DNA of 64,000 nt, from positions 1-64,000 of the forward strand of contig NZ_JABFNK010000002.1 of the NCBI RefSeq assembly GCF_020386975.1. The letters are read 5' to 3'. The position numbers were made by a program, and so were the translations under genes. The notes below the pieces were generated by a model, which worked only from the letters and a program-made list of their open reading frames with translations, had not been told where the DNA came from and ran no database searches. Below, piece after piece: positions 1 through 64,000 of this stretch; positions within the stretch are counted from its first letter, which is position 1, and each line of letters starts with the position of its first letter. The DNA comes from Thermococcus bergensis. Lineage in GTDB: Archaea > Methanobacteriota_B > Thermococci > Thermococcales > Thermococcaceae.

Positions 1-477
1 CTTCCTTTTATCCTTGAGACTCTAAAGTACGTCAAAGTTCCCATTCCAGTGGTCTGGAACTCAAACATGTATATGAGCGAAAAAAGCATGAAGCTTTTGG
101 ATGGAATTGTAGATGTTTATCTGGCGGATTTCAAATGGGGTAATAACGAGGATGCCCTCAAATACTCAAGAGCTCCCCAGATACTGGGAAACCGTTACGA
201 GGAACTTTTTACTGGCTAAACAGCACTACAAAGCCGAGTTCCTGATAAGGCATCTCGTAATGCCAGGACACCTGGAGTGCTGCACAAAGCCGATTTTAAA
301 GTGGATCAGCGAAAATCTCGGTAAGAGTGTTAGGGTTAACGTGATGTTCCAGTATCGGCCGGAGTATAAAGCCCACGAATACCCCGAAATCGATAGAAGG
401 CTCACAAACGATGAGATGTTTAAAGCGGCAGAATTTGTGAAGGAGTTTTGGATTAAAAAAACGCGCTGGTGGGATAA
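1..477 (+). pseudogene. Radical SAM activating-enzyme-like protein, 5' end outside window, frameshifted as read
   Basis: C-terminal part of a pyruvate formate-lyase activating enzyme-like radical SAM protein. The visible signature runs VVWNSNMYMS, then VYLADFKWG, then RHLVMPGH. The N-terminal CxxxCxxC cluster would lie before the window. Frame 1 breaks at the C run 175-178. Removing one C joins SRAP to RYWETVTRNFLLAKQHY in the next frame. Removing one T at 446-449 and one A at 455-461 gives the ending FGLKNALVG and a stop at 475-477, 21 bp before the convergent small gene. As read, the frame runs on to 724, antisense to that gene. All three lesions are +1 insertions in short homopolymers, so the native gene is probably intact. 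Substrate unknown. Confidence 0.6.
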
Positions 478-498
478 ACAGAAAATCTTCAGGATTCA

Positions 499-699
499 CT
501 ATCCCCCTGCCCTTGACCTCATCAATGCATTCATAAATTTCTCGATTTCTTCACTGCTCCCATCAACCACTATCTCCCACCTGGGCATCCCAAAAAACGG
601 CTCTGCCTCTTGGATTTCTACTCTTATTTTAGCTTTGGAATTTTCCTTGATTTTAAGAAGCTCCTCGGGAGGGATTGCAACTATTAGTTTTCTCCTCAT
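499..699 (-). CDS. Small conserved hypothetical protein (66 aa)
   Basis: A 66-residue acidic/basic protein beginning MRRKLIVAIPPEELL, with an amphipathic middle and a helical end (SSEEIEKFMNALM). No catalytic motif, metal ligands or membrane segment is visible, and I do not recognise a named family. It is convergent with the radical SAM gene and divergent from pyruvate kinase (90 bp apart). No strong ribosome binding site precedes the ATG. The regular charge pattern and even composition favour a real gene over an antisense shadow. Function unknown. Confidence 0.6.
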   Translation of the reverse strand: MRRKLIVAIPPEELLKIKENSKAKIRVEIQEAEPFFGMPRWEIVVDGSSEEIEKFMNALMRSRAGG

Positions 700-788
700 G
701 GAAAAAGATAGGGGAAGGATTTAAAATACCTTTCGAATCTCAGAAAAACTTAATTAATCCTGAAGAAAAAAGGAAAATGGTGAGAGAA

Positions 789-2217
789 ATGCAACTTCCG
801 TCTCATAAAACAAAGATAATCGCCACAATAGGGCCTGCATCCAGGCAAAGGAGCACTATAGAAAAGATGATAGAAGCTGGAATGAGTGTCGCGAGAATAA
901 ACTTCTCCCATGGAACTTTTGAGGAGCATACAAAGACTATCGAGTTGGTGAGAGATGCTGCCGAGAAATTAGGGAGGAGAGTGGCAATTTTAGGCGATCT
1001 GCCAGGACTAAAAATGAGGGTCGGAAAGCTGAAGGGGGACTCTATAACTCTAAGAAAGGGAGAAAAAGTCGTTCTCACAAACAAGAGATGTTGAAGGCGA
1101 CGAAACGACCATTCCTGTCGAGTTTAAAGACTTTCCAAAGCTGGTTTCAAAGGGTGATACCATATACCTAAGCGATGGCTACATAATGCTGAGGGTTGAA
1201 GAAGTTAAGGGCAATGACGTCGAATGTGTAGTGGTTAACGGAGGAATATTGTTCTCCCACAAGGGAATAAACATTCCAAAAGCCAACCTTCCAATTGAAG
1301 CGATAACTCCAAGGGACCTCGAGATAATAGAGTTTGCAATTGAACATGGAATAGACGCCATAGGTTTGTCCTTCGTAGGCTCTGTGTATGACGTGCTCAA
1401 GGTGAAGAGCTTTCTTGCAAAGAAAAACGCAGAGCTCTTCATTATTGCAAAGATAGAGAGACCGGATGCTGTGAGAAACTTTGATGAGATCCTAAACGCA
1501 GCGGATGGAATAATGGTAGCAAGGGGCGACCTCGGTGTTGAGATGCCAATTGAAAAGCTCCCCATAATGCAAAAGCAACTCATAAAAAAGGCAAATCTAG
1601 CTGCAAAGCCAGTAATAACCGCCACCCAAATGCTTGTCTCAATGACCACTGAAAAGATACCCAGAAGGGCAGAAGTAACAGATGTCGCGAACGCAATACT
1701 TGACGGTACAGATGCCGTAATGCTTTCAGAGGAAACGGCCATAGGAAAATATCCCGTTGAAGCAGTTGAGATGATGGCAAAGATAGCTAAAGCAACAGAA
1801 GAATACAGAGAATCCCTAGGATATTCCAGACTGCGCAGTTGGATTGAATCACTGCCGCAAAAAAGCACTATAAAAGAGGCAATAACCCGCAGCGTCATAG
1901 ATGCTCTCTGTGCCATAGACATAAAATACATCTTAACCCCCACAAAAACGGGGTTAACCCCAAGGTTAATATCTCGCTTCAAACCCAAGCAGTGGATCCT
2001 CGCTTTCTCAAGCAATGAAAAGGTCTGCAATAACTTGGCCTTTTCATACGGAGTCTACCCATCCCACATGGACGAGGGCTTCACTGAAAAGGACATAATA
2101 ATGCTGGTAAAGGGATTGGGAATAGCTAAAGAGGATGATACAGTGCTCCTAACGGAAGGAAAACCAATAGGAAAAACCGTAGGAACAAATACAATGCGTA
2201 TCTTCCAGATTCCTTAG
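789..2217 (+). CDS. pyk: Pyruvate kinase (frameshifted as read)
   Basis: Converts phosphoenolpyruvate and ADP to pyruvate and ATP in the cytoplasm, the last step of the modified Embden-Meyerhof pathway. Visible motifs: ARINFSHG (about residues 35-42), KIERPD (221-226, catalytic Lys/metal Glu), RGDLGVEMP (about 245) and TATQML (277). The C-terminal domain ends MRIFQIP. The ATG at 789 has an ideal GGTGAG at 779-784; an in-frame ATG at 777 has none. The first frame stops near 1094. Removing one A from the run 1079-1081 joins LTT to RDVEGDETTIPVEF and restores about 475 aa, the normal length. The lesion is most likely a sequence error. No TGM operator is visible upstream. The stop overlaps the native end of the convergent CinA-like gene. 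Confidence 0.9.
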
Positions 2218-2974
2218 ACTTCTTCAAACATTATTCCCTTTTCCTCCATAAATTTCTTTGCCTTTTTCAACCTCCTCTTCCGACTCTCCAAAGATAATTA
2301 TTCCGATGTATTTTCCAAAGCCCTTTGGGGAAGAGTGTATCCTCACCTTGAACTTGCCCAACGTCTCATTTAATATTGGAGCGAGCTTTGATTCGTCCGT
2401 TATCTCTGCAAGTAGCTTTCTCTGAACAAATGTTTTCTTTCCAAGTCTGGGGAGCACTTCTTCCTCAAGCATTGCCTTCATTTCCTTTGGCATTCCCGGA
2501 AGGACAAATATTTTTTGTTTTTTCATGAACCAAAAACGCTCCCCGGTGCAGCCCCGACAGAGTTGTTGAGCATCTCAGCCCCCTTTGGAAGATATGCCAT
2601 CTTTTTTACGTGCGTCATTGATTTTCGATCAATCTACGAGGCCTTTCTCATAGAGCTCCAAGTAAAACTGTTCAATTCTCTTGAGTGCATCCTTCTCTCA
2701 ATTCAAGCTCAATGTCAAGGGCCTTGGCAAGGGCAAGCATTGTAACATCGTCGTGCGTGGGGCCTAATCCTCCAGCGATTATTAAAACTTCTGGCTTTCG
2801 GGATAGCGACTCTCTGATTACAGTTTTTATATCTTCAACGTCATCCCCCACAGTTGTTATTCTCTTCACCCAGTAGCCTCTTTCCGTGAGCTTTTGGGCT
2901 ATAAATGCGGAATTGCTGTCGACAGTGTTGCCCGTCAGCAGTTCATCTCCCACAGTAACTATCTCCGCAAACAT
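2214..2974 (-). pseudogene. CinA/MoaB-type molybdopterin-binding domain protein, many frameshifts
   Basis: The N-terminal piece from ATG 2974 (ribosome site GGGTGGTAG) reads MFAEIVTVGDELLTGNTVDS and GGLGPTHDDVT, typical of the CinA/MoaB fold of about 250 aa in Thermococcales. The frame is lost at least five times: an extra G at 2691-2692, an in-frame TGA at 2629-2631 (or two compensating indels), an extra A in the A6 tract (T run 2602-2607), an extra base near 2540, an extra A at 2511-2516 and another at 2263-2267. Correcting these yields GAAPGAFLVHEKTKIFVLPG and the end KFMEEKGIMFEEV, with the stop at 2214-2216. A true decayed gene is possible, but all neighbours show the same kind of lesion. 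Confidence 0.7.
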
Positions 2975-3023
2975 ATCTACCACCCTAATTCAATTGAACT
3001 TTCTGGATTTAATCTTTACAGTT

Positions 3024-3059
3024 CATTCAGGAGGTATGCCCCGTTATCCTAACAGTATC
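3024..3059 (-). mobile_element. Relic of an IS6-type element end
   Basis: The stretch ends in TTATCCTAACAGTATC, identical to the terminal inverted repeat of the full IS6-type element at 54564-55344. It is preceded by TTCAGGAGG and ATGCCCC, which match the transposase 3' region of that element apart from two missing bases. Only about 36 bp are recognisable and no partner end is seen nearby. It abuts the target duplication of the first IS-A copy. Confidence 0.65.
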
Positions 3060-3070
3060 CTCTCCCATAG

Positions 3071-3941
3071 GGGCGTGTTTAGTTTCACCCCCTGTTATTT
3101 AAACAGTATTTGACTCTGAGGAGGATTTTCAGACCATAACACATTACCCCAAGCAGGATTCGGGTTACAGTAGTCTTTTTCAGAAAACAGGGGATCCTAC
3201 TGCCAAACCACGTTGTAAACGCACCCCAGAACCCCTCATGAGGATTCCTATGCCTGTACTCTTCTTCAGAAAACACTCTGTCTCTCTTCTTACTACCAAA
3301 AACCACCTGGGAGCGTTCTTAGTTTTCTTAACAATCGGCCGATAACCCTTTTCCACCACAGTGTTCAGAACTTTCTTTGAATCATAAGCCCCATCAGCAT
3401 AAAAATTCCCAGAACCCCCCGGCAGGAGTTCAATCAGCTCGTTCTCAGAAGTTGTGATCTTCACAGCAACCGGATACAGTAAACCCGGCAGGATTCTCGT
3501 TATTGCCTGAACTTCTATCCTGCCCTTTTTTTATTTGTAATAATGGTTGAGTCTGCTTGAGTGCTGGCGTAGGGTAATTTCTGGAGTTTTTTCAGGAGGT
3601 GGTTTGTCAGTTCTTCGAGGTTCAGCTTTTTCTCCCAGTTGTGGAGGGTTGAGTAGTGAATGTTTGCTCCGAAGAATTTTCTGCCGTAGTGCTGGGCGTC
3701 TCTGAGGGGTAGGTTGTAGTATTGTTTAAAGAGGAGTATTGCCAGTATTGTTTTTACTGGAAATTTTTTGGATTTTGGCAGGTTCTTCAGCTTTCCTTCT
3801 GATTCGAAGTCTGCTAAAACGTCAAGAATTGCGAATGCCACGCTTTCAGGGTCTTTGAGTCTGTGATCCCATCTGGGGATCACGACAACCACCCGAAAGA
3901 ATTCAGCAAAAACCCTAATAAAGGTTACTATAAACACGCCC
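3071..3941 (-). mobile_element. Insertion sequence IS-A copy 1 (IS4/IS5-like DDE)
   Basis: One of four nearly identical copies. The ends are imperfect inverted repeats starting GGGCGTGTTTA. A 10-bp target duplication TCTCCCATAG flanks it at 3061-3070 and 3942-3951. It is 871 bp against 869 bp for the other copies because of an extra A (3298-3302) and an extra G (3309-3311) in the second reading frame. The transposase 5' end faces the gene at 3988, whose TATA-like box lies 6 bp beyond the duplication. Exact family not assigned. Confidence 0.9.
3085..3883 (-). pseudogene. IS-A transposase, second frame broken
   Basis: The DDE transposase is split over two frames joined by a slip site (A7, read from the T run 3526-3532). 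The first frame carries the first catalytic Asp (TQADST); the second carries ADGAYDSKKV and a Y(2)R(3)E motif. In this copy two +1 insertions at about 3300 and 3310 break the second frame, so no full-length protein can form even after slippage. The proposed GTG start at 3883 lies at the base of a hairpin (3863-3883). Confidence 0.75.
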
Positions 3942-3987
3942 TCTCCCATAGAAACCCTTTAAAAGCCCAATTTCAAACCCACTCACA

Positions 3988-4728
3988 ATGATAGAGACAG
4001 TGAAAGACGACTTTGTTAAGACTTATCGTTTGCATCAAAGCCTTGAAGCCCTCGAGCGGGTTAGGGGAGAGATTAGTGAAGAAGCCTATGAAAGGTTAAA
4101 AAGCCTAGTCCATTACAGACTTTACGGGAAAGAATTTAATAGAGAAAAAATCAGGGAAAAAATCGCCCTCGCATTTTCAATGGGAAGCGACAGCACTGCC
4201 TCGCTTTTAATCCTTCGATGGGCGGGATTTGAAGTAGTCCCGGTTATGGTAAAGCTCCCTCAAATGAGGGACGTAATACTCTTCAGAGCTCAGGAGTACG
4301 GAGCAGTTTTTGTTGAAATCCCGGAATACATGGAGACTATAAGCGCGCAGATAAAAAAGAAGGCTCCTATCTGCGGTAAATGTCATTCAATGATAATGGA
4401 AGCAGTTAAGGACTACGCAAGGAAAAACGGGATAAAAATAGTTGCTTCAGGGGACCTGCTGAGCTTCGGAAGCATTTCGATTTACAAAGAGGAAGACCTG
4501 ATAAAGCTAAACCTACCTGCCTTTTTAGCCCTTGATAAAAGAGAAGCAATAAGCCTCCTCGGCAGAAAATACGCATTAGGCTTTGGATGTTCCTTGTGGA
4601 AAAACGCTACCAAAAGTGCGCCGATTTTAAAACGCTTCGGCATTCAGAGAGTGTTAAGGGAGCTCAGAGCGGGAGCGATAGACAAGGAGATAGCAAATGC
4701 CCTCATCAGAGACATCCTCAAAAATTGA
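3988..4728 (+). CDS. PP-loop ATP pyrophosphatase family protein
   Basis: A 246-aa cytoplasmic protein. The PP-loop that binds and splits ATP is seen as SMGSDST (about residues 64-70). A CGKC pair (PICGKCHSM, about 131) may bind metal or carry sulfur. This domain adenylates substrates in tRNA thiolation, NAD synthesis and related reactions, but the substrate here cannot be told. A TATA-like TTTAAAA box at 3958-3964 is only 24 bp before the ATG and no ribosome site is present, so the mRNA is probably leaderless. IS-A copy 1 has inserted 6 bp upstream of the box. A transporter gene follows after 12 bp and is probably cotranscribed. Confidence 0.75.
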   Translation: MIETVKDDFVKTYRLHQSLEALERVRGEISEEAYERLKSLVHYRLYGKEFNREKIREKIALAFSMGSDSTASLLILRWAGFEVVPVMVKLPQMRDVILFRAQEYGAVFVEIPEYMETISAQIKKKAPICGKCHSMIMEAVKDYARKNGIKIVASGDLLSFGSISIYKEEDLIKLNLPAFLALDKREAISLLGRKYALGFGCSLWKNATKSAPILKRFGIQRVLRELRAGAIDKEIANALIRDILKN

Positions 4729-4740
4729 GGGGGTGAGAGC

Positions 4741-5995
4741 ATGAAAAGAGAGCAGTCTCTGCTTCAAATCATTAAGGAGCGAGCTGCAAAAATCTCCATT
4801 CGGAAGAGAAAGAAAAGAAACCTCCTTCTTCTTGCAATTTCAATGTTCTTAGCCAATGTAAGCTGGGGAATAGCCTATCCATACCTCGGTGTATACATGA
4901 AAGCCCTGGGAGGATCACTTTTTCTTGTCGGGCTTTTGAGTGTTGCTTTCAATTTGACATCCAGCATAGCCCAGTACCCCTTTGGATACCTTTCCGATAA
5001 AACCGGTAGAAGAAAACCGTTCATAGCATTTGGAATCTTTTCTTCAGGTATTGCGTACCTTTTTGTAATATTTGCCACAACTCCCTCAGCGCTCCTCGGG
5101 ATAAGGATTCTTCAGGGAGTGTTAAGCTCTTCAATTTTTTCCCGCCCATACTGCCTTTATTACCGAGCTTTCGGTTATGGAAAAGGTGGGTTCAACATTT
5201 GGGTTCTTTAACTTCGTTGAAAATATGGGGTACATGCTGGGGAACTTTGTGGGAAGCGGAATAGTTAAAGTCCTCGGTATCAAAAGTGCTTTTATTATCT
5301 CCGCACTGATATCAATTGTTTCAGCCGGAATAGTGATGCTTATCAAAGAAACCCCTCACCAAACTTCACATTCTGAGGGGTTGATACTAACTCAGGAAAG
5401 CAGAGAGAGCGAGAGGGTTATTTTCAAGGGTAGCGCTTTTAAGAGCCTTCTGAAGGGAAAGCTGGGCATTTTTTACTTATCCGTCTTGTTTGCAATGATA
5501 GCTTCCGGCCAGGTTTACTCCGTGCTTTCTGTATACTTTGAAGAAAGATTTGGGAGTCAATGGGTTGGAATTCTCTTCGGTGTTGATTCCCTAGCAGCTG
5601 CCTTAAGTGCCCCCTTCATAGGCAGGGCTATTGATAAAAAGGGCGCGAAAAAGATTTTCATCTTGTCGCTAGTGGGTTACATGGTGGTGTTCTACGGGTA
5701 TGGAGCAGTTAAAAGCATAAATCTGATGATAGCCCTTTCAATACTCTCGGGAGTGAAGTGGTCTGCCTTTGTTAGCGCAGCATCAGCCTACGTAGCACTG
5801 AAAACAGAGGACAGGATAAGGGCACAGGCTATGGGAATGCTAAATACGATGATGAGCATCGGATGGGTCGTTGGGCCTCTAATAGGGGGATATCTAAGCG
5901 AAATAAGCTTTGGACTTAACTTCTTATCTTCGTTAGTACCCCTTGCTCTGGCAGTTGCGTTGATGTTTGCTCCAAAAAATCTTAAAAGGCACTAA
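4741..5995 (+). CDS. Major facilitator superfamily transporter (frameshifted as read)
   Basis: Membrane transporter with hydrophobic segments throughout. The MFS loop 2-3 signature is [13 protein letters not shown], and an equivalent [13 protein letters not shown] opens the second half. The ribosome site GGGGGTGAG precedes the ATG. The frame breaks in the T6 run at 5135-5140. Removing one T gives [20 protein letters not shown] and one protein of about 417 aa, a normal MFS length. Probably the same artefact as in neighbouring genes. Paired with the PP-loop gene; substrate unknown. Confidence 0.8.
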
Positions 5996-6009
5996 AGGAA
6001 GGTAGTCAT

Positions 6010-7011
6010 ATGCTCTACATCGAAATACTTGGAAATCTTCCGGAAATGGCTCAAGGCGAAGTTAAAGCGTTACTGGAAATGGCTAGCCCAGAGTTTAAAA
6101 TCATTGAGAGGGATTACCTGTTCCTTGCTGTTAAGGGCGATAAAAGGGCGTTTCCATTCCTCGATAGGCTAGGCCTGGCACACGAATACGGCGAGCTTTT
6201 GTTTTCCGCTGAGAGCCCGGAGGAACTGTATTCAAAAGCAGAGAGTATTGAATGGGAAAAATACATCAGGGGAACTTTTAAAGTGGACCGGGAAACCATG
6301 GTAAACTGCTCGCATGAAGTAGAAGATGTTGAAAGAAAAGTTGGGGCAATAGTTTCAAAAAGAGGGTTCAAAGTGAATCTAAGCTCTCCCCAAACATTAA
6401 TCAGAGTTTACTGCGGAAAAAAGCTCTGGGTTGGAGTTAGAAAGAAATTTTTCGAAGCGAAGGAGTTTAACGAGCGAAAAGCTGACAAAAGGCCATTCTA
6501 CAAACCCATAGCCTTGCCCCCAAGAGTAGCGAGAGCAATGGTCAATCTGGCAAGGGCTAGAAAGGAAGTTCTTGACCCTTTTATGGGGACGGGTGGAATA
6601 CTCATAGAGGCAGGACTCATGGGACTGAAGGTCTATGGGGTAGACCTAAGGAGAGACATGGTCGAAGGTGCCAGGAGGAATCTGGAACATTATGGAGTCA
6701 AAAACTACGTTTTAAAGCAGGGGGATGCTACAAGGCTTAGAGAGCTCTTTCCGGATAAAACATTTGAAGCTGTTGCAACTGATCCTCCTTACGGAACCTC
6801 CGCAACCCTAGGGGGGAGAAAAAGAGAGGAACTGTATGAAAAAGCCCTCGCAAGCATATATGATGTCCTTGACGGCTACTTAAGCATAGCTTTTCCCGCG
6901 CAGTTCAATGCCGAGAGGGTAGCTGAGAGGATTGGGTTTGAAGTTTTGGAAAAATATTACCAGAGGGTTCACTCCTCTCTAGATAGATATTTCTATGTTA
7001 TGCGCATCTAA
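6010..7011 (+). CDS. trmG10: tRNA (guanine(10)-N2)-dimethyltransferase
   Basis: Modifies G10 of tRNA to m2G/m2,2G using SAM. An N-terminal THUMP RNA-binding region (about 1-155) is followed by a Rossmann methyltransferase: the SAM loop DPFMGTGG at residues 189-196, the acidic VDLRRDM at about 211, and catalytic DPPY at 258-261. The length of 333 aa agrees with the characterised Pyrococcus enzyme (about 330). A GGAAGGTAG site sits before the ATG. It follows the transporter by 14 bp and may share its transcript. Confidence 0.9.
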
Positions 7012-7053
7012 AGCACCTTTCTCGAAATCTGTCTCATGTTCTTCTTTTTTGTG

Positions 7054-7093
7054 TTTATAACTTGGTTTTAGATTTTAACAAAAAAGTTATAAA
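7054..7093. promoter_or_regulatory. Spaced inverted repeat in the thiamine operon promoter
   Basis: Perfect 10-bp arms TTTATAACTT (7054-7063) and AAGTTATAAA (7084-7093), 30 bp centre to centre, about three helical turns. The left arm also looks like a TATA box, which would place transcription start near the right arm. The first gene starts at 7125. It could be the operator of a thiamine-responsive repressor such as archaeal ThiR, but I cannot confirm the motif. Confidence 0.45.
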
Positions 7094-7124
7094 ATTCTCG
7101 GAGTGCATAAAATTGGGTGGAAAC

Positions 7125-8405
7125 ATGGAAGGGTATGACATAAGACCCGTAGAGAAGAATAAAAGGACGTTTACTTTCCTAACAATCTTCGCAATATGGT
7201 TCGGAGCAGGAATAAGCATCGCAGAATTCTGGGCAGGGGCACTGCTAACTCCAGCGCTCTCACTTGGTATGGCGGTACTGGTAATAATCATCGGCCACAT
7301 CTTGGGAAATGCAGTGATGGGTTTAATAGCCATCGAAGGTGAGGAAACTGGACTACCAACTATGGTGCTCTCTAGGGCTCCTCTCGGAATCAAAGGTTCG
7401 ATTTTACCGTCACTCTTGAACTACCTCCAGCTTATAGGGTGGACAGCAATAATGCTCATAGTTGGAGCAAACGCCATGAATGCAGTATCAAAAGTCCTCG
7501 GTTTTGAGAGCTATGCCCTCTGGGTAATTCTCCTGGGCATCCTCGTTACAGGATGGACATATATTGGTCCAAAAAACTGGGAAAAGCTCGAAAAAATAGC
7601 AGCTCTGCTTTTGCTTGCATTGAGCCTGTGGCTTACCTACGTTACACTCAAGAGGTTCCCCTTAGGTGAGCTCCTTTCCAAGCCCGGAACTGGAGAAATA
7701 GGCATTATGCTAGCGCTGGACTTGGTAATAGCAATGCCTCTTTCTTGGGCGCCACTAATAGCAGACTATTCGAGGTTCGCCAAAGGTAAGGGCTCAGCAT
7801 TTTGGGGCACCTATTTAGGCTACTTTGTGTCCTCAAGCCTGTTCTACTTTGTTGGGGCTTTGACAAACATGGCAATCGGCGAAGGAGGCCCCATTAAAAT
7901 CATAGCCGCCTACGGCATTGGAATTCCGGCTATGCTGGTAATTATTTTCTCCACGGTCACCACAACGTTCCTCGACGTTTACTCAGCCGCAATAACCTAC
8001 AAGAACATCTCACCGAAAGCGGACGCAAAGAAACAGGTACTCCTAGTTGGTTTCCTTGGGACTCTATTAGCCCTTGTTTTCCCAATGGAGCAGTATGAAA
8101 GCTTCTTGCTTCTCATAGGTGGAGCGTTCGTGTCTCTAGCTGCAATAATGATAACAGACTACTTCCTAGTCAGAAAGACCTATACTCCAGAGGAGCTGCT
8201 CGATGAAAACGGCCCATTTGCTGGATACAACTTAAAGGCAGTAGCAATCTGGGCGATAGGGTTTGCATTCTATATGGGGCTGGCTGTGGAAGGCCTCTTT
8301 GGGCTTCACATTCCGATTTTAAGTGAACTTGGCTTCAGGCTCGGCTCAAGTATTCCAACGTTTCTTCTTGTGAGCACCATTTACTACTTGCTTGAGAGGT
8401 GGTGA
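7125..8405 (+). CDS. cytX: NCS1-family hydroxymethylpyrimidine permease (CytX-like)
   Basis: Twelve-segment membrane permease of the cytosine/purine/HMP family, about 426 aa. The N-terminal IWFGAGISIAEFWAGAL and the ADYSRFAKG loop (about residue 210) fit NCS1 transporters. The ATG at 7125 has GGGTGG at 7115-7120; upstream in-frame starts lack one. It is first in an operon with thiM, thiE and thiDN, so thiamine precursor (HMP) uptake is the likely role. The dyad at 7054-7093 probably controls it. Cytosine uptake is possible but does not suit the context. Confidence 0.85.
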   Translation: MEGYDIRPVEKNKRTFTFLTIFAIWFGAGISIAEFWAGALLTPALSLGMAVLVIIIGHILGNAVMGLIAIEGEETGLPTMVLSRAPLGIKGSILPSLLNYLQLIGWTAIMLIVGANAMNAVSKVLGFESYALWVILLGILVTGWTYIGPKNWEKLEKIAALLLLALSLWLTYVTLKRFPLGELLSKPGTGEIGIMLALDLVIAMPLSWAPLIADYSRFAKGKGSAFWGTYLGYFVSSSLFYFVGALTNMAIGEGGPIKIIAAYGIGIPAMLVIIFSTVTTTFLDVYSAAITYKNISPKADAKKQVLLVGFLGTLLALVFPMEQYESFLLLIGGAFVSLAAIMITDYFLVRKTYTPEELLDENGPFAGYNLKAVAIWAIGFAFYMGLAVEGLFGLHIPILSELGFRLGSSIPTFLLVSTIYYLLERW

Positions 8406-8407
8406 AG

Positions 8408-9208
8408 ATGGAGTGGATCGGCGAAGCACTTGAAAAATTAAGAGAAAAAAGGCCACTGGTGCACAACATCACGAACTATGTTGTGATGAACACCACCGCA
8501 AATGCTCTCCTTGCAGTAGGAGCTTCACCCGTCATGGCCCATGCGATAGAGGAGCTCGAAGAGATGGTCAGCTTAGCTGATGCACTCGTAATAAACATTG
8601 GAACCCTTGATGAGCACAAAATATATTCCATGCTTAAAGCCGTTGAGGTTGCCAAAGAGCTCAAAAAGCCAGTAGTTCTTGATCCCGTCGGTGCTGGGGC
8701 AACAAAGCTGAGGACAAAGACCTCTCTAAACCTGCTGGAATTAGGGGATATAAGCGTGGTGAGGGGCAACTTCGGTGAGATAGCCGCCCTTCTTGGCAAG
8801 CATGGCAAAACTAGGGGCGTGGATTCAGCAGTTTATGATAAAGATGCCGCGAAAGACCTAGCCAAGAAAGCGGCTGAAAAGTTCGGAACGGTGGTAGCGG
8901 TTACCGGTGCTGTGGACTACGTGAGTGATGGCGAGAGAACTTATGCCATAGAAAACGGAACCTCTATGCTCGGAAGGGTTACGGGAACCGGGTGCATGGC
9001 TACAGCAATAATAGGAGCATTTTTAGCAGTTGAAGAACCTTTGAAAGCCACTATAGCGGGGCTCACAACATTTGAAATCGCTGCTGAGAAAGCTGTTGAA
9101 GAGTCCCCATATCCGGGAAGCTTTCACATGAAGCTCTACGACTGGCTCTACAGGATTGATGGGGCGCTCATAAAAGAGAGGGCGAAGGTGAGGGAAGTTG
9201 AACCTTAG
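8408..9208 (+). CDS. thiM: Hydroxyethylthiazole kinase
   Basis: Phosphorylates hydroxyethylthiazole with ATP for thiamine salvage. Ribokinase-like fold: HNITNYVVMN near the N-terminus, VVLDPVGAGATK (about residue 90) and the anion hole/catalytic VTGTGCMATA (about 195). About 266 aa, typical. The start is taken as the ATG at 8408 behind GAGGTGGTGA; a GTG at 8399 lies inside that site. It starts 2 bp after the permease stop and its end overlaps thiE by 11 bp, so translation is probably coupled. Confidence 0.95.
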   Translation: MEWIGEALEKLREKRPLVHNITNYVVMNTTANALLAVGASPVMAHAIEELEEMVSLADALVINIGTLDEHKIYSMLKAVEVAKELKKPVVLDPVGAGATKLRTKTSLNLLELGDISVVRGNFGEIAALLGKHGKTRGVDSAVYDKDAAKDLAKKAAEKFGTVVAVTGAVDYVSDGERTYAIENGTSMLGRVTGTGCMATAIIGAFLAVEEPLKATIAGLTTFEIAAEKAVEESPYPGSFHMKLYDWLYRIDGALIKERAKVREVEP

Positions 9209-9821
9209 AAAAAAGCTGAGGCTTTATGTTATAACTGATAGAAGGTTGAAGCCAGAAGTAGAAAGCGTGAAAGAAGCCCTCGAAGGTGGTGCAACCTCCA
9301 TCCAGCTCAGGATAAAAAACGCTCCAACGAGAGAGATGATAGAAATCGGCAAAGAAATAAGAAAGCTCACAGAGGAGTACGACGCCCTCTATTTCGTTGA
9401 TGACAGAGTGGATGTGGCTTTAGCAACAAACGCAGACGGAGTCCAGCTGGGTCTAGAGGATATGCCCATTTCCCTGGCTAGAGATATAGCGCCGAATTTG
9501 GTTATTGGGGCTTCGGTTTACAGTTTGGAAGAAGCCCTGCAAGCGGAAAAGGAGGGGGCAGACTATTTGGGGGCAGGTTCTGTCTTTCCTACCCCTACAA
9601 AGAAGGATGTTAAGATTATTGGCATAGAAGGGCTTAGTAGAATAGTGGAATCGGTAAAAATTCCCGTTGTGGCTATAGGGGGTATAAACCACGAAAACGT
9701 TAAGGAAGTCCTCAAAACCGGCGTCGATGGAGTTGCAGTAATTTCCGCGATAATGGGGGCTGAGAATGTAAAGAAGGCCACGGAAGAAATGAGGAAGATC
9801 ATAGAGGAGGTACTTGGATGA
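9198..9821 (+). CDS. thiE: Thiamine-phosphate synthase
   Basis: Joins HMP-pyrophosphate and thiazole phosphate to thiamine phosphate. A TIM barrel of 207 aa with LYVITDRRL at the start, FVDDRVDVALA (about 66), AGSVFPTPTKKD (about 125) and VVAIGGI (about 155). It starts with TTG, chosen because GGTGAGG at 9187-9193 is 4 nt upstream and the frame fits from there. The window also encodes a ThiN domain on the next gene, which performs the same reaction by a different fold. Confidence 0.95.
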   Translation: MNLRKKLRLYVITDRRLKPEVESVKEALEGGATSIQLRIKNAPTREMIEIGKEIRKLTEEYDALYFVDDRVDVALATNADGVQLGLEDMPISLARDIAPNLVIGASVYSLEEALQAEKEGADYLGAGSVFPTPTKKDVKIIGIEGLSRIVESVKIPVVAIGGINHENVKEVLKTGVDGVAVISAIMGAENVKKATEEMRKIIEEVLG

Positions 9822-9852
9822 AAATTGAGAATGCTGGAAATGGGGTGGTGTA

Positions 9853-11193
9853 ATGATTAGAAAAGCCTTGACAATTGCGGGGAGCGATAGTGGAGGTGGG
9901 GCGGGGATAGAGGCAGACTTAAAGACCTTCTCTGCCTTTGGTGTTCATGGCTTGGTTGCAATAACCTCAGTAACAGCCCAAAACACCCAAGAAGTAAGGG
10001 CGATATATGATGTTGCACCAGAAGTTGTTGCAAAGCAGATAGAAGCGGTTGCCGATGACATAGGAGTTGATGCAGCAAAGACCGGAATGCTGAGCAATGC
10101 GGAGATCATCAAGGCTGTCGCAAAGACTGTGAGGAAGTATGACTTTCCACTGGTGGTTGATCCAGTGATGATAGCCAAGAGCGGAGCACCTCTGCTGAGA
10201 GAAGATGCAATGGATGCCCTTATCGAGAAGATCATCCCTCTCGCAAAGGTTGTAACTCCCAACAAGCCGGAAGCCGAAAAGCTGAGCGGAATAAAGATTG
10301 GAAACCTTGAAGACGCAAGAAAGGCTGCAAAAATCATAGTGGAGGAGCTTGGAGCTGAAGGGGCAATAGTCAAGGGTGGGCATCTTGGACTGAGCGAAGC
10401 TGTTGACGTGCTATACTTCCACGGTGAGTTCAAAGAGTACAGGGCACCGTTTGTTGACGGCTGTACCCACGGCACAGGATGTTCTTTCTCTGCAGCAATA
10501 ACGGCAAATCTAGCCAAGGGAAAAGAGCTTGAGGAGGCAGTTAGAATTGCAAAGGAGTTCATAACGATGGGAATCTACTATGGAGCAAAGATAGGTCACG
10601 GACACTGCCCCGTTAACCAGAACGCCTGGATAGAGATTCCTGCTGAAAAATGGAGGGTTTATGAAGCTCTAAGGAATGCCGTCAAGGAGCTCCTGGCAAT
10701 TGAAGGGCTTTCTCATTACGTGCCAGAAGTGGGCATGAACTTTGTCTACGCACTGCCAAAGCTCTACGCAAGGAGCAAAGATGATGTTGCCGGAGTCAAA
10801 GGAAGGATAGTAAAGTTCGGAAGCACGGTAAAGCCTGTGGGCGACGTGGAATTTGGAGCCTCAGACCACATAGCAAGGGCGGTTCTAACCTTTATGGAAT
10901 TCTTCCCCGAAACAAGAAGCGCATTAAACTTAAAATACAGCAAGGGGCTGATTAAGAAAGCCTCCGAGTTGGGGCTTAGAGTTTCATTCTACGACAGAAG
11001 AGAGGAGCCAGAGGGAATAAAAGCCAAAGAAGGAAGCACTATTCCGTGGGGAATACGAACTGCAATTGAAAGGGTAAACAGCAAACCTGACATAATTTAC
11101 CACCTCGGGGATTGGGGCAGGGAGGCAATGATCCTAATATTTGGGGAGAGCCCAGAGATTGTATTAAGAAAACTCAAAATGCTTATCCAATAG
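9853..11193 (+). CDS. thiD: Bifunctional HMP/HMP-P kinase and ThiN-type thiamine-phosphate synthase
   Basis: 446 aa in two parts. Residues 1 to about 260 are ThiD, phosphorylating HMP and HMP-P: AGSDSGGGAGIEADLK at the start, DPVMIAKSGAPLL and the anion hole THGTGCSFSA. Residues from about 265 are ThiN, the archaeal thiamine-phosphate synthase, with conserved GSTIPWG (about 394-400) and YHLGDWGRE (about 416-424). ThiD-ThiN fusions are common in archaea. The ribosome site GGGGTGGTG is strong. Last gene of the thiamine operon, 31 bp after thiE. ThiN looks intact although ThiE is also present. Confidence 0.93.
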   Translation: MIRKALTIAGSDSGGGAGIEADLKTFSAFGVHGLVAITSVTAQNTQEVRAIYDVAPEVVAKQIEAVADDIGVDAAKTGMLSNAEIIKAVAKTVRKYDFPLVVDPVMIAKSGAPLLREDAMDALIEKIIPLAKVVTPNKPEAEKLSGIKIGNLEDARKAAKIIVEELGAEGAIVKGGHLGLSEAVDVLYFHGEFKEYRAPFVDGCTHGTGCSFSAAITANLAKGKELEEAVRIAKEFITMGIYYGAKIGHGHCPVNQNAWIEIPAEKWRVYEALRNAVKELLAIEGLSHYVPEVGMNFVYALPKLYARSKDDVAGVKGRIVKFGSTVKPVGDVEFGASDHIARAVLTFMEFFPETRSALNLKYSKGLIKKASELGLRVSFYDRREEPEGIKAKEGSTIPWGIRTAIERVNSKPDIIYHLGDWGREAMILIFGESPEIVLRKLKMLIQ

Positions 11194-11667
11194 TCTTGTA
11201 TCATGTTTGGATTCTCTCTTTTTGGTTTTTCTGCTTTCTGAAGGATTAATTTTGAGTTTAAGGCTCTAGGAATGCTCTGGAAGTCTTTAGTAACTGAAGG
11301 TTACTATCTTACAAAGAGTTACAAGTTTTTGAGAGTTTTGTAACGAAATTTTTTCGAAGTTTTGAGTTGAGGCTTCTTAGGGCTTCTTTGGTATTCTCTC
11401 CTCGTGGAAATTTAACCATTTTTAGTTTAAGGCGGTTTTATTGGGTTATTTTTGATTTAAGCTCCTATTTTGCCCCTGGAAGTCTTATGAACAAAGTTGG
11501 GCATGGGGAAAAAGGAGGAGCTTTAAGTAGGCTAGAGCTTTAAAGTTTTTTCTGGAAGCTCGAATTTGAGCTTTTTGAGGGGAGTTTTATTGACCCCTTG
11601 AAGAAAAGCTTATAAGATTCAAGCCTTCTAATTACTCTTTGAGGAGTTTAGAGGAAAAATCGCCCCT
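11194..11667 (+). promoter_or_regulatory. CRISPR leader
   Basis: 474 bp without a gene between thiDN and the first repeat, rich in A and T. A motif of the form TTTTxRxTTTAAGGC occurs three times (about 11249-11264, 11419-11433 and 11448-11462). A TATA-like GCTTATAAG at 11609-11616 would start transcription some 30 bp before the first repeat at 11668. Its position on the 5' side of the ATTGAAAG-ending repeats fits a leader. Confidence 0.7.
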
Positions 11668-13451
11668 GTTCCAATAAGACTTTAAAAGAATTGAAAGAAA
11701 ACTGACAGTGGAAAGGGTTGTCAAGAAACTCAGAGTTCCAATAAGACTTTAAAAGAATTGAAAGTATGGAGGGTTTCATATATATAGAGGGTTTCATATG
11801 GGTTCCAATAAGACTTTAAAAGAATTGAAAGTATAGGCAGAGGATAACGATAAGCAACAGCAACGCTTGTTCCAATAAGACTTTAAAAGAATTGAAAGCT
11901 AAGTCCCCGAATTCCCTTAGCAGCCTTCTTAGGTTCCAATAAGACTTTAAAAGAATTGAAAGTTGGCTCTATGTCCGCGTATTTGCGGACACGAACCCAG
12001 TTCCAATAAGACTTTAAAAGAATTGAAAGAGTACAGCTGGAAAGAATCTACGAGGAGTACTATACAGTTCCAATAAGACTTTAAAAGAATTGAAAGAAGA
12101 AGAGTGTCGACTTGATTATTGCAGACCCTCCTTATGTTCCAATAAGACTTTAAAAGAATTGAAAGCCTTTCCACTTTACTTACTTTTTTGTATTCTTCTT
12201 GCGTTCCAATAAGACTTTAAAAGAATTGAAAGAACGTGCCGTGACAAATACATATACTTAGCCCAAATAGTTCCAATAAGACTTTAAAAGAATTGAAAGC
12301 TTGCTTCGACAACTGCTATAGAGCTATCGAGCACAGTTCCAATAAGACTTTAAAAGAATTGAAAGAATAGGTATGATATTGAGGGTATTGATGCACCTGA
12401 GCGGGTTCCAATAAGACTTTAAAAGAATTGAAAGCTAGTAAATGCTCCAGTAGCACCACTGAAGTACAGAGTTCCAATAAGACTTTAAAAGAATTGAAAG
12501 TTTCCGTGTTGGGAAGGGCAAAGGGCAAACTTATGTTTATGTTCCAATAAGACTTTAAAAGAATTGAAAGAAAAAGTTCACATTCATTTTCCTCAGATCT
12601 GCAAAGTTCCAATAAGACTTTAAAAGAATTGAAAGTAAACCACCTGATCTCGAACAATGTTCGTGATTGCATCCGTTCCAATAAGACTTTAAAAGAATTG
12701 AAAGGTTATCGGTCTTGCGGGTGTCCTCATGGGCATTATGTTCGTTCCAATAAGACTTTAAAAGAATTGAAAGTAATAATATGACTATTGCGATAAAGCC
12801 AGAGGGTGGGAGTTCCAATAAGACTTTAAAAGAATTGAAAGGACGACGGCGAGAAAGCGCTTAAGCTGAAGAACAACAAAACGTTCCAATAAGACTTTAA
12901 AAGAATTGAAAGAGAACAAACTAACAACTGTGTTCACCTTCATAGCTCGTTCCAATAAGACTTTAAAAGAATTGAAAGAGGGTTACATATTGTCTTTCTT
13001 TTTTATTCAGCCGAAAGTTCCAATAAGACTTTAAAAGAATTGAAAGGACACATAGGATACCTGGCTGGGAGGAGAAGGTTAAGGTTCCAATAAGACTTTA
13101 AAAGAATTGAAAGTGGATTATGAGCCTCTTTCGGATATCACACCGAGCACAGTTCCAATAAGACTTTAAAAGAATTGAAAGTATCTCTCTTAGGCATGCC
13201 CTACACGATCGTAAAAGACGTTCCAATAAGACTTTAAAAGAATTGAAAGCAGGTAAGCCCCCAAGCAAGCCCTCATCATCTTTTAGTTCCAATAAGACTT
13301 TAAAAGAATTGAAAGAAAGCCTCGGGGTCAAATTTTAACCCTCTTTGTCTACAAGTTCCAATAAGACTTTAAAAGAATTGAAAGCTTTCAGAGAAAACAG
13401 TCGATGTGAGCTTCCAGGTGCGTTCCAATAAGACTTTAAAAGAATTGAAAG
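11668..13451 (+). CRISPR. CRISPR array, 27 repeats and 26 spacers
   Basis: The 30-bp repeat begins GTTCCAATAAGAC and ends GAATTGAAAG. All 27 copies look identical, with starts from 11668 to 13422. Spacers are 34-41 nt, mostly 36-39. The ATTGAAAG end is the 5' handle of crRNA in Pyrococcus type I/III systems, so transcription runs on the + strand from the leader at 11194-11667. Both terminal repeats are perfect, so the trailer end is not degenerate. No cas gene lies in the window; effector and adaptation genes must be elsewhere. Several spacers translate cleanly, suggesting targets in virus or plasmid genes. Confidence 0.99.
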
Positions 13452-13487
13452 CGCTTAGGCGAAATCTTAAAAACAATAAAAGCGAAA

Positions 13488-14645
13488 TCAAAGAACTCTT
13501 TCCAGGATTTCCCTCAGGTCTTTCAAAAACTCCTCAAGGTGCTCCCTCTTTACGTGGGGCATCATAACTATCCTTATGTACCCCCTGTGGGCGCTTATTC
13601 CCCAGCCTCTGGCTTTGAGCTCGGCCTCAATTTTCTTAAGCTTCCTGGAGCCGAAGGAGACTATGTTCAACATGGGCTCCCTTATAAGGTATACCCCATT
13701 TAGACCCTTTATTTGCTCCGCGAACCAGTAAGCATTTTCCATAGCCTCCTTGACAACTCTCTTGTATCCTTCAAAGCCAAGATGCTTGAGGAGGGCCCAT
13801 ACTGCTATTGCATTTGCACCTGGCCTAGTGCCGGTAATGGTCGCCTGGAATATCTTTCCTCCAGCTAAATAAGGTGCTAAAACGTTTATGGCCTCTATGT
13901 ACTTTTTCTTTCTAAAAACTATCCCCCCAGCAGGGATTGGGGCCATGCCCATTTTGTGGGGGTCTATGGTAACGCTCTGCACACCCTTGAGCTTGAAATC
14001 GAAATCCGGCAACTCGTAACCCAGAGCCTTCGCAAAGGGTATTACAAAACCTCCAAAGGCTGCGTCAACATGAAGGGGAATCCCGTAATCAACAGCAATG
14101 TCTGAAAGAGCGGGGATGTCATCGACAACTCCCAGCCCGGTTGTACCGGCAATTCCAACTATGCCAATGGTGTTATCGGTTATCTTACTCTCAACATCTT
14201 TGACGTTAACAGAATAGTCCCTATTAAGTTCGGCCCACACCAGCTTTACCCTCAGCAAATCACTCGCCTTTAGAAAAGAGAAGTGAGCACTTTTTGGGAG
14301 GATCAACTCGGGCTTCTCAACATCGGATATATTGCGAAAAGCCCTTACGGCCAAGATATTTGCCTCGGTACCACCGCTCACTATGTTACCGTAGGCCTTC
14401 TTTAAATGTAAAAGTTCTCCAAGCATCTGAACGGCTTCTTCCTCGATTTTTTTGCTTCCATTATGCAACCCCGGATCGCCCAGGTTCCTATCTATATACT
14501 TCTGGATTATCTTTTGAGCAAGCGGATGAGGATAAGTACACATGGATCCCAAAATCCTGCCCGAATCAAAAGTTAGGTCAACTTTAAGCCTTTCCTCAAG
14601 TTCAGCAAGCACTTCCTCTTCGCTCATTCCTTCCTTTGGAATCAT
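13488..14645 (-). CDS. mfnA: L-tyrosine/L-aspartate decarboxylase MfnA
   Basis: PLP-dependent group II decarboxylase, 385 aa. The cofactor lysine is K231 in DPHKMG, with HVDAAFGGF (192-200) holding the pyridine-binding Asp and SAHFSF (119-124) the stacking His. In Thermococcus the homologue mainly decarboxylates aspartate to beta-alanine for coenzyme A; in methanogens it makes tyramine for methanofuran. Aspartate is the likelier substrate here because methanofuran is not expected. GGTGAG precedes the ATG. The stop is 36 bp from the end of the CRISPR array. Confidence 0.93.
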   Translation of the reverse strand: MIPKEGMSEEEVLAELEERLKVDLTFDSGRILGSMCTYPHPLAQKIIQKYIDRNLGDPGLHNGSKKIEEEAVQMLGELLHLKKAYGNIVSGGTEANILAVRAFRNISDVEKPELILPKSAHFSFLKASDLLRVKLVWAELNRDYSVNVKDVESKITDNTIGIVGIAGTTGLGVVDDIPALSDIAVDYGIPLHVDAAFGGFVIPFAKALGYELPDFDFKLKGVQSVTIDPHKMGMAPIPAGGIVFRKKKYIEAINVLAPYLAGGKIFQATITGTRPGANAIAVWALLKHLGFEGYKRVVKEAMENAYWFAEQIKGLNGVYLIREPMLNIVSFGSRKLKKIEAELKARGWGISAHRGYIRIVMMPHVKREHLEEFLKDLREILERVL

Positions 14646-14689
14646 GCTCTCACCGACCTAGACTCATCAGCATAGCCTTTAAGCTTTTG

Positions 14690-15868
14690 TCACTCCTCCC
14701 TTATGCGAGATAAATAAAGTTTGAAAAACTGGGGAGTCGTTACAGCAGTCAGCATTGAGACTATGACACTGGTTGCAAAGAGGCCTTGGTCTATTAGCCC
14801 CTCTTCAATTCCGAACTTTAGTATGGCAAGGTCCAGGCTGCCCCTTCCACCCATACCGATTCCAACGAGCATTGCCGATTTCCAGTCAAATCCAAATGCT
14901 CTCATTCCAAGTCCACAGCCGAGGAGCTTTCCTAAAACTGCAGCCAGATAAAGAAGGACTATCAAAGCGACGTTGAGCTCATTGAGAGAGGGATTAAACA
15001 TCAGCCCCACGTAAATAAAGAAGAGAGGCATGAAGAACTCTGTAAGGACTACCTGCAGGTCCCCAATAAGCTCGTTAAGCTTTATCTTGCTTAACACGAG
15101 GGGATCTCTCCTCTCTCTGAGTCTGCTTATTGTTAAGCCCGCAAGATAGGCACCAATTATCTGGTGCAGGCCCACCCTTTCAGCCACTATTGCTAAGAAA
15201 AATGTGAGGATTATCGTAAAAGTGAAGAATATGTTGAGGTTCCTCAATATGCCGTAAAACCTCACAGAGCGCTTGAAAATGTATTCAGAAAGTAAGAGAA
15301 CTGCTGCTATGAATATGGCTATCTTAATTGTCAAAACAACCAAGGGGAAGAGTGCAAGCTCGCCCTGTGTCATCGCCGTTATTATGCCAATTAGATAAAC
15401 GGCCATTATGTCATCGGCAAACGCTGCCCCCATTAATATTGAAGAAATCTCCTTCCCTACCCTTGACTTCAACAACACCCCACTGGTAACTTCAATTGCA
15501 GTATTCCCCAGAGTCACCCCTACAAAAATAGCCGCAGCCAATCCCTTTCCAAAGAGATAAACCGTTGAAAAGCCAAGAAAGAATGAAAACGCAACACCCA
15601 AACCGGCCACTGTGATAGCTTTTGCTTTGTTTGATGCAATCGATGAAAAGTTGCTTGTGAGACCCATGTAGAGCATCATCATCAGAAGGCCGAACTCTGA
15701 AAGGACTTTCAATGGCTCGGAAGGAGAAATAACGTTGAGAAGAAAAGGCCCCAGTATCATTCCGGTGAGTATATGGGCAAGTATAGGGTGGACATCCTTC
15801 TTCTCAAACAGCCACTCTAAAGTCTTTGCAAAAACCAGAAGGATGGAAAGGTCAAGCATGTACTCCAC
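14690..15868 (-). CDS. CPA2-type cation:proton antiporter
   Basis: 392-aa membrane protein with about 12 hydrophobic segments of the Na+/H+ exchanger fold. AHILTGMILGPFLLN near residue 31 and ADDIMAVYLIG (about 150), with paired acidic residues in the ion-binding helix, are family signatures. There is no C-terminal RCK/TrkA domain. The GTG start at 15868 has AGGAGGGT 8 nt upstream and lies 2 bp after the stop of the small membrane protein gene. Na+ or K+ specificity cannot be told. Confidence 0.88.
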   Translation of the reverse strand: MEYMLDLSILLVFAKTLEWLFEKKDVHPILAHILTGMILGPFLLNVISPSEPLKVLSEFGLLMMMLYMGLTSNFSSIASNKAKAITVAGLGVAFSFFLGFSTVYLFGKGLAAAIFVGVTLGNTAIEVTSGVLLKSRVGKEISSILMGAAFADDIMAVYLIGIITAMTQGELALFPLVVLTIKIAIFIAAVLLLSEYIFKRSVRFYGILRNLNIFFTFTIILTFFLAIVAERVGLHQIIGAYLAGLTISRLRERRDPLVLSKIKLNELIGDLQVVLTEFFMPLFFIYVGLMFNPSLNELNVALIVLLYLAAVLGKLLGCGLGMRAFGFDWKSAMLVGIGMGGRGSLDLAILKFGIEEGLIDQGLFATSVIVSMLTAVTTPQFFKLYLSRIREE

Positions 15869-15869
15869 T

Positions 15870-16115
15870 TCATACCCTCCTGCTCAGCAGAGCCCCTATT
15901 ATCCACAGGAGCATTAGGAAAACTGCAAGTATCATTGCCAAGGTGGCCCCCTTGCTTGTTCCAAAGACTATTGGAATAGGGCCAATCATTATTACTCCTC
16001 CACTCTCAACGTCAGCCTCTCCCCCAGATGCTGCCATCAAAGTTCCTATGAAGATCAGCATGAAGCCTATAAATATCAGTCCCATCCCTGCCAGTATAAG
16101 CAGTTCTCCCTTCAT
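15870..16115 (-). CDS. Small two-segment membrane protein (TIGR00304-like)
   Basis: 81 aa with one hydrophobic segment at about 6-27, a Gly/Ser/Glu-rich loop (ASGGEADVESGG), a second hydrophobic run at about 42-52 and a last segment at about 57-76. It resembles the archaeal family TIGR00304, of unknown function. It directly precedes the antiporter gene with a 1-bp gap and might be an accessory subunit, but that is only inferred from position. Confidence 0.7.
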   Translation of the reverse strand: MKGELLILAGMGLIFIGFMLIFIGTLMAASGGEADVESGGVIMIGPIPIVFGTSKGATLAMILAVFLMLLWIIGALLSRRV

Positions 16116-16187
16116 GGCCCCTCATGGAAAAATACACTTAGAGTTTTTAAGCTTTAACGCTAAAGTTACTGAAGGAGGAACTACAGT

Positions 16188-16880
16188 ATGCTCGTACTTG
16201 TGGATTTGGATGATACTCTCTGCAACACATGGGAGGCAGCAAGATGGAGTGTTCTTAGACTCCTGCCCCATTTGATTAGAAAAAGAAAGTTTAGGGCACT
16301 CCTTTACATTCTCACCCAGAGGTACAAAGAGCTTGAGCAGTCAAGAGAGCTGCATCTCCTTGATCTAGACGAACTGGTCGAAAATTTCATGGAGCGGATT
16401 TATCAAAAAATTTCGGAGGAAGACCTTAGAGAAATGTTTGAACTTGTTGATAGGACATTTTTCTCAAACTTAAAGCTCTACCCAGATGCCGTTGAATTCC
16501 TGAAGGGCTTAAAGGATATAAATGCTAAGGTTGTTTTAGTGACGGATTCCTCCTCTGAGTGGCAGAGAAAGAAGCTGGAGTATCTCAACCTGAAGCAATA
16601 TTTTGATCACCTTATAATAAGTGGAGAGACCGGGCACAGCAAACTTGAGCCCCATAACTTTATACTTGCGAGGAAAATGTTTCCCAAGGAGGATGAAGTC
16701 TACGTAGTAGGGGATAGAGATGACACAGATATGAGAGGGGGAAAAGAAATCGGTGCAACAACAATTCTCGTAAGGAGAGGCTATTTCAAGTCACTCTTAC
16801 CAAAGCATGCTGATTATGTAGTTAAAGACCTCAAAGAGGCATTGGAGGTAATAAAGAATGAGCATAAAAAGCGAGCTTAA
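16188..16880 (+). CDS. HAD superfamily hydrolase
   Basis: 230 aa. HAD motif I is VDLDDTLCNT (residues 4-13), with nucleophile Asp and general acid Asp two residues on. Motif II is VTDSS (about 123), the motif III lysine is in HSKLEPHN and motif IV is VGDRDDTD (about 175). A long helical cap lies between motifs I and II. Likely a small-molecule phosphatase; substrate unknown. GGAGG lies before the ATG. Its end overlaps the next gene by 23 bp, so the two are cotranscribed. Confidence 0.85.
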   Translation: MLVLVDLDDTLCNTWEAARWSVLRLLPHLIRKRKFRALLYILTQRYKELEQSRELHLLDLDELVENFMERIYQKISEEDLREMFELVDRTFFSNLKLYPDAVEFLKGLKDINAKVVLVTDSSSEWQRKKLEYLNLKQYFDHLIISGETGHSKLEPHNFILARKMFPKEDEVYVVGDRDDTDMRGGKEIGATTILVRRGYFKSLLPKHADYVVKDLKEALEVIKNEHKKRA

Positions 16881-17481
16881 AAGAAAAGCGCTTCATCTCA
16901 CTGGGCTTACAGTTCCTCTGATATATCTAACGTTTGGACAAAAAGCAGCGATAGGGTTCGTTTCATCCGCACTGATAGTTTTTTTAATTCTGGAGCCATT
17001 TAGAATAGTTGAAGGGCTGAGAGACCGGGTAAAAAGAAAGCTCGGACTTTACGTCAGAGATGAAGTGATAGCCCGCGTAGAGAGAGAACTGGACGCAATT
17101 TCAAGAGAGCATGAAAAGCATTCGATTGGAGCACATATCTATTTTACACTCGGGGCATTAATAATAGTCTGCTTTTTCCCGAGGGACATAGCCATAGGTG
17201 CCATAACAGTCGCGACCCTTGGAGATGCAGTTGCGGCAATAGTGGGAAAACCCTTTGGAAAGCACAGGTTTAAAAACGGCAAAAGCGTAGAAGGGAGCCT
17301 AGCGTATTTTTTAACCGCGTTTTTGATACTATTCTTTTTAATAGACCTTCCCCACGCCTTTGTGGGAGCCTTAGCGGGAATGTTAGCAGAGTTTTACGAG
17401 TTGCCTCCCGATGACAATTTGTCAAACCAACTTGCCGTGGCGTTTGCACTATGGACGTTTAGAAAATTCATTGGACAGTAA
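16858..17481 (+). CDS. Polyprenol/dolichol kinase-like (SEC59/DGK1/phytol kinase family) membrane protein
   Basis: 207 aa with about 6 membrane segments. GDAVAAIVGKPFGKH (about 121-135) followed by NGKSVEGSLA is the signature of the CTP-dependent polyprenol/diacylglycerol/phytol kinase family. In this organism it may phosphorylate dolichol-type lipid carriers or geranylgeraniol. The pairing with an overlapping HAD phosphatase gene is suggestive, but no partner reaction is known. Confidence 0.78.
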   Translation: MSIKSELKRKALHLTGLTVPLIYLTFGQKAAIGFVSSALIVFLILEPFRIVEGLRDRVKRKLGLYVRDEVIARVERELDAISREHEKHSIGAHIYFTLGALIIVCFFPRDIAIGAITVATLGDAVAAIVGKPFGKHRFKNGKSVEGSLAYFLTAFLILFFLIDLPHAFVGALAGMLAEFYELPPDDNLSNQLAVAFALWTFRKFIGQ

Positions 17482-17501
17482 AAAACAAAAAGAAAGGGAA
17501 A

Positions 17502-20081
17502 TCACCTGATGTAGACCTCTGCGAAGGTGCTTATGGTATCCATATCGCCCCACTCGTTGTCACTGTCGTGGACGCTTGGATCATCCGGAATGGTTATAAC
17601 GGCCGAGTCTCCAGGGTTTGCACCTGTTATCCATGCAACTATGCTTATCTTTTCTGGTTTTCCTCCAAGCAACTCCCATGGAATAGCCATTTCAAGGCTC
17701 TGCAAGCCTTTGTCGTTTCCGAGGTATCCTATTGCAGCATTCTCGAACAATTTATAGTACTCCCATCCAGCCCCATTCCATACTGCAAGTTCCGCTGATG
17801 TTATAGTGTTTGTTCCAGGGTTTTCAAAGAACGGGCCATTCCAGTAAAGGTATACTTCCGCATCAACGCCTCTAGCGAACCCAATCTTTCTTCCCCACGC
17901 ATCAGCATCTCCGGTATATCCTCCCTCTCTGTAATCAAGTGCGAAACCGTAAGCTATTCTCCATGATTCGGTGTTCTTTGTGCTCAGAGCAATGTAGAGA
18001 TATTTGTCGTCGTAGTCTACGTAGAGACTGTCCAGATAAGCTCCGGCTCCCGCCCCAACTTTGTTTTGAGCTACAAGTGAGCTTTCGTCCCAATCCGTAA
18101 GGAATCCATCGATCTTCTTCTTAAATTCTAAACTCTCCAGGAATTCTGAAATCTCTCTCTGCAGCTTAACAAGGCGGATATACGCAGAGAAAATTTTTAG
18201 AGCCCCTCTCAATTCATAGTTGGGCATGTAAATGAGAGATTTGCCTTCGTTAAACAGTTTCAGGCTTTCATTGAGCTTCAGCTCAAATCCTTTTACAGTC
18301 TCAGCATATTTGGCTGGCAGACTCATGGAGGAAATATTTTCTACAAGTAGCTTTGTCTTCTCGTATTCCTCTGGATAGGTTCTAGGCCACACATACATAC
18401 CGAGCCGTATAAGCTTGTTCTGCCTCTCTGCGACTTGTCCCACCACTATCCCCAGAGTTGCAACGTTGTTGTCTTCGTTAGCTTCTTCTATCTCATTGTT
18501 GGGATCGACAACTGCCTTTATGGTGTGAACCCCCCATGCATCGGAATACCTGTAGAGATAGCCAAGCTTGACTTCAGAGTGTGCAGATACGTTAATAAGC
18601 CAGCTTTTGAGGAGAGCATCTCTATCGTAGAGCTCCACAGTTACGTTTTGAGCATCCACCTCTCCTATGTTCTTAACTGTAATTGTAATGTTAGCTGGCT
18701 GCCATTGCTCGACATTAAGTACATCTGAAGAAATGCTAACCGTAAGCTCGGGTTTTGGAATTGGGATTTCAATAACGGCAAAATTTGATAAAACGTCCTG
18801 ATCAGTCCAATCATTTCCATCTACGGCTGGATCCAAGGGAACTGTATCAACAGCTGAATCCCCCTTCGCACCTCCAGCCACCCATGCGATTAGGGCGACT
18901 TCCGATGTTCTACCCCCTATTGCATCCCATGGAATTGCCATCTCGAGTACTTGTAGCCCGTTGCCTGTTGTGAAATCGTAAGTAACTACACTTCCAACGT
19001 CTTTGTAATCCCAACCATTTCCAGTCCACGTTATGAAGTTTCCGCCCCCAATGACGTCATTACCTCCATCGTACCAGAAGTAAATCTCATAATCAACTCC
19101 TCTCGAGAACCCTATTTTTCTATCCCATGCATCAGTATCCCCAGTGTAGCCTCCTTCTTTAACGTCAAGGCCAAAACCATATACTACGCCCCAACTTGCA
19201 GTATTATTTGTGGTAATAGCCACATATAGGTACTGTTCATCGTATGAAACGTAGAGCTTGTTCAAATCCGCCCCATCTGGACCATCAAGATTGCTTACTC
19301 CCACAACCTCATAGCCTGCCCAGTCGCTTAAATCCCCGTCAATAGTCTTAGGAACGATGTATACTTCAGCAAGGTTCGTGAAGTAATCGGTATCAACCCA
19401 CTCATTTCTATTGGACTCGTCGGCAAATGGGGCATCAAGGCTTTCCATGGCTGAGCTCCAGGGAATAGAGCTAACTGCTGAGGAGCCACCTTCTCCAGCA
19501 ACCCAAGCTATAAGAGCAAGCTTTGAAGGTTTACCACCAAGGGCTGTCCAAGGTATCTTTATTTCAAGGATTTGTAAACCAGTGGAGGTGTCGCCTGTGT
19601 AGGAGAACGATGCACCAACATCTGCCAGCCCCTTGTAGTCCCAGTCACTTCCAGTCCAAGTTATGAAATTATCAGAACCCATGCCACTATTCCATCCCCA
19701 CCAGAAGTACAGCTCATAATCAATTGCATAATCTCCTGCAAAGCTTATTCCCCTTCCCCAAGCATCACTTGTTCCAGTGTACCCATTTCCACTCCCCGGA
19801 TCAACATCAATCCCAATCCCATAAGCAACGTTCCAGCTTTGGGTATTGTTAGTTTTTATGGCTATATAGAGGTATTGGTCATCCCAAGCAACGTAGAGCT
19901 TATCTAGCTTTGCTCCAGCCAACCCATTGTCTTTTGCTTGGCCGACAAGATCAAGAGTTCCCCAATCTCCCAGATTTCCATCAACAACCTTTGTCCCGTA
20001 AAGGGCACTTGCAAACTTCACTGTCGGTACTACGCTTAAAACCATCAAAACCACAATAGCCAAAGATATGCTTTTTCGCAT
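17502..20081 (-). CDS. Large secreted protein with three carbohydrate-binding-like repeats and a CARDB domain
   Basis: 859 aa. A Sec-type signal peptide (MRKSISLAIVVLMVL, cleavage near ALY) is followed by three repeats of about 200 aa, at about 30-240, 245-445 and 658-859. Each opens with DGxLxDW, continues through LYVxxDxxYLYIA and closes with WVAG or WITG, like CBM9/DOMON beta-sandwiches. A CARDB domain (PELTVSISSDVLNV) and a helical linker lie between repeats 2 and 3. There is no catalytic domain, membrane anchor or SLH motif. It is divergent from 4-alpha-glucanotransferase with TGM-like operators, so binding extracellular alpha-glucan or maltodextrin is the likely role. The ATG is preceded by GGGGTGA. 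Confidence 0.85.
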   Translation of the reverse strand: MRKSISLAIVVLMVLSVVPTVKFASALYGTKVVDGNLGDWGTLDLVGQAKDNGLAGAKLDKLYVAWDDQYLYIAIKTNNTQSWNVAYGIGIDVDPGSGNGYTGTSDAWGRGISFAGDYAIDYELYFWWGWNSGMGSDNFITWTGSDWDYKGLADVGASFSYTGDTSTGLQILEIKIPWTALGGKPSKLALIAWVAGEGGSSAVSSIPWSSAMESLDAPFADESNRNEWVDTDYFTNLAEVYIVPKTIDGDLSDWAGYEVVGVSNLDGPDGADLNKLYVSYDEQYLYVAITTNNTASWGVVYGFGLDVKEGGYTGDTDAWDRKIGFSRGVDYEIYFWYDGGNDVIGGGNFITWTGNGWDYKDVGSVVTYDFTTGNGLQVLEMAIPWDAIGGRTSEVALIAWVAGGAKGDSAVDTVPLDPAVDGNDWTDQDVLSNFAVIEIPIPKPELTVSISSDVLNVEQWQPANITITVKNIGEVDAQNVTVELYDRDALLKSWLINVSAHSEVKLGYLYRYSDAWGVHTIKAVVDPNNEIEEANEDNNVATLGIVVGQVAERQNKLIRLGMYVWPRTYPEEYEKTKLLVENISSMSLPAKYAETVKGFELKLNESLKLFNEGKSLIYMPNYELRGALKIFSAYIRLVKLQREISEFLESLEFKKKIDGFLTDWDESSLVAQNKVGAGAGAYLDSLYVDYDDKYLYIALSTKNTESWRIAYGFALDYREGGYTGDADAWGRKIGFARGVDAEVYLYWNGPFFENPGTNTITSAELAVWNGAGWEYYKLFENAAIGYLGNDKGLQSLEMAIPWELLGGKPEKISIVAWITGANPGDSAVITIPDDPSVHDSDNEWGDMDTISTFAEVYIR

Positions 20082-20085
20082 TTTT

Positions 20086-20102
20086 ATTCACCCCGGGTGA
20101 TA
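20086..20102 (-). promoter_or_regulatory. TGM-like operator for the secreted protein gene
   Basis: ATTCAC-N5-GTGATA on the + strand, matching 10 of 12 fixed positions of the Thermococcales glycolytic motif TATCAC-N5-GTGATA. It lies between the shared AT box and the ATG at 20081 and overlaps the ribosome site (GGGGTGA on the - strand), so binding would block transcription of that gene. Confidence 0.6.
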
Positions 20103-20131
20103 TTTGTTCACCCTCGTTGGTATGTATGCAT

Positions 20132-20146
20132 AAAATATTTATATGT
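20132..20146. promoter_or_regulatory. Shared TATA region of the divergent promoter
   Basis: AT-only stretch AAAATATTTATAT. On the + strand TTTATAT is a good TATA box some 55 bp before the glucanotransferase ATG. On the - strand ATATAAATA can serve the secreted protein gene. TGM sites flank it on both sides. Confidence 0.6.
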
Positions 20147-20155
20147 CTTTCTCAC

Positions 20156-20172
20156 TATCACTTTTAGTGATA
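20156..20172 (+). promoter_or_regulatory. Thermococcales glycolytic motif (TGM)
   Basis: A perfect TATCAC-TTTTA-GTGATA palindrome, the binding site of TrmBL1/Tgr. It lies just downstream of the TATA box, near the expected transcription start. In Thermococcus and Pyrococcus that position gives repression relieved by maltodextrin; sites upstream of the TATA box activate instead. Confidence 0.92.
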
Positions 20173-20193
20173 ACGATTTATGGAGGTGAAGGA

Positions 20194-22173
20194 ATGGAGA
20201 AAATAAACTTCATCTTTGGCATTCACAATCATCAGCCATTGGGCAACTTTGGCTGGGTGTTCGAAGAGGCATACAACCGCTCTTACAGACCCTTTATGGA
20301 GATTTTAGAGGAATTCCCGGAGATGAAAGTAAACGTTCACTTCAGCGGGCCGCTTTTGGAATGGATTGAAGAAAACAAGCCGGATTATCTCGACCTTCTC
20401 AAATCCCTCATAAAGAGGGGTCAGATTGAGATTGTCGTGGCAGGGTTTTACGAGCCAGTGTTAGCGGCCATTCCAAAAGAAGACAGATTAGTTCAAATAG
20501 AAATGCTAAAGGACTACGCAAGAAAGCTCGGCTATGATGCAAAGGGCGTGTGGCTCACAGAGAGAGTATGGCAACCGGAACTTGTAAAATCGCTCAGAGA
20601 GGCAGGAATCGAGTACGTAGTCGTTGATGATTATCACTTCATGAGTGCTGGATTGAGCAAAGAAGAACTCTTCTGGCCGTACTATACGGAAGACGGTGGA
20701 GAAGTCATAACAGTGTTCCCAATAGATGAAAAACTACGCTATTTGATACCCTTCCGTCCGGTTAAGAAGACTCTCGAATATTTAGAAAGCCTTGCAAGCG
20801 ATGACCCCTCAAAGGTAGCTGTGTTCCATGACGACGGCGAAAAGTTCGGAGTCTGGCCGGGGACTTATGAATGGGTCTATGAAAAAGGCTGGCTCAGAGA
20901 GTTCTTTGACACAATTACAAGCAACGAAAAGATCAACCTCATGACCTACAGTGAATACCTGAACAAGTTTACTCCAAAGGGGCTGGTGTACCTCCCAATA
21001 GCATCATACTTTGAGATGAGCGAATGGTCTCTGCCAGCAAAGCAGGCAAAGCTCTTCGTGGAGTTTGTAGAAGGGCTGAAAAAAGAGGGGAAGTTTGAAA
21101 AGTACCGCGTCTTTGTCAGGGGTGGCATATGGAAGAACTTCTTCTTCAAGTATCCAGAGAGCAACTTTATGCACAAAAGAATGCTTATGGTAAGCAAAGC
21201 CGTGAGAGATAACCCCAAAGCTAGAAAATACATCCTCAAAGCACAGTGCAACGATGCCTACTGGCACGGCGTTTTTGGAGGGATATACCTACCCCACCTG
21301 AGAAGAGCGGTGTGGGAGAACATAATAAAAGCCCAAAGATACCTAAAGCCAGAAAACAAAATACTTGACGTTGATTTTGATGGAAGAAAAGAGATTATGG
21401 TTGAAAACGAGGGCTTTATTGCCACGATAAAACCCCATTACGGAGGCAGCATTTTTGAACTAAGCTCCAAGAGAAAGGCCGTAAACTACAACGACGTGCT
21501 TCCGAGAAGATGGGAGCACTACCATGAAGTTCCAGAAGCCGCTACGCCAGAAGAGGAAAGCGAAGAAGGTGTTGCAAGCATACATGAGCTCGGAAAGCAA
21601 ATTCCAGAGGAGATAAAGAGAGAGCTTGCCTATGACTGGCAACTAAGGGCTATTTTGCAAGACCACTTCATCAAACCAGAAGAAACTCTCGACAACTATC
21701 GCCTTGTAAAGTACCACGAGCTCGGTGATTTCGTTAACCAGCCCTACGAGTATAAGATGATAGAAAACGGAGTAAAGCTGTGGCGTGAAGGAGGCGTTTA
21801 TGCAGAGGAAAAAATCCCTGCAAGGGTAGAGAAGAAAATAGAACTAACGGAAGACGGCTTCATTGCAAAGTACAGAGTCTTGCTTGAAAAACCCTACAAA
21901 GCTCTCTTCGGAGTAGAGATTAACCTAGCAGTACACAGCGTTATGGAAAAGCCAGAAGAGTTTGAAGCAAAAGAGTTTGAAGTGAATGACCCATACGGCA
22001 TTGGAAAAGTTAGGATAGAACTCGATAGAGAAGCAAAAATTTGGAAGTTCCCGATAAAAACGCTCAGCCAGAGTGAGGCCGGATGGGACTTCATACAGCA
22101 GGGAGTAAGCTATACAATGCTTTTCCCAATCGAAAAGGAGTTAGAGTTCACGGTAAGGTTCAGGGAGCTCTGA
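20194..22173 (+). CDS. 4-alpha-glucanotransferase (GH57)
   Basis: Transfers alpha-1,4-glucan chains between acceptors during maltodextrin metabolism; cytoplasmic, no signal peptide. 659 aa, the length of the T. litoralis enzyme. GH57 motifs: HNHQP (11-15), the nucleophile E123 in WLTERVWQPE and the acid/base D214 in FHDDGEKFG. The C-terminal half is the beta-sandwich domain. The ATG at 20194 follows GGAGGTGA; an upstream ATG at 20143 lacks a site and would lie before the operator. Expression is controlled by the perfect TGM at 20156-20172. Confidence 0.97.
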   Translation: MEKINFIFGIHNHQPLGNFGWVFEEAYNRSYRPFMEILEEFPEMKVNVHFSGPLLEWIEENKPDYLDLLKSLIKRGQIEIVVAGFYEPVLAAIPKEDRLVQIEMLKDYARKLGYDAKGVWLTERVWQPELVKSLREAGIEYVVVDDYHFMSAGLSKEELFWPYYTEDGGEVITVFPIDEKLRYLIPFRPVKKTLEYLESLASDDPSKVAVFHDDGEKFGVWPGTYEWVYEKGWLREFFDTITSNEKINLMTYSEYLNKFTPKGLVYLPIASYFEMSEWSLPAKQAKLFVEFVEGLKKEGKFEKYRVFVRGGIWKNFFFKYPESNFMHKRMLMVSKAVRDNPKARKYILKAQCNDAYWHGVFGGIYLPHLRRAVWENIIKAQRYLKPENKILDVDFDGRKEIMVENEGFIATIKPHYGGSIFELSSKRKAVNYNDVLPRRWEHYHEVPEAATPEEESEEGVASIHELGKQIPEEIKRELAYDWQLRAILQDHFIKPEETLDNYRLVKYHELGDFVNQPYEYKMIENGVKLWREGGVYAEEKIPARVEKKIELTEDGFIAKYRVLLEKPYKALFGVEINLAVHSVMEKPEEFEAKEFEVNDPYGIGKVRIELDREAKIWKFPIKTLSQSEAGWDFIQQGVSYTMLFPIEKELEFTVRFREL

Positions 22174-22219
22174 CCTTTCTTTTCTATTATACCTCAGATA
22201 GGGAGGCCTCCATCATCCA

Positions 22220-23155
22220 TCAGGGCCCGAAAGGTTCTTCATCATCGGTATTGGCTATTTTAAGGGTGACGGGCTCTTCCAAGCCCCAGAATCTGCAGAA
22301 TGAGCATTTTTCTCCTTGAGCAGGCATTCCACAGACCTTGCATTCATTGAGCTCTATCTCCTTAAGCTCAGCCTCAAATAAGTGTCTTTTCCTCAGGTAA
22401 CCCTTGACGAAGTTTATCTTAGTCCCAGGCCTTTTTTCTTCAAGCTCATTTAAAATTTGCTTGTACTCTATTGTTGTAGCCCCTCTTGCGTGGGGGCATT
22501 CATCGATTATATACTCCAATCCGACTGCAAGGGCATAAGCCACTACTTCCCTCTCGGTGAGCTCGTAGAGGGGCTTGACCTTTCTTACAAACTTCCCCTC
22601 CCCCGGTAAAAGAGGTCCCTGCTTTGCCAGATACTCTGTGTTCCAGTTCATGAGGTTGGAGAATATAAAGCTCGCCTCATCATCCAGGTTATGGCCCGTT
22701 GCAATGACGTCAAAGCCGTTGTCATAGGCAAACTTGTTGAAGAGATACCTCTTCGTAAGGCCACAGTAGGAACAGGTGGGTCTTCTCGTTCTCACCTCGC
22801 CGATTCCTTTTCCAAGAAGCTCCCTAACGTTAACCACGTGAAGAGGGGCACCTATAATCCTGCACTGTTCCCTAGCATATTGCTCACTTTTTTCTGAATA
22901 CTCCCCTATGCCAAGGTTTATATGTAGACATTCCACATTGTAACCGAGCTTCTTTAGAACGTAAGCCGTTACTGCGGAATCCTTTCCCCCGCTAACGACC
23001 ACAAGGACTTTTTCATCCGGCTTGAGGAGTTTGTATTTCTCAATTGTTCTCTTGACTTTCCTCTCAAAATACTCCACAAAGTGATCAGCGCAAAGATACA
23101 TTTTTGGATAATGGAGTTTTATAAACGCTTTCTCTCCACAAACTCTGCACCTCAT
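22220..23155 (-). CDS. ttuA: tRNA-5-methyluridine(54) 2-sulfurtransferase TtuA
   Basis: Thiolates m5U54 in the T loop of tRNA, which stabilises tRNA at high temperature. 311 aa. The N-terminal zinc site is C3, C6, C22, H25; the PP-loop SGGKDS is 55-60. C128, C131 and C220 are the three ligands of the [4Fe-4S] cluster, at the positions I recall for the Pyrococcus enzyme. A C-terminal CxxC pair set (CKVCG and CSFC) forms a second zinc site. GGTGAG precedes the ATG. The sulfur carrier TtuB is not in the window. Confidence 0.93.
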   Translation of the reverse strand: MRCRVCGEKAFIKLHYPKMYLCADHFVEYFERKVKRTIEKYKLLKPDEKVLVVVSGGKDSAVTAYVLKKLGYNVECLHINLGIGEYSEKSEQYAREQCRIIGAPLHVVNVRELLGKGIGEVRTRRPTCSYCGLTKRYLFNKFAYDNGFDVIATGHNLDDEASFIFSNLMNWNTEYLAKQGPLLPGEGKFVRKVKPLYELTEREVVAYALAVGLEYIIDECPHARGATTIEYKQILNELEEKRPGTKINFVKGYLRKRHLFEAELKEIELNECKVCGMPAQGEKCSFCRFWGLEEPVTLKIANTDDEEPFGP

Positions 23156-23202
23156 GATCTCACCAGAATGAGAAAAAGAAGAACAAATTTAAACCTTTGC
23201 AT

Positions 23203-24657
23203 TCATGCCTCCAAACTCTCAACAGCTTTCTTCCAGTTACCTGGCTTTTTGAAGCTCCTCTCCATGTAGAGGCCTTCCTTGATCAATATTCCCCTCGCTG
23301 CCAAAAGACCCGTGGCTGCAGCATTAACTATATCCCTGCTCAACCCAGCCCCATCCCCTGCTGCGAATATGTTCTCTATGCTGGTTTCAAGGAGCTCATT
23401 AACCTCAACCTGCATTGCATAGTACTTTATCTCTGGAGCGTAGAGCAAGGTGTGGTCGCTTGCAACACCGGGGATTACCTTATCAAGCTTTTCAAGTCCC
23501 TCAATTATGTTCGTCACAACTCTGTGGGGCAATGCCATCGCTATATCTCCCGGAGTAACGTGCTTTAATGTTGGTTCAACGTCGCTCTTCCTGATTCTGC
23601 TCCATGTGCTCCTTCTTCCCCTCTTCAAATCCCCAAGTCTCTGAAGTATTGGCCGTCCTCCCCCGATGGTGGTTGCGAGCTGTGCTATGCTCTTGCCGTA
23701 TGCTGTTGTATCCTCAACCGGCTCGGTTAGCTCTATTCTTGTGAGAAACGCAAAGTTTGTATTGTTGCTCTTTTTGTCTCTCATGGAGTGGCCGTTTACG
23801 CCAACGTAGCCGTCATATTTTTCTTCGACAACAAAGCCGTTTGGATTGGTGCAGAAAGTCCTCACAAAATCATCGTAAGTGTCTGTGTATATGTGGAACT
23901 TCGGGTCGTGGTTTATCCTCGTTATGGGCTCCATTATTATGGCTGGAACTTCAACCCTAACACCCACGTCTATTGGGCCGTGTCTGGCATTTAGCCCAAT
24001 CTTTTGAGCAACGTCGTGGAACCACTCCGCCCCCCCTCTGCCGGGGGCGACTATTATGTATTTGGACTTTACTGTGAAGATATCTTTTCCTTTTCTCGCT
24101 ATGACCTCACCCTTTCTGAACTCCTCGACCTTCGTCCACAAGATAAACCTTACGCCTTTGGCTTCTAAGTAGTCTTTAATGCTCTTTATGACTTCTTTTG
24201 TGTGGTCTGAACCTATATGGCGCTGAATTATTGGTATGAACTTTACCCCAGCTTGAGCGGCTCTTCTTTCCCATTTCCTGATTTCGTCTTCGTTGCCCTT
24301 ATAAACGCCCTTAGGAGCTCCGTGCCTCAAGAAGATCTGGTCAACTTCCCACACAAGCTGCCAGGAATAGTTCTCATCTTTTGTAAGGTCAGTCAAGTTT
24401 CCCCCGATGTCAGGTCGTAGGTTTATGGTTCCATCACTAAGTCCACCAGCGCCACCAACACCACTCATTATGTGGCAGGGCTTACACTCAATGCAGTAGC
24501 CGAGTTCGTCCATCGGGCATGTTCTCTGCTCTATGTCTCCACCTTCGTCAAAAACTGCAATTTTCAAATTGCTTTTTTCTGCAAGCTCATAAGCCGCAAA
24601 AAGACCTGCTGGGCCAGCACCTATTATAACAACATCAAACCTTTCCTCAGAACTCAT
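23203..24657 (-). CDS. FAD-dependent oxidoreductase (COG2509-like)
   Basis: 484 aa. An N-terminal dinucleotide fold VVIIGAGPAGLFAA (residues 9-22), then a Cys-rich segment CPMDELGYCIECKPC, then GGAGGLSDG. A C-terminal FAD-binding end reads IFAAGDGAGLSRDIVNAAATG. These fit the archaeal and bacterial uncharacterised FAD-dependent dehydrogenase family. The four clustered cysteines might bind an iron-sulfur centre, which is inference. It runs alone, 47 bp upstream of ttuA. A TATA-like TTTATAAG lies about 30-40 bp before the ATG. Confidence 0.85.
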   Translation of the reverse strand: MSSEERFDVVIIGAGPAGLFAAYELAEKSNLKIAVFDEGGDIEQRTCPMDELGYCIECKPCHIMSGVGGAGGLSDGTINLRPDIGGNLTDLTKDENYSWQLVWEVDQIFLRHGAPKGVYKGNEDEIRKWERRAAQAGVKFIPIIQRHIGSDHTKEVIKSIKDYLEAKGVRFILWTKVEEFRKGEVIARKGKDIFTVKSKYIIVAPGRGGAEWFHDVAQKIGLNARHGPIDVGVRVEVPAIIMEPITRINHDPKFHIYTDTYDDFVRTFCTNPNGFVVEEKYDGYVGVNGHSMRDKKSNNTNFAFLTRIELTEPVEDTTAYGKSIAQLATTIGGGRPILQRLGDLKRGRRSTWSRIRKSDVEPTLKHVTPGDIAMALPHRVVTNIIEGLEKLDKVIPGVASDHTLLYAPEIKYYAMQVEVNELLETSIENIFAAGDGAGLSRDIVNAAATGLLAARGILIKEGLYMERSFKKPGNWKKAVESLEA

Positions 24658-24746
24658 ATTTCCCTTGCCGATATTTTGGAGTAGTTATCTTATAAACTTT
24701 TTGCCTGATGCAAGGCTAAGACAAGTCCTCGTTCTTTAGGTTTTTG

Positions 24747-24766
24747 CTCTATATGTGTACATAGAG
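24747..24766. promoter_or_regulatory. Imperfect palindrome between divergent genes
   Basis: CTCTAT and ATAGAG arms around an 8-bp centre that holds TGTACA. It lies about 90 bp from each of two divergent genes. A possible operator with no known protein; it could be chance. Confidence 0.25.
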
Positions 24767-24841
24767 ATTTCGTGAAAAGATTCTGCTGTAGAGTGGAGAA
24801 AATTTTAAGTGGAAATCAAACAAAAATTATAGGGGGTAAAT

Positions 24842-25396
24842 GTGAACGACCCTTTTCCAAGCAAACCTCAAAACGTGAAAAATAAAAAGATATCGATAAT
24901 CATTGGCAAAAAACGACATATAATGCTTCAAAGAAAAGAAGAGCTAAGCCACAACATCAGGTACATCTCTAAAGTCCCGGTCAAGCTTGTTATGGACAGG
25001 GAATTTTTGACAGTACATCCCGAGGACCCCCTAACAGTCCTAATTGACAAATTCACAAGCGAAGAGACTTCTGCCGTAGTTGTGGGCGAAGATGGGAGGC
25101 TCCTCGGGTTCATAACGATGAAAGACCTTCTGCACTTTTTTACAACACCGAGAAGATATTCAGTCGTTGGCTTAGGCTTACTGAAAAAATACACTTTAAC
25201 CCGCGCCTCCAGAGTAGAGGACATAATGGTGAGGAAGCCCATAACCATTCATGTAGATGACAACCTCGGGCATGCTATTAAACTCATGACGGAGACCGGG
25301 AAGCACCATCTGCCCGTAATAGATGATAACAAAAAGGTTCATGGCTTACTGGAAGTTAAAGACATAGTACGGCTTATTAGGATTGTCGCGCTTTAA
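24842..25396 (+). CDS. CBS domain-pair protein
   Basis: 184 aa with two CBS motifs: VMDREFLTVHPEDPL...GFITMKDLL (about 51-98) and IMVRKPITIHVDDNL...GLLEVKDIV (about 125-178). Such pairs bind adenine nucleotides and regulate partner proteins. A basic 50-residue N-terminal tail precedes them. The start is a GTG behind AGGGGGT. It stands 18 bp upstream of two tandem antiporters, so it may sense energy or ionic state for them; this is inferred from position. Confidence 0.82.
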   Translation: MNDPFPSKPQNVKNKKISIIIGKKRHIMLQRKEELSHNIRYISKVPVKLVMDREFLTVHPEDPLTVLIDKFTSEETSAVVVGEDGRLLGFITMKDLLHFFTTPRRYSVVGLGLLKKYTLTRASRVEDIMVRKPITIHVDDNLGHAIKLMTETGKHHLPVIDDNKKVHGLLEVKDIVRLIRIVAL

Positions 25397-25414
25397 TCAG
25401 CGGGAGATGATAGC

Positions 25415-26557
25415 ATGGACGTGTTCCTCGAACTTGCAGTTATCCTAATAGTTGCCAAAGTGTTTGGATATCTAGCAACAAAAATAAAAATGCCCGGGGC
25501 TCTCGGTCAGCTTATTGGGGGAATACTTATTGGTCCCTCCATTCTCAACATAGTAAGTTATTCCGAAGGAGTTCATTTAATAAGTGAGATGGGAGTGATT
25601 TTGTTACTCTTTCTTGCCGGTCTCGAAACGGATGTTGAAGAATTCAAGAGCGTTGGAGTGCCCGCTTTTCTTATTGCCAGTGGTGGAGTTGTAGTTCCTT
25701 TCATGATGGGCTATTACATATCAAAATGGTTTGGATATGGGAGAACCGAAGCTCTGTTTCTGGGAAGTGTTTTAACAGCCACAAGCGTTGGGTTAACTGC
25801 TAGTATATTGATGGAGATGAAAAAGCTCCGCACGAAGGAAGGAACCGCTATTTTAGCTGGTGCTGTCGTTGATGATGTCCTTGGAATTATAGTACTCACA
25901 GCCCTGATTGCCATGCACAGAAAGGGACATGTCTACATAGAAGACTTGGGAATTTTAATTGGTGAAATAGCAGTGTTCTTTATAGTGAGCTGGCTTGTTG
26001 GAAAACCTGTTGTCAAAGAGGTTCTGCTACTTTCAGAAAGGATCGATTTGCCGGAAACCTTAACAGCATTTGCCCTCGCGGTAACCCTCATTTTTGCATA
26101 CATAGCCGAGCAGTTTAAGATAGCAGGGATAACCGGGGCGTATTTAGCGGGAGTATTGATAGCACAAACAGACGAAGCAAAGAGAATAACTGACAGAATG
26201 ATAACTATCTCTTATTCCCTCTTCGTTCCTGTTTTTCTTGTGGGGATTGGAATAAAGACTGACGTAGAGATTCTCCTCCATACAGGGATGTTTGCAATTC
26301 TGTATTCAATAATAGCAATAATAGGAAAGATTGCGGGATGCGGAGTTGGTGCATTAATAGCTAGATTTAAACCTAAAGAAGCCCTCAGGGTTGGTGTTGG
26401 GATGATTCCCAGAATGGAAGTTGCGCTGATTATGGCGAACGTTGCCCTTACCGAGGGTATTTTTGACAAAGGGATATTCTCAATTCCCGTTACAATGGTA
26501 ATCCTGACAACGTTTGTAACTCCCCCACTCTTGAAGTGGGTATTCTCGAGGGACTAG
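25415..26557 (+). CDS. CPA2-type Na+/H+ antiporter, first of a tandem pair
   Basis: 380-aa membrane protein with about 12 segments and no cytoplasmic regulatory domain. LGQLIGGILIGPSILN (about 30), LLFLAGLETDVEEF (about 66) and the ion-site helix AGAVVDDVLGIIVL (about 148) with adjacent aspartates are typical of the NapA/KefB family. A GGGAGATGAT site lies upstream. It follows the CBS gene and is 1 bp from the second antiporter, so all three are one transcription unit. Confidence 0.88.
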   Translation: MDVFLELAVILIVAKVFGYLATKIKMPGALGQLIGGILIGPSILNIVSYSEGVHLISEMGVILLLFLAGLETDVEEFKSVGVPAFLIASGGVVVPFMMGYYISKWFGYGRTEALFLGSVLTATSVGLTASILMEMKKLRTKEGTAILAGAVVDDVLGIIVLTALIAMHRKGHVYIEDLGILIGEIAVFFIVSWLVGKPVVKEVLLLSERIDLPETLTAFALAVTLIFAYIAEQFKIAGITGAYLAGVLIAQTDEAKRITDRMITISYSLFVPVFLVGIGIKTDVEILLHTGMFAILYSIIAIIGKIAGCGVGALIARFKPKEALRVGVGMIPRMEVALIMANVALTEGIFDKGIFSIPVTMVILTTFVTPPLLKWVFSRD

Positions 26558-26558
26558 T

Positions 26559-27683
26559 ATGGAAACGCTCCTCATGCTGGCATTGATGCTGGCTACAGCA
26601 AAGCTCCTTGGGTGGGTATTTGAAAGACTAGGCCAGCCCATTGTTCTCGGCCAGATTCTTGGAGGCTTGATTATAGGAATTTTTGCAGAGAGTACTGAGA
26701 TAGTCAGGGAGTTTTCAAACCTTGGAGTTCTGTTACTTCTATTCCTCGCGGGAATAGAAAGCGATCTGCAGGAGTTTAGAAGGGTTGGAAGACCGAGTAT
26801 CCTCGTTGCTGGAATTGGGGTGCTCTTTGCGTTTATATTGGGATTCCTAATAGCATACCCATTTGCTGGATTTCAAGAAGCTTTGCTCTACGGTGCATTG
26901 ATAACTCCAACAAGCGTCAGCATAACCGTAAGGGTTCTAATGGAACTTAGAAGGCTCAGAACAAGAGAAGGCACAACTATTCTGGCAGCCGCGGTTGTTG
27001 ATGATGTCCTTGGGATTCTCATTCTCACAATGGTCATTTCACTTTTGCGTGAAGGCAGTATAGACTACAGAACTATTATGGAGATTATTGTAGAAGTAAG
27101 CGGTTTTCTGGCGATATTCCTTTACCTCGGCCCCATATTTGCGGAAAAGGCTTTTAAGAGAATTTCACGTATAGATTTGCCCGAATCAACGACTGCATTT
27201 GCAATTGTGTTTTTGATACTCTTTGCCTATATGGCCGAACACCTAAATCTGGCGTCCATCTTAGGGGCGTATATGGTAGGTCTCACTATAGGGCAGACAA
27301 GCTACAAAAAACAGGTTGAAGACCATGTAAGTATTTTGGGTTATTCTTTGTTCATACCCATCTTTTTTGTTGAGGTCGGCATGAGAATCGAACTGACCTA
27401 TGTATTTCACGCAAGCATCTTTGCAATTCTCTATACTGCTATCGCGGTAGTAAGTAAAATAATTGGATGTGGCCTTGGAGCATATTTAGCGGGCTTTGAC
27501 ATCAAAACCTCTTTGCGAATAGGTATCGGAATGATTCCAAGGCTTGGGGTGGAGCTTGCCATGCTAACCATAGCACTTTCAAGTGGAGTTATTGGTTCAG
27601 AGGCACTGACTATAGCAATCTTCATGGTATTTGTAACAACTATGTTAACACCTCCTTTGCTTAAATTGGCATATAAGCACTGA
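26559..27683 (+). CDS. CPA2-type Na+/H+ antiporter, second of a tandem pair
   Basis: 374 aa, clearly paralogous to the gene just upstream: GQPIVLGQILGGLIIG, LLLFLAGIESDLQEF and AAAVVDDVLGILIL fall at matching positions. The GMIPRLGVELAM near the C-terminus also matches GMIPRMEVALIM of its neighbour. The pair may be a local duplication giving two transporters of different ion preference, or subunits of one complex. No RCK domain. Confidence 0.88.
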   Translation: METLLMLALMLATAKLLGWVFERLGQPIVLGQILGGLIIGIFAESTEIVREFSNLGVLLLLFLAGIESDLQEFRRVGRPSILVAGIGVLFAFILGFLIAYPFAGFQEALLYGALITPTSVSITVRVLMELRRLRTREGTTILAAAVVDDVLGILILTMVISLLREGSIDYRTIMEIIVEVSGFLAIFLYLGPIFAEKAFKRISRIDLPESTTAFAIVFLILFAYMAEHLNLASILGAYMVGLTIGQTSYKKQVEDHVSILGYSLFIPIFFVEVGMRIELTYVFHASIFAILYTAIAVVSKIIGCGLGAYLAGFDIKTSLRIGIGMIPRLGVELAMLTIALSSGVIGSEALTIAIFMVFVTTMLTPPLLKLAYKH

Positions 27684-27708
27684 CTAATTGAACTTATGAA
27701 AGTCAAAG

Positions 27709-28050
27709 ATGAGTTCTTTGGAACTTTTGAAAGAAAAACTATTATATTTTAAAAGACATAACTACCTCCAGGTGAATCTTGTGGTGTATGCACTCATTAA
27801 GGAGGAGATATCAAACGGGAAGCTGATAGATGTGGTGGTGCTGGTAGGAGATAAAGAAAGGATAAACGAATTCATTTATGAAAACATTCATAAATTCTAC
27901 AAAGAAGGAGGGAGCTTTCTAAAGCGGAAAGAAACAGAGGATAGGCTCTATGAAGTATGGGAGCTCCAAAAACCGGATGGAGATATCATTGAGTTACGAT
28001 TTTATGTATTCGGGGACGAAAACATAGACTCCATCAGTATAATTAAATGA
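27709..28050 (+). CDS. Hypothetical protein (113 aa)
   Basis: Mixed alpha/beta protein starting MSSLELLKEKLLYFKRHN and ending in beta-rich DIIELRFYVFGDENIDSISII. No signal peptide, membrane segment or recognised motif. Twenty-five bases follow the antiporter stop, so it may be the last gene of that unit. The ribosome site is weak (GAAAG). Function unknown. Confidence 0.65.
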   Translation: MSSLELLKEKLLYFKRHNYLQVNLVVYALIKEEISNGKLIDVVVLVGDKERINEFIYENIHKFYKEGGSFLKRKETEDRLYEVWELQKPDGDIIELRFYVFGDENIDSISIIK

Positions 28051-28054
28051 GAAT

Positions 28055-28132
28055 TGGTGCGGTGGCCGGGATTTGAACCCGGGTCACCGGCTTGGGAGGC
28101 CGGTGTCCTAGACCAGGCTAGACTACCACCGC
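28055..28132 (-). tRNA. tRNA-Gly (anticodon CCC)
   Basis: Full cloverleaf on the - strand: acceptor stem GCGGTGG with CCACCGC, anticodon stem CCGGC/GCCGG with loop CTCCCAA (anticodon CCC), T-loop TTCAAAT in a CCGGG/CCCGG stem, discriminator A and an encoded CCA at 28055-28057. No intron. It reads GGG codons. Confidence 0.97.
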
Positions 28133-28166
28133 TCAAGAGAAATAATGAGAAAAGGGTTTAAAAGCT

Positions 28167-28592
28167 TTACTTTAAGCGCTCTAGAATTATAGCAGGACAA
28201 ACCTTTGTAACACCGTCAATTTTTCCGATTTTGTTTGACATTATATCCGCGAGATCCTCCCCGTCTTTTGCCCATATTTCCGCCATTATCATGTGATCGC
28301 CACTTGAAAGATAAAGCTCCTTAACAAACTCGAATTCTTTCAATTTGCTGGCAACCTCAAACAGCTTTTCTGGCTTTGTGTCAACTCCAGTCAGGCTTAT
28401 CAAATTATATCCAAGCTTTTGGGGGTTTACTTTGATTGTATACTGCTGGATTATACCCTTCTCTTCAAGAGCCCTAACCCGCTTTCTTACAGCTGTCTCA
28501 CTTATACCCAACACCTTGGCTATTTCCGTGAAAGGTGTCCTCGCATCCTTTGTCAGCATCTCAATTATAACCCTATCTTTTTCGTCTAACAT
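28167..28592 (-). CDS. Lrp/AsnC family transcriptional regulator (LrpA/FL11-like)
   Basis: 141 aa from ATG 28592 behind AGGTGAG. The N-terminal helix-turn-helix is [20 protein letters not shown] (about residues 19-38). The C-terminal RAM domain includes [20 protein letters not shown], the effector and oligomer interface. Length and sequence resemble the P. furiosus LrpA/FL11 feast-famine group, which binds amino acids such as glutamine and represses its own gene. Placement in that subgroup is from memory. Next to tRNA-Gly, no operon. Confidence 0.85.
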
Positions 28593-28645
28593 ACATCTCA
28601 CCTCATTGTTATTTTGTCGAAACATATATATTAACTTTTTGAACT

Positions 28646-29905
28646 CTAAAGTTCTCCCTTCAAACTTAGTTTTGCTATGAGCTCAACATGTGGAGTATGG
28701 GGAAACATGTCGAGTCCAATTATGCTCTCCAGAGAATACCTCTCTTTAAGCTTTTCTACGTTCTCAGCAAAAGTTTTTGGGTTGCAGGAGACGTAGACCA
28801 GATTCTCTGGTGAATCCTTCAAAATCTTTCTTATGAGCTTTGGATGCAAACCTGCCCTCGGAGGATCTACTATAACGGTGTCGTAAATGCCAAGGTTTTC
28901 AACATCTTTATCTGCACCAACTCTAAATTCAGCCTCAACATTGTTTATTTCAGCATTTTTCTTTGCCATACCAACTGCGAAGGGGTTTATCTCAACGCCC
29001 TCTACTTTGAACCCCCTCTTGGCAAGGTATATTCCAAAGGTCCCCACACCAGAATATAGGTCGAGAACTTTTTCACCCTCAACGAATTCAGCTGCATTTT
29101 TTAGAAGGTTGACAGCTTGATATGAGTTTGTCTGGAAAAATGAGTTCGGGTGAATCAGGTAAACAACATCGTCAAGCTTTTCTCTGATGAACTCATTTCC
29201 CCAATTTTTCTTGGGCTCTCCGTAGGACACATCACTCTTACTATCGTTAATACTCCAGTAAAGGGAATCAGCAAAATCAAAATACTGACTTATTTCTTCG
29301 GGCAACTCTCCAGAAGAAGTTACCAAGTTCACCATTAGGTCTCCTGTAAATTTTCCCTCCCTGAGCACAATATATCTTAAAAATCCCTCACTCTTTTTCA
29401 AATCCCAAAGCTGAATTCCAAAATCCTCCACAAACTCCCTCAGAGCACTCAGGGCAGTCCTGCTCTTTCCCCCAAACACTTTGCATTCCTCAATTTCAAC
29501 AACATCCCACCAGCTCCCCCTCCTTCTAAACCCTATTCCATTCGTCGTCGTTGCAACGTCAATTCTGTTTCTATGCCCGTAGATTTTTGGAGAGGGAAGC
29601 ACTTCAACCTCAACCTTGAGAAGACGGGCAAGTTTCTCTTCTTTAAACTGGATCTGTTCCTCATAGGGGACGTGTTGGAGCAAACAACCCCCGCATTGCC
29701 CGAAATGTGGGCAAACCGGCTCTACCCTATTTGGAGAAAGTTCAACTATCTCGTAGTCATGGGCAACGAGCTTTTTCTTCTCCCTGTGCCATCCTTTAAT
29801 TTCAACAACATCACCTGGAGAAGTGAATGGGACAAGTATATTCTTTTTCCCGACCTTTACTTCCCCAAATCCTTCCTCACTTAGCCTTTCTATCTTCGCT
29901 CTCAT
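28646..29905 (-). CDS. RumA/TrmA-type RNA m5U methyltransferase
   Basis: Methylates C5 of uridine in RNA with SAM. 419 aa. An N-terminal TRAM-like region is followed by iron-sulfur ligands C65, C71, C74 and C141, then the SAM-binding [18 protein letters not shown], the nucleophile C374 in VSCNPKT and the catalytic-region HVEL (E408). Thermococcales have two such paralogues, one for tRNA U54 and one for 23S rRNA; I cannot tell which this is. A TATA box at about 29925-29936 and no ribosome site suggest a leaderless mRNA. Confidence 0.9.
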
Positions 29906-30044
29906 GGTTCAATGTTTTTGGGATGTATATAAAAAGATGCCGCTCAAGTTTAGAAGAATTTCTAAAATATCTTGTCACCGTGCCAACCGGTATGGGACAA
30001 CCCTTATTAGGGATGAGAGAGTAATATTATATGGTGTTTTCGTG

Positions 30045-30257
30045 ATGGTTGTCAGAAAGGATGTTGTATATAAACTTCTTGCAACCAAGAAAAAAGCCAT
30101 TTCTCTGCAGAAGTTGAGCGAAGAGCTCGAAACCCCCACTTCTTACCTTTTGAACACCTTAAAACATCTAGAGTCCGAAGGGCTTGTTGAAATATCCTTC
30201 GGGGAGAAAAAAGCTACAATAATGGTAAAAGCAAAAACTATCGAAGATTATTTTTAA
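30045..30257 (+). CDS. Small winged-helix DNA-binding protein (70 aa)
   Basis: A compact helix-turn-helix: [20 protein letters not shown] followed by [20 protein letters not shown], the recognition helix and wing of an MarR/ArsR-like domain. The last residues (TIEDYF) overlap the convergent pyrE end by 4 bp. A TATA-like TATTATATGG is only some 15 bp upstream and no clear ribosome site exists, so the exact start is uncertain (GTG 30042 or ATG 30045). It stands beside the pyr cluster but regulation of it is unproven. Confidence 0.65.
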
Positions 30258-30820
30258 TCCCTTCCCTGCTTTTCTTTATATTTGAGCAGCTCTCCTACTG
30301 TCACAAGAGGTATCAGCTGGTAACCTTCTTTTAATAGGGCTTCCTTTGCACCTTCCTCCCTATCGACCACCACCATAATTGCAATCACTTCAGCCCCTTC
30401 TTTCTCTAAGACTTTTGCAGCTCTTAAAACGCTATTTCCCGTCGTTGTAACGTCTTCAACTAAGAGAACCCTGTCTCCAGATTCCACTACCCCCTCAATC
30501 TGCCTCCCTGTCCCGTAGCTTTTTTTCTCTTTACGCACTATTAAGAGGGGCTTTTCTGTCTCCAATGCCAACGAAACGGCTATAGGGACAGCTCCAAGTT
30601 CCGGCCCGGCTATTTTGGCATACTCAATGCCCAGCTCTTCCGCCTTAGACTTCATAAGGGAAGCAATAAGCTTCAAAGCTTTTGGGTTGGTTATCAGCTT
30701 TTTGATGTTTATGTAATAGTTACTTTCTTTTCCAGAGCTCAGAATGAAGTGGCCGAACTCTATGGCTTTCTCTTTGAATATCATCTCAATTAGTTGGCCT
30801 TTTTCCTTTAACATCTCCAT
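30254..30820 (-). CDS. pyrE: Orotate phosphoribosyltransferase
   Basis: Converts orotate and PRPP to OMP in UMP synthesis. 188 aa. The PRPP-binding motif is [12 protein letters not shown] (about 115-126); [12 protein letters not shown] is the mobile catalytic loop. The ATG at 30820 has GGTGA; an upstream GTG at 30829 lies within that site. Divergent from pyrB across a 78-bp gap. Confidence 0.95.
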
Positions 30821-30868
30821 GTAAATCACCTTCTCTTACCCTAGACATATTAAACAAAAAATTTATAA

Positions 30869-32267
<1,399 letters not shown>

Positions 32268-32268
<1 letters not shown>

Positions 32269-33533
32269 TGGTCAAAATGATTATCAAAGGAGAAATACTC
32301 TCAAAGAGCTTCAAGGGAAAAGGCTACATAGTAGTCAAGGACGGGCTAATCAGAAGCGTTCAGCGGGAGAAACCGGGAGAGGTAGACATCGATGCAGAAG
32401 ACAAACTTATTATCCCCGGACTAATAGACATGCACGCACATTTTCGAGAGCCGGGATATGAGCACAGAGAAACAATAGAGAGCGGGTCAAGAGCGGCAGT
32501 TCACGGAGGTGTTACTACTGTTGCCCTCATGCCAAACACAAATCCTTCCATGGACAGTGTTGAAGTAATAGAATACGTAAAAGAAAAGGCGAAGAAAATA
32601 GGACTCATTGATACACTTCCCGTAGGGGCAATCACAAAAGGCAGAAATGGAAGAGAGCTCACGGACTTTGAGAAACTTGCCGAACATGTTGTGGGCTTTA
32701 GCGACGATGGGACAACACCTCAAAGCTTTAAGGTATTCTTGAACGCTGCAAAACGTGCAAAAAAAGTAAACCGGCCAATTTTAGACCACGCGGAGATAAC
32801 AGAGCTCTCAGGAGGCAGCATGAGAGAGGGGAAATTTTCAAGGCTTTACAGCATAAGCGGGATTCCTGACATAGCAGAATCAATCGCCGTTGCGAGAGAT
32901 GTAGAGGTAGCGAGGTACACAGGGGCTCATATCCACATACAGCACCTCTCGACAAAAGCTTCCGTAGAGATAGTCAGAGAAGGAAAGAGACAGGGGATTC
33001 CAGTGACTGCTGAAGTTACCCACCACCATCTCCTTTTTAAGGACGAAGACCTGAAAGACCGCTCCCCGTTCAAAAAAGTCAACCCACCCCTGCCAAGAGA
33101 AGAGGATCAGGAAGAACTTATAAGAGGGCTCCTTGATGGTACAATCGATATAATAGTCACCGATCACGCTCCTTATTCTCCTGAAGAAAAGAGCGTGGAC
33201 ATTGAAAAAGCTCCCTTCGGAATAAGCGGCATTGAGACCCTGCTCTCGTCTTTGTTGCTGATAGCAGAAAAACATGAAATAAGCTTTGAGATCCTTCTGG
33301 AAAAAGTCACCTACAGCCCTGCAAATCTCTTTAACATCCCCCTAAAAGGAGATATAAGAGAAGGCTACATGGCGGACTTAGTTATCCTAGAGCCGGACAA
33401 AGAGTGGAGAGTCACAGAAAAAAGCTTGTTCTCAAAAGGTAAGAATACTCCATTCCTCAGGAGAAAGCTCCCGGGAGTAGTTGAGATGACAATTAAGGAA
33501 GGCAAAATCGTCTATCGGAGGGATAACGTTTGA
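32268..33533 (+). CDS. pyrC: Dihydroorotase
   Basis: Cyclises carbamoyl aspartate to dihydroorotate. Amidohydrolase barrel of about 421 aa: metal ligands in DMHAHFREPGYE (about 47-58), HAEI, IHIQHLST and catalytic Asp in VTDHAPYS (about 297). Start chosen at ATG 32268, which overlaps the pyrI stop; ATG 32277 is also possible. Its TGA overlaps the TTG start of pyrK by 4 bp. Confidence 0.94.
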
Positions 33534-34231
33534 TTGAAGCTGAGCTTATAGAAAAGAGAACAGCAAAAGATTATGGGCTCTTTAAGTTTAAGCTGAAAGA
33601 GAAGCTAAAAGACCCAGATGCCGGGCAGTTTGTAATGCTGAAATCCCCCGATGAGCCAATCCTTGCAAAACCTTTCTCTATATACTCCTACAAAAACAGA
33701 AAACTCACACTGTTCATAAAGCGCGTTGGACGGCTGACTGGAAAGATATTCTCCAGCCCCATAGGGGAGGTATTTTACGTAAGGGGGCCCTATGGGATAC
33801 CTTACATCAAGAAAATCGATAGAGACAAAAAGTACATCCTGATTGGGGGCGGAAGTGGGGTAGCCCCTCTAAACTTCTTTTCAGAGCTTTATCCAGAGCT
33901 CGTTTATAAAAAGCTCTACGGGTTCAAGGGAAGATACATAAGGGAGCTCTTTGAAGAGCAGTCATCCCTTGTAATAGAAGAAGAAAGTGGAAAAACCGTC
34001 GTTGATGTGCTGAGGGAAGTTTATTCAGAAGGGTTAGGAGTCCTGGCCTGTGGCCCAATCCCTATGCTGAAGACCCTCCCGCCCGGTTCGTACGTCTCCC
34101 TTGAGAGCGTAATGGGGTGTGGAATCGGAACATGCAAAAGCTGCGCCGTAAAAACAAAAGAGGGCATTAAGATGGTATGCAAGGACGGGCCACTCTTTAG
34201 AAAGGAGGAGATACAATGGGAGTGGATTTGA
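33530..34231 (+). CDS. pyrK: Dihydroorotate dehydrogenase electron transfer subunit
   Basis: FAD and [2Fe-2S] protein that passes electrons from PyrD to NAD+. 233 aa: FAD-binding PFSIYSY (about 45), NAD-binding GGGSGVAPLNF (about 104) and the iron-sulfur ligands in MGCGIGTCKSC plus MVCKDGP. It starts with TTG behind GGAGGG. The presence of PyrK shows that PyrD is the NAD-dependent type 1B enzyme. Confidence 0.95.
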   Translation: MIEAELIEKRTAKDYGLFKFKLKEKLKDPDAGQFVMLKSPDEPILAKPFSIYSYKNRKLTLFIKRVGRLTGKIFSSPIGEVFYVRGPYGIPYIKKIDRDKKYILIGGGSGVAPLNFFSELYPELVYKKLYGFKGRYIRELFEEQSSLVIEEESGKTVVDVLREVYSEGLGVLACGPIPMLKTLPPGSYVSLESVMGCGIGTCKSCAVKTKEGIKMVCKDGPLFRKEEIQWEWI

Positions 34232-35136
34232 GCGTCGAGGTACTAGGGTTAAAGTTCAAAAATCCACTTGTGCTTGCTTCTGGGCCGGCAGGGTTTGGCT
34301 TTGAGCTCCAGCAGTATTTGGATATCTCGAAAGTAGGTGCAATAACACTGAAGACTGTCACTCTCAACCCAAGAGAGGGAAACGCCCCTCCAAGGCTTGT
34401 CGATACCCACGGCGGGATAATAAATTCCATAGGCCTGCAAAATCCCGGCATCGAGGAGTTTGTAAACATCATCGCTCCCAAACTTAAGGAGATTAGAACA
34501 ATAAAAATCGGAAGCATCGCCGGGTTCACCATAGAGGAATGGAAAATCCTGGGAGAGAAAATGGACAAAATTAAGGATATCAAGGCCATCGAGCTGGACC
34601 TCTCATGCCCCAACGTGGAAGGAAAGAAAATCTGGGCCAAAGATGAGGAACTTACTCAGGAAGCGATAAAGGCCGCAAGAGAATCGACGGATAAGCCAAT
34701 AATAGCCAAGCTAGCCCCCGACGTTACGGATATAGTGAAGGTAGCAAAGAAAGCAGTAAATGCTGGTGCCGATGCTCTGAGCCTCGGGAACACCATAGAA
34801 GCTATGAGGATAAACATTGAAACCGGACTACCTGTCCTCAAACTCAAAACTGGTGGCTTAAGCGGTCCTTCGATAAAGCCTATTACTCTTGCGAGACTCT
34901 TCAGAGTGGCTGAAGCCTTAGAGATTCCGATCATAGGGATCGGTGGAGTCATGAACTGGCAGGACGCTTTGGAATATGCAATGGCCGGCGCATCTCTTGT
35001 AGGAATAGGGACGGCCATTATGGTAAATCCCCAAGCCCCACTTGAAATTTTGCAGGGCATTGAAAGCTTTCTGAGGCAAAAAGGAGTTGAGAAGTTTGAA
35101 GACATCATCGGAATAGCCCACAGGGGTGGATTCTGA
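34216..35136 (+). CDS. pyrD: Dihydroorotate dehydrogenase, catalytic subunit (type 1B)
   Basis: Oxidises dihydroorotate to orotate with FMN. 306 aa: PLVLASGPAGFG near the start, NSIGLQNPG (about 74), the catalytic Cys in LDLSCPNVEG (about 135) and FMN-binding IIGIGGVMNW (about 238). The ATG follows AAGGAGGAGA and overlaps pyrK by 16 bp. Confidence 0.96.
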   Translation: MGVDLSVEVLGLKFKNPLVLASGPAGFGFELQQYLDISKVGAITLKTVTLNPREGNAPPRLVDTHGGIINSIGLQNPGIEEFVNIIAPKLKEIRTIKIGSIAGFTIEEWKILGEKMDKIKDIKAIELDLSCPNVEGKKIWAKDEELTQEAIKAARESTDKPIIAKLAPDVTDIVKVAKKAVNAGADALSLGNTIEAMRINIETGLPVLKLKTGGLSGPSIKPITLARLFRVAEALEIPIIGIGGVMNWQDALEYAMAGASLVGIGTAIMVNPQAPLEILQGIESFLRQKGVEKFEDIIGIAHRGGF

Positions 35137-35885
35137 TGTTTATTAAGAAGTATAGAAAAGCGAGGGACAAGAACTCGTCAATTTTGGTAGTTGGTCTTGA
35201 CAGCGACCCCGGAAAAATCAAGGGGTCTAAAAGTGTGGTGGAGTTCAACGAACACATTATAAAAGAAACGGCTGACTTGGTATGCGGGTACAAGATAAAC
35301 ATTGCATTCTACGAAAAGCTCGGATGGGAGGGATACATGGCACTTGAAGAGACAATAGAGCTCATAAAAAACGAGACAAACCTGCCAGTAATACTGGACG
35401 CCAAAAGAGGCGATATCGGGAACACTGCAAGGGCTTATGCTAAAGCCTATTTCGATAGACTGGGTGTTGATTCAGTAACCGTCAATCCATACATGGGGAG
35501 AGACGCCATAATACCGTTTTTGGAGAAGGGACATGCTTTTATTCTGCTCTTGACTAGCAACGAATCGATAGGGGATGTAGAGCTCCACGTCTATCCAAGA
35601 GTTCTCGAACTTGCAAAAGAGCTTGAAAAAAGCTATCCAGAAAGGGTTGGCATAGTGGTGGGTGCAACAAGAAAAGACCATATAAGCAAAATTTCTAATG
35701 CGAGTGGAGATCTTTCATGGCTGATTCCCGGTATTGGAGCACAGGGAGGAGATCCAGAAGTTCTCAAAGAACTGAAGAGAAGAGATGTCGTGGTTAACGT
35801 TTCAAGAGCCATCATATTTGCAGAGAACGTGAGAAAGAAAGCAGCGGAGTTCAGAGAGCTGCTGGCAAGGCAGTATTTCGATTAG
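35136..35885 (+). CDS. pyrF: Orotidine 5'-phosphate decarboxylase, group 2 type
   Basis: Decarboxylates OMP to UMP. 249 aa. The catalytic Lys/Asp array is [12 protein letters not shown] (about 87-98), and VGATRKDHI and [10 protein letters not shown] bind phosphate. This is the group 2 form otherwise common in bacteria, not the short archaeal form of about 210 aa. The ATG overlaps the pyrD stop by 1 bp, so it is the last cistron of the pyr operon. Confidence 0.93.
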
Positions 35886-36580
35886 AGATACCCCAATTTC
35901 CCCAAAATATGCAAAATTCCCTCAGCAGCACCTTCCCCATATGGCTTGCTTGTTACATAATCCGCTTCTTTTTTAACACTCTCTGGAGCTTGAGCCACGG
36001 CAATTCTGTAACCCACTACCCTAAAGGCATCGAGATCGTTTTCACCGTCTCCAATGTGGGCCACTTCTTTCGGACTTATGCCTAAAAGCTCACAGGCTTT
36101 TTTTATCCCTTCGCCTTTGTTTACGTGAGGCTGCTTTATGTGTATGGCATATCCACTGTCCACCGCTACAAGGTTCAAGCCGAGTTCCTTTATAATCTCC
36201 CTAACCGCCTCAACTGGAACCGTTCTTTTTATCACAAGTCCTGCCCTTCTTTCACCAAATCTCATTGTATCGCTCATCTCCGCTTGAGGATAGCGTTTTT
36301 TGAGCTCGCTCCAGAGAATCATAGAATCTCCCATATCTCCAAGAAAAATCCTGTTGTTTTGCTTATCCCCAATAACTCCTCCATCCTCCGCAATAAACGG
36401 ACCGCTTGTCCCTATTAAGATGCTTGCCGCGTATGCAAAGCATGCACTGTTTCCAGTAACAAGCATAACAGGCACCCCAAGCCTTTCCGCGAGCCTAATG
36501 GCTTCCAATGCCTTCTCGTGGAGCCTCCTATCGGGGTAAGTTATAGTCCCATCAATATCCACCGATATTGCCCTTATCAT
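35882..36580 (-). CDS. Phosphoglycolate phosphatase (archaeal HAD type)
   Basis: HAD IIB hydrolase of 232 aa that splits phosphoglycolate. Motif I is [11 protein letters not shown] (residues 7-17), motif II VTGNS (about 42), motif III the Lys in NKGEGIKKA and motif [12 protein letters not shown] (about 181). The ATG at 36580 has GGGGATGA; the ATG at 36586 lies within that site. Length and sequence match the Pyrococcus phosphatase of known structure (about 231 aa). Convergent with pyrF, 4-bp overlap. Confidence 0.9.
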
Positions 36581-36590
36581 CTTCATCCCC

Positions 36591-37859
36591 TCAATGATCC
36601 TTCATAATCTCCCTCAAAACACTTGTTGCGTAAACGCCCTTGGGCAGGAAGAATCGGAATATAAGCCCCTCCTCAAACGTTCTGTACCTGAACATCTTGG
36701 GTTTTATTAACAGCTCTCTTCTCCCACCGGGCTCTGCTAAAATTTTCAGATGCTTCATTTTAAATTCCTCAAGCGTTATGCCTTCCTCTTCCAGAACTTC
36801 TCTCTCAATCCTGCCCATTTCCCCATCGGCAAGTCTTGAGGCAAATCCAAAAACAGGCCCTGTGACCATTGCTTCTCCTTGTTTTATCTTTTCATTTACA
36901 AAGCGAATGGTTCTCTCGGTAACTTTGAACGTTTTGCTTCTCAAGGGGAGCCCCCTCTTTACCTGACAGACAATATCACCGGGAAGTGCTTCATTAAGGG
37001 GCAATCCTTCCTCGATTCTTCTTGAAAGAACTTTGTTGAAGAGATAGGACTGGTAGGAGTGGATAAATATCCTCACTATTGGCCTTGGAAGAACTGCAAA
37101 GGCTTTTTTCCAGCTTTTTGTTTCCTTATACCTGTAGAGCATAGCCCTCTCATACCTCAAAAAGTTGGGAAACTCTTCTAATGCCTTTTCAACATCCCCG
37201 CTTTCCAAAAAGTTCTTCCTAGCTTCATCTCCCATCATATCTCCTGTATACTCCCCTAAAAACTTAAACGCTGCCTCTTCAAACTGTCCCTTTAAAAGAA
37301 GCTTCCCCACTTCGTGGTTTATTACCCTTCTCTCACCAAAACGCTGGTATCCAAAGTAGTTTGGGAAGCCGCCTTTGGACTTGAGCTCTGCTAAAATTTC
37401 CTTCGTTCGTTCCAAAGCTTTTTCTGGATCTCCAACATCTCTCACGGTTATTTTAAAGTGGTTCCCAACAAGCATGCCAAGCTTCAGGGGCTTTCCATAC
37501 CCTACAAGTCTTAGGGAGATGTCCTGAATATTTAAGGATTCAGCTCGTTCCTTAACTTCCTCCAGATTGTCAGAGCATATGCTGATGTACTGGTAAGTTA
37601 CCGCATGCCTATCCTTAGTGCCGGCAAACCCAATCTGCTTATAGTCGATACCAATCCTCTTTGCTATCTCCTTCACGGCAGCCATTGTTTCCCAGTTCCG
37701 TTTTTTGAGAAGGTATATCAAGCACTCTCTCCCTTTGAAAATGCTCTTTGGGACTTTTTCTTTCACTATAAAATCCTCTGGATAAGTTTTAATTTTCCCC
37801 CCTATCCCGGGAGATGAACTCAAATACTTGAACTGAGCAAAAAATTCCTTATAGTCCAT
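36591..37859 (-). CDS. truD: tRNA pseudouridine(13) synthase TruD
   Basis: Isomerises U13 of tRNA. About 422 aa. The catalytic Asp lies in [14 protein letters not shown] (about 84), and [12 protein letters not shown] (about 170) is the second family motif. The TRUD insertion domain holds the middle. Start taken at ATG 37859 with GTGAT 4 nt upstream; ATG 37865 is possible. Nine bases follow the pth2 stop, so they share a transcript. Confidence 0.93.
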
Positions 37860-37868
37860 TTTCATCAC

Positions 37869-38225
37869 TCACATAAGTTTTAAGTTTCCGGTAACTTTAT
37901 CAACCATCTCTTCAGGTGCTGGACCAATTGCCAGGCACGTTATCGTTCCCGGGGGAATTTCTGTTAAGCCCGCATCCCTTATCAATGCCGTCGGAAGACC
38001 AAGCTTCTCTGATTGGGCCTTTAGCTCAAAAAGCTCTTTTTCGCTTTCCACTTTTACGACGACTTTTTTCTGCCCCTCGTTGAACCAAGCTTTAAACCAC
38101 TCCGGTTTTTCTTTGTAAGCCTTAAAAGCAGCTGTAACAGCTCCGTGTGCTACTTGCACCGCTAGTTTTCCTTTGCTGAGCTTTAAATCCGATCTGACTA
38201 CCATAACCTGTTTATACTTGAACAT
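37869..38225 (-). CDS. pth2: Peptidyl-tRNA hydrolase, archaeal/eukaryotic type
   Basis: Releases peptides from peptidyl-tRNA. 118 aa: [18 protein letters not shown] at the start, QVAHGAV (about 26) and the end [17 protein letters not shown], all Pth2 signatures. The ATG at 38225 is preceded by GGGGTGGGA; an upstream start at 38246 has no site. First of a pth2-truD unit. Confidence 0.95.
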
Positions 38226-38285
38226 TTCCCACCCCAAGAACAACAAATAAAAAAGGGTATATAAAGGTTAAGAAAAGACCAAACT

Positions 38286-40352
38286 TTATGCTTCTTCAGC
38301 AGCTTTTTCTTCGGATTTCAATGCTTCCTCTTTCTTTGGAAGTCCTCCAGGCCTTTTCTTTCTCCTTCCAAGCTCTTTAAGTACTTTCTCGTACTTTGAT
38401 TTGAGGTCGATGTAGTTGTAAGCCAGAACTGCTGAAACTATAACGAACAGAATTGTTAAAATTGACCACCAGTTGACACCCTTTTCTGGCGGTATGTAAG
38501 GGGCTGTTATGTTATAGAGCTTTTCAGCGAGTAGCACTCTTGTCTCGTCATCTAATTTTACTAACGTTGAGTTTACGTATTGTGGGAGCTCTTCAGGAGA
38601 TAAATCGACCTTGACTTCCTTTATTGCAGGTGGAAGTGAGTTCACTACTACAAGGTTTCCAAAGTTCTCCTCATGCCAATTGCCGAGTGGGTCTTGGTAA
38701 ACCAGCACTGCACTTATTATCGCATTGTCTGGCCTTAAAAGTGCATATTCACTCTCTAATGTTTTGGTTTCCCCTGCCTTAAGGTCTCCGACAAAGAGCT
38801 CTGTTTCACCGTCAATGCTATCTGGAAGGAGCAGTTTAATTGTAGCGTTTTTTATAAATTCGTATTCTGCATCGTTACCTTCGGCAGATACTGTAAACTT
38901 AAGCTTGGCAGTCTTTTCTTGCGTATGGACATAAGTGCTCCATGTTCCGTTGAACGCTTCTCCACTCAAAGAGAGCTCTGGTAAGCCATAAACAACAATC
39001 TGGCTGATAGTATTTGATTTTACGATCTTCTTTTCTCCTGCTTCATTGTAATACTGAACGTTTACTGTATCAAGCTTATAGCTTCCTACCTGGGTGGGTT
39101 TCAAAGTGTATACTAAAACGGGCATTTTTGTGAAGGCATCTAGCATTTTTAGGTTCCAAGTACCAATGCCACTTCTGAGCTCAAAACCATCCGGTATGGG
39201 AGCAACAACATTAACATCAAATGCTTTGCCCTTTCCTTGATTTTCAACGTTGATAAAGACTATAAGTTCATCACCATCAAGTAGAATCTTGGTTGTACTA
39301 ACACTCAATTCAACCTTTATGTCTGCATCCCTAATTATTGGTTGAACCTCAGAACCTTGAGGAGCATACAACCTGACTTTTGTACGGTTGTAGCTTAACT
39401 CCACACTGTTGGGAGGTATTTCTACTCTGATAGGCACTTGGGATAATTGATATCCCGAACCTCCCTTCACATTAAACGTCTTTATTGGTTTGTTATCCTT
39501 ATCAAAGACACTGAAGCTTGAGTAGTAGTATCCAACAGAATTTAGTCTCAACTTGTAGGTAGTTTGATTGATGTTAAAGGCCAATATTTCGCCAACATAG
39601 AGGATGTCGTTGTAGATAAGTTCCGTAGGTTCAGCAACTACTTGTTGGGGTGTCTCTTCGCTAACCTGCGCTCTCTTTACCTGAAGTGAAGTTGTTGCAT
39701 ATTCCGGAATGTATATATCAAAATTAACATCCCCGTTGTTTGCAGAACTCTTGAGATCTATGTAGACATAGGGGTAGTAAGATATTGTTTTTCCTGAAAT
39801 CTCAGTGAGTTTATAGGAGATCCCATCTCCCTTGCCCTCTGTGATATTCAGGGTAACTACCTTAGAATCGGTCTCATAAGGGAGGATTATCTCGAACTTG
39901 GCGCTGTCATCATATGCTTCCACCACTTTTATCTTGATCTCCGGCAACCAAGAAGGCAATTGATAAGTGTCTCCTTCACTTAGGGTCTTGCTTTCTAATT
40001 TTTTTAGAGGAGATTCAATTCTAAGGTATATTGTCTTTGCATCCGATTTTATCCAGGCAATTTTGACATAAAATAGCGGATTGTTCTCAGTAGGGAATGG
40101 ATAGCTATCTTCAATCCCAAGCACTGGAGTAGCACTTGGTGTAGTTTTGCCTTTTTCGTAGATATGTATGTTCACCTTAGTCCAGGAAGGATTAACATCC
40201 GCAAACTTGATTTCATAGTTGCCAAAAATCACTGAATCTCCAAGGCCGAGCTCTATTAGGGTTACTTGGGCAGTTGAAGGCACCGCTGATTTTACAAGGG
40301 GTACAACGGACAAAATTAACAATCCAACAAGGAGTATAGCAACTTTTCTCAT
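38286..40352 (-). CDS. Membrane-anchored surface protein with beta-sandwich repeats
   Basis: About 688 aa. Signal peptide MRKVAILLVGLLILSVVPLV, an extracellular region rich in beta strands (COG1361-like, with a CARDB-type segment ADIKVELSVSTTKILLDGDE), one C-terminal membrane helix WWSILTILFVIVSAVLAY and a basic cytoplasmic coiled tail (KKRPGGLPKKEEALKSEE). This is the layout of archaeal cell-surface proteins attached by the C-terminus. No enzyme motif. The start follows GGAGGAGG; ATG 40355 is an alternative. It stands alone upstream of pth2. Confidence 0.8.
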   Translation of the reverse strand: MRKVAILLVGLLILSVVPLVKSAVPSTAQVTLIELGLGDSVIFGNYEIKFADVNPSWTKVNIHIYEKGKTTPSATPVLGIEDSYPFPTENNPLFYVKIAWIKSDAKTIYLRIESPLKKLESKTLSEGDTYQLPSWLPEIKIKVVEAYDDSAKFEIILPYETDSKVVTLNITEGKGDGISYKLTEISGKTISYYPYVYIDLKSSANNGDVNFDIYIPEYATTSLQVKRAQVSEETPQQVVAEPTELIYNDILYVGEILAFNINQTTYKLRLNSVGYYYSSFSVFDKDNKPIKTFNVKGGSGYQLSQVPIRVEIPPNSVELSYNRTKVRLYAPQGSEVQPIIRDADIKVELSVSTTKILLDGDELIVFINVENQGKGKAFDVNVVAPIPDGFELRSGIGTWNLKMLDAFTKMPVLVYTLKPTQVGSYKLDTVNVQYYNEAGEKKIVKSNTISQIVVYGLPELSLSGEAFNGTWSTYVHTQEKTAKLKFTVSAEGNDAEYEFIKNATIKLLLPDSIDGETELFVGDLKAGETKTLESEYALLRPDNAIISAVLVYQDPLGNWHEENFGNLVVVNSLPPAIKEVKVDLSPEELPQYVNSTLVKLDDETRVLLAEKLYNITAPYIPPEKGVNWWSILTILFVIVSAVLAYNYIDLKSKYEKVLKELGRRKKRPGGLPKKEEALKSEEKAAEEA

Positions 40353-40413
40353 CATTTCCTCCTCCGGCAAATTGTCTCCTAAAATCATAAAAGGATAAAA
40401 GTATATAAAGCTC

Positions 40414-41730
40414 TTATGGTTCCAGTCTTCTCCTGTCCCTTGGGAAAAGTATAACTTCTCTAATATTGCTCAAGTTAAGCATCTGCTTGAGCAGTCTCTC
40501 AGCTCCAAGACCAAAGCCTCCGTGAGGCGGCATACCGTAGCGGAATGCTTTAAGATAGAACTCAAAGCTTTCTACTTTCAGACCCTTTTCTGCAATCTGC
40601 TCTTTTAATTTTTCATAGCGGTGTTCTCTCTGACCTCCGGAAGTTATCTCCACGCCCCTGTACTCAAGGTCAAATGCCCTCGATATTTCGGGCTTGTCGT
40701 CGTACCTCATTATGTAGAAGGGTTTTGCTTCACTTGGGTACTGATAGATAAAGTAGAGATCCTCATCGTAGGTCTCTTTGATGTATTGCCCCAGCATTTT
40801 CTCTCCTTCTGTGTCAATGTCCTCTCCCCAGGGAATTTCTTTTCCAAGGTCTTTAAGTATTTCAAGAGCTTGAGTGTATGTAATCCTCCTGAATGGAAGC
40901 TTTGGTTCCTCAAGCTCAAGATCTAAAATCTTGAGCTCCTTCTCGTTGTATTCTCTAACGTAGTTAATCGCATGTGCAACAAGCCTCTCAAGGAGTCCCA
41001 TAACTTCATCTTCGCTCTCTATGAAGGCCATTTCAGCATCAATACTCCAAGCTTCGTTTAAGTGCCTTGTTGTGTTGTGCTCCTCCGCTCTGAAGATGGG
41101 AGCTATCTCAAATACTCTGTCCAGTCCAGATGCCATCATGATTTGCTTGTAAAGCTGGGGAGATTGAGCCAAAAACGCATCTCTTTCAAAATACTTCATG
41201 GGAAAGAGTTCCGTACCTCCTTCCGTGGCAGTGGCTATTATTTTCGGTGTGTGAATCTCAATGAACCCTTCTTGATAGAAGAAGTCCCTCACTGCCTTAA
41301 AAACACTTGAGCGTATTTTGAATATCGCCATAACTTCGGGCCTTCTTAGATCCATAAACCTGTTGTCAAGCCTAGTGTCAAGCTCGGCCTTAACCTTGCC
41401 CGTAGGGTCTAAAGGAAGCGGAGAGTCTGCTCTTGAAAGGATCTCAATCTTTTCTGGGATTATTTCAAACCCAAGCTTGGCTTTAGGGGTGAAGTTAACC
41501 ACGCCTTCAACTGCAATCACATCTTCGCTGTTGAGCTTTGGAATGAGAGCAAAAACCTCTTCATTGACCTTCTTTTTTGGGGCTGTAATTTGAACTATGC
41601 CCTCTCTGTCCCTCAGCCAGAGAAACTTTATTCCTCCAAGGTCCTTGACCTCATAAACCCATCCCGCAACTTTTACTTTCTTCCCGTGTAACTCCTCGGT
41701 TATTTGGCTCGAATAATGAGTTCGGTACAT
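40414..41730 (-). CDS. aspS: Aspartyl-tRNA synthetase
   Basis: Class IIb synthetase of 438 aa. An N-terminal OB-fold anticodon domain precedes the catalytic core: motif 1 near [11 protein letters not shown], motif 2 [16 protein letters not shown] and motif 3 [11 protein letters not shown]. The ATG at 41730 (MYRTHYSS) has GGGGGATT upstream. Lys85 is present and residue 26 is Tyr, where I recall Trp26 and Lys85 marking the Asp-specific T. kodakarensis enzyme. Confidence 0.96.
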
Positions 41731-41755
41731 ATTCAATCCCCCAAAAAATTAGAAA

Positions 41756-42265
41756 TCAGATAAAGGATATCTTAACCTCAACCCCGGCTATCTTTGAAAG
41801 GATATCCTCCAAAATCTCCTGCCTTTCGGGAAGTTTCTGCTTGTCCCTCCTTATCACAAGCACTTTGTAATACTGCCCATGCGGAGCATAGACAACGTTA
41901 ACGCCAAAGACTCCCGCAGGGTATAGAAGGTCGGTTGCAAGTTTCTTGAGGTCATCGGTGTCTTTGATTTCTCTGCCTTCAATAACTCTAACTCTCTTTC
42001 CAAGTTCTCTCATGAGAAGCTTGATGTTTTTACCACCTTTTCCTATGACAAGAGGGACGTTCCCTTCTCCAACCATTATTACTACCAAATCCCCAGCCTC
42101 AACGGCTTTTTTAAACTCAACGTCAGCGTCGCCCAAGAGTTTGTAGAGCATTCTCGAAATCTTGACATCAAGCTCAGAAATCAATCCCTCTTGAAGTTTC
42201 TTTTCATCTGCCGAGCACAAAATGTCCTCCGTTTTCAGACACACCTCACAGATTGGCGCTTTCAT
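41756..42265 (-). CDS. NusA-like KH-domain protein
   Basis: 169 aa. An N-terminal cysteine set (CEVC at 6-9 and a later LCSAD) suggests a small metal site. The first KH domain includes VIGKGGKNIKLL (about 73-84). The C-terminal KH half has the region YKVLVIRRDKQKLP. It is annotated in this order as a transcription elongation NusA-like protein. GGGAGGTGA precedes the ATG. It runs 25 bp before aspS, so probably one transcript. IS-A copy 2 has inserted 6 bp upstream of its TATA box (42325-42334). Confidence 0.82.
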   Translation of the reverse strand: MKAPICEVCLKTEDILCSADEKKLQEGLISELDVKISRMLYKLLGDADVEFKKAVEAGDLVVIMVGEGNVPLVIGKGGKNIKLLMRELGKRVRVIEGREIKDTDDLKKLATDLLYPAGVFGVNVVYAPHGQYYKVLVIRRDKQKLPERQEILEDILSKIAGVEVKISFI

Positions 42266-42350
42266 TAGCTCACCTCCCAGTTATTTGCAAAAAATGAACA
42301 TAAGCTAACACTCCTTTGCAGACGTTATTTAAAAACCTTATCCCATTCAA

Positions 42351-43219
42351 GGGCGTGTTTAGTTTCACCCCCTGTTATTTAAACAGTATTTGACTCTGAG
42401 GAGGATTTTCAGACCATAACACATTACCCCAAGCAGGATTCGGGTTACAGTAGTCTTTTTCAGAAAACAGGGGATCCTACTGCCAAACCACGTTGTAAAC
42501 GCACCCCAGAACCCCTCATGAGGATTCCTATGCCTGTACTCTTCTTCAGAAAACACTCTGTCTCTCTTCTTACTACCAAAACCACCTGGAGCGTTCTTAG
42601 TTTTCTTAACAATCGGCCGATAACCCTTTTCCACCACAGTGTTCAGAACTTTCTTTGAATCATAAGCCCCATCAGCATAAAAATTCCCAGAACCCCCCGG
42701 CAGGAGTTCAATCAGCTCGTTCTCAGAAGTTGTGATCTTCACAGCAACCGGATACAGTAAACCCGGCAGGATTCTCGTTATTGCCTGAACTTCTATCCTA
42801 CCCTTTTTTTATTTGTAATAATGGTTGAGTCTGCTTGAGTGCTGGCGTAGGGTAATTTCTGGAGTTTTTTCAGGAGGTGGTTTGTCAGTTCTTCGAGGTT
42901 CAGCTTTTTCTCCCAGTTGTGGAGGGTTGAGTAGTGAATGTTTGCTCCGAAGAATTTTCTGCCGTAGTGCTGGGCGTCTCTGAGGGGTAGGTTGTAGTAT
43001 TGTTTAAAGAGGAGTATTGCCAGTATTGTTTTTACTGGAAATTTTTTGGATTTTGGCAGGTTCTTCAGCTTTCCTTCTGATTCGAAGTCTGCTAAAACGT
43101 CAAGAATTGCGAATGCCACGCTTTCAGGGTCTTTGAGTCTGTGATCCCATCTGGGGATCACGACAACCACCCGAAAGAATTCAGCAAAAACCCTAATAAA
43201 GGTTACTATAAACACGCCC
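42351..43219 (-). mobile_element. Insertion sequence IS-A copy 2
   Basis: 869 bp, with imperfect terminal inverted repeats starting GGGCGTGTTTA. Target duplication TCCCATTCAA at 42341-42350 and 43220-43229. Its transposase 3' end faces the NusA-like gene promoter; the other side is the end of the hps-phi operon. Sequence is nearly identical to copies 3 and 4, so insertion is recent. Confidence 0.95.
42365..43161 (-). CDS. IS-A transposase (two frames, -1 slip)
   Basis: Frame A runs from the proposed GTG at 43161 (alternative GTG 43215 within the terminal repeat) to 42793 and carries TQADST. Frame B, to 42365, carries ADGAYDSKKV and Y(2)R(3)E in YRHRNPHE. They join at a seven-base A tract (T run 42804-42810) by a -1 slip, giving about 265 aa with a full DDE set. 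The start codon forms the base of a hairpin at 43141-43161. Confidence 0.82.
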
Positions 43220-43272
43220 TCCCATTCAAAAATATTGAAATATTGAGAAAATTTAGCGCAAATACCGACAAT

Positions 43273-43887
43273 CTAAAGTTCTCCTTCAATCTCCTTAAGG
43301 AGCCTTTCAATAAACTCCTCAACAAACCTATGCCTTTCCTCTGCTAGTCTTTTTGCAGTTTTTGTGTACATTAAATCCTTAAGCTTTAGTATTTTCTCTT
43401 CAAAGTGCTTTATGGAAGCCTCAATATCCCGTCCATGTTCCCCTGAATACATAAAGACCCTCGCAACTCCTATAGCCCCTATTGCATCAAGCTTATCAGC
43501 ATCACTGAGGATTTTTGCTTCAAGCGTTTGAGGTTCTGGCGGCCTTGAGAACCGATGGGCCTCAATTGCGTGAACAACGTCCTCAACTTTCTGATAGTTA
43601 AGGGAAGTCAGGAACCTGCGAGCAATTTTTGCGCTTTCCTTAGCGTGGTCTTCAACAAGTCCTTTATCCTCCAGAGGCCTGGCAATATCATGAAGCAGAG
43701 CAGCTAAAGCCAAAACGTCCAAATCCGCTCCCTCTACCTTACCAATATGTAAGCATAGATTGAAGACCCTTTTAACGTGAGAAAACCCATGAGTCCCCTC
43801 CCGCTCAAAGAAGTCTCTGGCAAATTCTTCGACCTTTTTGATTAGCTCTATGCTTTTTTTATCTTTTATGTACTCTTCAACCCTCAT
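43273..43887 (-). CDS. HD-domain phosphohydrolase
   Basis: 204 aa from ATG 43887 behind AGGTGA. Metal ligands are in GTHGFSHVKRV (His) and ALLHDIARP (His-Asp), with a further D in LSDADKLDAIG, all hallmarks of the HD fold. Likely a nucleotide or small phosphate ester hydrolase of the YedJ-like group. Last gene of the hps-phi operon, 5 bp after the glutamate cyclase-like gene. Substrate unknown. Confidence 0.85.
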   Translation of the reverse strand: MRVEEYIKDKKSIELIKKVEEFARDFFEREGTHGFSHVKRVFNLCLHIGKVEGADLDVLALAALLHDIARPLEDKGLVEDHAKESAKIARRFLTSLNYQKVEDVVHAIEAHRFSRPPEPQTLEAKILSDADKLDAIGAIGVARVFMYSGEHGRDIEASIKHFEEKILKLKDLMYTKTAKRLAEERHRFVEEFIERLLKEIEGEL

Positions 43888-43892
43888 TCTCT

Positions 43893-44708
43893 TCACCTGA
43901 TTTTATTCTCAACAATGGAACTAAGCAACCTTAAAAATCTTTTATGTACTTCAATAGGTACACCATCAACACTGAGCTCGGGTTTTTTGATAACCCCATC
44001 TATAACTCCTGAAGATACCAAAGCCTTCAAAATCTTTTCTTCCTCATTCTCCCAGCCGGCTAGCATGTTTTTCCCCAGCTCAAGAGACGCCTGGGCAATT
44101 AACCCATAAGCCCCCCAGTTAGACACCGCAGAGAGAACTAAAGAATCAACTTCGATGACACTCCCTATTTTCTCTCCAAACTTTATGTACTTGCAGACTA
44201 ACTCCCTTATGTTTCCCATCCCTATTTCGTTTCCTCCATCCCCGATACCAATTGTGGGAATGCCGAGCTCTCTAGCTTTTAAGAACAGCTCATCAAAAGG
44301 AGGCACCTCTATTTCCAGAGCGCTCATTGAGTAGTACTTTCCGTCCTTAGCCCTTCCCGGTGTTTCAACACTTATTAAGAGAGAATAGTCCTCAATAGAG
44401 GGGTTCTGAGCAAAATTTACTTTAAATTCCTTAAGAGCATCTTGAATCTTTTTGCACGTCAGTATCTCGGCTTTTCCTCCCAGCTTTTCAACAGCTCTGT
44501 AGATGGCTAAAGCCCCAGGTGGACCATCGGTTTCGGCTATCTGCATCGGCGGAATTGGAAAACATGAAACAATCAAAACTCTGTCGAGATTTTTTAAAAA
44601 TAAGGAAGTAGCTTCTCTCAAAAAATCAAAGTTATCTCTGCGATATTCAATATAAAGCCTTAAGACGTTCCTTCCATAGATGTCGGTGTTTATTAGATGC
44701 CCTATCAT
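43893..44708 (-). CDS. D-glutamate cyclase-like (DUF4392) protein
   Basis: 271 aa. Signature segments AETDGPPGA (about 58) and GIGDGGNEIGMGN (about 154) match the DUF4392/DGLUCY C-terminal domain, whose mammalian member cyclises D-glutamate to 5-oxoproline. The archaeal role is unknown. In an operon with a HAD phosphatase and an HD hydrolase it might serve metabolite repair; this is inference. Confidence 0.8.
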   Translation of the reverse strand: MIGHLINTDIYGRNVLRLYIEYRRDNFDFLREATSLFLKNLDRVLIVSCFPIPPMQIAETDGPPGALAIYRAVEKLGGKAEILTCKKIQDALKEFKVNFAQNPSIEDYSLLISVETPGRAKDGKYYSMSALEIEVPPFDELFLKARELGIPTIGIGDGGNEIGMGNIRELVCKYIKFGEKIGSVIEVDSLVLSAVSNWGAYGLIAQASLELGKNMLAGWENEEEKILKALVSSGVIDGVIKKPELSVDGVPIEVHKRFLRLLSSIVENKIR

Positions 44709-44711
44709 TTT

Positions 44712-44891
44712 TCATTCCTCGATTTCATATGCTATAATTTTGACTTTTTTGCCCTTTATTGCCTCTTTAAGGAGCCACCACAGTTCTGTTGGAGATTCTC
44801 TCCTGTGGGTTAACTTATCCCCATTCTCAAGCTCTATAACTTTCTCCTCGTATTTTACAAAGACCCCTTCCTTATTGAATATCTCCCTCAT
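44712..44891 (-). CDS. Small hypothetical protein (59 aa) in the hps-phi operon
   Basis: Starts MREIFNKEGVFVKYEEKVI and ends KGKKVKIIAYEIEE. The ATG overlaps the HAD stop as ATGA at 44888-44891, and its stop is 3 bp before the next start, so the frame is fixed by the operon on both sides. Two beta hairpins flank a short helix containing ELWWLLKEAIKG. No known family. The tight coupling argues that it is a real gene. Confidence 0.75.
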   Translation of the reverse strand: MREIFNKEGVFVKYEEKVIELENGDKLTHRRESPTELWWLLKEAIKGKKVKIIAYEIEE

Positions 44892-45532
44892 CTTAGACCC
44901 CCCAAGATTGTTCTCAGTTGGTGGAGGCTTCTGATTTCAAAATCCGCGAAGTTGTAATCCTCAACGCCTTCCCTATTAATCCATACTGCAAGCATTCCAA
45001 CGTTTTTTGCTCCATAGACATCTTGGTGCAAATTATCCCCAATCATTATGGATTCCTCAGGCTCCACATTTAATTTTTCGCAGGCATATAAAAATATTTT
45101 AGGGTCGGGTTTTACGGTTTTTACGTCTTCCCTAATCACGATTACATCAAAGTACTTATCAAGCTTTGTTATTCTTAGCTTTAACTTCTGGTACTCTGGA
45201 CCGCTTGTTATCACGCCGAGCTTATACCCCTCTTCTCTCAGCCACTCCAAAGTTGGCTTCACATCAGGGAAAACGTGAATCTTGTGAGGATACTGCCTCA
45301 AGAGCTCCTCGTATCTAAAGTCCAGCCCAAAGATTTCAAAAAAGAAGTTCCAGTCGTGCCATTCGTAAGTATCCTTTTTCTCAGAAATCTCTCTAAGGAA
45401 TTTTAATCTGGCATCTCCTCTCGAAATCCCCAACTTCTTTGAAAGCATATCATAGACCTGGGGGAGAAAGAGCATTATAAGCGGTTTTTCACTTAAAAGG
45501 GTCTCATCTATGTCAAAGAACACCGCTTCCAT
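44888..45532 (-). CDS. HAD superfamily hydrolase (TIGR02253-like)
   Basis: 214 aa. Motif I FFDIDETLLSE (residues 5-15), motif II VITSGPEYQ (about 107), motif III Lys in TVKPDPKIF and motif IV GDNLHQDVYGA (about 166). A helical cap type 1. Such archaeal enzymes act on phosphoglycolate-like or nucleoside phosphates; the substrate is not known. The start is 1 bp after the FtsZ-like gene. Confidence 0.85.
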   Translation of the reverse strand: MEAVFFDIDETLLSEKPLIMLFLPQVYDMLSKKLGISRGDARLKFLREISEKKDTYEWHDWNFFFEIFGLDFRYEELLRQYPHKIHVFPDVKPTLEWLREEGYKLGVITSGPEYQKLKLRITKLDKYFDVIVIREDVKTVKPDPKIFLYACEKLNVEPEESIMIGDNLHQDVYGAKNVGMLAVWINREGVEDYNFADFEIRSLHQLRTILGGLR

Positions 45533-45533
45533 C

Positions 45534-46289
45534 CTACCACCCCTTAACCAAAAGGGAGAGGATTTCCACTTGCTCCTCTAAACCCTCCTCCATTTTTATC
45601 CCCCATATTATGTCTTTTTCTTTTAGGAGACCTTGAAACATGCTGAGTATTTTGTGAGCATAATTCAGCGGGACTTTTTCACCAACTAAGATGTTCACCA
45701 AGCCCCTGTCCCATATTCCCCAGTGCCAGTCAAAATCAACCTTCCTTAAAAGACGTAATATGCCCACGTTGTTTCCCTTTACCATGCTAAAGAAGTCAGC
45801 GTAATCAACATTTACCAGCATTTGGTTTTCTAGGTAATAGTAGAGTCTCGTGAACATCAGGCCAATATTTTTTGCTGCCATTTGGAATGCAGACTCAAGG
45901 GACGAAGAGGTGTATTCGTCAAGAAATTCCCACAAGGAGTCATAAAATACGGTGTCAAAGTTCTCCGCCCATTGAGGCTTTTCTTCGTTAATAAGCTCCC
46001 TTTGGGGGGTAAGGAGGTAAGCCAGTTTAAGGGGCTTTCGCGGCACATATTCCAGAATAATTTGCATTATTTCAACATTTACTGGCTTATTTTCAAGGAT
46101 AAACCATAAAATTGCATCATCCGGAATGTTCCAGAACAACTCCTTAAGGTTTTGACGGAAAGAAGACCTTCCAAGCAGATAATATGTTGGATTTATCACG
46201 ATCTTTGGGGTTCTTTTTATATCAATATTTTGAACAACTTTGCCCCCATTATTCCCAATTCCAACGAAAATATGGGAAAAAGAAACCAT
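45534..46289 (-). CDS. Degenerate FtsZ/tubulin-like protein lacking the GTP-binding loop
   Basis: 251 aa. Segments line up in order with FtsZ: VGIGNNGGKVV (9-19) with the N-terminal GxGGxG loop, FDTVFYDS (111-118) with the VDTLIVIPN strand, LVNVDYADF (158-166) with INLDFADV, and IIWGIKMEE plus VEILSLLVKG (227-250) with the C-terminal IIFGAxxDE and VTVIATG strands. The GGGTGTG tubulin signature is missing; the region holds ENKPVNVE. It probably keeps the fold but cannot bind GTP in the usual way. Start at ATG 46289 (GTGAT before it); a GTG at 46298 overlaps the hps-phi stop. The assignment is by eye and needs profile support. Confidence 0.55.
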   Translation of the reverse strand: MVSFSHIFVGIGNNGGKVVQNIDIKRTPKIVINPTYYLLGRSSFRQNLKELFWNIPDDAILWFILENKPVNVEIMQIILEYVPRKPLKLAYLLTPQRELINEEKPQWAENFDTVFYDSLWEFLDEYTSSSLESAFQMAAKNIGLMFTRLYYYLENQMLVNVDYADFFSMVKGNNVGILRLLRKVDFDWHWGIWDRGLVNILVGEKVPLNYAHKILSMFQGLLKEKDIIWGIKMEEGLEEQVEILSLLVKGW

Positions 46290-46294
46290 ATGGA

Positions 46295-47515
46295 TCACTC
46301 TAAGGTTGCGTGTTTTTTCTTCATCTCTTGTTCGGTCTTCTGGAACGTTGCCATTAGAAGTGCTATGATACCGTCCAAGAACAGCATAGTTGAGTCTTCA
46401 AACAGCGTACCCATTGGAGCAATCCACTTGTATTGGGTGAGCATTTGCCTTGCAATATAATCGGTTGGAATGTCTGATTTTGTCCTTCCCGGAATCTCTA
46501 CCACAACATCGGCAAGCTTTCCAAGAGTGGAGTCTTTATATGACGTTATCGCAACAATTTTTCCGCTCTGCTTCTTCGCAATTTCAGCCGCATCTACTAT
46601 CGTTCTTGTTTCACCACTACCACTGATTGCAATTAAGAGGTCTCCTTCTTCAAAGGCTGGGGTAATCGTTTCACCAACAACATAGACGTTAAAGTCAAGG
46701 TGCATCAAGCGCATTGCGAAAGCCTTGCCAACAAGGCCGCTTCTTCCGGCACCGTAAATGAAGATTTTATTTGCCCCTATCATGGCATCTACCATTCCTC
46801 TGACCTGCTCAAGCTTTAGAGAATCCGCAACCATGTTTATATGTTCGGTTATATCTTTGATCGCTTTTCTTATGGTAGCCATGTATTCACCCCAGAATAG
46901 GTCAATTATTTTTCTTGTGACTTCCTCTGGATCCTTAGCCTTTGTTATTGCGCCTCCAACAATGATAATAGTTGCCCCTGCTTCAATAACTTTGGGAATC
47001 GTTTCTAAGTTTAAGCCACCTGCAACAGCGACTGGGACTTTTACTGCTTTTACAACTTTCTCTAAATCTTCTAATGGGTTCTTTCCTTGGGCCTGCTCGT
47101 CTATTCCCGTGTGAACTAAAATGTAATGAACACCCATTTGCTCAAGTTCTTTAGCCCTTTTTACCTTATCCTTAACTCCTATTAGATCAACCATTACCTT
47201 TATTCCATACCTTCTTGCAACTGCCACAGCGTCTTTTATCGTCTTGTCATCTGCAACTCCAAGTATTGAGACAACATCAGCACCGTGTCTCGCTGCCATC
47301 TCAACTTCAAGGGCCCCAGTGTCCATTGTTTTTAAATCTGCTACAATTTTTCTATCGGGGAATCTTCTTTTCATTAGTTCTACAGCTCTCATGCCTTCCT
47401 TTTTTATTAGGGGAGTCCCCACTTCAAGCCAATGGGCTCCACCGCGAGCGGCTTTCTCTGCTATAGACATTGCTTGCTCTATATCAGTCAGATCAAGCGC
47501 TACCTGCAGGATCAT
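46295..47515 (-). CDS. Hexulose-6-phosphate synthase/6-phospho-3-hexuloisomerase fusion
   Basis: 406 aa in two domains, the size of the Pyrococcus Hps-Phi fusion. Residues 1 to about 212 are a TIM barrel (VADLKTMDTG, VAVAGGL, IIIVGGAI); from about 220 a SIS isomerase domain (IYGAGRSGLVG, ISGSGET). In Thermococcales it runs in reverse, making ribulose 5-phosphate and formaldehyde from fructose 6-phosphate in place of the oxidative pentose pathway. The ATG at 47515 has AGGAGGT 8 nt away. First of a six-gene operon. Confidence 0.95.
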   Translation of the reverse strand: MILQVALDLTDIEQAMSIAEKAARGGAHWLEVGTPLIKKEGMRAVELMKRRFPDRKIVADLKTMDTGALEVEMAARHGADVVSILGVADDKTIKDAVAVARRYGIKVMVDLIGVKDKVKRAKELEQMGVHYILVHTGIDEQAQGKNPLEDLEKVVKAVKVPVAVAGGLNLETIPKVIEAGATIIIVGGAITKAKDPEEVTRKIIDLFWGEYMATIRKAIKDITEHINMVADSLKLEQVRGMVDAMIGANKIFIYGAGRSGLVGKAFAMRLMHLDFNVYVVGETITPAFEEGDLLIAISGSGETRTIVDAAEIAKKQSGKIVAITSYKDSTLGKLADVVVEIPGRTKSDIPTDYIARQMLTQYKWIAPMGTLFEDSTMLFLDGIIALLMATFQKTEQEMKKKHATLE

Positions 47516-47629
47516 CTTAACGTACCTCCTAATAATCCTCAAGTTAACATCAAAACTGGCGCTTTTAACTTTAACTCTTCCACATATAAATTTAAAAGGG
47601 ATAGCTCGAAATAGCTTTGGGGGGATAAA

Positions 47630-48358
47630 ATGGTTACATTTATCCCTTTCGGGGAGAAGCCCAATAAAGAAGGAGTTATGTACACCATAGAATTGTTAAA
47701 AAAGAACAAACTAATCGAGGATTTTATGATTGTCGAATCGAATAATGTAGAACTCCTTGCAGACAGAGTACCTTTAGATAAGTGCTATATCATTGGAGAG
47801 CATTTAGCAACGTATGGAATAATCAAAAGGGTAAAACCACAGTCTATAATAAGTATCGATGCTCATACTGACCTCATGCACGATTACCTTGATCACGGTT
47901 CATGGCTCGCCTATGCTCTGGAGGAGAAAGCAGTGAACAGAGCTGCGGTAGTTGGACCGGTATTGATGGTACCCACCACCGAAGGTACAAGTTTATGGGT
48001 AAGAAGAGTTAAAATCTTCCCTGCACTCCCAAGAACCAGAAAAGTAAGAGGAAAATGGAAAGCATACAAAAGCCTAAAAACTTCCCCAATAGACGAAATA
48101 ATTGCAGAAATGCGAAGATACCTTGGAAAAGAAGTCTACCTGACAGTTGACATGGACGTTCTAAAGCCCGAATATAAGATTGCCAGATTTCAGCATGGAG
48201 AGCTCACCTTGGAAGAGCTGTTAGAACTTATAAGCGAAATTAAGAAAAACTTCAAGATAGTAGCATGTGATATAGCGGAAATTTCAGACAAAATAAAAAG
48301 ATCAAAACTTGGAAAGAAAGCTTTGATTGAAGTTTACAGGGCACTTATAGGTGAGTAA
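47630..48358 (+). CDS. Arginase/agmatinase-family ureohydrolase
   Basis: 242 aa, shorter than typical agmatinase (about 300). Metal ligands are present: His in IIGEHLA (about 55), DAHTD in SIDAHTDL (about 82) and DMD in LTVDMDV (about 172). The substrate loop differs from agmatinase, so the substrate is uncertain. Divergent from hps-phi; followed at once by two small genes. Confidence 0.8.
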   Translation: MVTFIPFGEKPNKEGVMYTIELLKKNKLIEDFMIVESNNVELLADRVPLDKCYIIGEHLATYGIIKRVKPQSIISIDAHTDLMHDYLDHGSWLAYALEEKAVNRAAVVGPVLMVPTTEGTSLWVRRVKIFPALPRTRKVRGKWKAYKSLKTSPIDEIIAEMRRYLGKEVYLTVDMDVLKPEYKIARFQHGELTLEELLELISEIKKNFKIVACDIAEISDKIKRSKLGKKALIEVYRALIGE

Positions 48359-48359
48359 A

Positions 48360-48680
48360 ATGGTACTAAGCGACAGAGAAATTAGAGAGATAATCACCCC
48401 TCTCCTTCTGTCCGGCGCAAAGATGCTCGATAAACACTGTCCGAAATGCGGCTCCCCACTTTTTGAACTAAATGGAAAGGTTTTTTGCCCAATTTGTGAA
48501 CACAGAAAAAGAGAGGAAAAGGTTGAGCTAAAAAGTGTTGAAGAAAGCCTTCTAGAAAAATTAAGGTTATTGGCAAACCAGCTTCCTGACGACATTGAGG
48601 AGTTAAAAAGATATTTGGAAGTTATGAAGATGATAGTAGAACTGCTGGAGAAGTATAAGAAAATGGAGGGAGTAGAATGA
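48360..48680 (+). CDS. Zinc-ribbon protein of the Sjogren's antigen p27 family
   Basis: 106 aa from ATG 48360 behind GGTGAG. An N-terminal helix (REIITPLLLSGAKML) and a CPKCGSPL...CPIC zinc ribbon (about 25-45) are the family signature, followed by an acidic helical tail. Function unknown. Overlaps the next gene by ATGA. Confidence 0.85.
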   Translation: MVLSDREIREIITPLLLSGAKMLDKHCPKCGSPLFELNGKVFCPICEHRKREEKVELKSVEESLLEKLRLLANQLPDDIEELKRYLEVMKMIVELLEKYKKMEGVE

Positions 48681-48844
48681 AGCACCTGAAGATTTTGAAT
48701 ATACTCACAAAAGAAATGACAACAGAAGAAATTGCAAAAGAAAGTGGCTTGAGCTTAGCCGAGACAAGAAGATTTTTGCTCAGACTTCTGGAGCAAGGCA
48801 AGATTGAGAGCGTTGAAAGAGATGGAAAATCTTTTGGAAATTGA
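48677..48844 (+). CDS. Small helix-turn-helix protein (55 aa)
   Basis: Starts MKHLKILNILTKEM. A helix-turn-helix follows, TEEIAKESGLSLAETRRFLL (about 17-36), with a short wing RDGKSF. The ATG overlaps the stop of the zinc-ribbon gene as ATGA. Probably a DNA-binding protein, with no regulon evident. Confidence 0.7.
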   Translation: MKHLKILNILTKEMTTEEIAKESGLSLAETRRFLLRLLEQGKIESVERDGKSFGN

Positions 48845-48892
48845 AAGAAAAAAGCAGGGAAGAGGAAGAGTTTAAGTACCTTTAAGTTCCCT

Positions 48893-49687
48893 TTAAACTT
48901 TCTCCGCTTTTTCCCAGTATTCATTGAACTTTCCTTTAAAGAGCTCAACTACTCTAAAGTCCTTTATCCAGACCTGGGTCTCGTAGTTAAAGTATCTCGC
49001 TGCCAAGTCCTCTAAAGCAAAGAACACTTCCTCGTCACAAATTAGCATGGGGAGCTCTATTTTGTCAAGTACTTTAAGCTCAAGCTTTCCTTCTTTGTAG
49101 TAGTCCATTATCTTTGATGTCTCAATTCTTGGGAGAACTTGTTTGGATACTATTATTTTTGCATTAACTCCCCTATCGACGGCTTTTGTTAGCTCTTCAT
49201 CGAGGTTCGCCGCGATGTAGCCGTTATCTGCCAGCAGTATTTCCTTTTCAACCTCTTCAAGCATCTCCTGAGTCTTGAGAGTTGAGTTTCTAATACCCCT
49301 AACTACCCAAACTCTCTCCACTCCATATTTGGGAACCTCTGTTTCTATTAACGGAGTCATGAGTTCTAAGAGTTCCTCCTTAGCCTTCTTCTTGGCTTCA
49401 AGTTCCTCTTTTACTCTAACCTGCCAGTCCTCAATGAACTTCTCAAGAACGTTTTTGGGGTGCACTGGCCTGTATTTGTTGGCTTTTCCGGGCTGGCTTA
49501 ATGCAAACCCCTTCTTTTCCAAACTCCTCAAAACGTCGTAAGTTCTTGGAGCTGGTACTTCGGAAACACTCGCAAGCTCTGCGGGTGTGAGAACCCCAAA
49601 GGCGACCAATGCAACATAAGCCCTAGCCTCATACAAGTTCAGTTCAAAGTGCTCCTGTAAAAGCTCTACCATTCTTTCTTTCACCAT
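48893..49687 (-). CDS. Chromatin protein TrmBL2
   Basis: 264 aa, the length of T. kodakarensis TrmBL2, with an N-terminal winged helix (LNLYEARAYVALVAFG and LASVSEVPAPRTYDVLRSLE). The remainder is the TrmB-like ligand domain, here with no known sugar. TrmBL2 coats DNA as thick filaments and represses many genes. A strong site GAAGAGGTGAT precedes the ATG. IS-A copy 3 lies 62 bp upstream, 3 bp beyond the TATA box AATTTATATA (49727-49736). Confidence 0.92.
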   Translation of the reverse strand: MVKERMVELLQEHFELNLYEARAYVALVAFGVLTPAELASVSEVPAPRTYDVLRSLEKKGFALSQPGKANKYRPVHPKNVLEKFIEDWQVRVKEELEAKKKAKEELLELMTPLIETEVPKYGVERVWVVRGIRNSTLKTQEMLEEVEKEILLADNGYIAANLDEELTKAVDRGVNAKIIVSKQVLPRIETSKIMDYYKEGKLELKVLDKIELPMLICDEEVFFALEDLAARYFNYETQVWIKDFRVVELFKGKFNEYWEKAEKV

Positions 49688-49749
49688 TTTTAATCACCTC
49701 TTCTATTTGTAAAATCTCCAAAGACCTATATAAATTTTTTCTTATTGAT

Positions 49750-50618
49750 GGGCGTGTTTATAGTAACCTTTATTAGGGTTTTTGCTGAATTCTTTCAGGT
49801 GGTTGTCGTGATCCCCAGATGGGATCACAGACTCAAAGACCCTGAAAGCGTGGCATTCGCAATTCTTGACGTTTTAGCAGACTTCGAATCAGAAGGAAAG
49901 CTGAAGAACCTGCCAAAATCCAAAAAATTTCCAGTAAAAACAATACTGGCAATACTCCTCTTTAAACAATACTACAACCTACCCCTCAGAGACGCCCAGC
50001 ACTACGGCAGAAAATTCTTCGGAGCAAACATTCACTACTCAACCCTCCACAACTGGGAGAAAAAGCTGAACCTCGAAGAACTGACAAACCACCTCCTGAA
50101 AAAACTCCAGAAATTACCCTACGCCAGCACTCAAGCAGACTCAACCATTATTACAAATAAAAAAAGGGTAGGATAGAAGTTCAGGCAATAACGAGAATCC
50201 TGCCGGGTTTACTGTATCCGGTTGCTGTGAAGATCACAACTTCTGAGAACGAGCTGATTGAACTCCTGCCGGGGGGTTCTGGGAATTTTTATGCTGATGG
50301 GGCTTATGATTCAAAGAAAGTTCTGAACACTGTGGTGGAAAAGGGTTATCGGCCGATTGTTAAGAAAACTAAGAACGCTCCAGGTGGTTTTGGTAGTAAG
50401 AAGAGAGACAGAGTGTTTTCTGAAGAAGAGTACAGGCATAGGAATCCTCATGAGGGGTTCTGGGGTGCGTTTACAACGTGGTTTGGCAGTAGGATCCCCT
50501 GTTTTCTGAAAAAGACTACTGTAACCCGAATCCTGCTTGGGGTAATGTGTTATGGTCTGAAAATCCTCCTCAGAGTCAAATACTGTTTAAATAACAGGGG
50601 GTGAAACTAAACACGCCC
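49750..50618 (+). mobile_element. Insertion sequence IS-A copy 3
   Basis: 869 bp. Target duplication TCTTATTGAT at 49740-49749 and 50619-50628. Its transposase 5' end faces the trmBL2 promoter, so the two genes diverge. Differs from copy 4 at only a few bases, including A for G in the transposase ribosome site (AGGTGGTT). Confidence 0.96.
49808..50604 (+). CDS. IS-A transposase (two frames, -1 slip)
   Basis: Frame A from the proposed GTG at 49808 to a TAG near 50176 (an in-frame GTG at 49754 lies in the terminal repeat without its own ribosome site). Frame B runs on to 50604. The slip tract is A7 at 50159-50165, flanked as T-AAA-AAA-AG, giving about 265 aa. The start codon is the first base-paired triplet of the hairpin 49808-49828. 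Confidence 0.82.
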
Positions 50619-50768
50619 TCTTATTGATTTTAGTTGCACTTTTTCTAATTGTAATTTTATTTTGACTGCATAAATATGCAATTCTGTTACTATTAAAATA
50701 GTTAAAAATACACAACAAAGCATGTAACATGCATTTACACATAACCCTGTTACAGAGCAGTGAATTTA

Positions 50769-50788
50769 AACAAAGTGAACACTTTGTT
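50769..50788. promoter_or_regulatory. 20-bp palindrome upstream of the toprim/dnaG genes
   Basis: Perfect arms AACAAAGTG and CACTTTGTT with a 2-bp centre. A TATA-like CTTTATAATA follows at about 50808-50818, some 30 bp before the gene at 50848. The region 50619-50847 also holds TGCATA-AA-TATGCA (50667-50680), GCATG-TAA-CATGC (50720-50732) and three TGTTAC/GTAACA half-sites. A multi-site operator is likely; no protein is known. Confidence 0.45.
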
Positions 50789-50847
50789 GAATTTTCACTT
50801 CCCAAAACTTTATAATACTATCGAACTCTCATCATCATGACGGCAAT

Positions 50848-51228
50848 ATGTACGCCGAAAATTATAAAAGATTCGAACAAATTATAGACAAATTGCGAGA
50901 GTTTGAAGGTGTTATCCTCGTAGAGGGGATGCGAGACGAGGTGGCCTTACGAAAATTGGGGGTCGAAACGGAGATAATTAGGCTTTCCCGCTTACCATTG
51001 CCGGAAGTCGCTTTAATAGCCTCTCACTATCATGAAGTCATGATATTAACAGATTTTGACAGAAAGGGTGAAGAACTGGCCAAAAAACTGACCCAGTATT
51101 TAGAAGGGTATAAGTGCAGAGTAGACACAGAAACACGAAGAGAGCTCAAGAAAATAGCAAAAAAAGACATCAAGGGCATTGAGGACCTTTACTCTCTCTA
51201 CATCCGGGTTAAGGATCTCCGTTTCTGA
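50848..51228 (+). CDS. Small toprim-domain protein
   Basis: 126 aa. The toprim fold is seen as VILVEGMRDEVALRKLG (catalytic Glu, about 24) and LTDFDRKGEELAKKL (DxD, about 72). Small stand-alone toprims include RNase M5-like nucleases and primase relatives. It lies 110 bp upstream of dnaG, which has a second toprim domain. An ATG at 50838 is out of frame. Confidence 0.8.
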   Translation: MYAENYKRFEQIIDKLREFEGVILVEGMRDEVALRKLGVETEIIRLSRLPLPEVALIASHYHEVMILTDFDRKGEELAKKLTQYLEGYKCRVDTETRRELKKIAKKDIKGIEDLYSLYIRVKDLRF

Positions 51229-51337
51229 CCCCCACAAGGAGGGGTATGGATTGAAGAGAAGAAATACTACAATCCAGCAAATTTTGATTGAAAAGCAAAG
51301 AATGTTAAAAAAGAAAGAAGCAGAAGAAGGTGATAAC

Positions 51338-52663
51338 ATGGCTGCAAAGGATGATTTTGGAACAACAAAATATGTAATCCACGCAGAGTTTGAAGCAAAC
51401 GGAATTGTTGAAAGGCCTGATGTTGTGGGTGCTATTTTTGGACAGACTGAAGGTTTGCTTGGAGATGATTTGGATTTAAGAGAACTTCAAAAAACTGGAA
51501 GAATTGGAAGGATTAAGGTTGATGTTCACACAAGAGCTGGAAAAAGTTATGGAACAATAACAATACCCTCCAGCCTGGATAGAGTAGAAACAGCAATACT
51601 GGCAGCTGCTCTAGAAACAATAGACCGTATAGGACCTTCTGAGGCCAGGATTAGGGTAATAAGAATCGAGGATGTCAGGGCAACAAAGAGAAAATACATC
51701 ATAGAGAGAGCCAAAGAGATACTTGAGACTCTTATGGAAGAAGAGATCCCAGAAACACAGGAGATTACCGAGGAAGTTAAGAAAGAAGTGAGGGCTAAAG
51801 AGCTCATTGAATACGGTCCAGAGAAGCTCCCAGCTGGCCCACACGTGCCGTTCTCGGATTCAATTATTGTGGTCGAGGGAAGAGCAGATGTGCTTAACCT
51901 TCTAAAACATGGAATTAAGAACGCCATAGCCGTGGAAGGAACTTCAGTTCCAGAGACAATAATCAAACTCAGCAAAGAGAGAATAGTAACCGCATTTACC
52001 GATGGAGACAGAGGTGGAGAACTCATACTTAAGGAACTCCTCCAAGTTGCCGACATTGACTACGTTGCCAGAGCTCCAGAAGGAAAAGAGGTAGAAGAGC
52101 TTACAAAGAAAGAGATAATCAAGTCTTTAAGGAGCAAAGTTCCAGCTGAGCAGGTTATAAATGAGCTCTTTGCTAAAGGGAAGAGCTTCTACGAGATTGT
52201 TAAGGAGAGAGAACAACAAAAGGCCAGCCACCCACAGCCCATAGAACCAAAGATAGAAGAGCCCAAGAGAGAGAAAGTCGCTGAGTCCCAAAAAGAAGCC
52301 ACAAGCGGACCAAAAGTCGAAGTAAAGCCCCCAACAAGAGAAGAAAAGTTCGTAAAGCCAATACAACCCCCCAAAGCTCCAGAACTTGATGAATTCAAAG
52401 ATTTGATCGAAAAAGTGAAAAAGGACTCCACAGCCATTCTCTTAGATGAAAATAAGAACATAATCGCAGAGATACCAGTGAGAGACCTGCTTACCTCCAT
52501 AAACGACAAAGAAAACGTATACGCGATAATATTCAATGGAATCATAACCCAGAGACTGATAGACATAGTGAGCGAGAAGGGAATCAAGTACCTAATAGGC
52601 GCAAGAAAGAGCAATGTGGTTAGAAGACCTGTTGATCTCAAAATAATAACCTTCGCAGAATGA
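51338..52663 (+). CDS. dnaG: Archaeal DnaG-like protein
   Basis: 441 aa. The toprim domain has E180 in IIVVEGRADV and D222/D224 in TDGDRGGE. A proline- and charge-rich linker (about 280-350) precedes a C-terminal domain. In archaea this protein is a subunit of the RNA exosome that favours poly(A) tails; primase activity is also reported. The ATG at 51338 has AGGTGAT, which excludes the longer open frame upstream. Confidence 0.94.
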   Translation: MAAKDDFGTTKYVIHAEFEANGIVERPDVVGAIFGQTEGLLGDDLDLRELQKTGRIGRIKVDVHTRAGKSYGTITIPSSLDRVETAILAAALETIDRIGPSEARIRVIRIEDVRATKRKYIIERAKEILETLMEEEIPETQEITEEVKKEVRAKELIEYGPEKLPAGPHVPFSDSIIVVEGRADVLNLLKHGIKNAIAVEGTSVPETIIKLSKERIVTAFTDGDRGGELILKELLQVADIDYVARAPEGKEVEELTKKEIIKSLRSKVPAEQVINELFAKGKSFYEIVKEREQQKASHPQPIEPKIEEPKREKVAESQKEATSGPKVEVKPPTREEKFVKPIQPPKAPELDEFKDLIEKVKKDSTAILLDENKNIIAEIPVRDLLTSINDKENVYAIIFNGIITQRLIDIVSEKGIKYLIGARKSNVVRRPVDLKIITFAE

Positions 52664-52667
52664 AAAC

Positions 52668-52738
52668 TTCTTTTCTCTTTTTAATATTTGAAAACTTTCA
52701 ATCAAAAAACTTCTGATTGGTATTAAAAAAATAAAAAA
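52668..52738. terminator. T-rich bidirectional terminator region
   Basis: Between convergent dnaG and rpl24e. The + strand has CTTCTTTTCTCTTTTT and the - strand a T-rich run opposite the A tract near 52727-52738. Oligo-T tracts terminate archaeal RNA polymerase. No stem needed. Confidence 0.45.
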
Positions 52739-52739
52739 G

Positions 52740-52940
52740 TCACTTCTTAGCTCTCTGGAGCTTTGCTTCTTCAAAAGCCTTTGTCCATTTGAGCTTTCTT
52801 GGGTTTCTACCCATAAAGAAGTACTTTTCGCATTTCCTTGAGCAGAAGAAATAAACTCTTCCATCGTTTCTGACGTACATCTTTCCCGTTCCTGGCTCGA
52901 ATTCCTTTCCGCAGTATGAGCAGACATTCCACCTTGCCAT
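52740..52940 (-). CDS. rpl24e: Ribosomal protein L24e
   Basis: 66 aa of the large subunit. The zinc ribbon is [15 protein letters not shown] (about 7-21) with a second pair in [10 protein letters not shown]. Basic C-terminus. Last gene of the L7Ae-S28e-L24e operon, 5 bp from S28e. Confidence 0.97.
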
Positions 52941-52945
52941 TCACA

Positions 52946-53158
52946 TCACCTTCTTGCTTTGATCTCTCTTGCTTCTCTTTCTGTCTCTCTGAGGATAACT
53001 ATGTCGCCAATTCTAACTGGCCCCTTAACGTTTCTTCTAATTACTCTACCCTTGTCCATTCCTTCAAGAACGCGAACCTTTACTTGAGTGACCTCACCGG
53101 TAACTCCGGTTCTTCCTACAATTTCGATGACCTCTGCAGGGTATCCATCATCTGCCAT
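52946..53158 (-). CDS. rps28e: Ribosomal protein S28e
   Basis: 70 aa small-subunit OB-fold protein. [19 protein letters not shown] (about 15-33) and [19 protein letters not shown] are family hallmarks. Middle gene of the ribosomal operon. Confidence 0.97.
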
Positions 53159-53227
53159 GTCTCACACCTCTAGTTCAATTATAATAATGAAAGCTCGCAC
53201 ATCCTAATGAAAGTGAGGAAAGGGAGC

Positions 53228-53599
53228 TCACTTGGCGAGCTCCCTTACTTTCATGGCGATTTCCTCAACGAGTTCGCGAGCCTTACCAGGCTCGATTATA
53301 GCAACGCTTGCAGCTGGAACTTCAATACCAGCAGCAGCACCAAGTTCTTTTTTGCTTGGAACATAAATGTATGGGATTTCTTTCTCCTCACAGAGGGGTG
53401 GCAAGTGAGCAACGATTTCCTCTGGGTCGACGTCCTCTGCGATTACAACGAGCTTTGCCTGGCCCCTCTCAACAGCTTTTGTTGTCTCGTTTGTACCCTT
53501 TCTAATTTTTCCGGTGTCTCTTGCAATCTCAACTGCTTCAAGAGCTTTCTCGGCGAGTTCCTTTGGAACCTCAAACTTTACGTAACTTGGCTTTGCCAT
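53228..53599 (-). CDS. rpl7ae: Ribosomal protein L7Ae (K-turn binding)
   Basis: 123 aa. It binds kink-turns in 23S rRNA, RNase P RNA and box C/D and H/ACA guide RNAs. [20 protein letters not shown] (about 34-53) is the RNA-binding signature. The ATG at 53599 follows GGAGGGATG. The promoter TATA-like box at 53659-53667 is 4 bp from the IS-A copy 4 duplication. Confidence 0.97.
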
Positions 53600-53681
53600 T
53601 TCACATCCCTCCACAATTCATCGTTCATCGAGTCATCAAGTTAGGGAAGGACGCTTGCTTTTTAAATCTTTCCTTTTAAAA

Positions 53682-54550
53682 GGGCGTGTTTATAGTAACC
53701 TTTATTAGGGTTTTTGCTGAATTCTTTCGGGTGGTTGTCGTGATCCCCAGATGGGATCACAGACTCAAAGACCCTGAAAGCGTGGCATTCGCAATTCTTG
53801 ACGTTTTAGCAGACTTCGAATCAGAAGGAAAGCTGAAGAACCTGCCAAAATCCAAAAAATTTCCAGTAAAAACAATACTGGCAATACTCCTCTTTAAACA
53901 ATACTACAACCTACCTCTCAGAGACGCCCAGCACTACGGCAGAAAATTCTTCGGAGCAAACATTCACTACTCAACCCTCCACAACTGGGAGAAAAAGCTG
54001 AACCTCGAAGAACTGACAAACCACCTCCTGAAAAAACTCCAGAAATTACCCTACGCCAGCACTCAAGCAGACTCAACCATTATTACAAATAAAAAAAGGG
54101 CAGGATAGAAGTTCAGGCAATAACGAGAATCCTGCCGGGTTTACTGTATCCGGTTGCTGTGAAGATCACAACTTCTGAGAACGAGCTGATTGAACTCCTG
54201 CCGGGGGGTTCTGGGAATTTTTATGCTGATGGGGCTTATGATTCAAAGAAAGTTCTGAACACTGTGGTGGAAAAGGGTTATCGGCCGATTGTTAAGAAAA
54301 CTAAGAACGCTCCAGGTGGTTTTGGTAGTAAGAAGAGAGACAGAGTGTTTTCTGAAGAAGAGTACAGGCATAGGAATCCTCATGAGGGGTTCTGGGGTGC
54401 GTTTACAACGTGGTTTGGCAGTAGGATCCCCTGTTTTCTGAAAAAGACTACTGTAACCCGAATCCTGCTTGGGGTAATGTGTTATGGTCTGAAAATCCTC
54501 CTCAGAGTCAAATACTGTTTAAATAACAGGGGGTGAAACTAAACACGCCC
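53682..54550 (+). mobile_element. Insertion sequence IS-A copy 4
   Basis: 869 bp. Target duplication CCTTTTAAAA at 53672-53681 and 54551-54560. Its transposase 5' end faces the rpl7ae promoter. The right duplication overlaps the target site of an IS6-type element, so the two form a mobile block from 53672 to 55352. Confidence 0.96.
53740..54536 (+). CDS. IS-A transposase (two frames, -1 slip)
   Basis: GTG at 53740 with GGTGGTT at 53730-53736. A TATA-like GTTTATAG in the terminal repeat (about 53687-53694) would give an RNA starting near 53715. Frame A ends at 54108 and frame B at 54536. They join at A7 54091-54097: codons AAA AAA then slip to AAG, 119 plus 146 residues. DDE residues: D in TQADST, D in ADGAYDS, E in YRHRNPHE. 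Hairpin 53740-53760 begins at the start codon. Confidence 0.84.
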
Positions 54551-54563
54551 CCTTTTAAAATAA

Positions 54564-55344
54564 GATACTGTTAGGATAACTGGGGCATCACCTCCTGAAG
54601 CCATTCAGTAACATCACCAGGCGGATCACCAAAACTAGAATGAATTCTGACAAAATTATACCAGAAGGCAAACAGAAAAACAAACCTATGAACCCTCCTC
54701 CAGTCTTTACCCCTGAAATTATTCCAGAAACGCTTCGTCCTCTCCTTCAACGTCCTAAACCAGCGCTCAACACTGTTCCTCGGCCCGAAAGTCACATGCA
54801 GATAACCCAACCTCAAACTCTTAAAAGCAGACTTATACCAGCTCGCCCTGTCAACCAGAAAGACAGGCTGCCCTTCACACGACTTTAAAACAACCAGAAT
54901 GAAATCCCTGGCAACCCACCAGTTTCTAACAGTCGTAATCCAGACTGCTAAAACTTCCTTGCTCTCAACGTCAATTGCAGCCCAGAGGTATCTTTTCTTC
55001 CCGTTGATTTTTATTACTGTTTCGTCAACTGCGATGAAGTTTCGCTGTTTTTTGACTGCGAGGATTTTTGGCTTGTAAACTGCTTCTGCGAGTTTTTGGA
55101 CTGCCTCCCAGACTGTTACGTGACTGATTTTGAGTATTCTGGCGGTTTGCCGGTAACTGAGGCCTCGCAGGTATAATTCTACTCCCCTGATTTTCTTTTC
55201 TGGTGGGATTTTGTTGCGACGAAAGGGTTTTAAGGCTGAAACCACCCAGTAAATAATGGTTTCAGACTTCATGTTCCCCCTTCTTTTTCTAAAGTACTGC
55301 CAGTAACTTAAACCTGACACCCCACAGCTTATCCTAACAGTATC
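54564..55344 (-). mobile_element. IS6-family insertion sequence
   Basis: 781 bp. Terminal inverted repeats start GATACTGTTAGGATAA. An 8-bp duplication TAAAATAA lies at 54556-54563 and 55345-55352, the size usual for IS6. It sits directly beside the right end of IS-A copy 4 and 32 bp from the end of aglB. Confidence 0.95.
54571..55272 (-). CDS. IS6-family transposase
   Basis: 233 aa, the length of Pyrococcus IS6 transposases. An N-terminal helix-turn-helix (SYRQTARILKISHVTVWEAV) is followed by the DDE core: D in IAVDETVIKINGK, AAIDVESKEVLA, D in VFLVDRASW and E in RNSVERWFRTLK. The ATG at 55272 (MKSETIIYW) is taken; the frame is open further upstream but into the terminal repeat. Confidence 0.92.
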   Translation of the reverse strand: MKSETIIYWVVSALKPFRRNKIPPEKKIRGVELYLRGLSYRQTARILKISHVTVWEAVQKLAEAVYKPKILAVKKQRNFIAVDETVIKINGKKRYLWAAIDVESKEVLAVWITTVRNWWVARDFILVVLKSCEGQPVFLVDRASWYKSAFKSLRLGYLHVTFGPRNSVERWFRTLKERTKRFWNNFRGKDWRRVHRFVFLFAFWYNFVRIHSSFGDPPGDVTEWLQEVMPQLS

Positions 55345-55376
55345 TAAAATAAACAAAAAAGGAGACAATAACGGGA

Positions 55377-58235
55377 TCAGCCCTCATATATAATGTATTC
55401 TTTGTCTGTGATAAAGACCGGCTCGACTCTTATTCCCCTTATCTCCACTCTGTCCCCATAGTCATTCTTAAGCTTCTCTACATAGGGCTGGATGACCTCT
55501 GGAAAGCTTGCCTGCCCCTCGAAGTGAAGTTCCCTGCTGGAAGTGCTCAGACCATCGGCAATCTTCTCGTAATGAATTATGTCCATGTGAGGCTCAAACG
55601 CAGCTTTTGGGTCGTCTCTGCTTTCTCCCTCGGTTCTGACCAGATATATGACCGTAGCCCTAAGGTAAAGCTCTAAGTTGGAGTAATCCTTTCTGAAGCC
55701 AGCCTTTAGCTCAAGTTCTCCGCTTTGACCATCGCTTAATACTCTTATTGGACTAACCACCTTGCCATTTAGTTTTGGAGCATCTATAAGAGCCCCAACG
55801 GGGCCTTTCTGCACAAGGACAAGCTGGTATCTTGTAGCGTTTGGAACATTAAGCTCAACTTCTATTGGTGCTTCGTTTAGGTGGTCTATGTTAACGTTCT
55901 GCGCTATAACCTGCTCGCTCACGAGTTTATCTCCATCATAAGCCCTAAACTTTATGATAGCATCTTTAACGTCTCTTCCAAATGCAGATATGTAGAGCTT
56001 AGCCTTGTATTCCCCAGGAATAAGCTTTGACACTGGTGTCCATGTCTCATTCTTGTAAACTTCAATTCTATACACTCCAAATGGAACAAACTCATAGGTT
56101 GCGAGATCTCCAGTGGTCTTTACAAGCCTGAAGTTTGAGAGCAGCTTTTGGGTAAAATCGGACTCAATACTTACCGGAACATGGAATGCAAGCTTTAGGA
56201 AGTTGCTCGTTGCCACCTTGTAATAAACTGCTATCGCATAGTTCGGGAAAACATACACCACGTATGGAAAGTCTCCTTTACCTGTTATGACTTCCCCAGT
56301 TTGCATGATTATTGTCTGCACTGGCTCTCCTTGCTGGTTGCCAGCTAAGATTATCACCTTTTTCTGTCCTCCTTGTTCCACTATCTGAAGCTGAATGCCG
56401 TATGGACTGTAAAAAGCGTTATCACCTATTTTTTGATTAAATGGAAGTATCATGCCCATATTGTCTCTTTCGTTTCTTGTTATTGCCCCTCCCAGATAGC
56501 TTATAGCGTTAAACTTAGCCCAGTCCTGAACCCACGCAATGAAGTAATTAAGCTGCCAGCTCTCAAAGTCAACTTCACTCTGATTTCCATCCCCAGCAAG
56601 GAACCTTGCTATTATGTAGTCCCTATCCCTCGCATGACCTCCATCCGCACTTGCCCTCCTGTTTCCAAGGAGAGAACTCTCGATCCAGTAGCCATAGTCC
56701 CACCAAGAAGTTGCTGTGTCGTATTCGTTTGTGTTCTCTCTGAGCCACTTGAGGGTTTCTTCCCAGCTTGGAGTTACGGCATCCCCTCCGACTTTTGCCG
56801 AATTGTAGGTGGTGTTTGCTCCGACTATAGGAATTGGAATGAATAGAATGATTAACAGGAGGGCGTATAGAGCTTTGGTTGAAGTTTTTTCTTGCAGGTT
56901 CTCCACTATTCTAAAGAGCTCTCCCACAAGAATTCCAAAAGTTAGCAAAACTGCCCCCGAGGCAAGGAATAAAAACCTCACCGCTGTCCACATGAGGTAT
57001 AGCGAAAGTCCATAGAACACAATGAGGAACAAGGCCTTAGCATCAACGTTGTTCTGAGTTAGAGACCTCAAAAGTCTAAAAGCAACTATCGCAATCCCTA
57101 TAAGCGAGAGTAAAAATAATAGTCCATCTGTTCCCTTTACTGAGTAATATCTCTGCACATCCTCCCACTCTGTCTTTGCAAGCTCCTGAACGGTTTCGTA
57201 AACTTGGGTTGATTGGTAAGCTCCGCTCATAAGGGAAAATAGCTTTGGACCAACGTAAAGATAAGCCCCAGTAAAGCCCAATAGCACTACAACTGCAACA
57301 ACCCCAAATCTGTGTTTCTTGTCGGAGTAGTTCAGGTATTTGCCTCCATAGAGCATTATTCCCGTAAGCAGAGCCAGTCCGAGGAAGGCTTCAAAGGCGA
57401 ACCTTATGTGCCCTCCAACTTTCACGATTCCACTTGGAGTTAATGCATAGCCGAGGAGCAGCATTACAACGTAAGCAGGGTAAAATTCCCTGGCGAACTT
57501 CTTGACGTCTTCAACTTTCCCGAAAATAAACGCCACAATCACATATAAGCTCGCAAAGCCTAAGAGAACCATGATACCAAATGGAGAACCGTTCCACACT
57601 GAGAGCATTAGAACTCCAGAGAATACAAACAAAGCTCCGAAAATGACTTTTCTCTTAATTTCAGTGGCTTCGAGATAGTAAAACATGAACAAGACTGCAT
57701 AGATAAAGAACATCAAAAACGGCCCATCACCTCTGGCATTTCCGGAGAAAGTTCTCGTCCAGTGGGCTATGGAGAACATCATGGCTAATGCTGCCCAGAG
57801 CCCTGCCCATTCAGAGTGAAGCTTTCGTCCAAGGAGGTAGATGCCTATTATGCTGAAGAACCCAACAAGCGGAGGCCACATTTTGAAAACTCTAATTGCT
57901 TCAAGTCCGAAAGCAGATAAGATCTTGTAAAGCACCGCAGGAATGATGTAAAGTCCCAGAGGCTCTCCAATAAGGGAACCAAATGGAGCATCAGCCAAAG
58001 GGTAATACTTGGGAATCCACTCCTTTATCGCGAGCTTGTATATTTCAAAATGATAAAAGGTATCTGGGTCTATGAAGTATTTTGTTTGCCCAGTTGCTGC
58101 TCTAATCTTATAACCAATAAAAGCAACGATCACAACCACTATAGGGAAAATGTAAAGCTTGATTTTTGAAAAATCTAAAGAGGAAGGCTTCTCACTCTTA
58201 GTTTTTGGTTTTTCCTTAACTTTTGTTTCAACCAT
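55377..58235 (-). CDS. aglB: Oligosaccharyltransferase AglB (STT3)
   Basis: Moves a lipid-linked glycan to Asn in N-glycosylation at the outer membrane face. 952 aa: about 13 N-terminal membrane segments with acidic loops (FIDPDTFYHFEIY about 55, NARGDGPF about 168), then a large extracellular domain whose WWDYG (about 511-515) binds the acceptor Ser/Thr. GAGGTGG precedes the ATG. Next to glmS, which makes the amino sugar precursor. Confidence 0.95.
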   Translation of the reverse strand: MVETKVKEKPKTKSEKPSSLDFSKIKLYIFPIVVVIVAFIGYKIRAATGQTKYFIDPDTFYHFEIYKLAIKEWIPKYYPLADAPFGSLIGEPLGLYIIPAVLYKILSAFGLEAIRVFKMWPPLVGFFSIIGIYLLGRKLHSEWAGLWAALAMMFSIAHWTRTFSGNARGDGPFLMFFIYAVLFMFYYLEATEIKRKVIFGALFVFSGVLMLSVWNGSPFGIMVLLGFASLYVIVAFIFGKVEDVKKFAREFYPAYVVMLLLGYALTPSGIVKVGGHIRFAFEAFLGLALLTGIMLYGGKYLNYSDKKHRFGVVAVVVLLGFTGAYLYVGPKLFSLMSGAYQSTQVYETVQELAKTEWEDVQRYYSVKGTDGLLFLLSLIGIAIVAFRLLRSLTQNNVDAKALFLIVFYGLSLYLMWTAVRFLFLASGAVLLTFGILVGELFRIVENLQEKTSTKALYALLLIILFIPIPIVGANTTYNSAKVGGDAVTPSWEETLKWLRENTNEYDTATSWWDYGYWIESSLLGNRRASADGGHARDRDYIIARFLAGDGNQSEVDFESWQLNYFIAWVQDWAKFNAISYLGGAITRNERDNMGMILPFNQKIGDNAFYSPYGIQLQIVEQGGQKKVIILAGNQQGEPVQTIIMQTGEVITGKGDFPYVVYVFPNYAIAVYYKVATSNFLKLAFHVPVSIESDFTQKLLSNFRLVKTTGDLATYEFVPFGVYRIEVYKNETWTPVSKLIPGEYKAKLYISAFGRDVKDAIIKFRAYDGDKLVSEQVIAQNVNIDHLNEAPIEVELNVPNATRYQLVLVQKGPVGALIDAPKLNGKVVSPIRVLSDGQSGELELKAGFRKDYSNLELYLRATVIYLVRTEGESRDDPKAAFEPHMDIIHYEKIADGLSTSSRELHFEGQASFPEVIQPYVEKLKNDYGDRVEIRGIRVEPVFITDKEYIIYEG

Positions 58236-58245
58236 TTATACCACC

Positions 58246-60051
58246 TCACTCTACGGTTACAGATTTTGCCAGATTTCTCGGCTTGTCGGGATCGTTACCC
58301 CTCAGCACAGCCAGATGATAAGCAAGCAATTGAAGTGGTACTATATACACAATAGGACTTAAAAGCTCATCTATTTTTGGCATCTTCAAAAAGACTTCGC
58401 TAACTTTTTCTAGCTCTTTATTGTCTCCCAAGCTAATTACAAGCCCTTTTCTTGCGTTGACTTCCTGTATATTGGAGACCATCTTATCAAATGTCTTTCC
58501 GCTTGGGGCAATGGCAACAACTGGAACACCTTCTTCGATCAGAGCTAAGGGGCCGTGCTTAAGTTCTCCAGCAGAAAGACCCTCCGCATGGATATAGCTG
58601 ATTTCCTTAAGCTTTAGAGCACCCTCAAGAGCTGTTGCAACGCTTATCCCCCTTCCTATGTAGAAGAAATCTCTCCTATCTACCAACCCCTCAGCAAGTG
58701 ATTTTATCTTGTTCTCATATCCAAGCACAGCCTCAATGTACCTTGGGAGTTCCAAAAGTTCGGCTTCTAGCTTCTTAAGATAATCCTCATCAACTGTGTT
58801 GAGTATCTTGGCTAGGGCTATTGCAAGCATAGTCAAAACGGTAAGCTGTGTTGTGTACGTCTTTGTTGCTGCCACCCCTATTTCCGGGCCTGCATGGGTG
58901 TAGATTACAAGGTCGCTCAGCCGGGTGGCCATGCTACCAACGACGTTAACGATGCTTAGAACTTTCGCACCCTTCTCTTTAGCCAGTTTTATTGCCGCCA
59001 GAGTGTCGGCAGTTTCTCCACTTTGAGTAATGGCGATTACAAGGGAATCCTCGTCAACTATGTTCTCGAACTCATACCTGAACTCACTCGCATCCTCCAC
59101 AAAGATGGGTTTGTTTGCCAGCCTCTGGAAGAGATACTTCGCAACAATTCCTGCATGATAAGAAGTCCCCATAGCCACAACAAATATTTTCTCATATTTG
59201 GCGATTTCTCTAGCTACCTGCTCTATTGTCTCCAAGTTGCCGTAAATTGCTTCCTTTACAGCCTTTGGCTGTTCGTGGATTTCCTTAAGCATGAAGTGGG
59301 GATAGCCCTGCTTTTCAGCCATCTCAAGAGTCCAGTTAATCTCGTGAATTTCCTTTTTCTTTTCTTTTCCTGTCTTAAGGTCTTTCACTGTAAATGCATC
59401 TTTGCTAACCACTGCATACTCCCCATCATCCAGAAACACAACTTTATTTGTGTAAGGTAAAAACGCTGGAATATCAGATGCCGCAAACATCTCCCCGTTT
59501 CCAATTCCGAGGACAAGGGGGCTTTCATTTCTAACGAAGTAGAGGTGTTCCTTATCTTCTGCATACATTATTCCGAGGGCAAATGAGCCCCTAAGCTTCA
59601 ACAACGCCTTGCGGAGGGCATCTTCGAATGTAGATGAATCCTTTAGGGCCTCCTCAATTAGGTGAGCTATCACTTCTGTATCAGTGTCGCTCTTGAACTT
59701 GTGGCCTTTTTTCTCAAGCTCACTTCTAAGCTCAAGATAGTTTTCAATTATCCCGTTGTGAACAACCGCTATTTTTCCAGTGCAATCCGTATGAGGATGA
59801 GCATTAATGTCATTGGGAATTCCGTGTGTTGCCCATCTTGTGTGACCAATTCCCCTGTGGCCGGGCATTTCGTAGAGTTTGAGTTTTTCTTTAAGTTCAT
59901 CTATTCTCCCGGCACCTTTTTTTATAAAAAGCTCTCCATGTTCTGTTACAATCCCAGCTGAGTCGTATCCTCGGTACTCCAATCTTTTAAGCCCCTCTAC
60001 CAAGATTTCAGCAGCTTCTCTCTCTCCGATGTAGCCTATTATACCGCACAT
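58246..60051 (-). CDS. glmS: Glutamine-fructose-6-phosphate aminotransferase
   Basis: Makes glucosamine 6-phosphate from fructose 6-phosphate and glutamine. 601 aa. The glutaminase domain starts at Cys2 (MCGIIGYIG), with RGYDSAGI and GHTRWATHG. Two SIS domains (AMGTSYHAG about 293, SGETADT, and [12 protein letters not shown]) follow. The C-terminal [12 protein letters not shown] is the usual end. It precedes aglB by 10 bp. Confidence 0.97.
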
Positions 60052-60305
60052 TGCGCTGCCTCCGCTCTTTGTACTGTAAATCGTAATGGTCTAAACAAAT
60101 TAAAAAAGATTTCCATAAAACTGTTACTGCAATCATTGTGTTCCTACTTCATTTTGACGTTTCCCTTAAAATATAGTTCAAAACGATTTCTTTTGATTTT
60201 TGAGCTATGCACTGATAACTCAATACCAGAAGACTCAAAACAGCACAAGAGAGACTTCCAAAAAACCTATATATCCCAAGCAACCTTAGTATCTTGGGTG
60301 GGTCA

Positions 60306-60509
60306 ATGGAGAAAAAACTTGATGAATTCATAAACGGTTCAATTAAGCTGGGAAGTGGAAATGAAAACACAAGACACAAGAAAAAGAGGCTCAAATCAAC
60401 CAAGCTGGACTTGTTTCTACCCGATGAACACATAAACTATTTTAAGGCCCTCCGAATTGGCTCAAAAAGGATACAAAGAGCAAAAATAGTCGAAATTCAG
60501 AAAGATTAA
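60306..60509 (+). CDS. Small basic hypothetical protein (67 aa)
   Basis: Very lysine/arginine rich (HKKKRLKSTKLDLFLPDEH and RIGSKRIQRAKIVEIQKD), which suggests nucleic acid binding. GGTGGGTC precedes the ATG and a TATA-like CTATATAT lies some 35 bp upstream. The stop overlaps the convergent methyltransferase by 4 bp. No family recognised. Confidence 0.65.
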   Translation: MEKKLDEFINGSIKLGSGNENTRHKKKRLKSTKLDLFLPDEHINYFKALRIGSKRIQRAKIVEIQKD

Positions 60510-61651
60510 TCGAGGGGCTCGGCTATTATTGCTTTGTCTTTGAATTTAAATAGGTAAGCCCTCTTTTCTCCTTTCAGACCTTGCTCAACTCTTCTCCTGA
60601 ATCGCCAGTAATCTTTATCGGGAATCGAGATTTTTAATGTAACCCTACCATACCCGTCCTTCTTTAGAAAGTCGTTTATCCTTACCGGATGGAAGTCGAG
60701 AACCTTTCTTACGATGTAGCGTCTCTTGAAGTAATCACTCTCAATTTCTTCATCGCTCGTCGCAACTGCTCTGCGTTTTTCCCGAATGAGCATCTGTAAG
60801 TTGCCTTTTACCGCATGGAAAAGTTCATTTATCAAGTCAGCATAGTCAATGCTCTGTGGGATTTCGTACAAATACTCTTTTACTTCTTTGCTCCACTCGA
60901 CAATGTTTTCAAGGTTGGGGTTGCTTTCGATTCTAGCCCCCTTGGGGAGCATAACCGCAGAGCGCTCCGCCTTAGCCAATGGCTCAAAGTAGAAAGTCAG
61001 TCTGTTGAGTGCCCCGTATAAATCAATGTACTCAAATTCGCCTCTCCACGGGACTTTTTCTCTCCTTATCTGGGGGGGAAGGTCGAAGATAAAAGCATCG
61101 GTCTTGTGCTTATAGGCCTCATAAACTTCAAGAGGACTCGGAAGAAGATCCTCAAGCCTCCTTTCAGGCATCTCGGGTGGTCTCGCAGGGTCAGAGAATA
61201 TCATATCCGTATCTACCTGCTCGACAACTTCTTTACTTAAGCTGTCCCCGTGGATGAAGGTTATCTTATCTTTAACGCCATATTTCTCGGCATTTTTCAT
61301 TGCGTAGAAAAGCTTTTTCTCATCGATGTCTATAGCATAGGCTTTTTCTGCATACTTCGCGAAGAATATCAGCTGGATTCCAACTCCACAGCTCACATCA
61401 GCTATGCTTTTTGGTTTAACTCTCTTTGCCCTATATTCAGCCACAACCTCGTGAGTGGCATACCTAAGGCCTTCTAAGTCCATCCATAGGTCAGTCCTTG
61501 AGAACTTATCCTTTGCCCTTATCCTAGCCCTTGCTATCTCGATTATCTCATCAGCCTTCTCTTTCGGAAGTCTCGCCCGTATTTTCTTCTCATCTAGGCC
61601 TCGCTTTATCATATCAACAGTTTGCTCAATAAGCGCTTCCATTTCTTCCAT
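60506..61651 (-). CDS. SAM-dependent methyltransferase with THUMP-like C-terminal domain
   Basis: 381 aa. The SAM motif is ADVSCGVGIQLIF (about 84), with AYAIDIDEKKL after it, and IFSDPARPPEMPERR carries the acidic catalytic-region motif in place of a usual (D/N)PPY. The C-terminal part (about 290-381) has the look of a THUMP-like RNA-binding fold, so an RNA substrate is likely. Substrate unknown. Confidence 0.8.
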   Translation of the reverse strand: MEEMEALIEQTVDMIKRGLDEKKIRARLPKEKADEIIEIARARIRAKDKFSRTDLWMDLEGLRYATHEVVAEYRAKRVKPKSIADVSCGVGIQLIFFAKYAEKAYAIDIDEKKLFYAMKNAEKYGVKDKITFIHGDSLSKEVVEQVDTDMIFSDPARPPEMPERRLEDLLPSPLEVYEAYKHKTDAFIFDLPPQIRREKVPWRGEFEYIDLYGALNRLTFYFEPLAKAERSAVMLPKGARIESNPNLENIVEWSKEVKEYLYEIPQSIDYADLINELFHAVKGNLQMLIREKRRAVATSDEEIESDYFKRRYIVRKVLDFHPVRINDFLKKDGYGRVTLKISIPDKDYWRFRRRVEQGLKGEKRAYLFKFKDKAIIAEPLD

Positions 61652-62982
61652 TTTCTCACCCTTGTTCCATTTTCATTCAATTTTTAAAGGTTTATGGGAA
61701 ATAATTTAAAGATGGCAGGTGAAATTTGGTGGGGGAAAGCATGAACCTTAGAAAAAAGCTTTATTTTGTAGCAGTGGCTGCGATAATAATCGGAACCTTC
61801 TGGTACTCATATGAGAAAGCCTCAAGTGCTGAGCTGTACGACTACATTGGAGACGAAGTTTGGTACGTCCCCGCGGCAAGAAACGTCCTCCATAAGCTTG
61901 GAGTTGAACTCCATTATGTGAACGAGACAGCGAATTCGGAAGGGGTAAATATAATCGCAAGCGGAGAGATGATTAAGGGCTATGTAAAAGTTTCTGCTCT
62001 CGGGCTCGAATTTACACGACCTTATACAAGAAACGTAAACCTCCAAACTCCCGCAATTCTCTCAAAACTGGGGATAAGAGTTGAATTTATACCCATAAAC
62101 CAGACCCAGCCCTCCGATTTTGACGAAATTAAGTATAAAATCGAGATAATAGCCAAAAAGTACAACTACACCTACTACAAGCCCTATCACAATTTTGATG
62201 GCGTTTACTATGAAATCCCTCGCGAAAACCTTGAAAAATTCGTAGAAGAAGTTAAAAGCCTGGAAGGCGTTGAAATTGTAAAGGGATTCCGCTATCCTGA
62301 TAAAGAGAACATCCAAAACTATCTGAACACGGAGCACCCATTTTTAGCGAAGGATATAATAATGCTTGGAATGCTGATAGAGGACAAGCCTATCTTCTGG
62401 CGTTTGCCAGGCCTTATAGAGCATGCGATAATAAACGTTCTCGTATTTCTCGCTACATACAAAATCTCAAAGAGCTATCTCGCTGCTTTTATAGCGCTTG
62501 TGTTTTCAGCTTTTGACCCCCTCCTGTATGCAACGTCCCTTGCTGCGATGCTTGATATACACGTGGCATTCTTCACGGCGGTTTTCATGTACTTCCTGAT
62601 TTCTGAGAAATACAATTCAAGCGGTCTTTCCATAGGTCTCGCCGCAGCCGCAAAACTAAACGGTGCTTTTCCATACCCAATACTGCTCATAAAAACCCTA
62701 AGGGGCAAAATCAAAGTTAAAGAGATACTCCTCTCGACACTCATTTTACCTGCCTTCGGATTTTTGCTCCCGCAGATTACGATAATAAAGGCAATAGGAT
62801 TCTTCCCATGGCTTTCCGAGTTCATCGGAAGCTTTGGATGGCATCTCAGCTACAAAGGAGACCACCCCGCAACCTCACCTTTCTGGGAGTGGTTCATAAG
62901 CCTTAAACCATTTCCCTTCCACTACAACCCCGATATCTTCGCGGCAACAGACCCAATTTTGATGCTTTCTATGGTGGTGTTT

Positions 62983-63914
62983 ACCCTAGTTCCCACCACC
63001 TGTGAAGTTGTATAATCTGTCCAGATTCACGGCCAGAATCGCCCCTAAAATCCTGACAGCTAACCCCCTCAAACTAACACTCCTGCTCGGCCTCAGAAGA
63101 AACTCAGAAAACTTCGAAAACAAAGTCTCAATCCTCCTGCGAAAGTCAGACAAGTACTTGTAAAACTTCTTCTCCTCCAGATTACTAACCTGATTCTCCC
63201 GCTTCACCGGCGTGTAAACAACGCCAAACTTCAGGAATTCCTCCTGAAGTTCTCTACTAACGTAACCCTTATCCAAAAACAGAAAACAGCCAGAAAACTC
63301 CTCAACAATCACCCAGAACTTTTCCCTGACAACACTCACATCATGCTTATTCGCCGGATCAACGGACAGCAAAGCCAGCAAATTTCCATCAGAGTAACAG
63401 GTCAGCTTGTACCCATAGTAAAACTTTTTTTAGAGGGAACAAACCCAACTGCGGGCTTTTCAGAGATGACTTCTGAAGAACCCTCCTTATCCTTCCTGTT
63501 TTTTCTGGCCAACTCCTTGGTCTGAATGGGCTTTGAGTCCAGTATTCTAACGTATTCTCTGGCGTGTTTTTTGAATAATTCTTCCTGCGCTAGGAGCAGG
63601 AGTTTTTCGTGCCTGTTCAAGCGTTCTGTTAGTTTGTTGTACCTGATTTTGGGGAACAGCTTCATTTCTTCGATTAGGACTCTGTAAGCGTGCTTGTAAA
63701 CTCCGTTAAAGTGCAAGTGTGCTAGTATTGCGAAGGTTATTAGGTCGTAGAGGCTGATTATTTCCCTGTGAGTGTTTTTCGGGTAGTGTTTGCTGATTAT
63801 CGGATAGATTTCGGATTTTATGATCAGGATTTCCTGCTGAAAGTTCATAACAACCACCAATCAACCAAAAGACTTAAGTGCTTATAACTCTAACGATCTA
63901 ATGGGAACTAGGGT
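62983..63914 (-). mobile_element. IS982-family insertion sequence
   Basis: About 932 bp. Terminal inverted repeats ACCCTAGTTCCCA at 62983-62995 and 63902-63914. Target duplication GTGTTT at 62977-62982 and 63915-63920. The transposase protein and length fit Pyrococcus IS982 elements. It interrupts a glycosyltransferase gene. Confidence 0.92.
62986..63848 (-). CDS. IS982-family transposase, frame broken at an A7 tract
   Basis: ATG 63848 (MNFQQEIL) behind GGTGGTT. The first part ends after VRILDSKPIQTKE (first catalytic Asp) and GFVPSKKS. The second part starts in the -1 frame and includes YYGYKLTCYSDG, ALLSVDPANKHDV and FLDKGYVS. The frames meet at an A7 tract in the coding strand (T run near 63424-63430). 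A -1 slip gives GFVPSKKKFYYGY and a full protein. Either an indel or the same slip mechanism as IS-A. Confidence 0.82.
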
Positions 63915-64000
63915 GTGTTTATATTCGCAATTCCCTATGCTGCGACAAAAAGAAGAAAGCTTTTGGTGCCTTTTGGAATATTCTGGAGCACAATAGCTTT

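What the first reader, a model, noticed from the sequence alone, without database searches (positions are those of the whole stretch)
45534..46289. FtsZ-like protein without a GTP-binding loop, in a sugar-phosphate operon
Seen: five segments match FtsZ in order and spacing (VGIGNNGGKVV, FDTVFYDS, LVNVDYADF, IIWGIKMEE, VEILSLLVKG), while the GGGTGTG signature is absent and replaced by ENKPVNVE. Known: tubulin-fold proteins need that loop to bind GTP. Inference: a non-polymerising FtsZ-fold protein, perhaps a regulator or partner of true FtsZ, cotranscribed with hps-phi and HAD, glutamate-cyclase-like and HD genes.
Basis: partly seen in the sequence, partly recalled or inferred. Interest (0 to 1): 0.72.

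Follow-up and report, generated by a model that had tools for sequence, protein, structure and literature searches.

The report
FtsZ relative lacking its GTP site
All Thermococcales (a group of heat-loving archaea) carry a small, overlooked relative of the cell-division filament protein FtsZ that has lost its own GTP-binding parts but kept the part that makes a neighbouring FtsZ split GTP, so it may act as a built-in brake or cap on FtsZ filaments.

Summary
A 251-aa ORF on the minus strand (46289-45534) is homologous to FtsZ: its 21-member family profile finds M. jannaschii FtsZ1 in the PDB (E 8e-8), matches archaeal FtsZ2 nearly full length (hhalign 97%, E 2.7e-11), and AlphaFold models of two members match FtsZ first in Foldseek. 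The single protein alone gives almost nothing (no Pfam hit).

The GTP side is gone: T4 glycines, T3 with its flanks, and the T6 Asn are missing, as are H9 and the C-terminal tail. The T7 residues N160, D162 and D165, equivalent to S. aureus N208/D210/D213, which act on the neighbouring subunit's GTP, are identical in 89 of 89 orthologues. So half an active site is kept, the half that works in trans.

The gene is under strong purifying selection in 89 of 94 Thermococcales genomes, all six genera; the five gaps look like assembly breaks. It always sits between hps-phi and a HAD phosphatase gene. The genome also encodes FtsZ1, FtsZ2 and CetZ.

Best mechanism (inferred, about 0.42): it docks by its T7 face on the GTP face of FtsZ, triggers hydrolysis and blocks extension, resembling plant ARC3. 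No interaction was tested. The pocket has its own conserved residues, so a metabolic ligand remains possible.

The parts
45534..46289 (-). FtsZ-like pseudo-GTPase gene, 251 aa (ATG start; alternative GTG start at 46298)
46245..46262 (-). T1-like loop G10-I-G-N-N-G15; G10 and G12 invariant in 89/89
46077..46094 (-). Site of the FtsZ T4 loop: E66-N-K-P-V-N71 in place of GGGTGTG; N71 invariant in 89/89
45936..45941 (-). T6 site D117-S118 (invariant) in the most conserved stretch TVFYDSL; the FtsZ T6 Asn is absent
45795..45812 (-). T7 (synergy) loop N160-V-D162-Y-A-D165; N160, D162, A164 and D165 invariant in 89/89; equivalent to SaFtsZ N208/D210/D213
45537..45725 (-). Residues 189-251, C-terminal (GTPase-activating) subdomain S8-S10, without helix H9 and without a C-terminal tail
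46295..47524 (-). hps-phi: bifunctional 3-hexulose-6-phosphate synthase / 6-phospho-3-hexuloisomerase, directly upstream (5-nt gap)
   Evidence: NF041755 557.8 bits, cut-off 500
44888..45532 (-). HAD-type phosphatase (TIGR02253, CTE7 subfamily), directly downstream (1-nt gap)
43893..44708 (-). D-glutamate cyclase-like gene (PF14336), 179 nt downstream of HAD; neighbour, cotranscription not shown
43273..43896 (-). HD-domain phosphohydrolase, overlapping the previous gene

Best explanation
The gene encodes an FtsZ-derived pseudo-GTPase (a 'half-site' FtsZ), ancestral in Thermococcales. Shown by sequence: it descends from the FtsZ family, has lost the elements that bind GTP (T3 and its flanks, T4, T6 Asn), and keeps without exception the T7 residues that in FtsZ complete the active site of the neighbouring subunit. 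Inferred: it docks with its T7/C-terminal face on the GTP-loaded face of a real filament subunit (FtsZ2 is the closest homologue; FtsZ1 or CetZ are possible), positions the attacking water, and triggers GTP hydrolysis. Lacking GTP on its own top face it cannot accept the next subunit, so it caps or shortens filaments. Inferred further and weaker: because it is always encoded with hps-phi and a sugar-phosphate-type phosphatase, its level, or a ligand in its remodelled pocket, ties filament turnover to pentose-phosphate or nucleotide supply.
For: Homology and fold. One-sided loss: alignment. N160/D162/D165 identical in 89/89 orthologues; the T7 element has mean entropy 0.32 bits against 1.24 for the protein. 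SaFtsZ D210 and D213 in the top subunit's T7 loop hold the precatalytic water on the bottom subunit's nucleotide, and N208 contacts the bottom subunit (PMC8936486). The genome carries intact FtsZ1, FtsZ2 and CetZ as possible partners. Precedent: plant ARC3, which is part FtsZ-derived, binds FtsZ1/FtsZ2 and is reported to disassemble FtsZ2 by enhancing its GTPase activity (PMC5855766; PMC5471200). Purifying selection and near-universality.
Against: The pocket side is not merely eroded: S6/T6 (TVFYDSL) is the most conserved stretch and N71, E98, W107, D117 and S118 are invariant, so the protein may have its own ligand. The T7 loop might be kept partly for folding. The genomic partners are metabolic, not division genes. 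The T7 and C-terminal region of the structure models is low in confidence.
Confidence: 0.42

Rival explanations
1. It is a metabolic regulator or enzyme-complex subunit. The FtsZ fold was repurposed: the former nucleotide pocket now binds another ligand, for example a sugar phosphate, and the protein works with HPS-PHI and the HAD phosphatase rather than with filaments.
For: Invariant hps-phi / ftsZ-like / HAD order in every intact, complete locus of six genera. Own conserved pocket set N71, E98, W107, D117, S118, with E66 and K68 mostly kept. Weak secondary Foldseek similarity of the N-terminal half to SIS-domain sugar isomerases.
Against: Does not explain invariant N160/D162/D165 at exactly the trans-catalytic positions. 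HPS or PHI homologues occur in other families of the class that lack this gene. The SIS similarity ranks below the FtsZ hits and may only reflect a common alpha/beta sandwich.
Confidence: 0.27
2. It co-assembles with FtsZ as a structural subunit or filament-end adaptor (positive nucleator or tether) rather than as an inhibitor, using its changed top face to attach something else.
For: Retained T7 face plus a differently conserved top face fits an adaptor that ends a filament and presents a new surface.
Against: No C-terminal tail for a membrane anchor such as SepF; the single short domain leaves little room for a second partner site.
Confidence: 0.16
3. It still binds a nucleotide or polymerises on its own by a changed mechanism.
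For: T1 glycines G10 and G12 are invariant and G15 is in 88/89.
Against: T3, T4 and the T6 Asn are all missing in every alignment row shown.
Confidence: 0.08
4. Chance resemblance, or a decaying FtsZ pseudogene.
For: P0001 alone has no Pfam hit and only E 0.005 to 0.2 elsewhere.
Against: Profile and structure matches, dN/dS 0.05-0.17, intact copy throughout the order.
Confidence: 0.02

Closest known systems
Archaeal FtsZ2 (and FtsZ1)
   Same: Homologous almost full length (hhalign 97.3%, E 2.7e-11 to FtsZ2; 95.3%, E 2.4e-8 to FtsZ1, C-terminal half); T1 glycines and the T7 N-x-D-x-x-D residues kept
   Different: No T3, T4 or T6 Asn, no H9, no C-terminal tail; 251 aa against about 370-450; very long branch (about 7 changes per column), so the exact FtsZ parent is unresolved (AU tests not significant)
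Plant chloroplast ARC3
   Same: FtsZ-derived accessory protein beside real FtsZs; reported to inhibit assembly and enhance FtsZ2 GTPase (PMC5855766)
   Different: ARC3 is a multidomain eukaryotic chimera with a MORN region; no direct relation was tested, and its motif state was not examined here
CetZ
   Same: Tubulin superfamily, present in the same genomes
   Different: CetZ keeps GGGTGAG and is about 370 aa; the profile comparison with this family is not significant
FtsZl1 / FtsZl2 (Makarova and Koonin 2010)
   Same: Divergent prokaryotic FtsZ-like families
   Different: Those carry the GGGTG(S/T)G loop (the motif was the search key for one family and is reported in the other; PMC2875224); this family lacks it
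MciZ and SulA (FtsZ inhibitors)
   Same: Proposed action at an FtsZ subunit interface (functional analogy, from general knowledge)
   Different: They are not FtsZ homologues, and they bind FtsZ's T7/C-terminal side, whereas this protein would imitate that side (general knowledge)

Membership tests
FtsZ (canonical, TIGR00065) | Score above the curated cut-off (295.2 bits) | tested here: not met
   16.2 bits, E 0.005; 9.5 bits in the genome scan
FtsZ (canonical, TIGR00065) | T4 GTP signature GGGTGTG | tested here: not met
   Absent in the family; the site reads [ED][DN]K-x-x-N in most members
FtsZ (canonical, TIGR00065) | T7 catalytic loop N-x-D-x-x-D | tested here: met
   N160, D162, D165 in 89/89
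FtsZ (canonical, TIGR00065) | GTP binding and polymerisation | not testable with these tools
   Needs a biochemical assay; loss is predicted from the missing T3, T4 and T6
FtsZ/tubulin superfamily (fold) | Significant sequence-profile relation to FtsZ | tested here: met
FtsZ/tubulin superfamily (fold) | FtsZ-like fold | tested here: met
   Two AlphaFold models (pTM 0.71 and 0.61) match FtsZ first in Foldseek, E 2.7e-5 and 5.2e-5, probability 1.00. TM-scores are only 0.4-0.6 because the C-terminal part is modelled with low confidence
CetZ | Profile similarity to Thermococcales CetZ | tested here: not met
   hhalign probability 2%
FtsZl1/FtsZl2 | GGGTG(S/T)G loop | tested here: not met
   Absent (definition from PMC2875224)
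ARC3-type FtsZ regulator (functional analogue) | Binds FtsZ and raises its GTPase activity | not testable with these tools
   Only the retained T7 triad hints at it

The most novel reading that the evidence does not exclude
A dedicated archaeal 'half-site' FtsZ that supplies the T7 catalytic residues in trans to FtsZ filaments (an FtsZ-derived GTPase activator and end cap), with its own pocket remodelled to sense a sugar-phosphate metabolite made by the co-encoded HPS-PHI/HAD enzymes, so that pentose or nucleotide supply controls cell division in Thermococcales.
Probability: 0.15. Interest if true: 0.9.

Novelty: new variant of a known kind. Interest (0 to 1): 0.62.

Why it matters
How archaeal FtsZ filaments are regulated is largely unknown (general knowledge). 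This is a near-universal member of the FtsZ family in an order that includes genetically tractable species. A large FtsZ/tubulin survey that searched with the GTPase-domain model PF00091 (PMC9871819) would be expected to miss it, since permissive Pfam scans of 21 members return only FtsZ_C among tubulin-superfamily models; in the passages read, a survey of archaeal tubulin-superfamily proteins does not mention a universal Thermococcales member of this kind (PMC9856176). If the T7-in-trans idea holds, one deletion strain and one GTPase assay would reveal a division regulator and a natural separation of the two halves of the FtsZ active site, possibly linked to carbon metabolism.

Tried and rejected
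Chance similarity or pseudogene: rejected by profile, fold, conservation and dN/dS. Plasmid-borne element: no match in 72,556 plasmids. Members outside Thermococcales: 21 other genomes of the same class give only weak hits; the two short ones checked (G112, G108) carry GGGTG(S/T)G and are real FtsZs, G108's cut by its contig end. True absence in five Thermococcales genomes: hps-phi is also missing, or cut at a contig end, in all five, and in G057 the contig ends inside HAD just before the gene. Pinning the parent paralogue by tree: family monophyletic (100/100); the C-terminal tree puts it within FtsZ2 (90/87), but AU tests reject neither FtsZ1 nor CetZ (p 0.32 and 0.26), so only profile comparison favours FtsZ2. 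A second AlphaFold run headed by another orthologue was poorer. The locus-tag literature search was swamped by Pfam accessions. Literature searches found no description of this family, within an open-access library only.

Full report
OBSERVATION. The interval holds a 251-codon ORF on the minus strand, ATG 46289 to stop 45534; the plus strand is full of stops. The ATG is favoured over the upstream GTG (46298) because the Met is aligned across most orthologues.

IS IT FtsZ? From the single sequence the case is thin: no Pfam match even at E 10, NCBIfam ftsZ E 0.005, best PDB sequence hit M. jannaschii FtsZ1 at E 0.2. With a 21-member family profile it is solid: M. jannaschii FtsZ1 at E 8e-8, with two separate stretches, H7-T7-H8 and S9-H10-S10; Thermococcales FtsZ2 down to E 1.6e-10; 15 of 21 members hit Pfam FtsZ_C; hhalign against FtsZ2 97.3%, E 2.7e-11 over residues 8-244, against FtsZ1 95.3%, E 2.4e-8, and against CetZ not significant. 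AlphaFold on nine sequences gave pTM 0.71, confident for residues 1-150 and poor for T7 and the C-terminal domain; Foldseek returned FtsZ for the first 36 hits, best E 2.7e-5. A second model headed by a 56% identical orthologue was weaker but also returned FtsZ first. TM-scores are modest (0.4-0.6), so the structural evidence is supportive, not independent proof.

DISTRIBUTION. 89 of 94 Thermococcales genomes have it, in all six genera, mostly 49-98% identical. The five without it also lack hps-phi, or have it cut at a contig end; in G057 the contig stops inside HAD just before the gene. It was not found in the 21 other genomes of the phylum searched, whose weak hits, where checked, are true FtsZs, nor on plasmids. 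Pairwise dN/dS is 0.05-0.17.

ANATOMY. Aligned with FtsZ1, FtsZ2 and CetZ of the same genomes, the family lacks about 30 residues covering T3 and its flanks, the T4 glycines, the T6 Asn, H9 and the whole C-terminal tail. It keeps the T1 glycines. The T7 loop is intact: N160, D162, A164 and D165 are identical in 89 of 89 orthologues, matching M. jannaschii N233, D235 and D238 by the alignment. In S. aureus FtsZ the corresponding D210 and D213 of the upper subunit hold the attacking water on the lower subunit's nucleotide, and N208 contacts the lower subunit (PMC8936486). T7 mean entropy is 0.32 bits against 1.24 overall. The half of the active site that serves the protein itself is gone; the half that serves a neighbour is kept. 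The former pocket also carries its own strictly conserved residues (N71, E98, W107, D117, S118; stretch TVFYDSL at 0.06 bits), so it is remodelled rather than simply eroded.

CONTEXT. In every intact, complete locus examined the order is hps-phi, this gene, HAD phosphatase, same strand, with gaps of a few tens of nucleotides at most; in the window 5 and 1 nt. hps-phi meets the curated cut-off for the fused RuMP enzyme and HAD that for TIGR02253. The D-glutamate-cyclase-like and HD genes follow after 179 nt and are not in that place in two genera, so the tight unit is the triad. The FtsZ-like gene is the fastest-evolving member (about 55% identity across genera against about 90% for hps-phi and 70% for HAD). 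The same genome carries FtsZ1 (beside genes that look by eye like rpl11 and nusG), FtsZ2 and CetZ.

MECHANISM. Retention of the trans-catalytic residues without a GTP site is most simply explained if the protein presents its T7 face to the GTP face of a real filament subunit, promotes hydrolysis, and cannot be extended further: a cap or GTPase activator. Plant ARC3, a chimera containing an FtsZ-derived part, is a working precedent: it binds FtsZ1 and FtsZ2 and is reported to disassemble FtsZ2 by enhancing its GTPase activity (PMC5855766; PMC5471200). Steps shown: ancestry, one-sided loss, invariance of T7, selection, conserved gene order. Steps inferred: docking, hydrolysis, capping, choice of partner, link to sugar phosphates. 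The chief rival is a metabolic role: the pocket is conserved, the neighbours are enzymes, and the N-terminal half has weak Foldseek similarity to SIS sugar isomerases. That rival leaves the T7 triad unexplained. I put about 0.42 on cap/activator, 0.27 on a purely metabolic role and 0.16 on a structural adaptor.

ORIGIN. The family is monophyletic (100/100). The C-terminal tree nests it in FtsZ2 (90/87) on a branch of about 7 changes per column; AU tests do not reject other placements. FtsZ2 ancestry is favoured by the profile scores only.

NOVELTY. I found no description of this family in the searched library. PMC9871819 searched with PF00091, which this family does not match; PMC2875224 used the GGGTG(S/T)G motif as a search key; PMC9856176 notes an extra divergent protein in only two Thermococcus strains. 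Subscription papers, preprints and arCOG tables were not searched, so an existing bare annotation cannot be excluded. It is best called a new variant of a known kind: a pseudo-GTPase branch of the FtsZ family.

Noticed in passing
window 42350-43242 (-) and 49727-50619 (+): Two 99% identical 893-nt insertion-sequence copies in inverted orientation, 6.5 kb apart, flank the hps-phi / ftsZ-like / HAD / HD region and its divergent neighbours; the left copy lies close to the end of the HD gene.
   Followed up: partly
L006 (G075, contig 13): hps-phi and the FtsZ-like gene read as one 662-aa open frame, from a frame change at the junction; real fusion or draft-assembly error not resolved.
   Followed up: no
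L052 (G070:C2, about 360947-361698) and L053 (G070:C3): One genome has an intact copy and a second, broken copy (frame change and a TGA) beside another HAD gene, while only a remnant of hps-phi was found beside the broken copy; recent duplication and decay, or a mixed assembly.
   Followed up: partly
L077 and other Thermococcales FtsZ1 loci: Several true FtsZ1 proteins have NLDFNDV in T7 (Asn in place of the usual Ala), whereas FtsZ2 and the FtsZ-like family keep the Ala.
   Followed up: no
window 47630-48358 (+): Divergently transcribed arginase/agmatinase-family gene next to hps-phi, scoring far below the agmatinase cut-off; the gene at 48893-49687 looks by eye like a TrmB-type regulator.
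   Followed up: no
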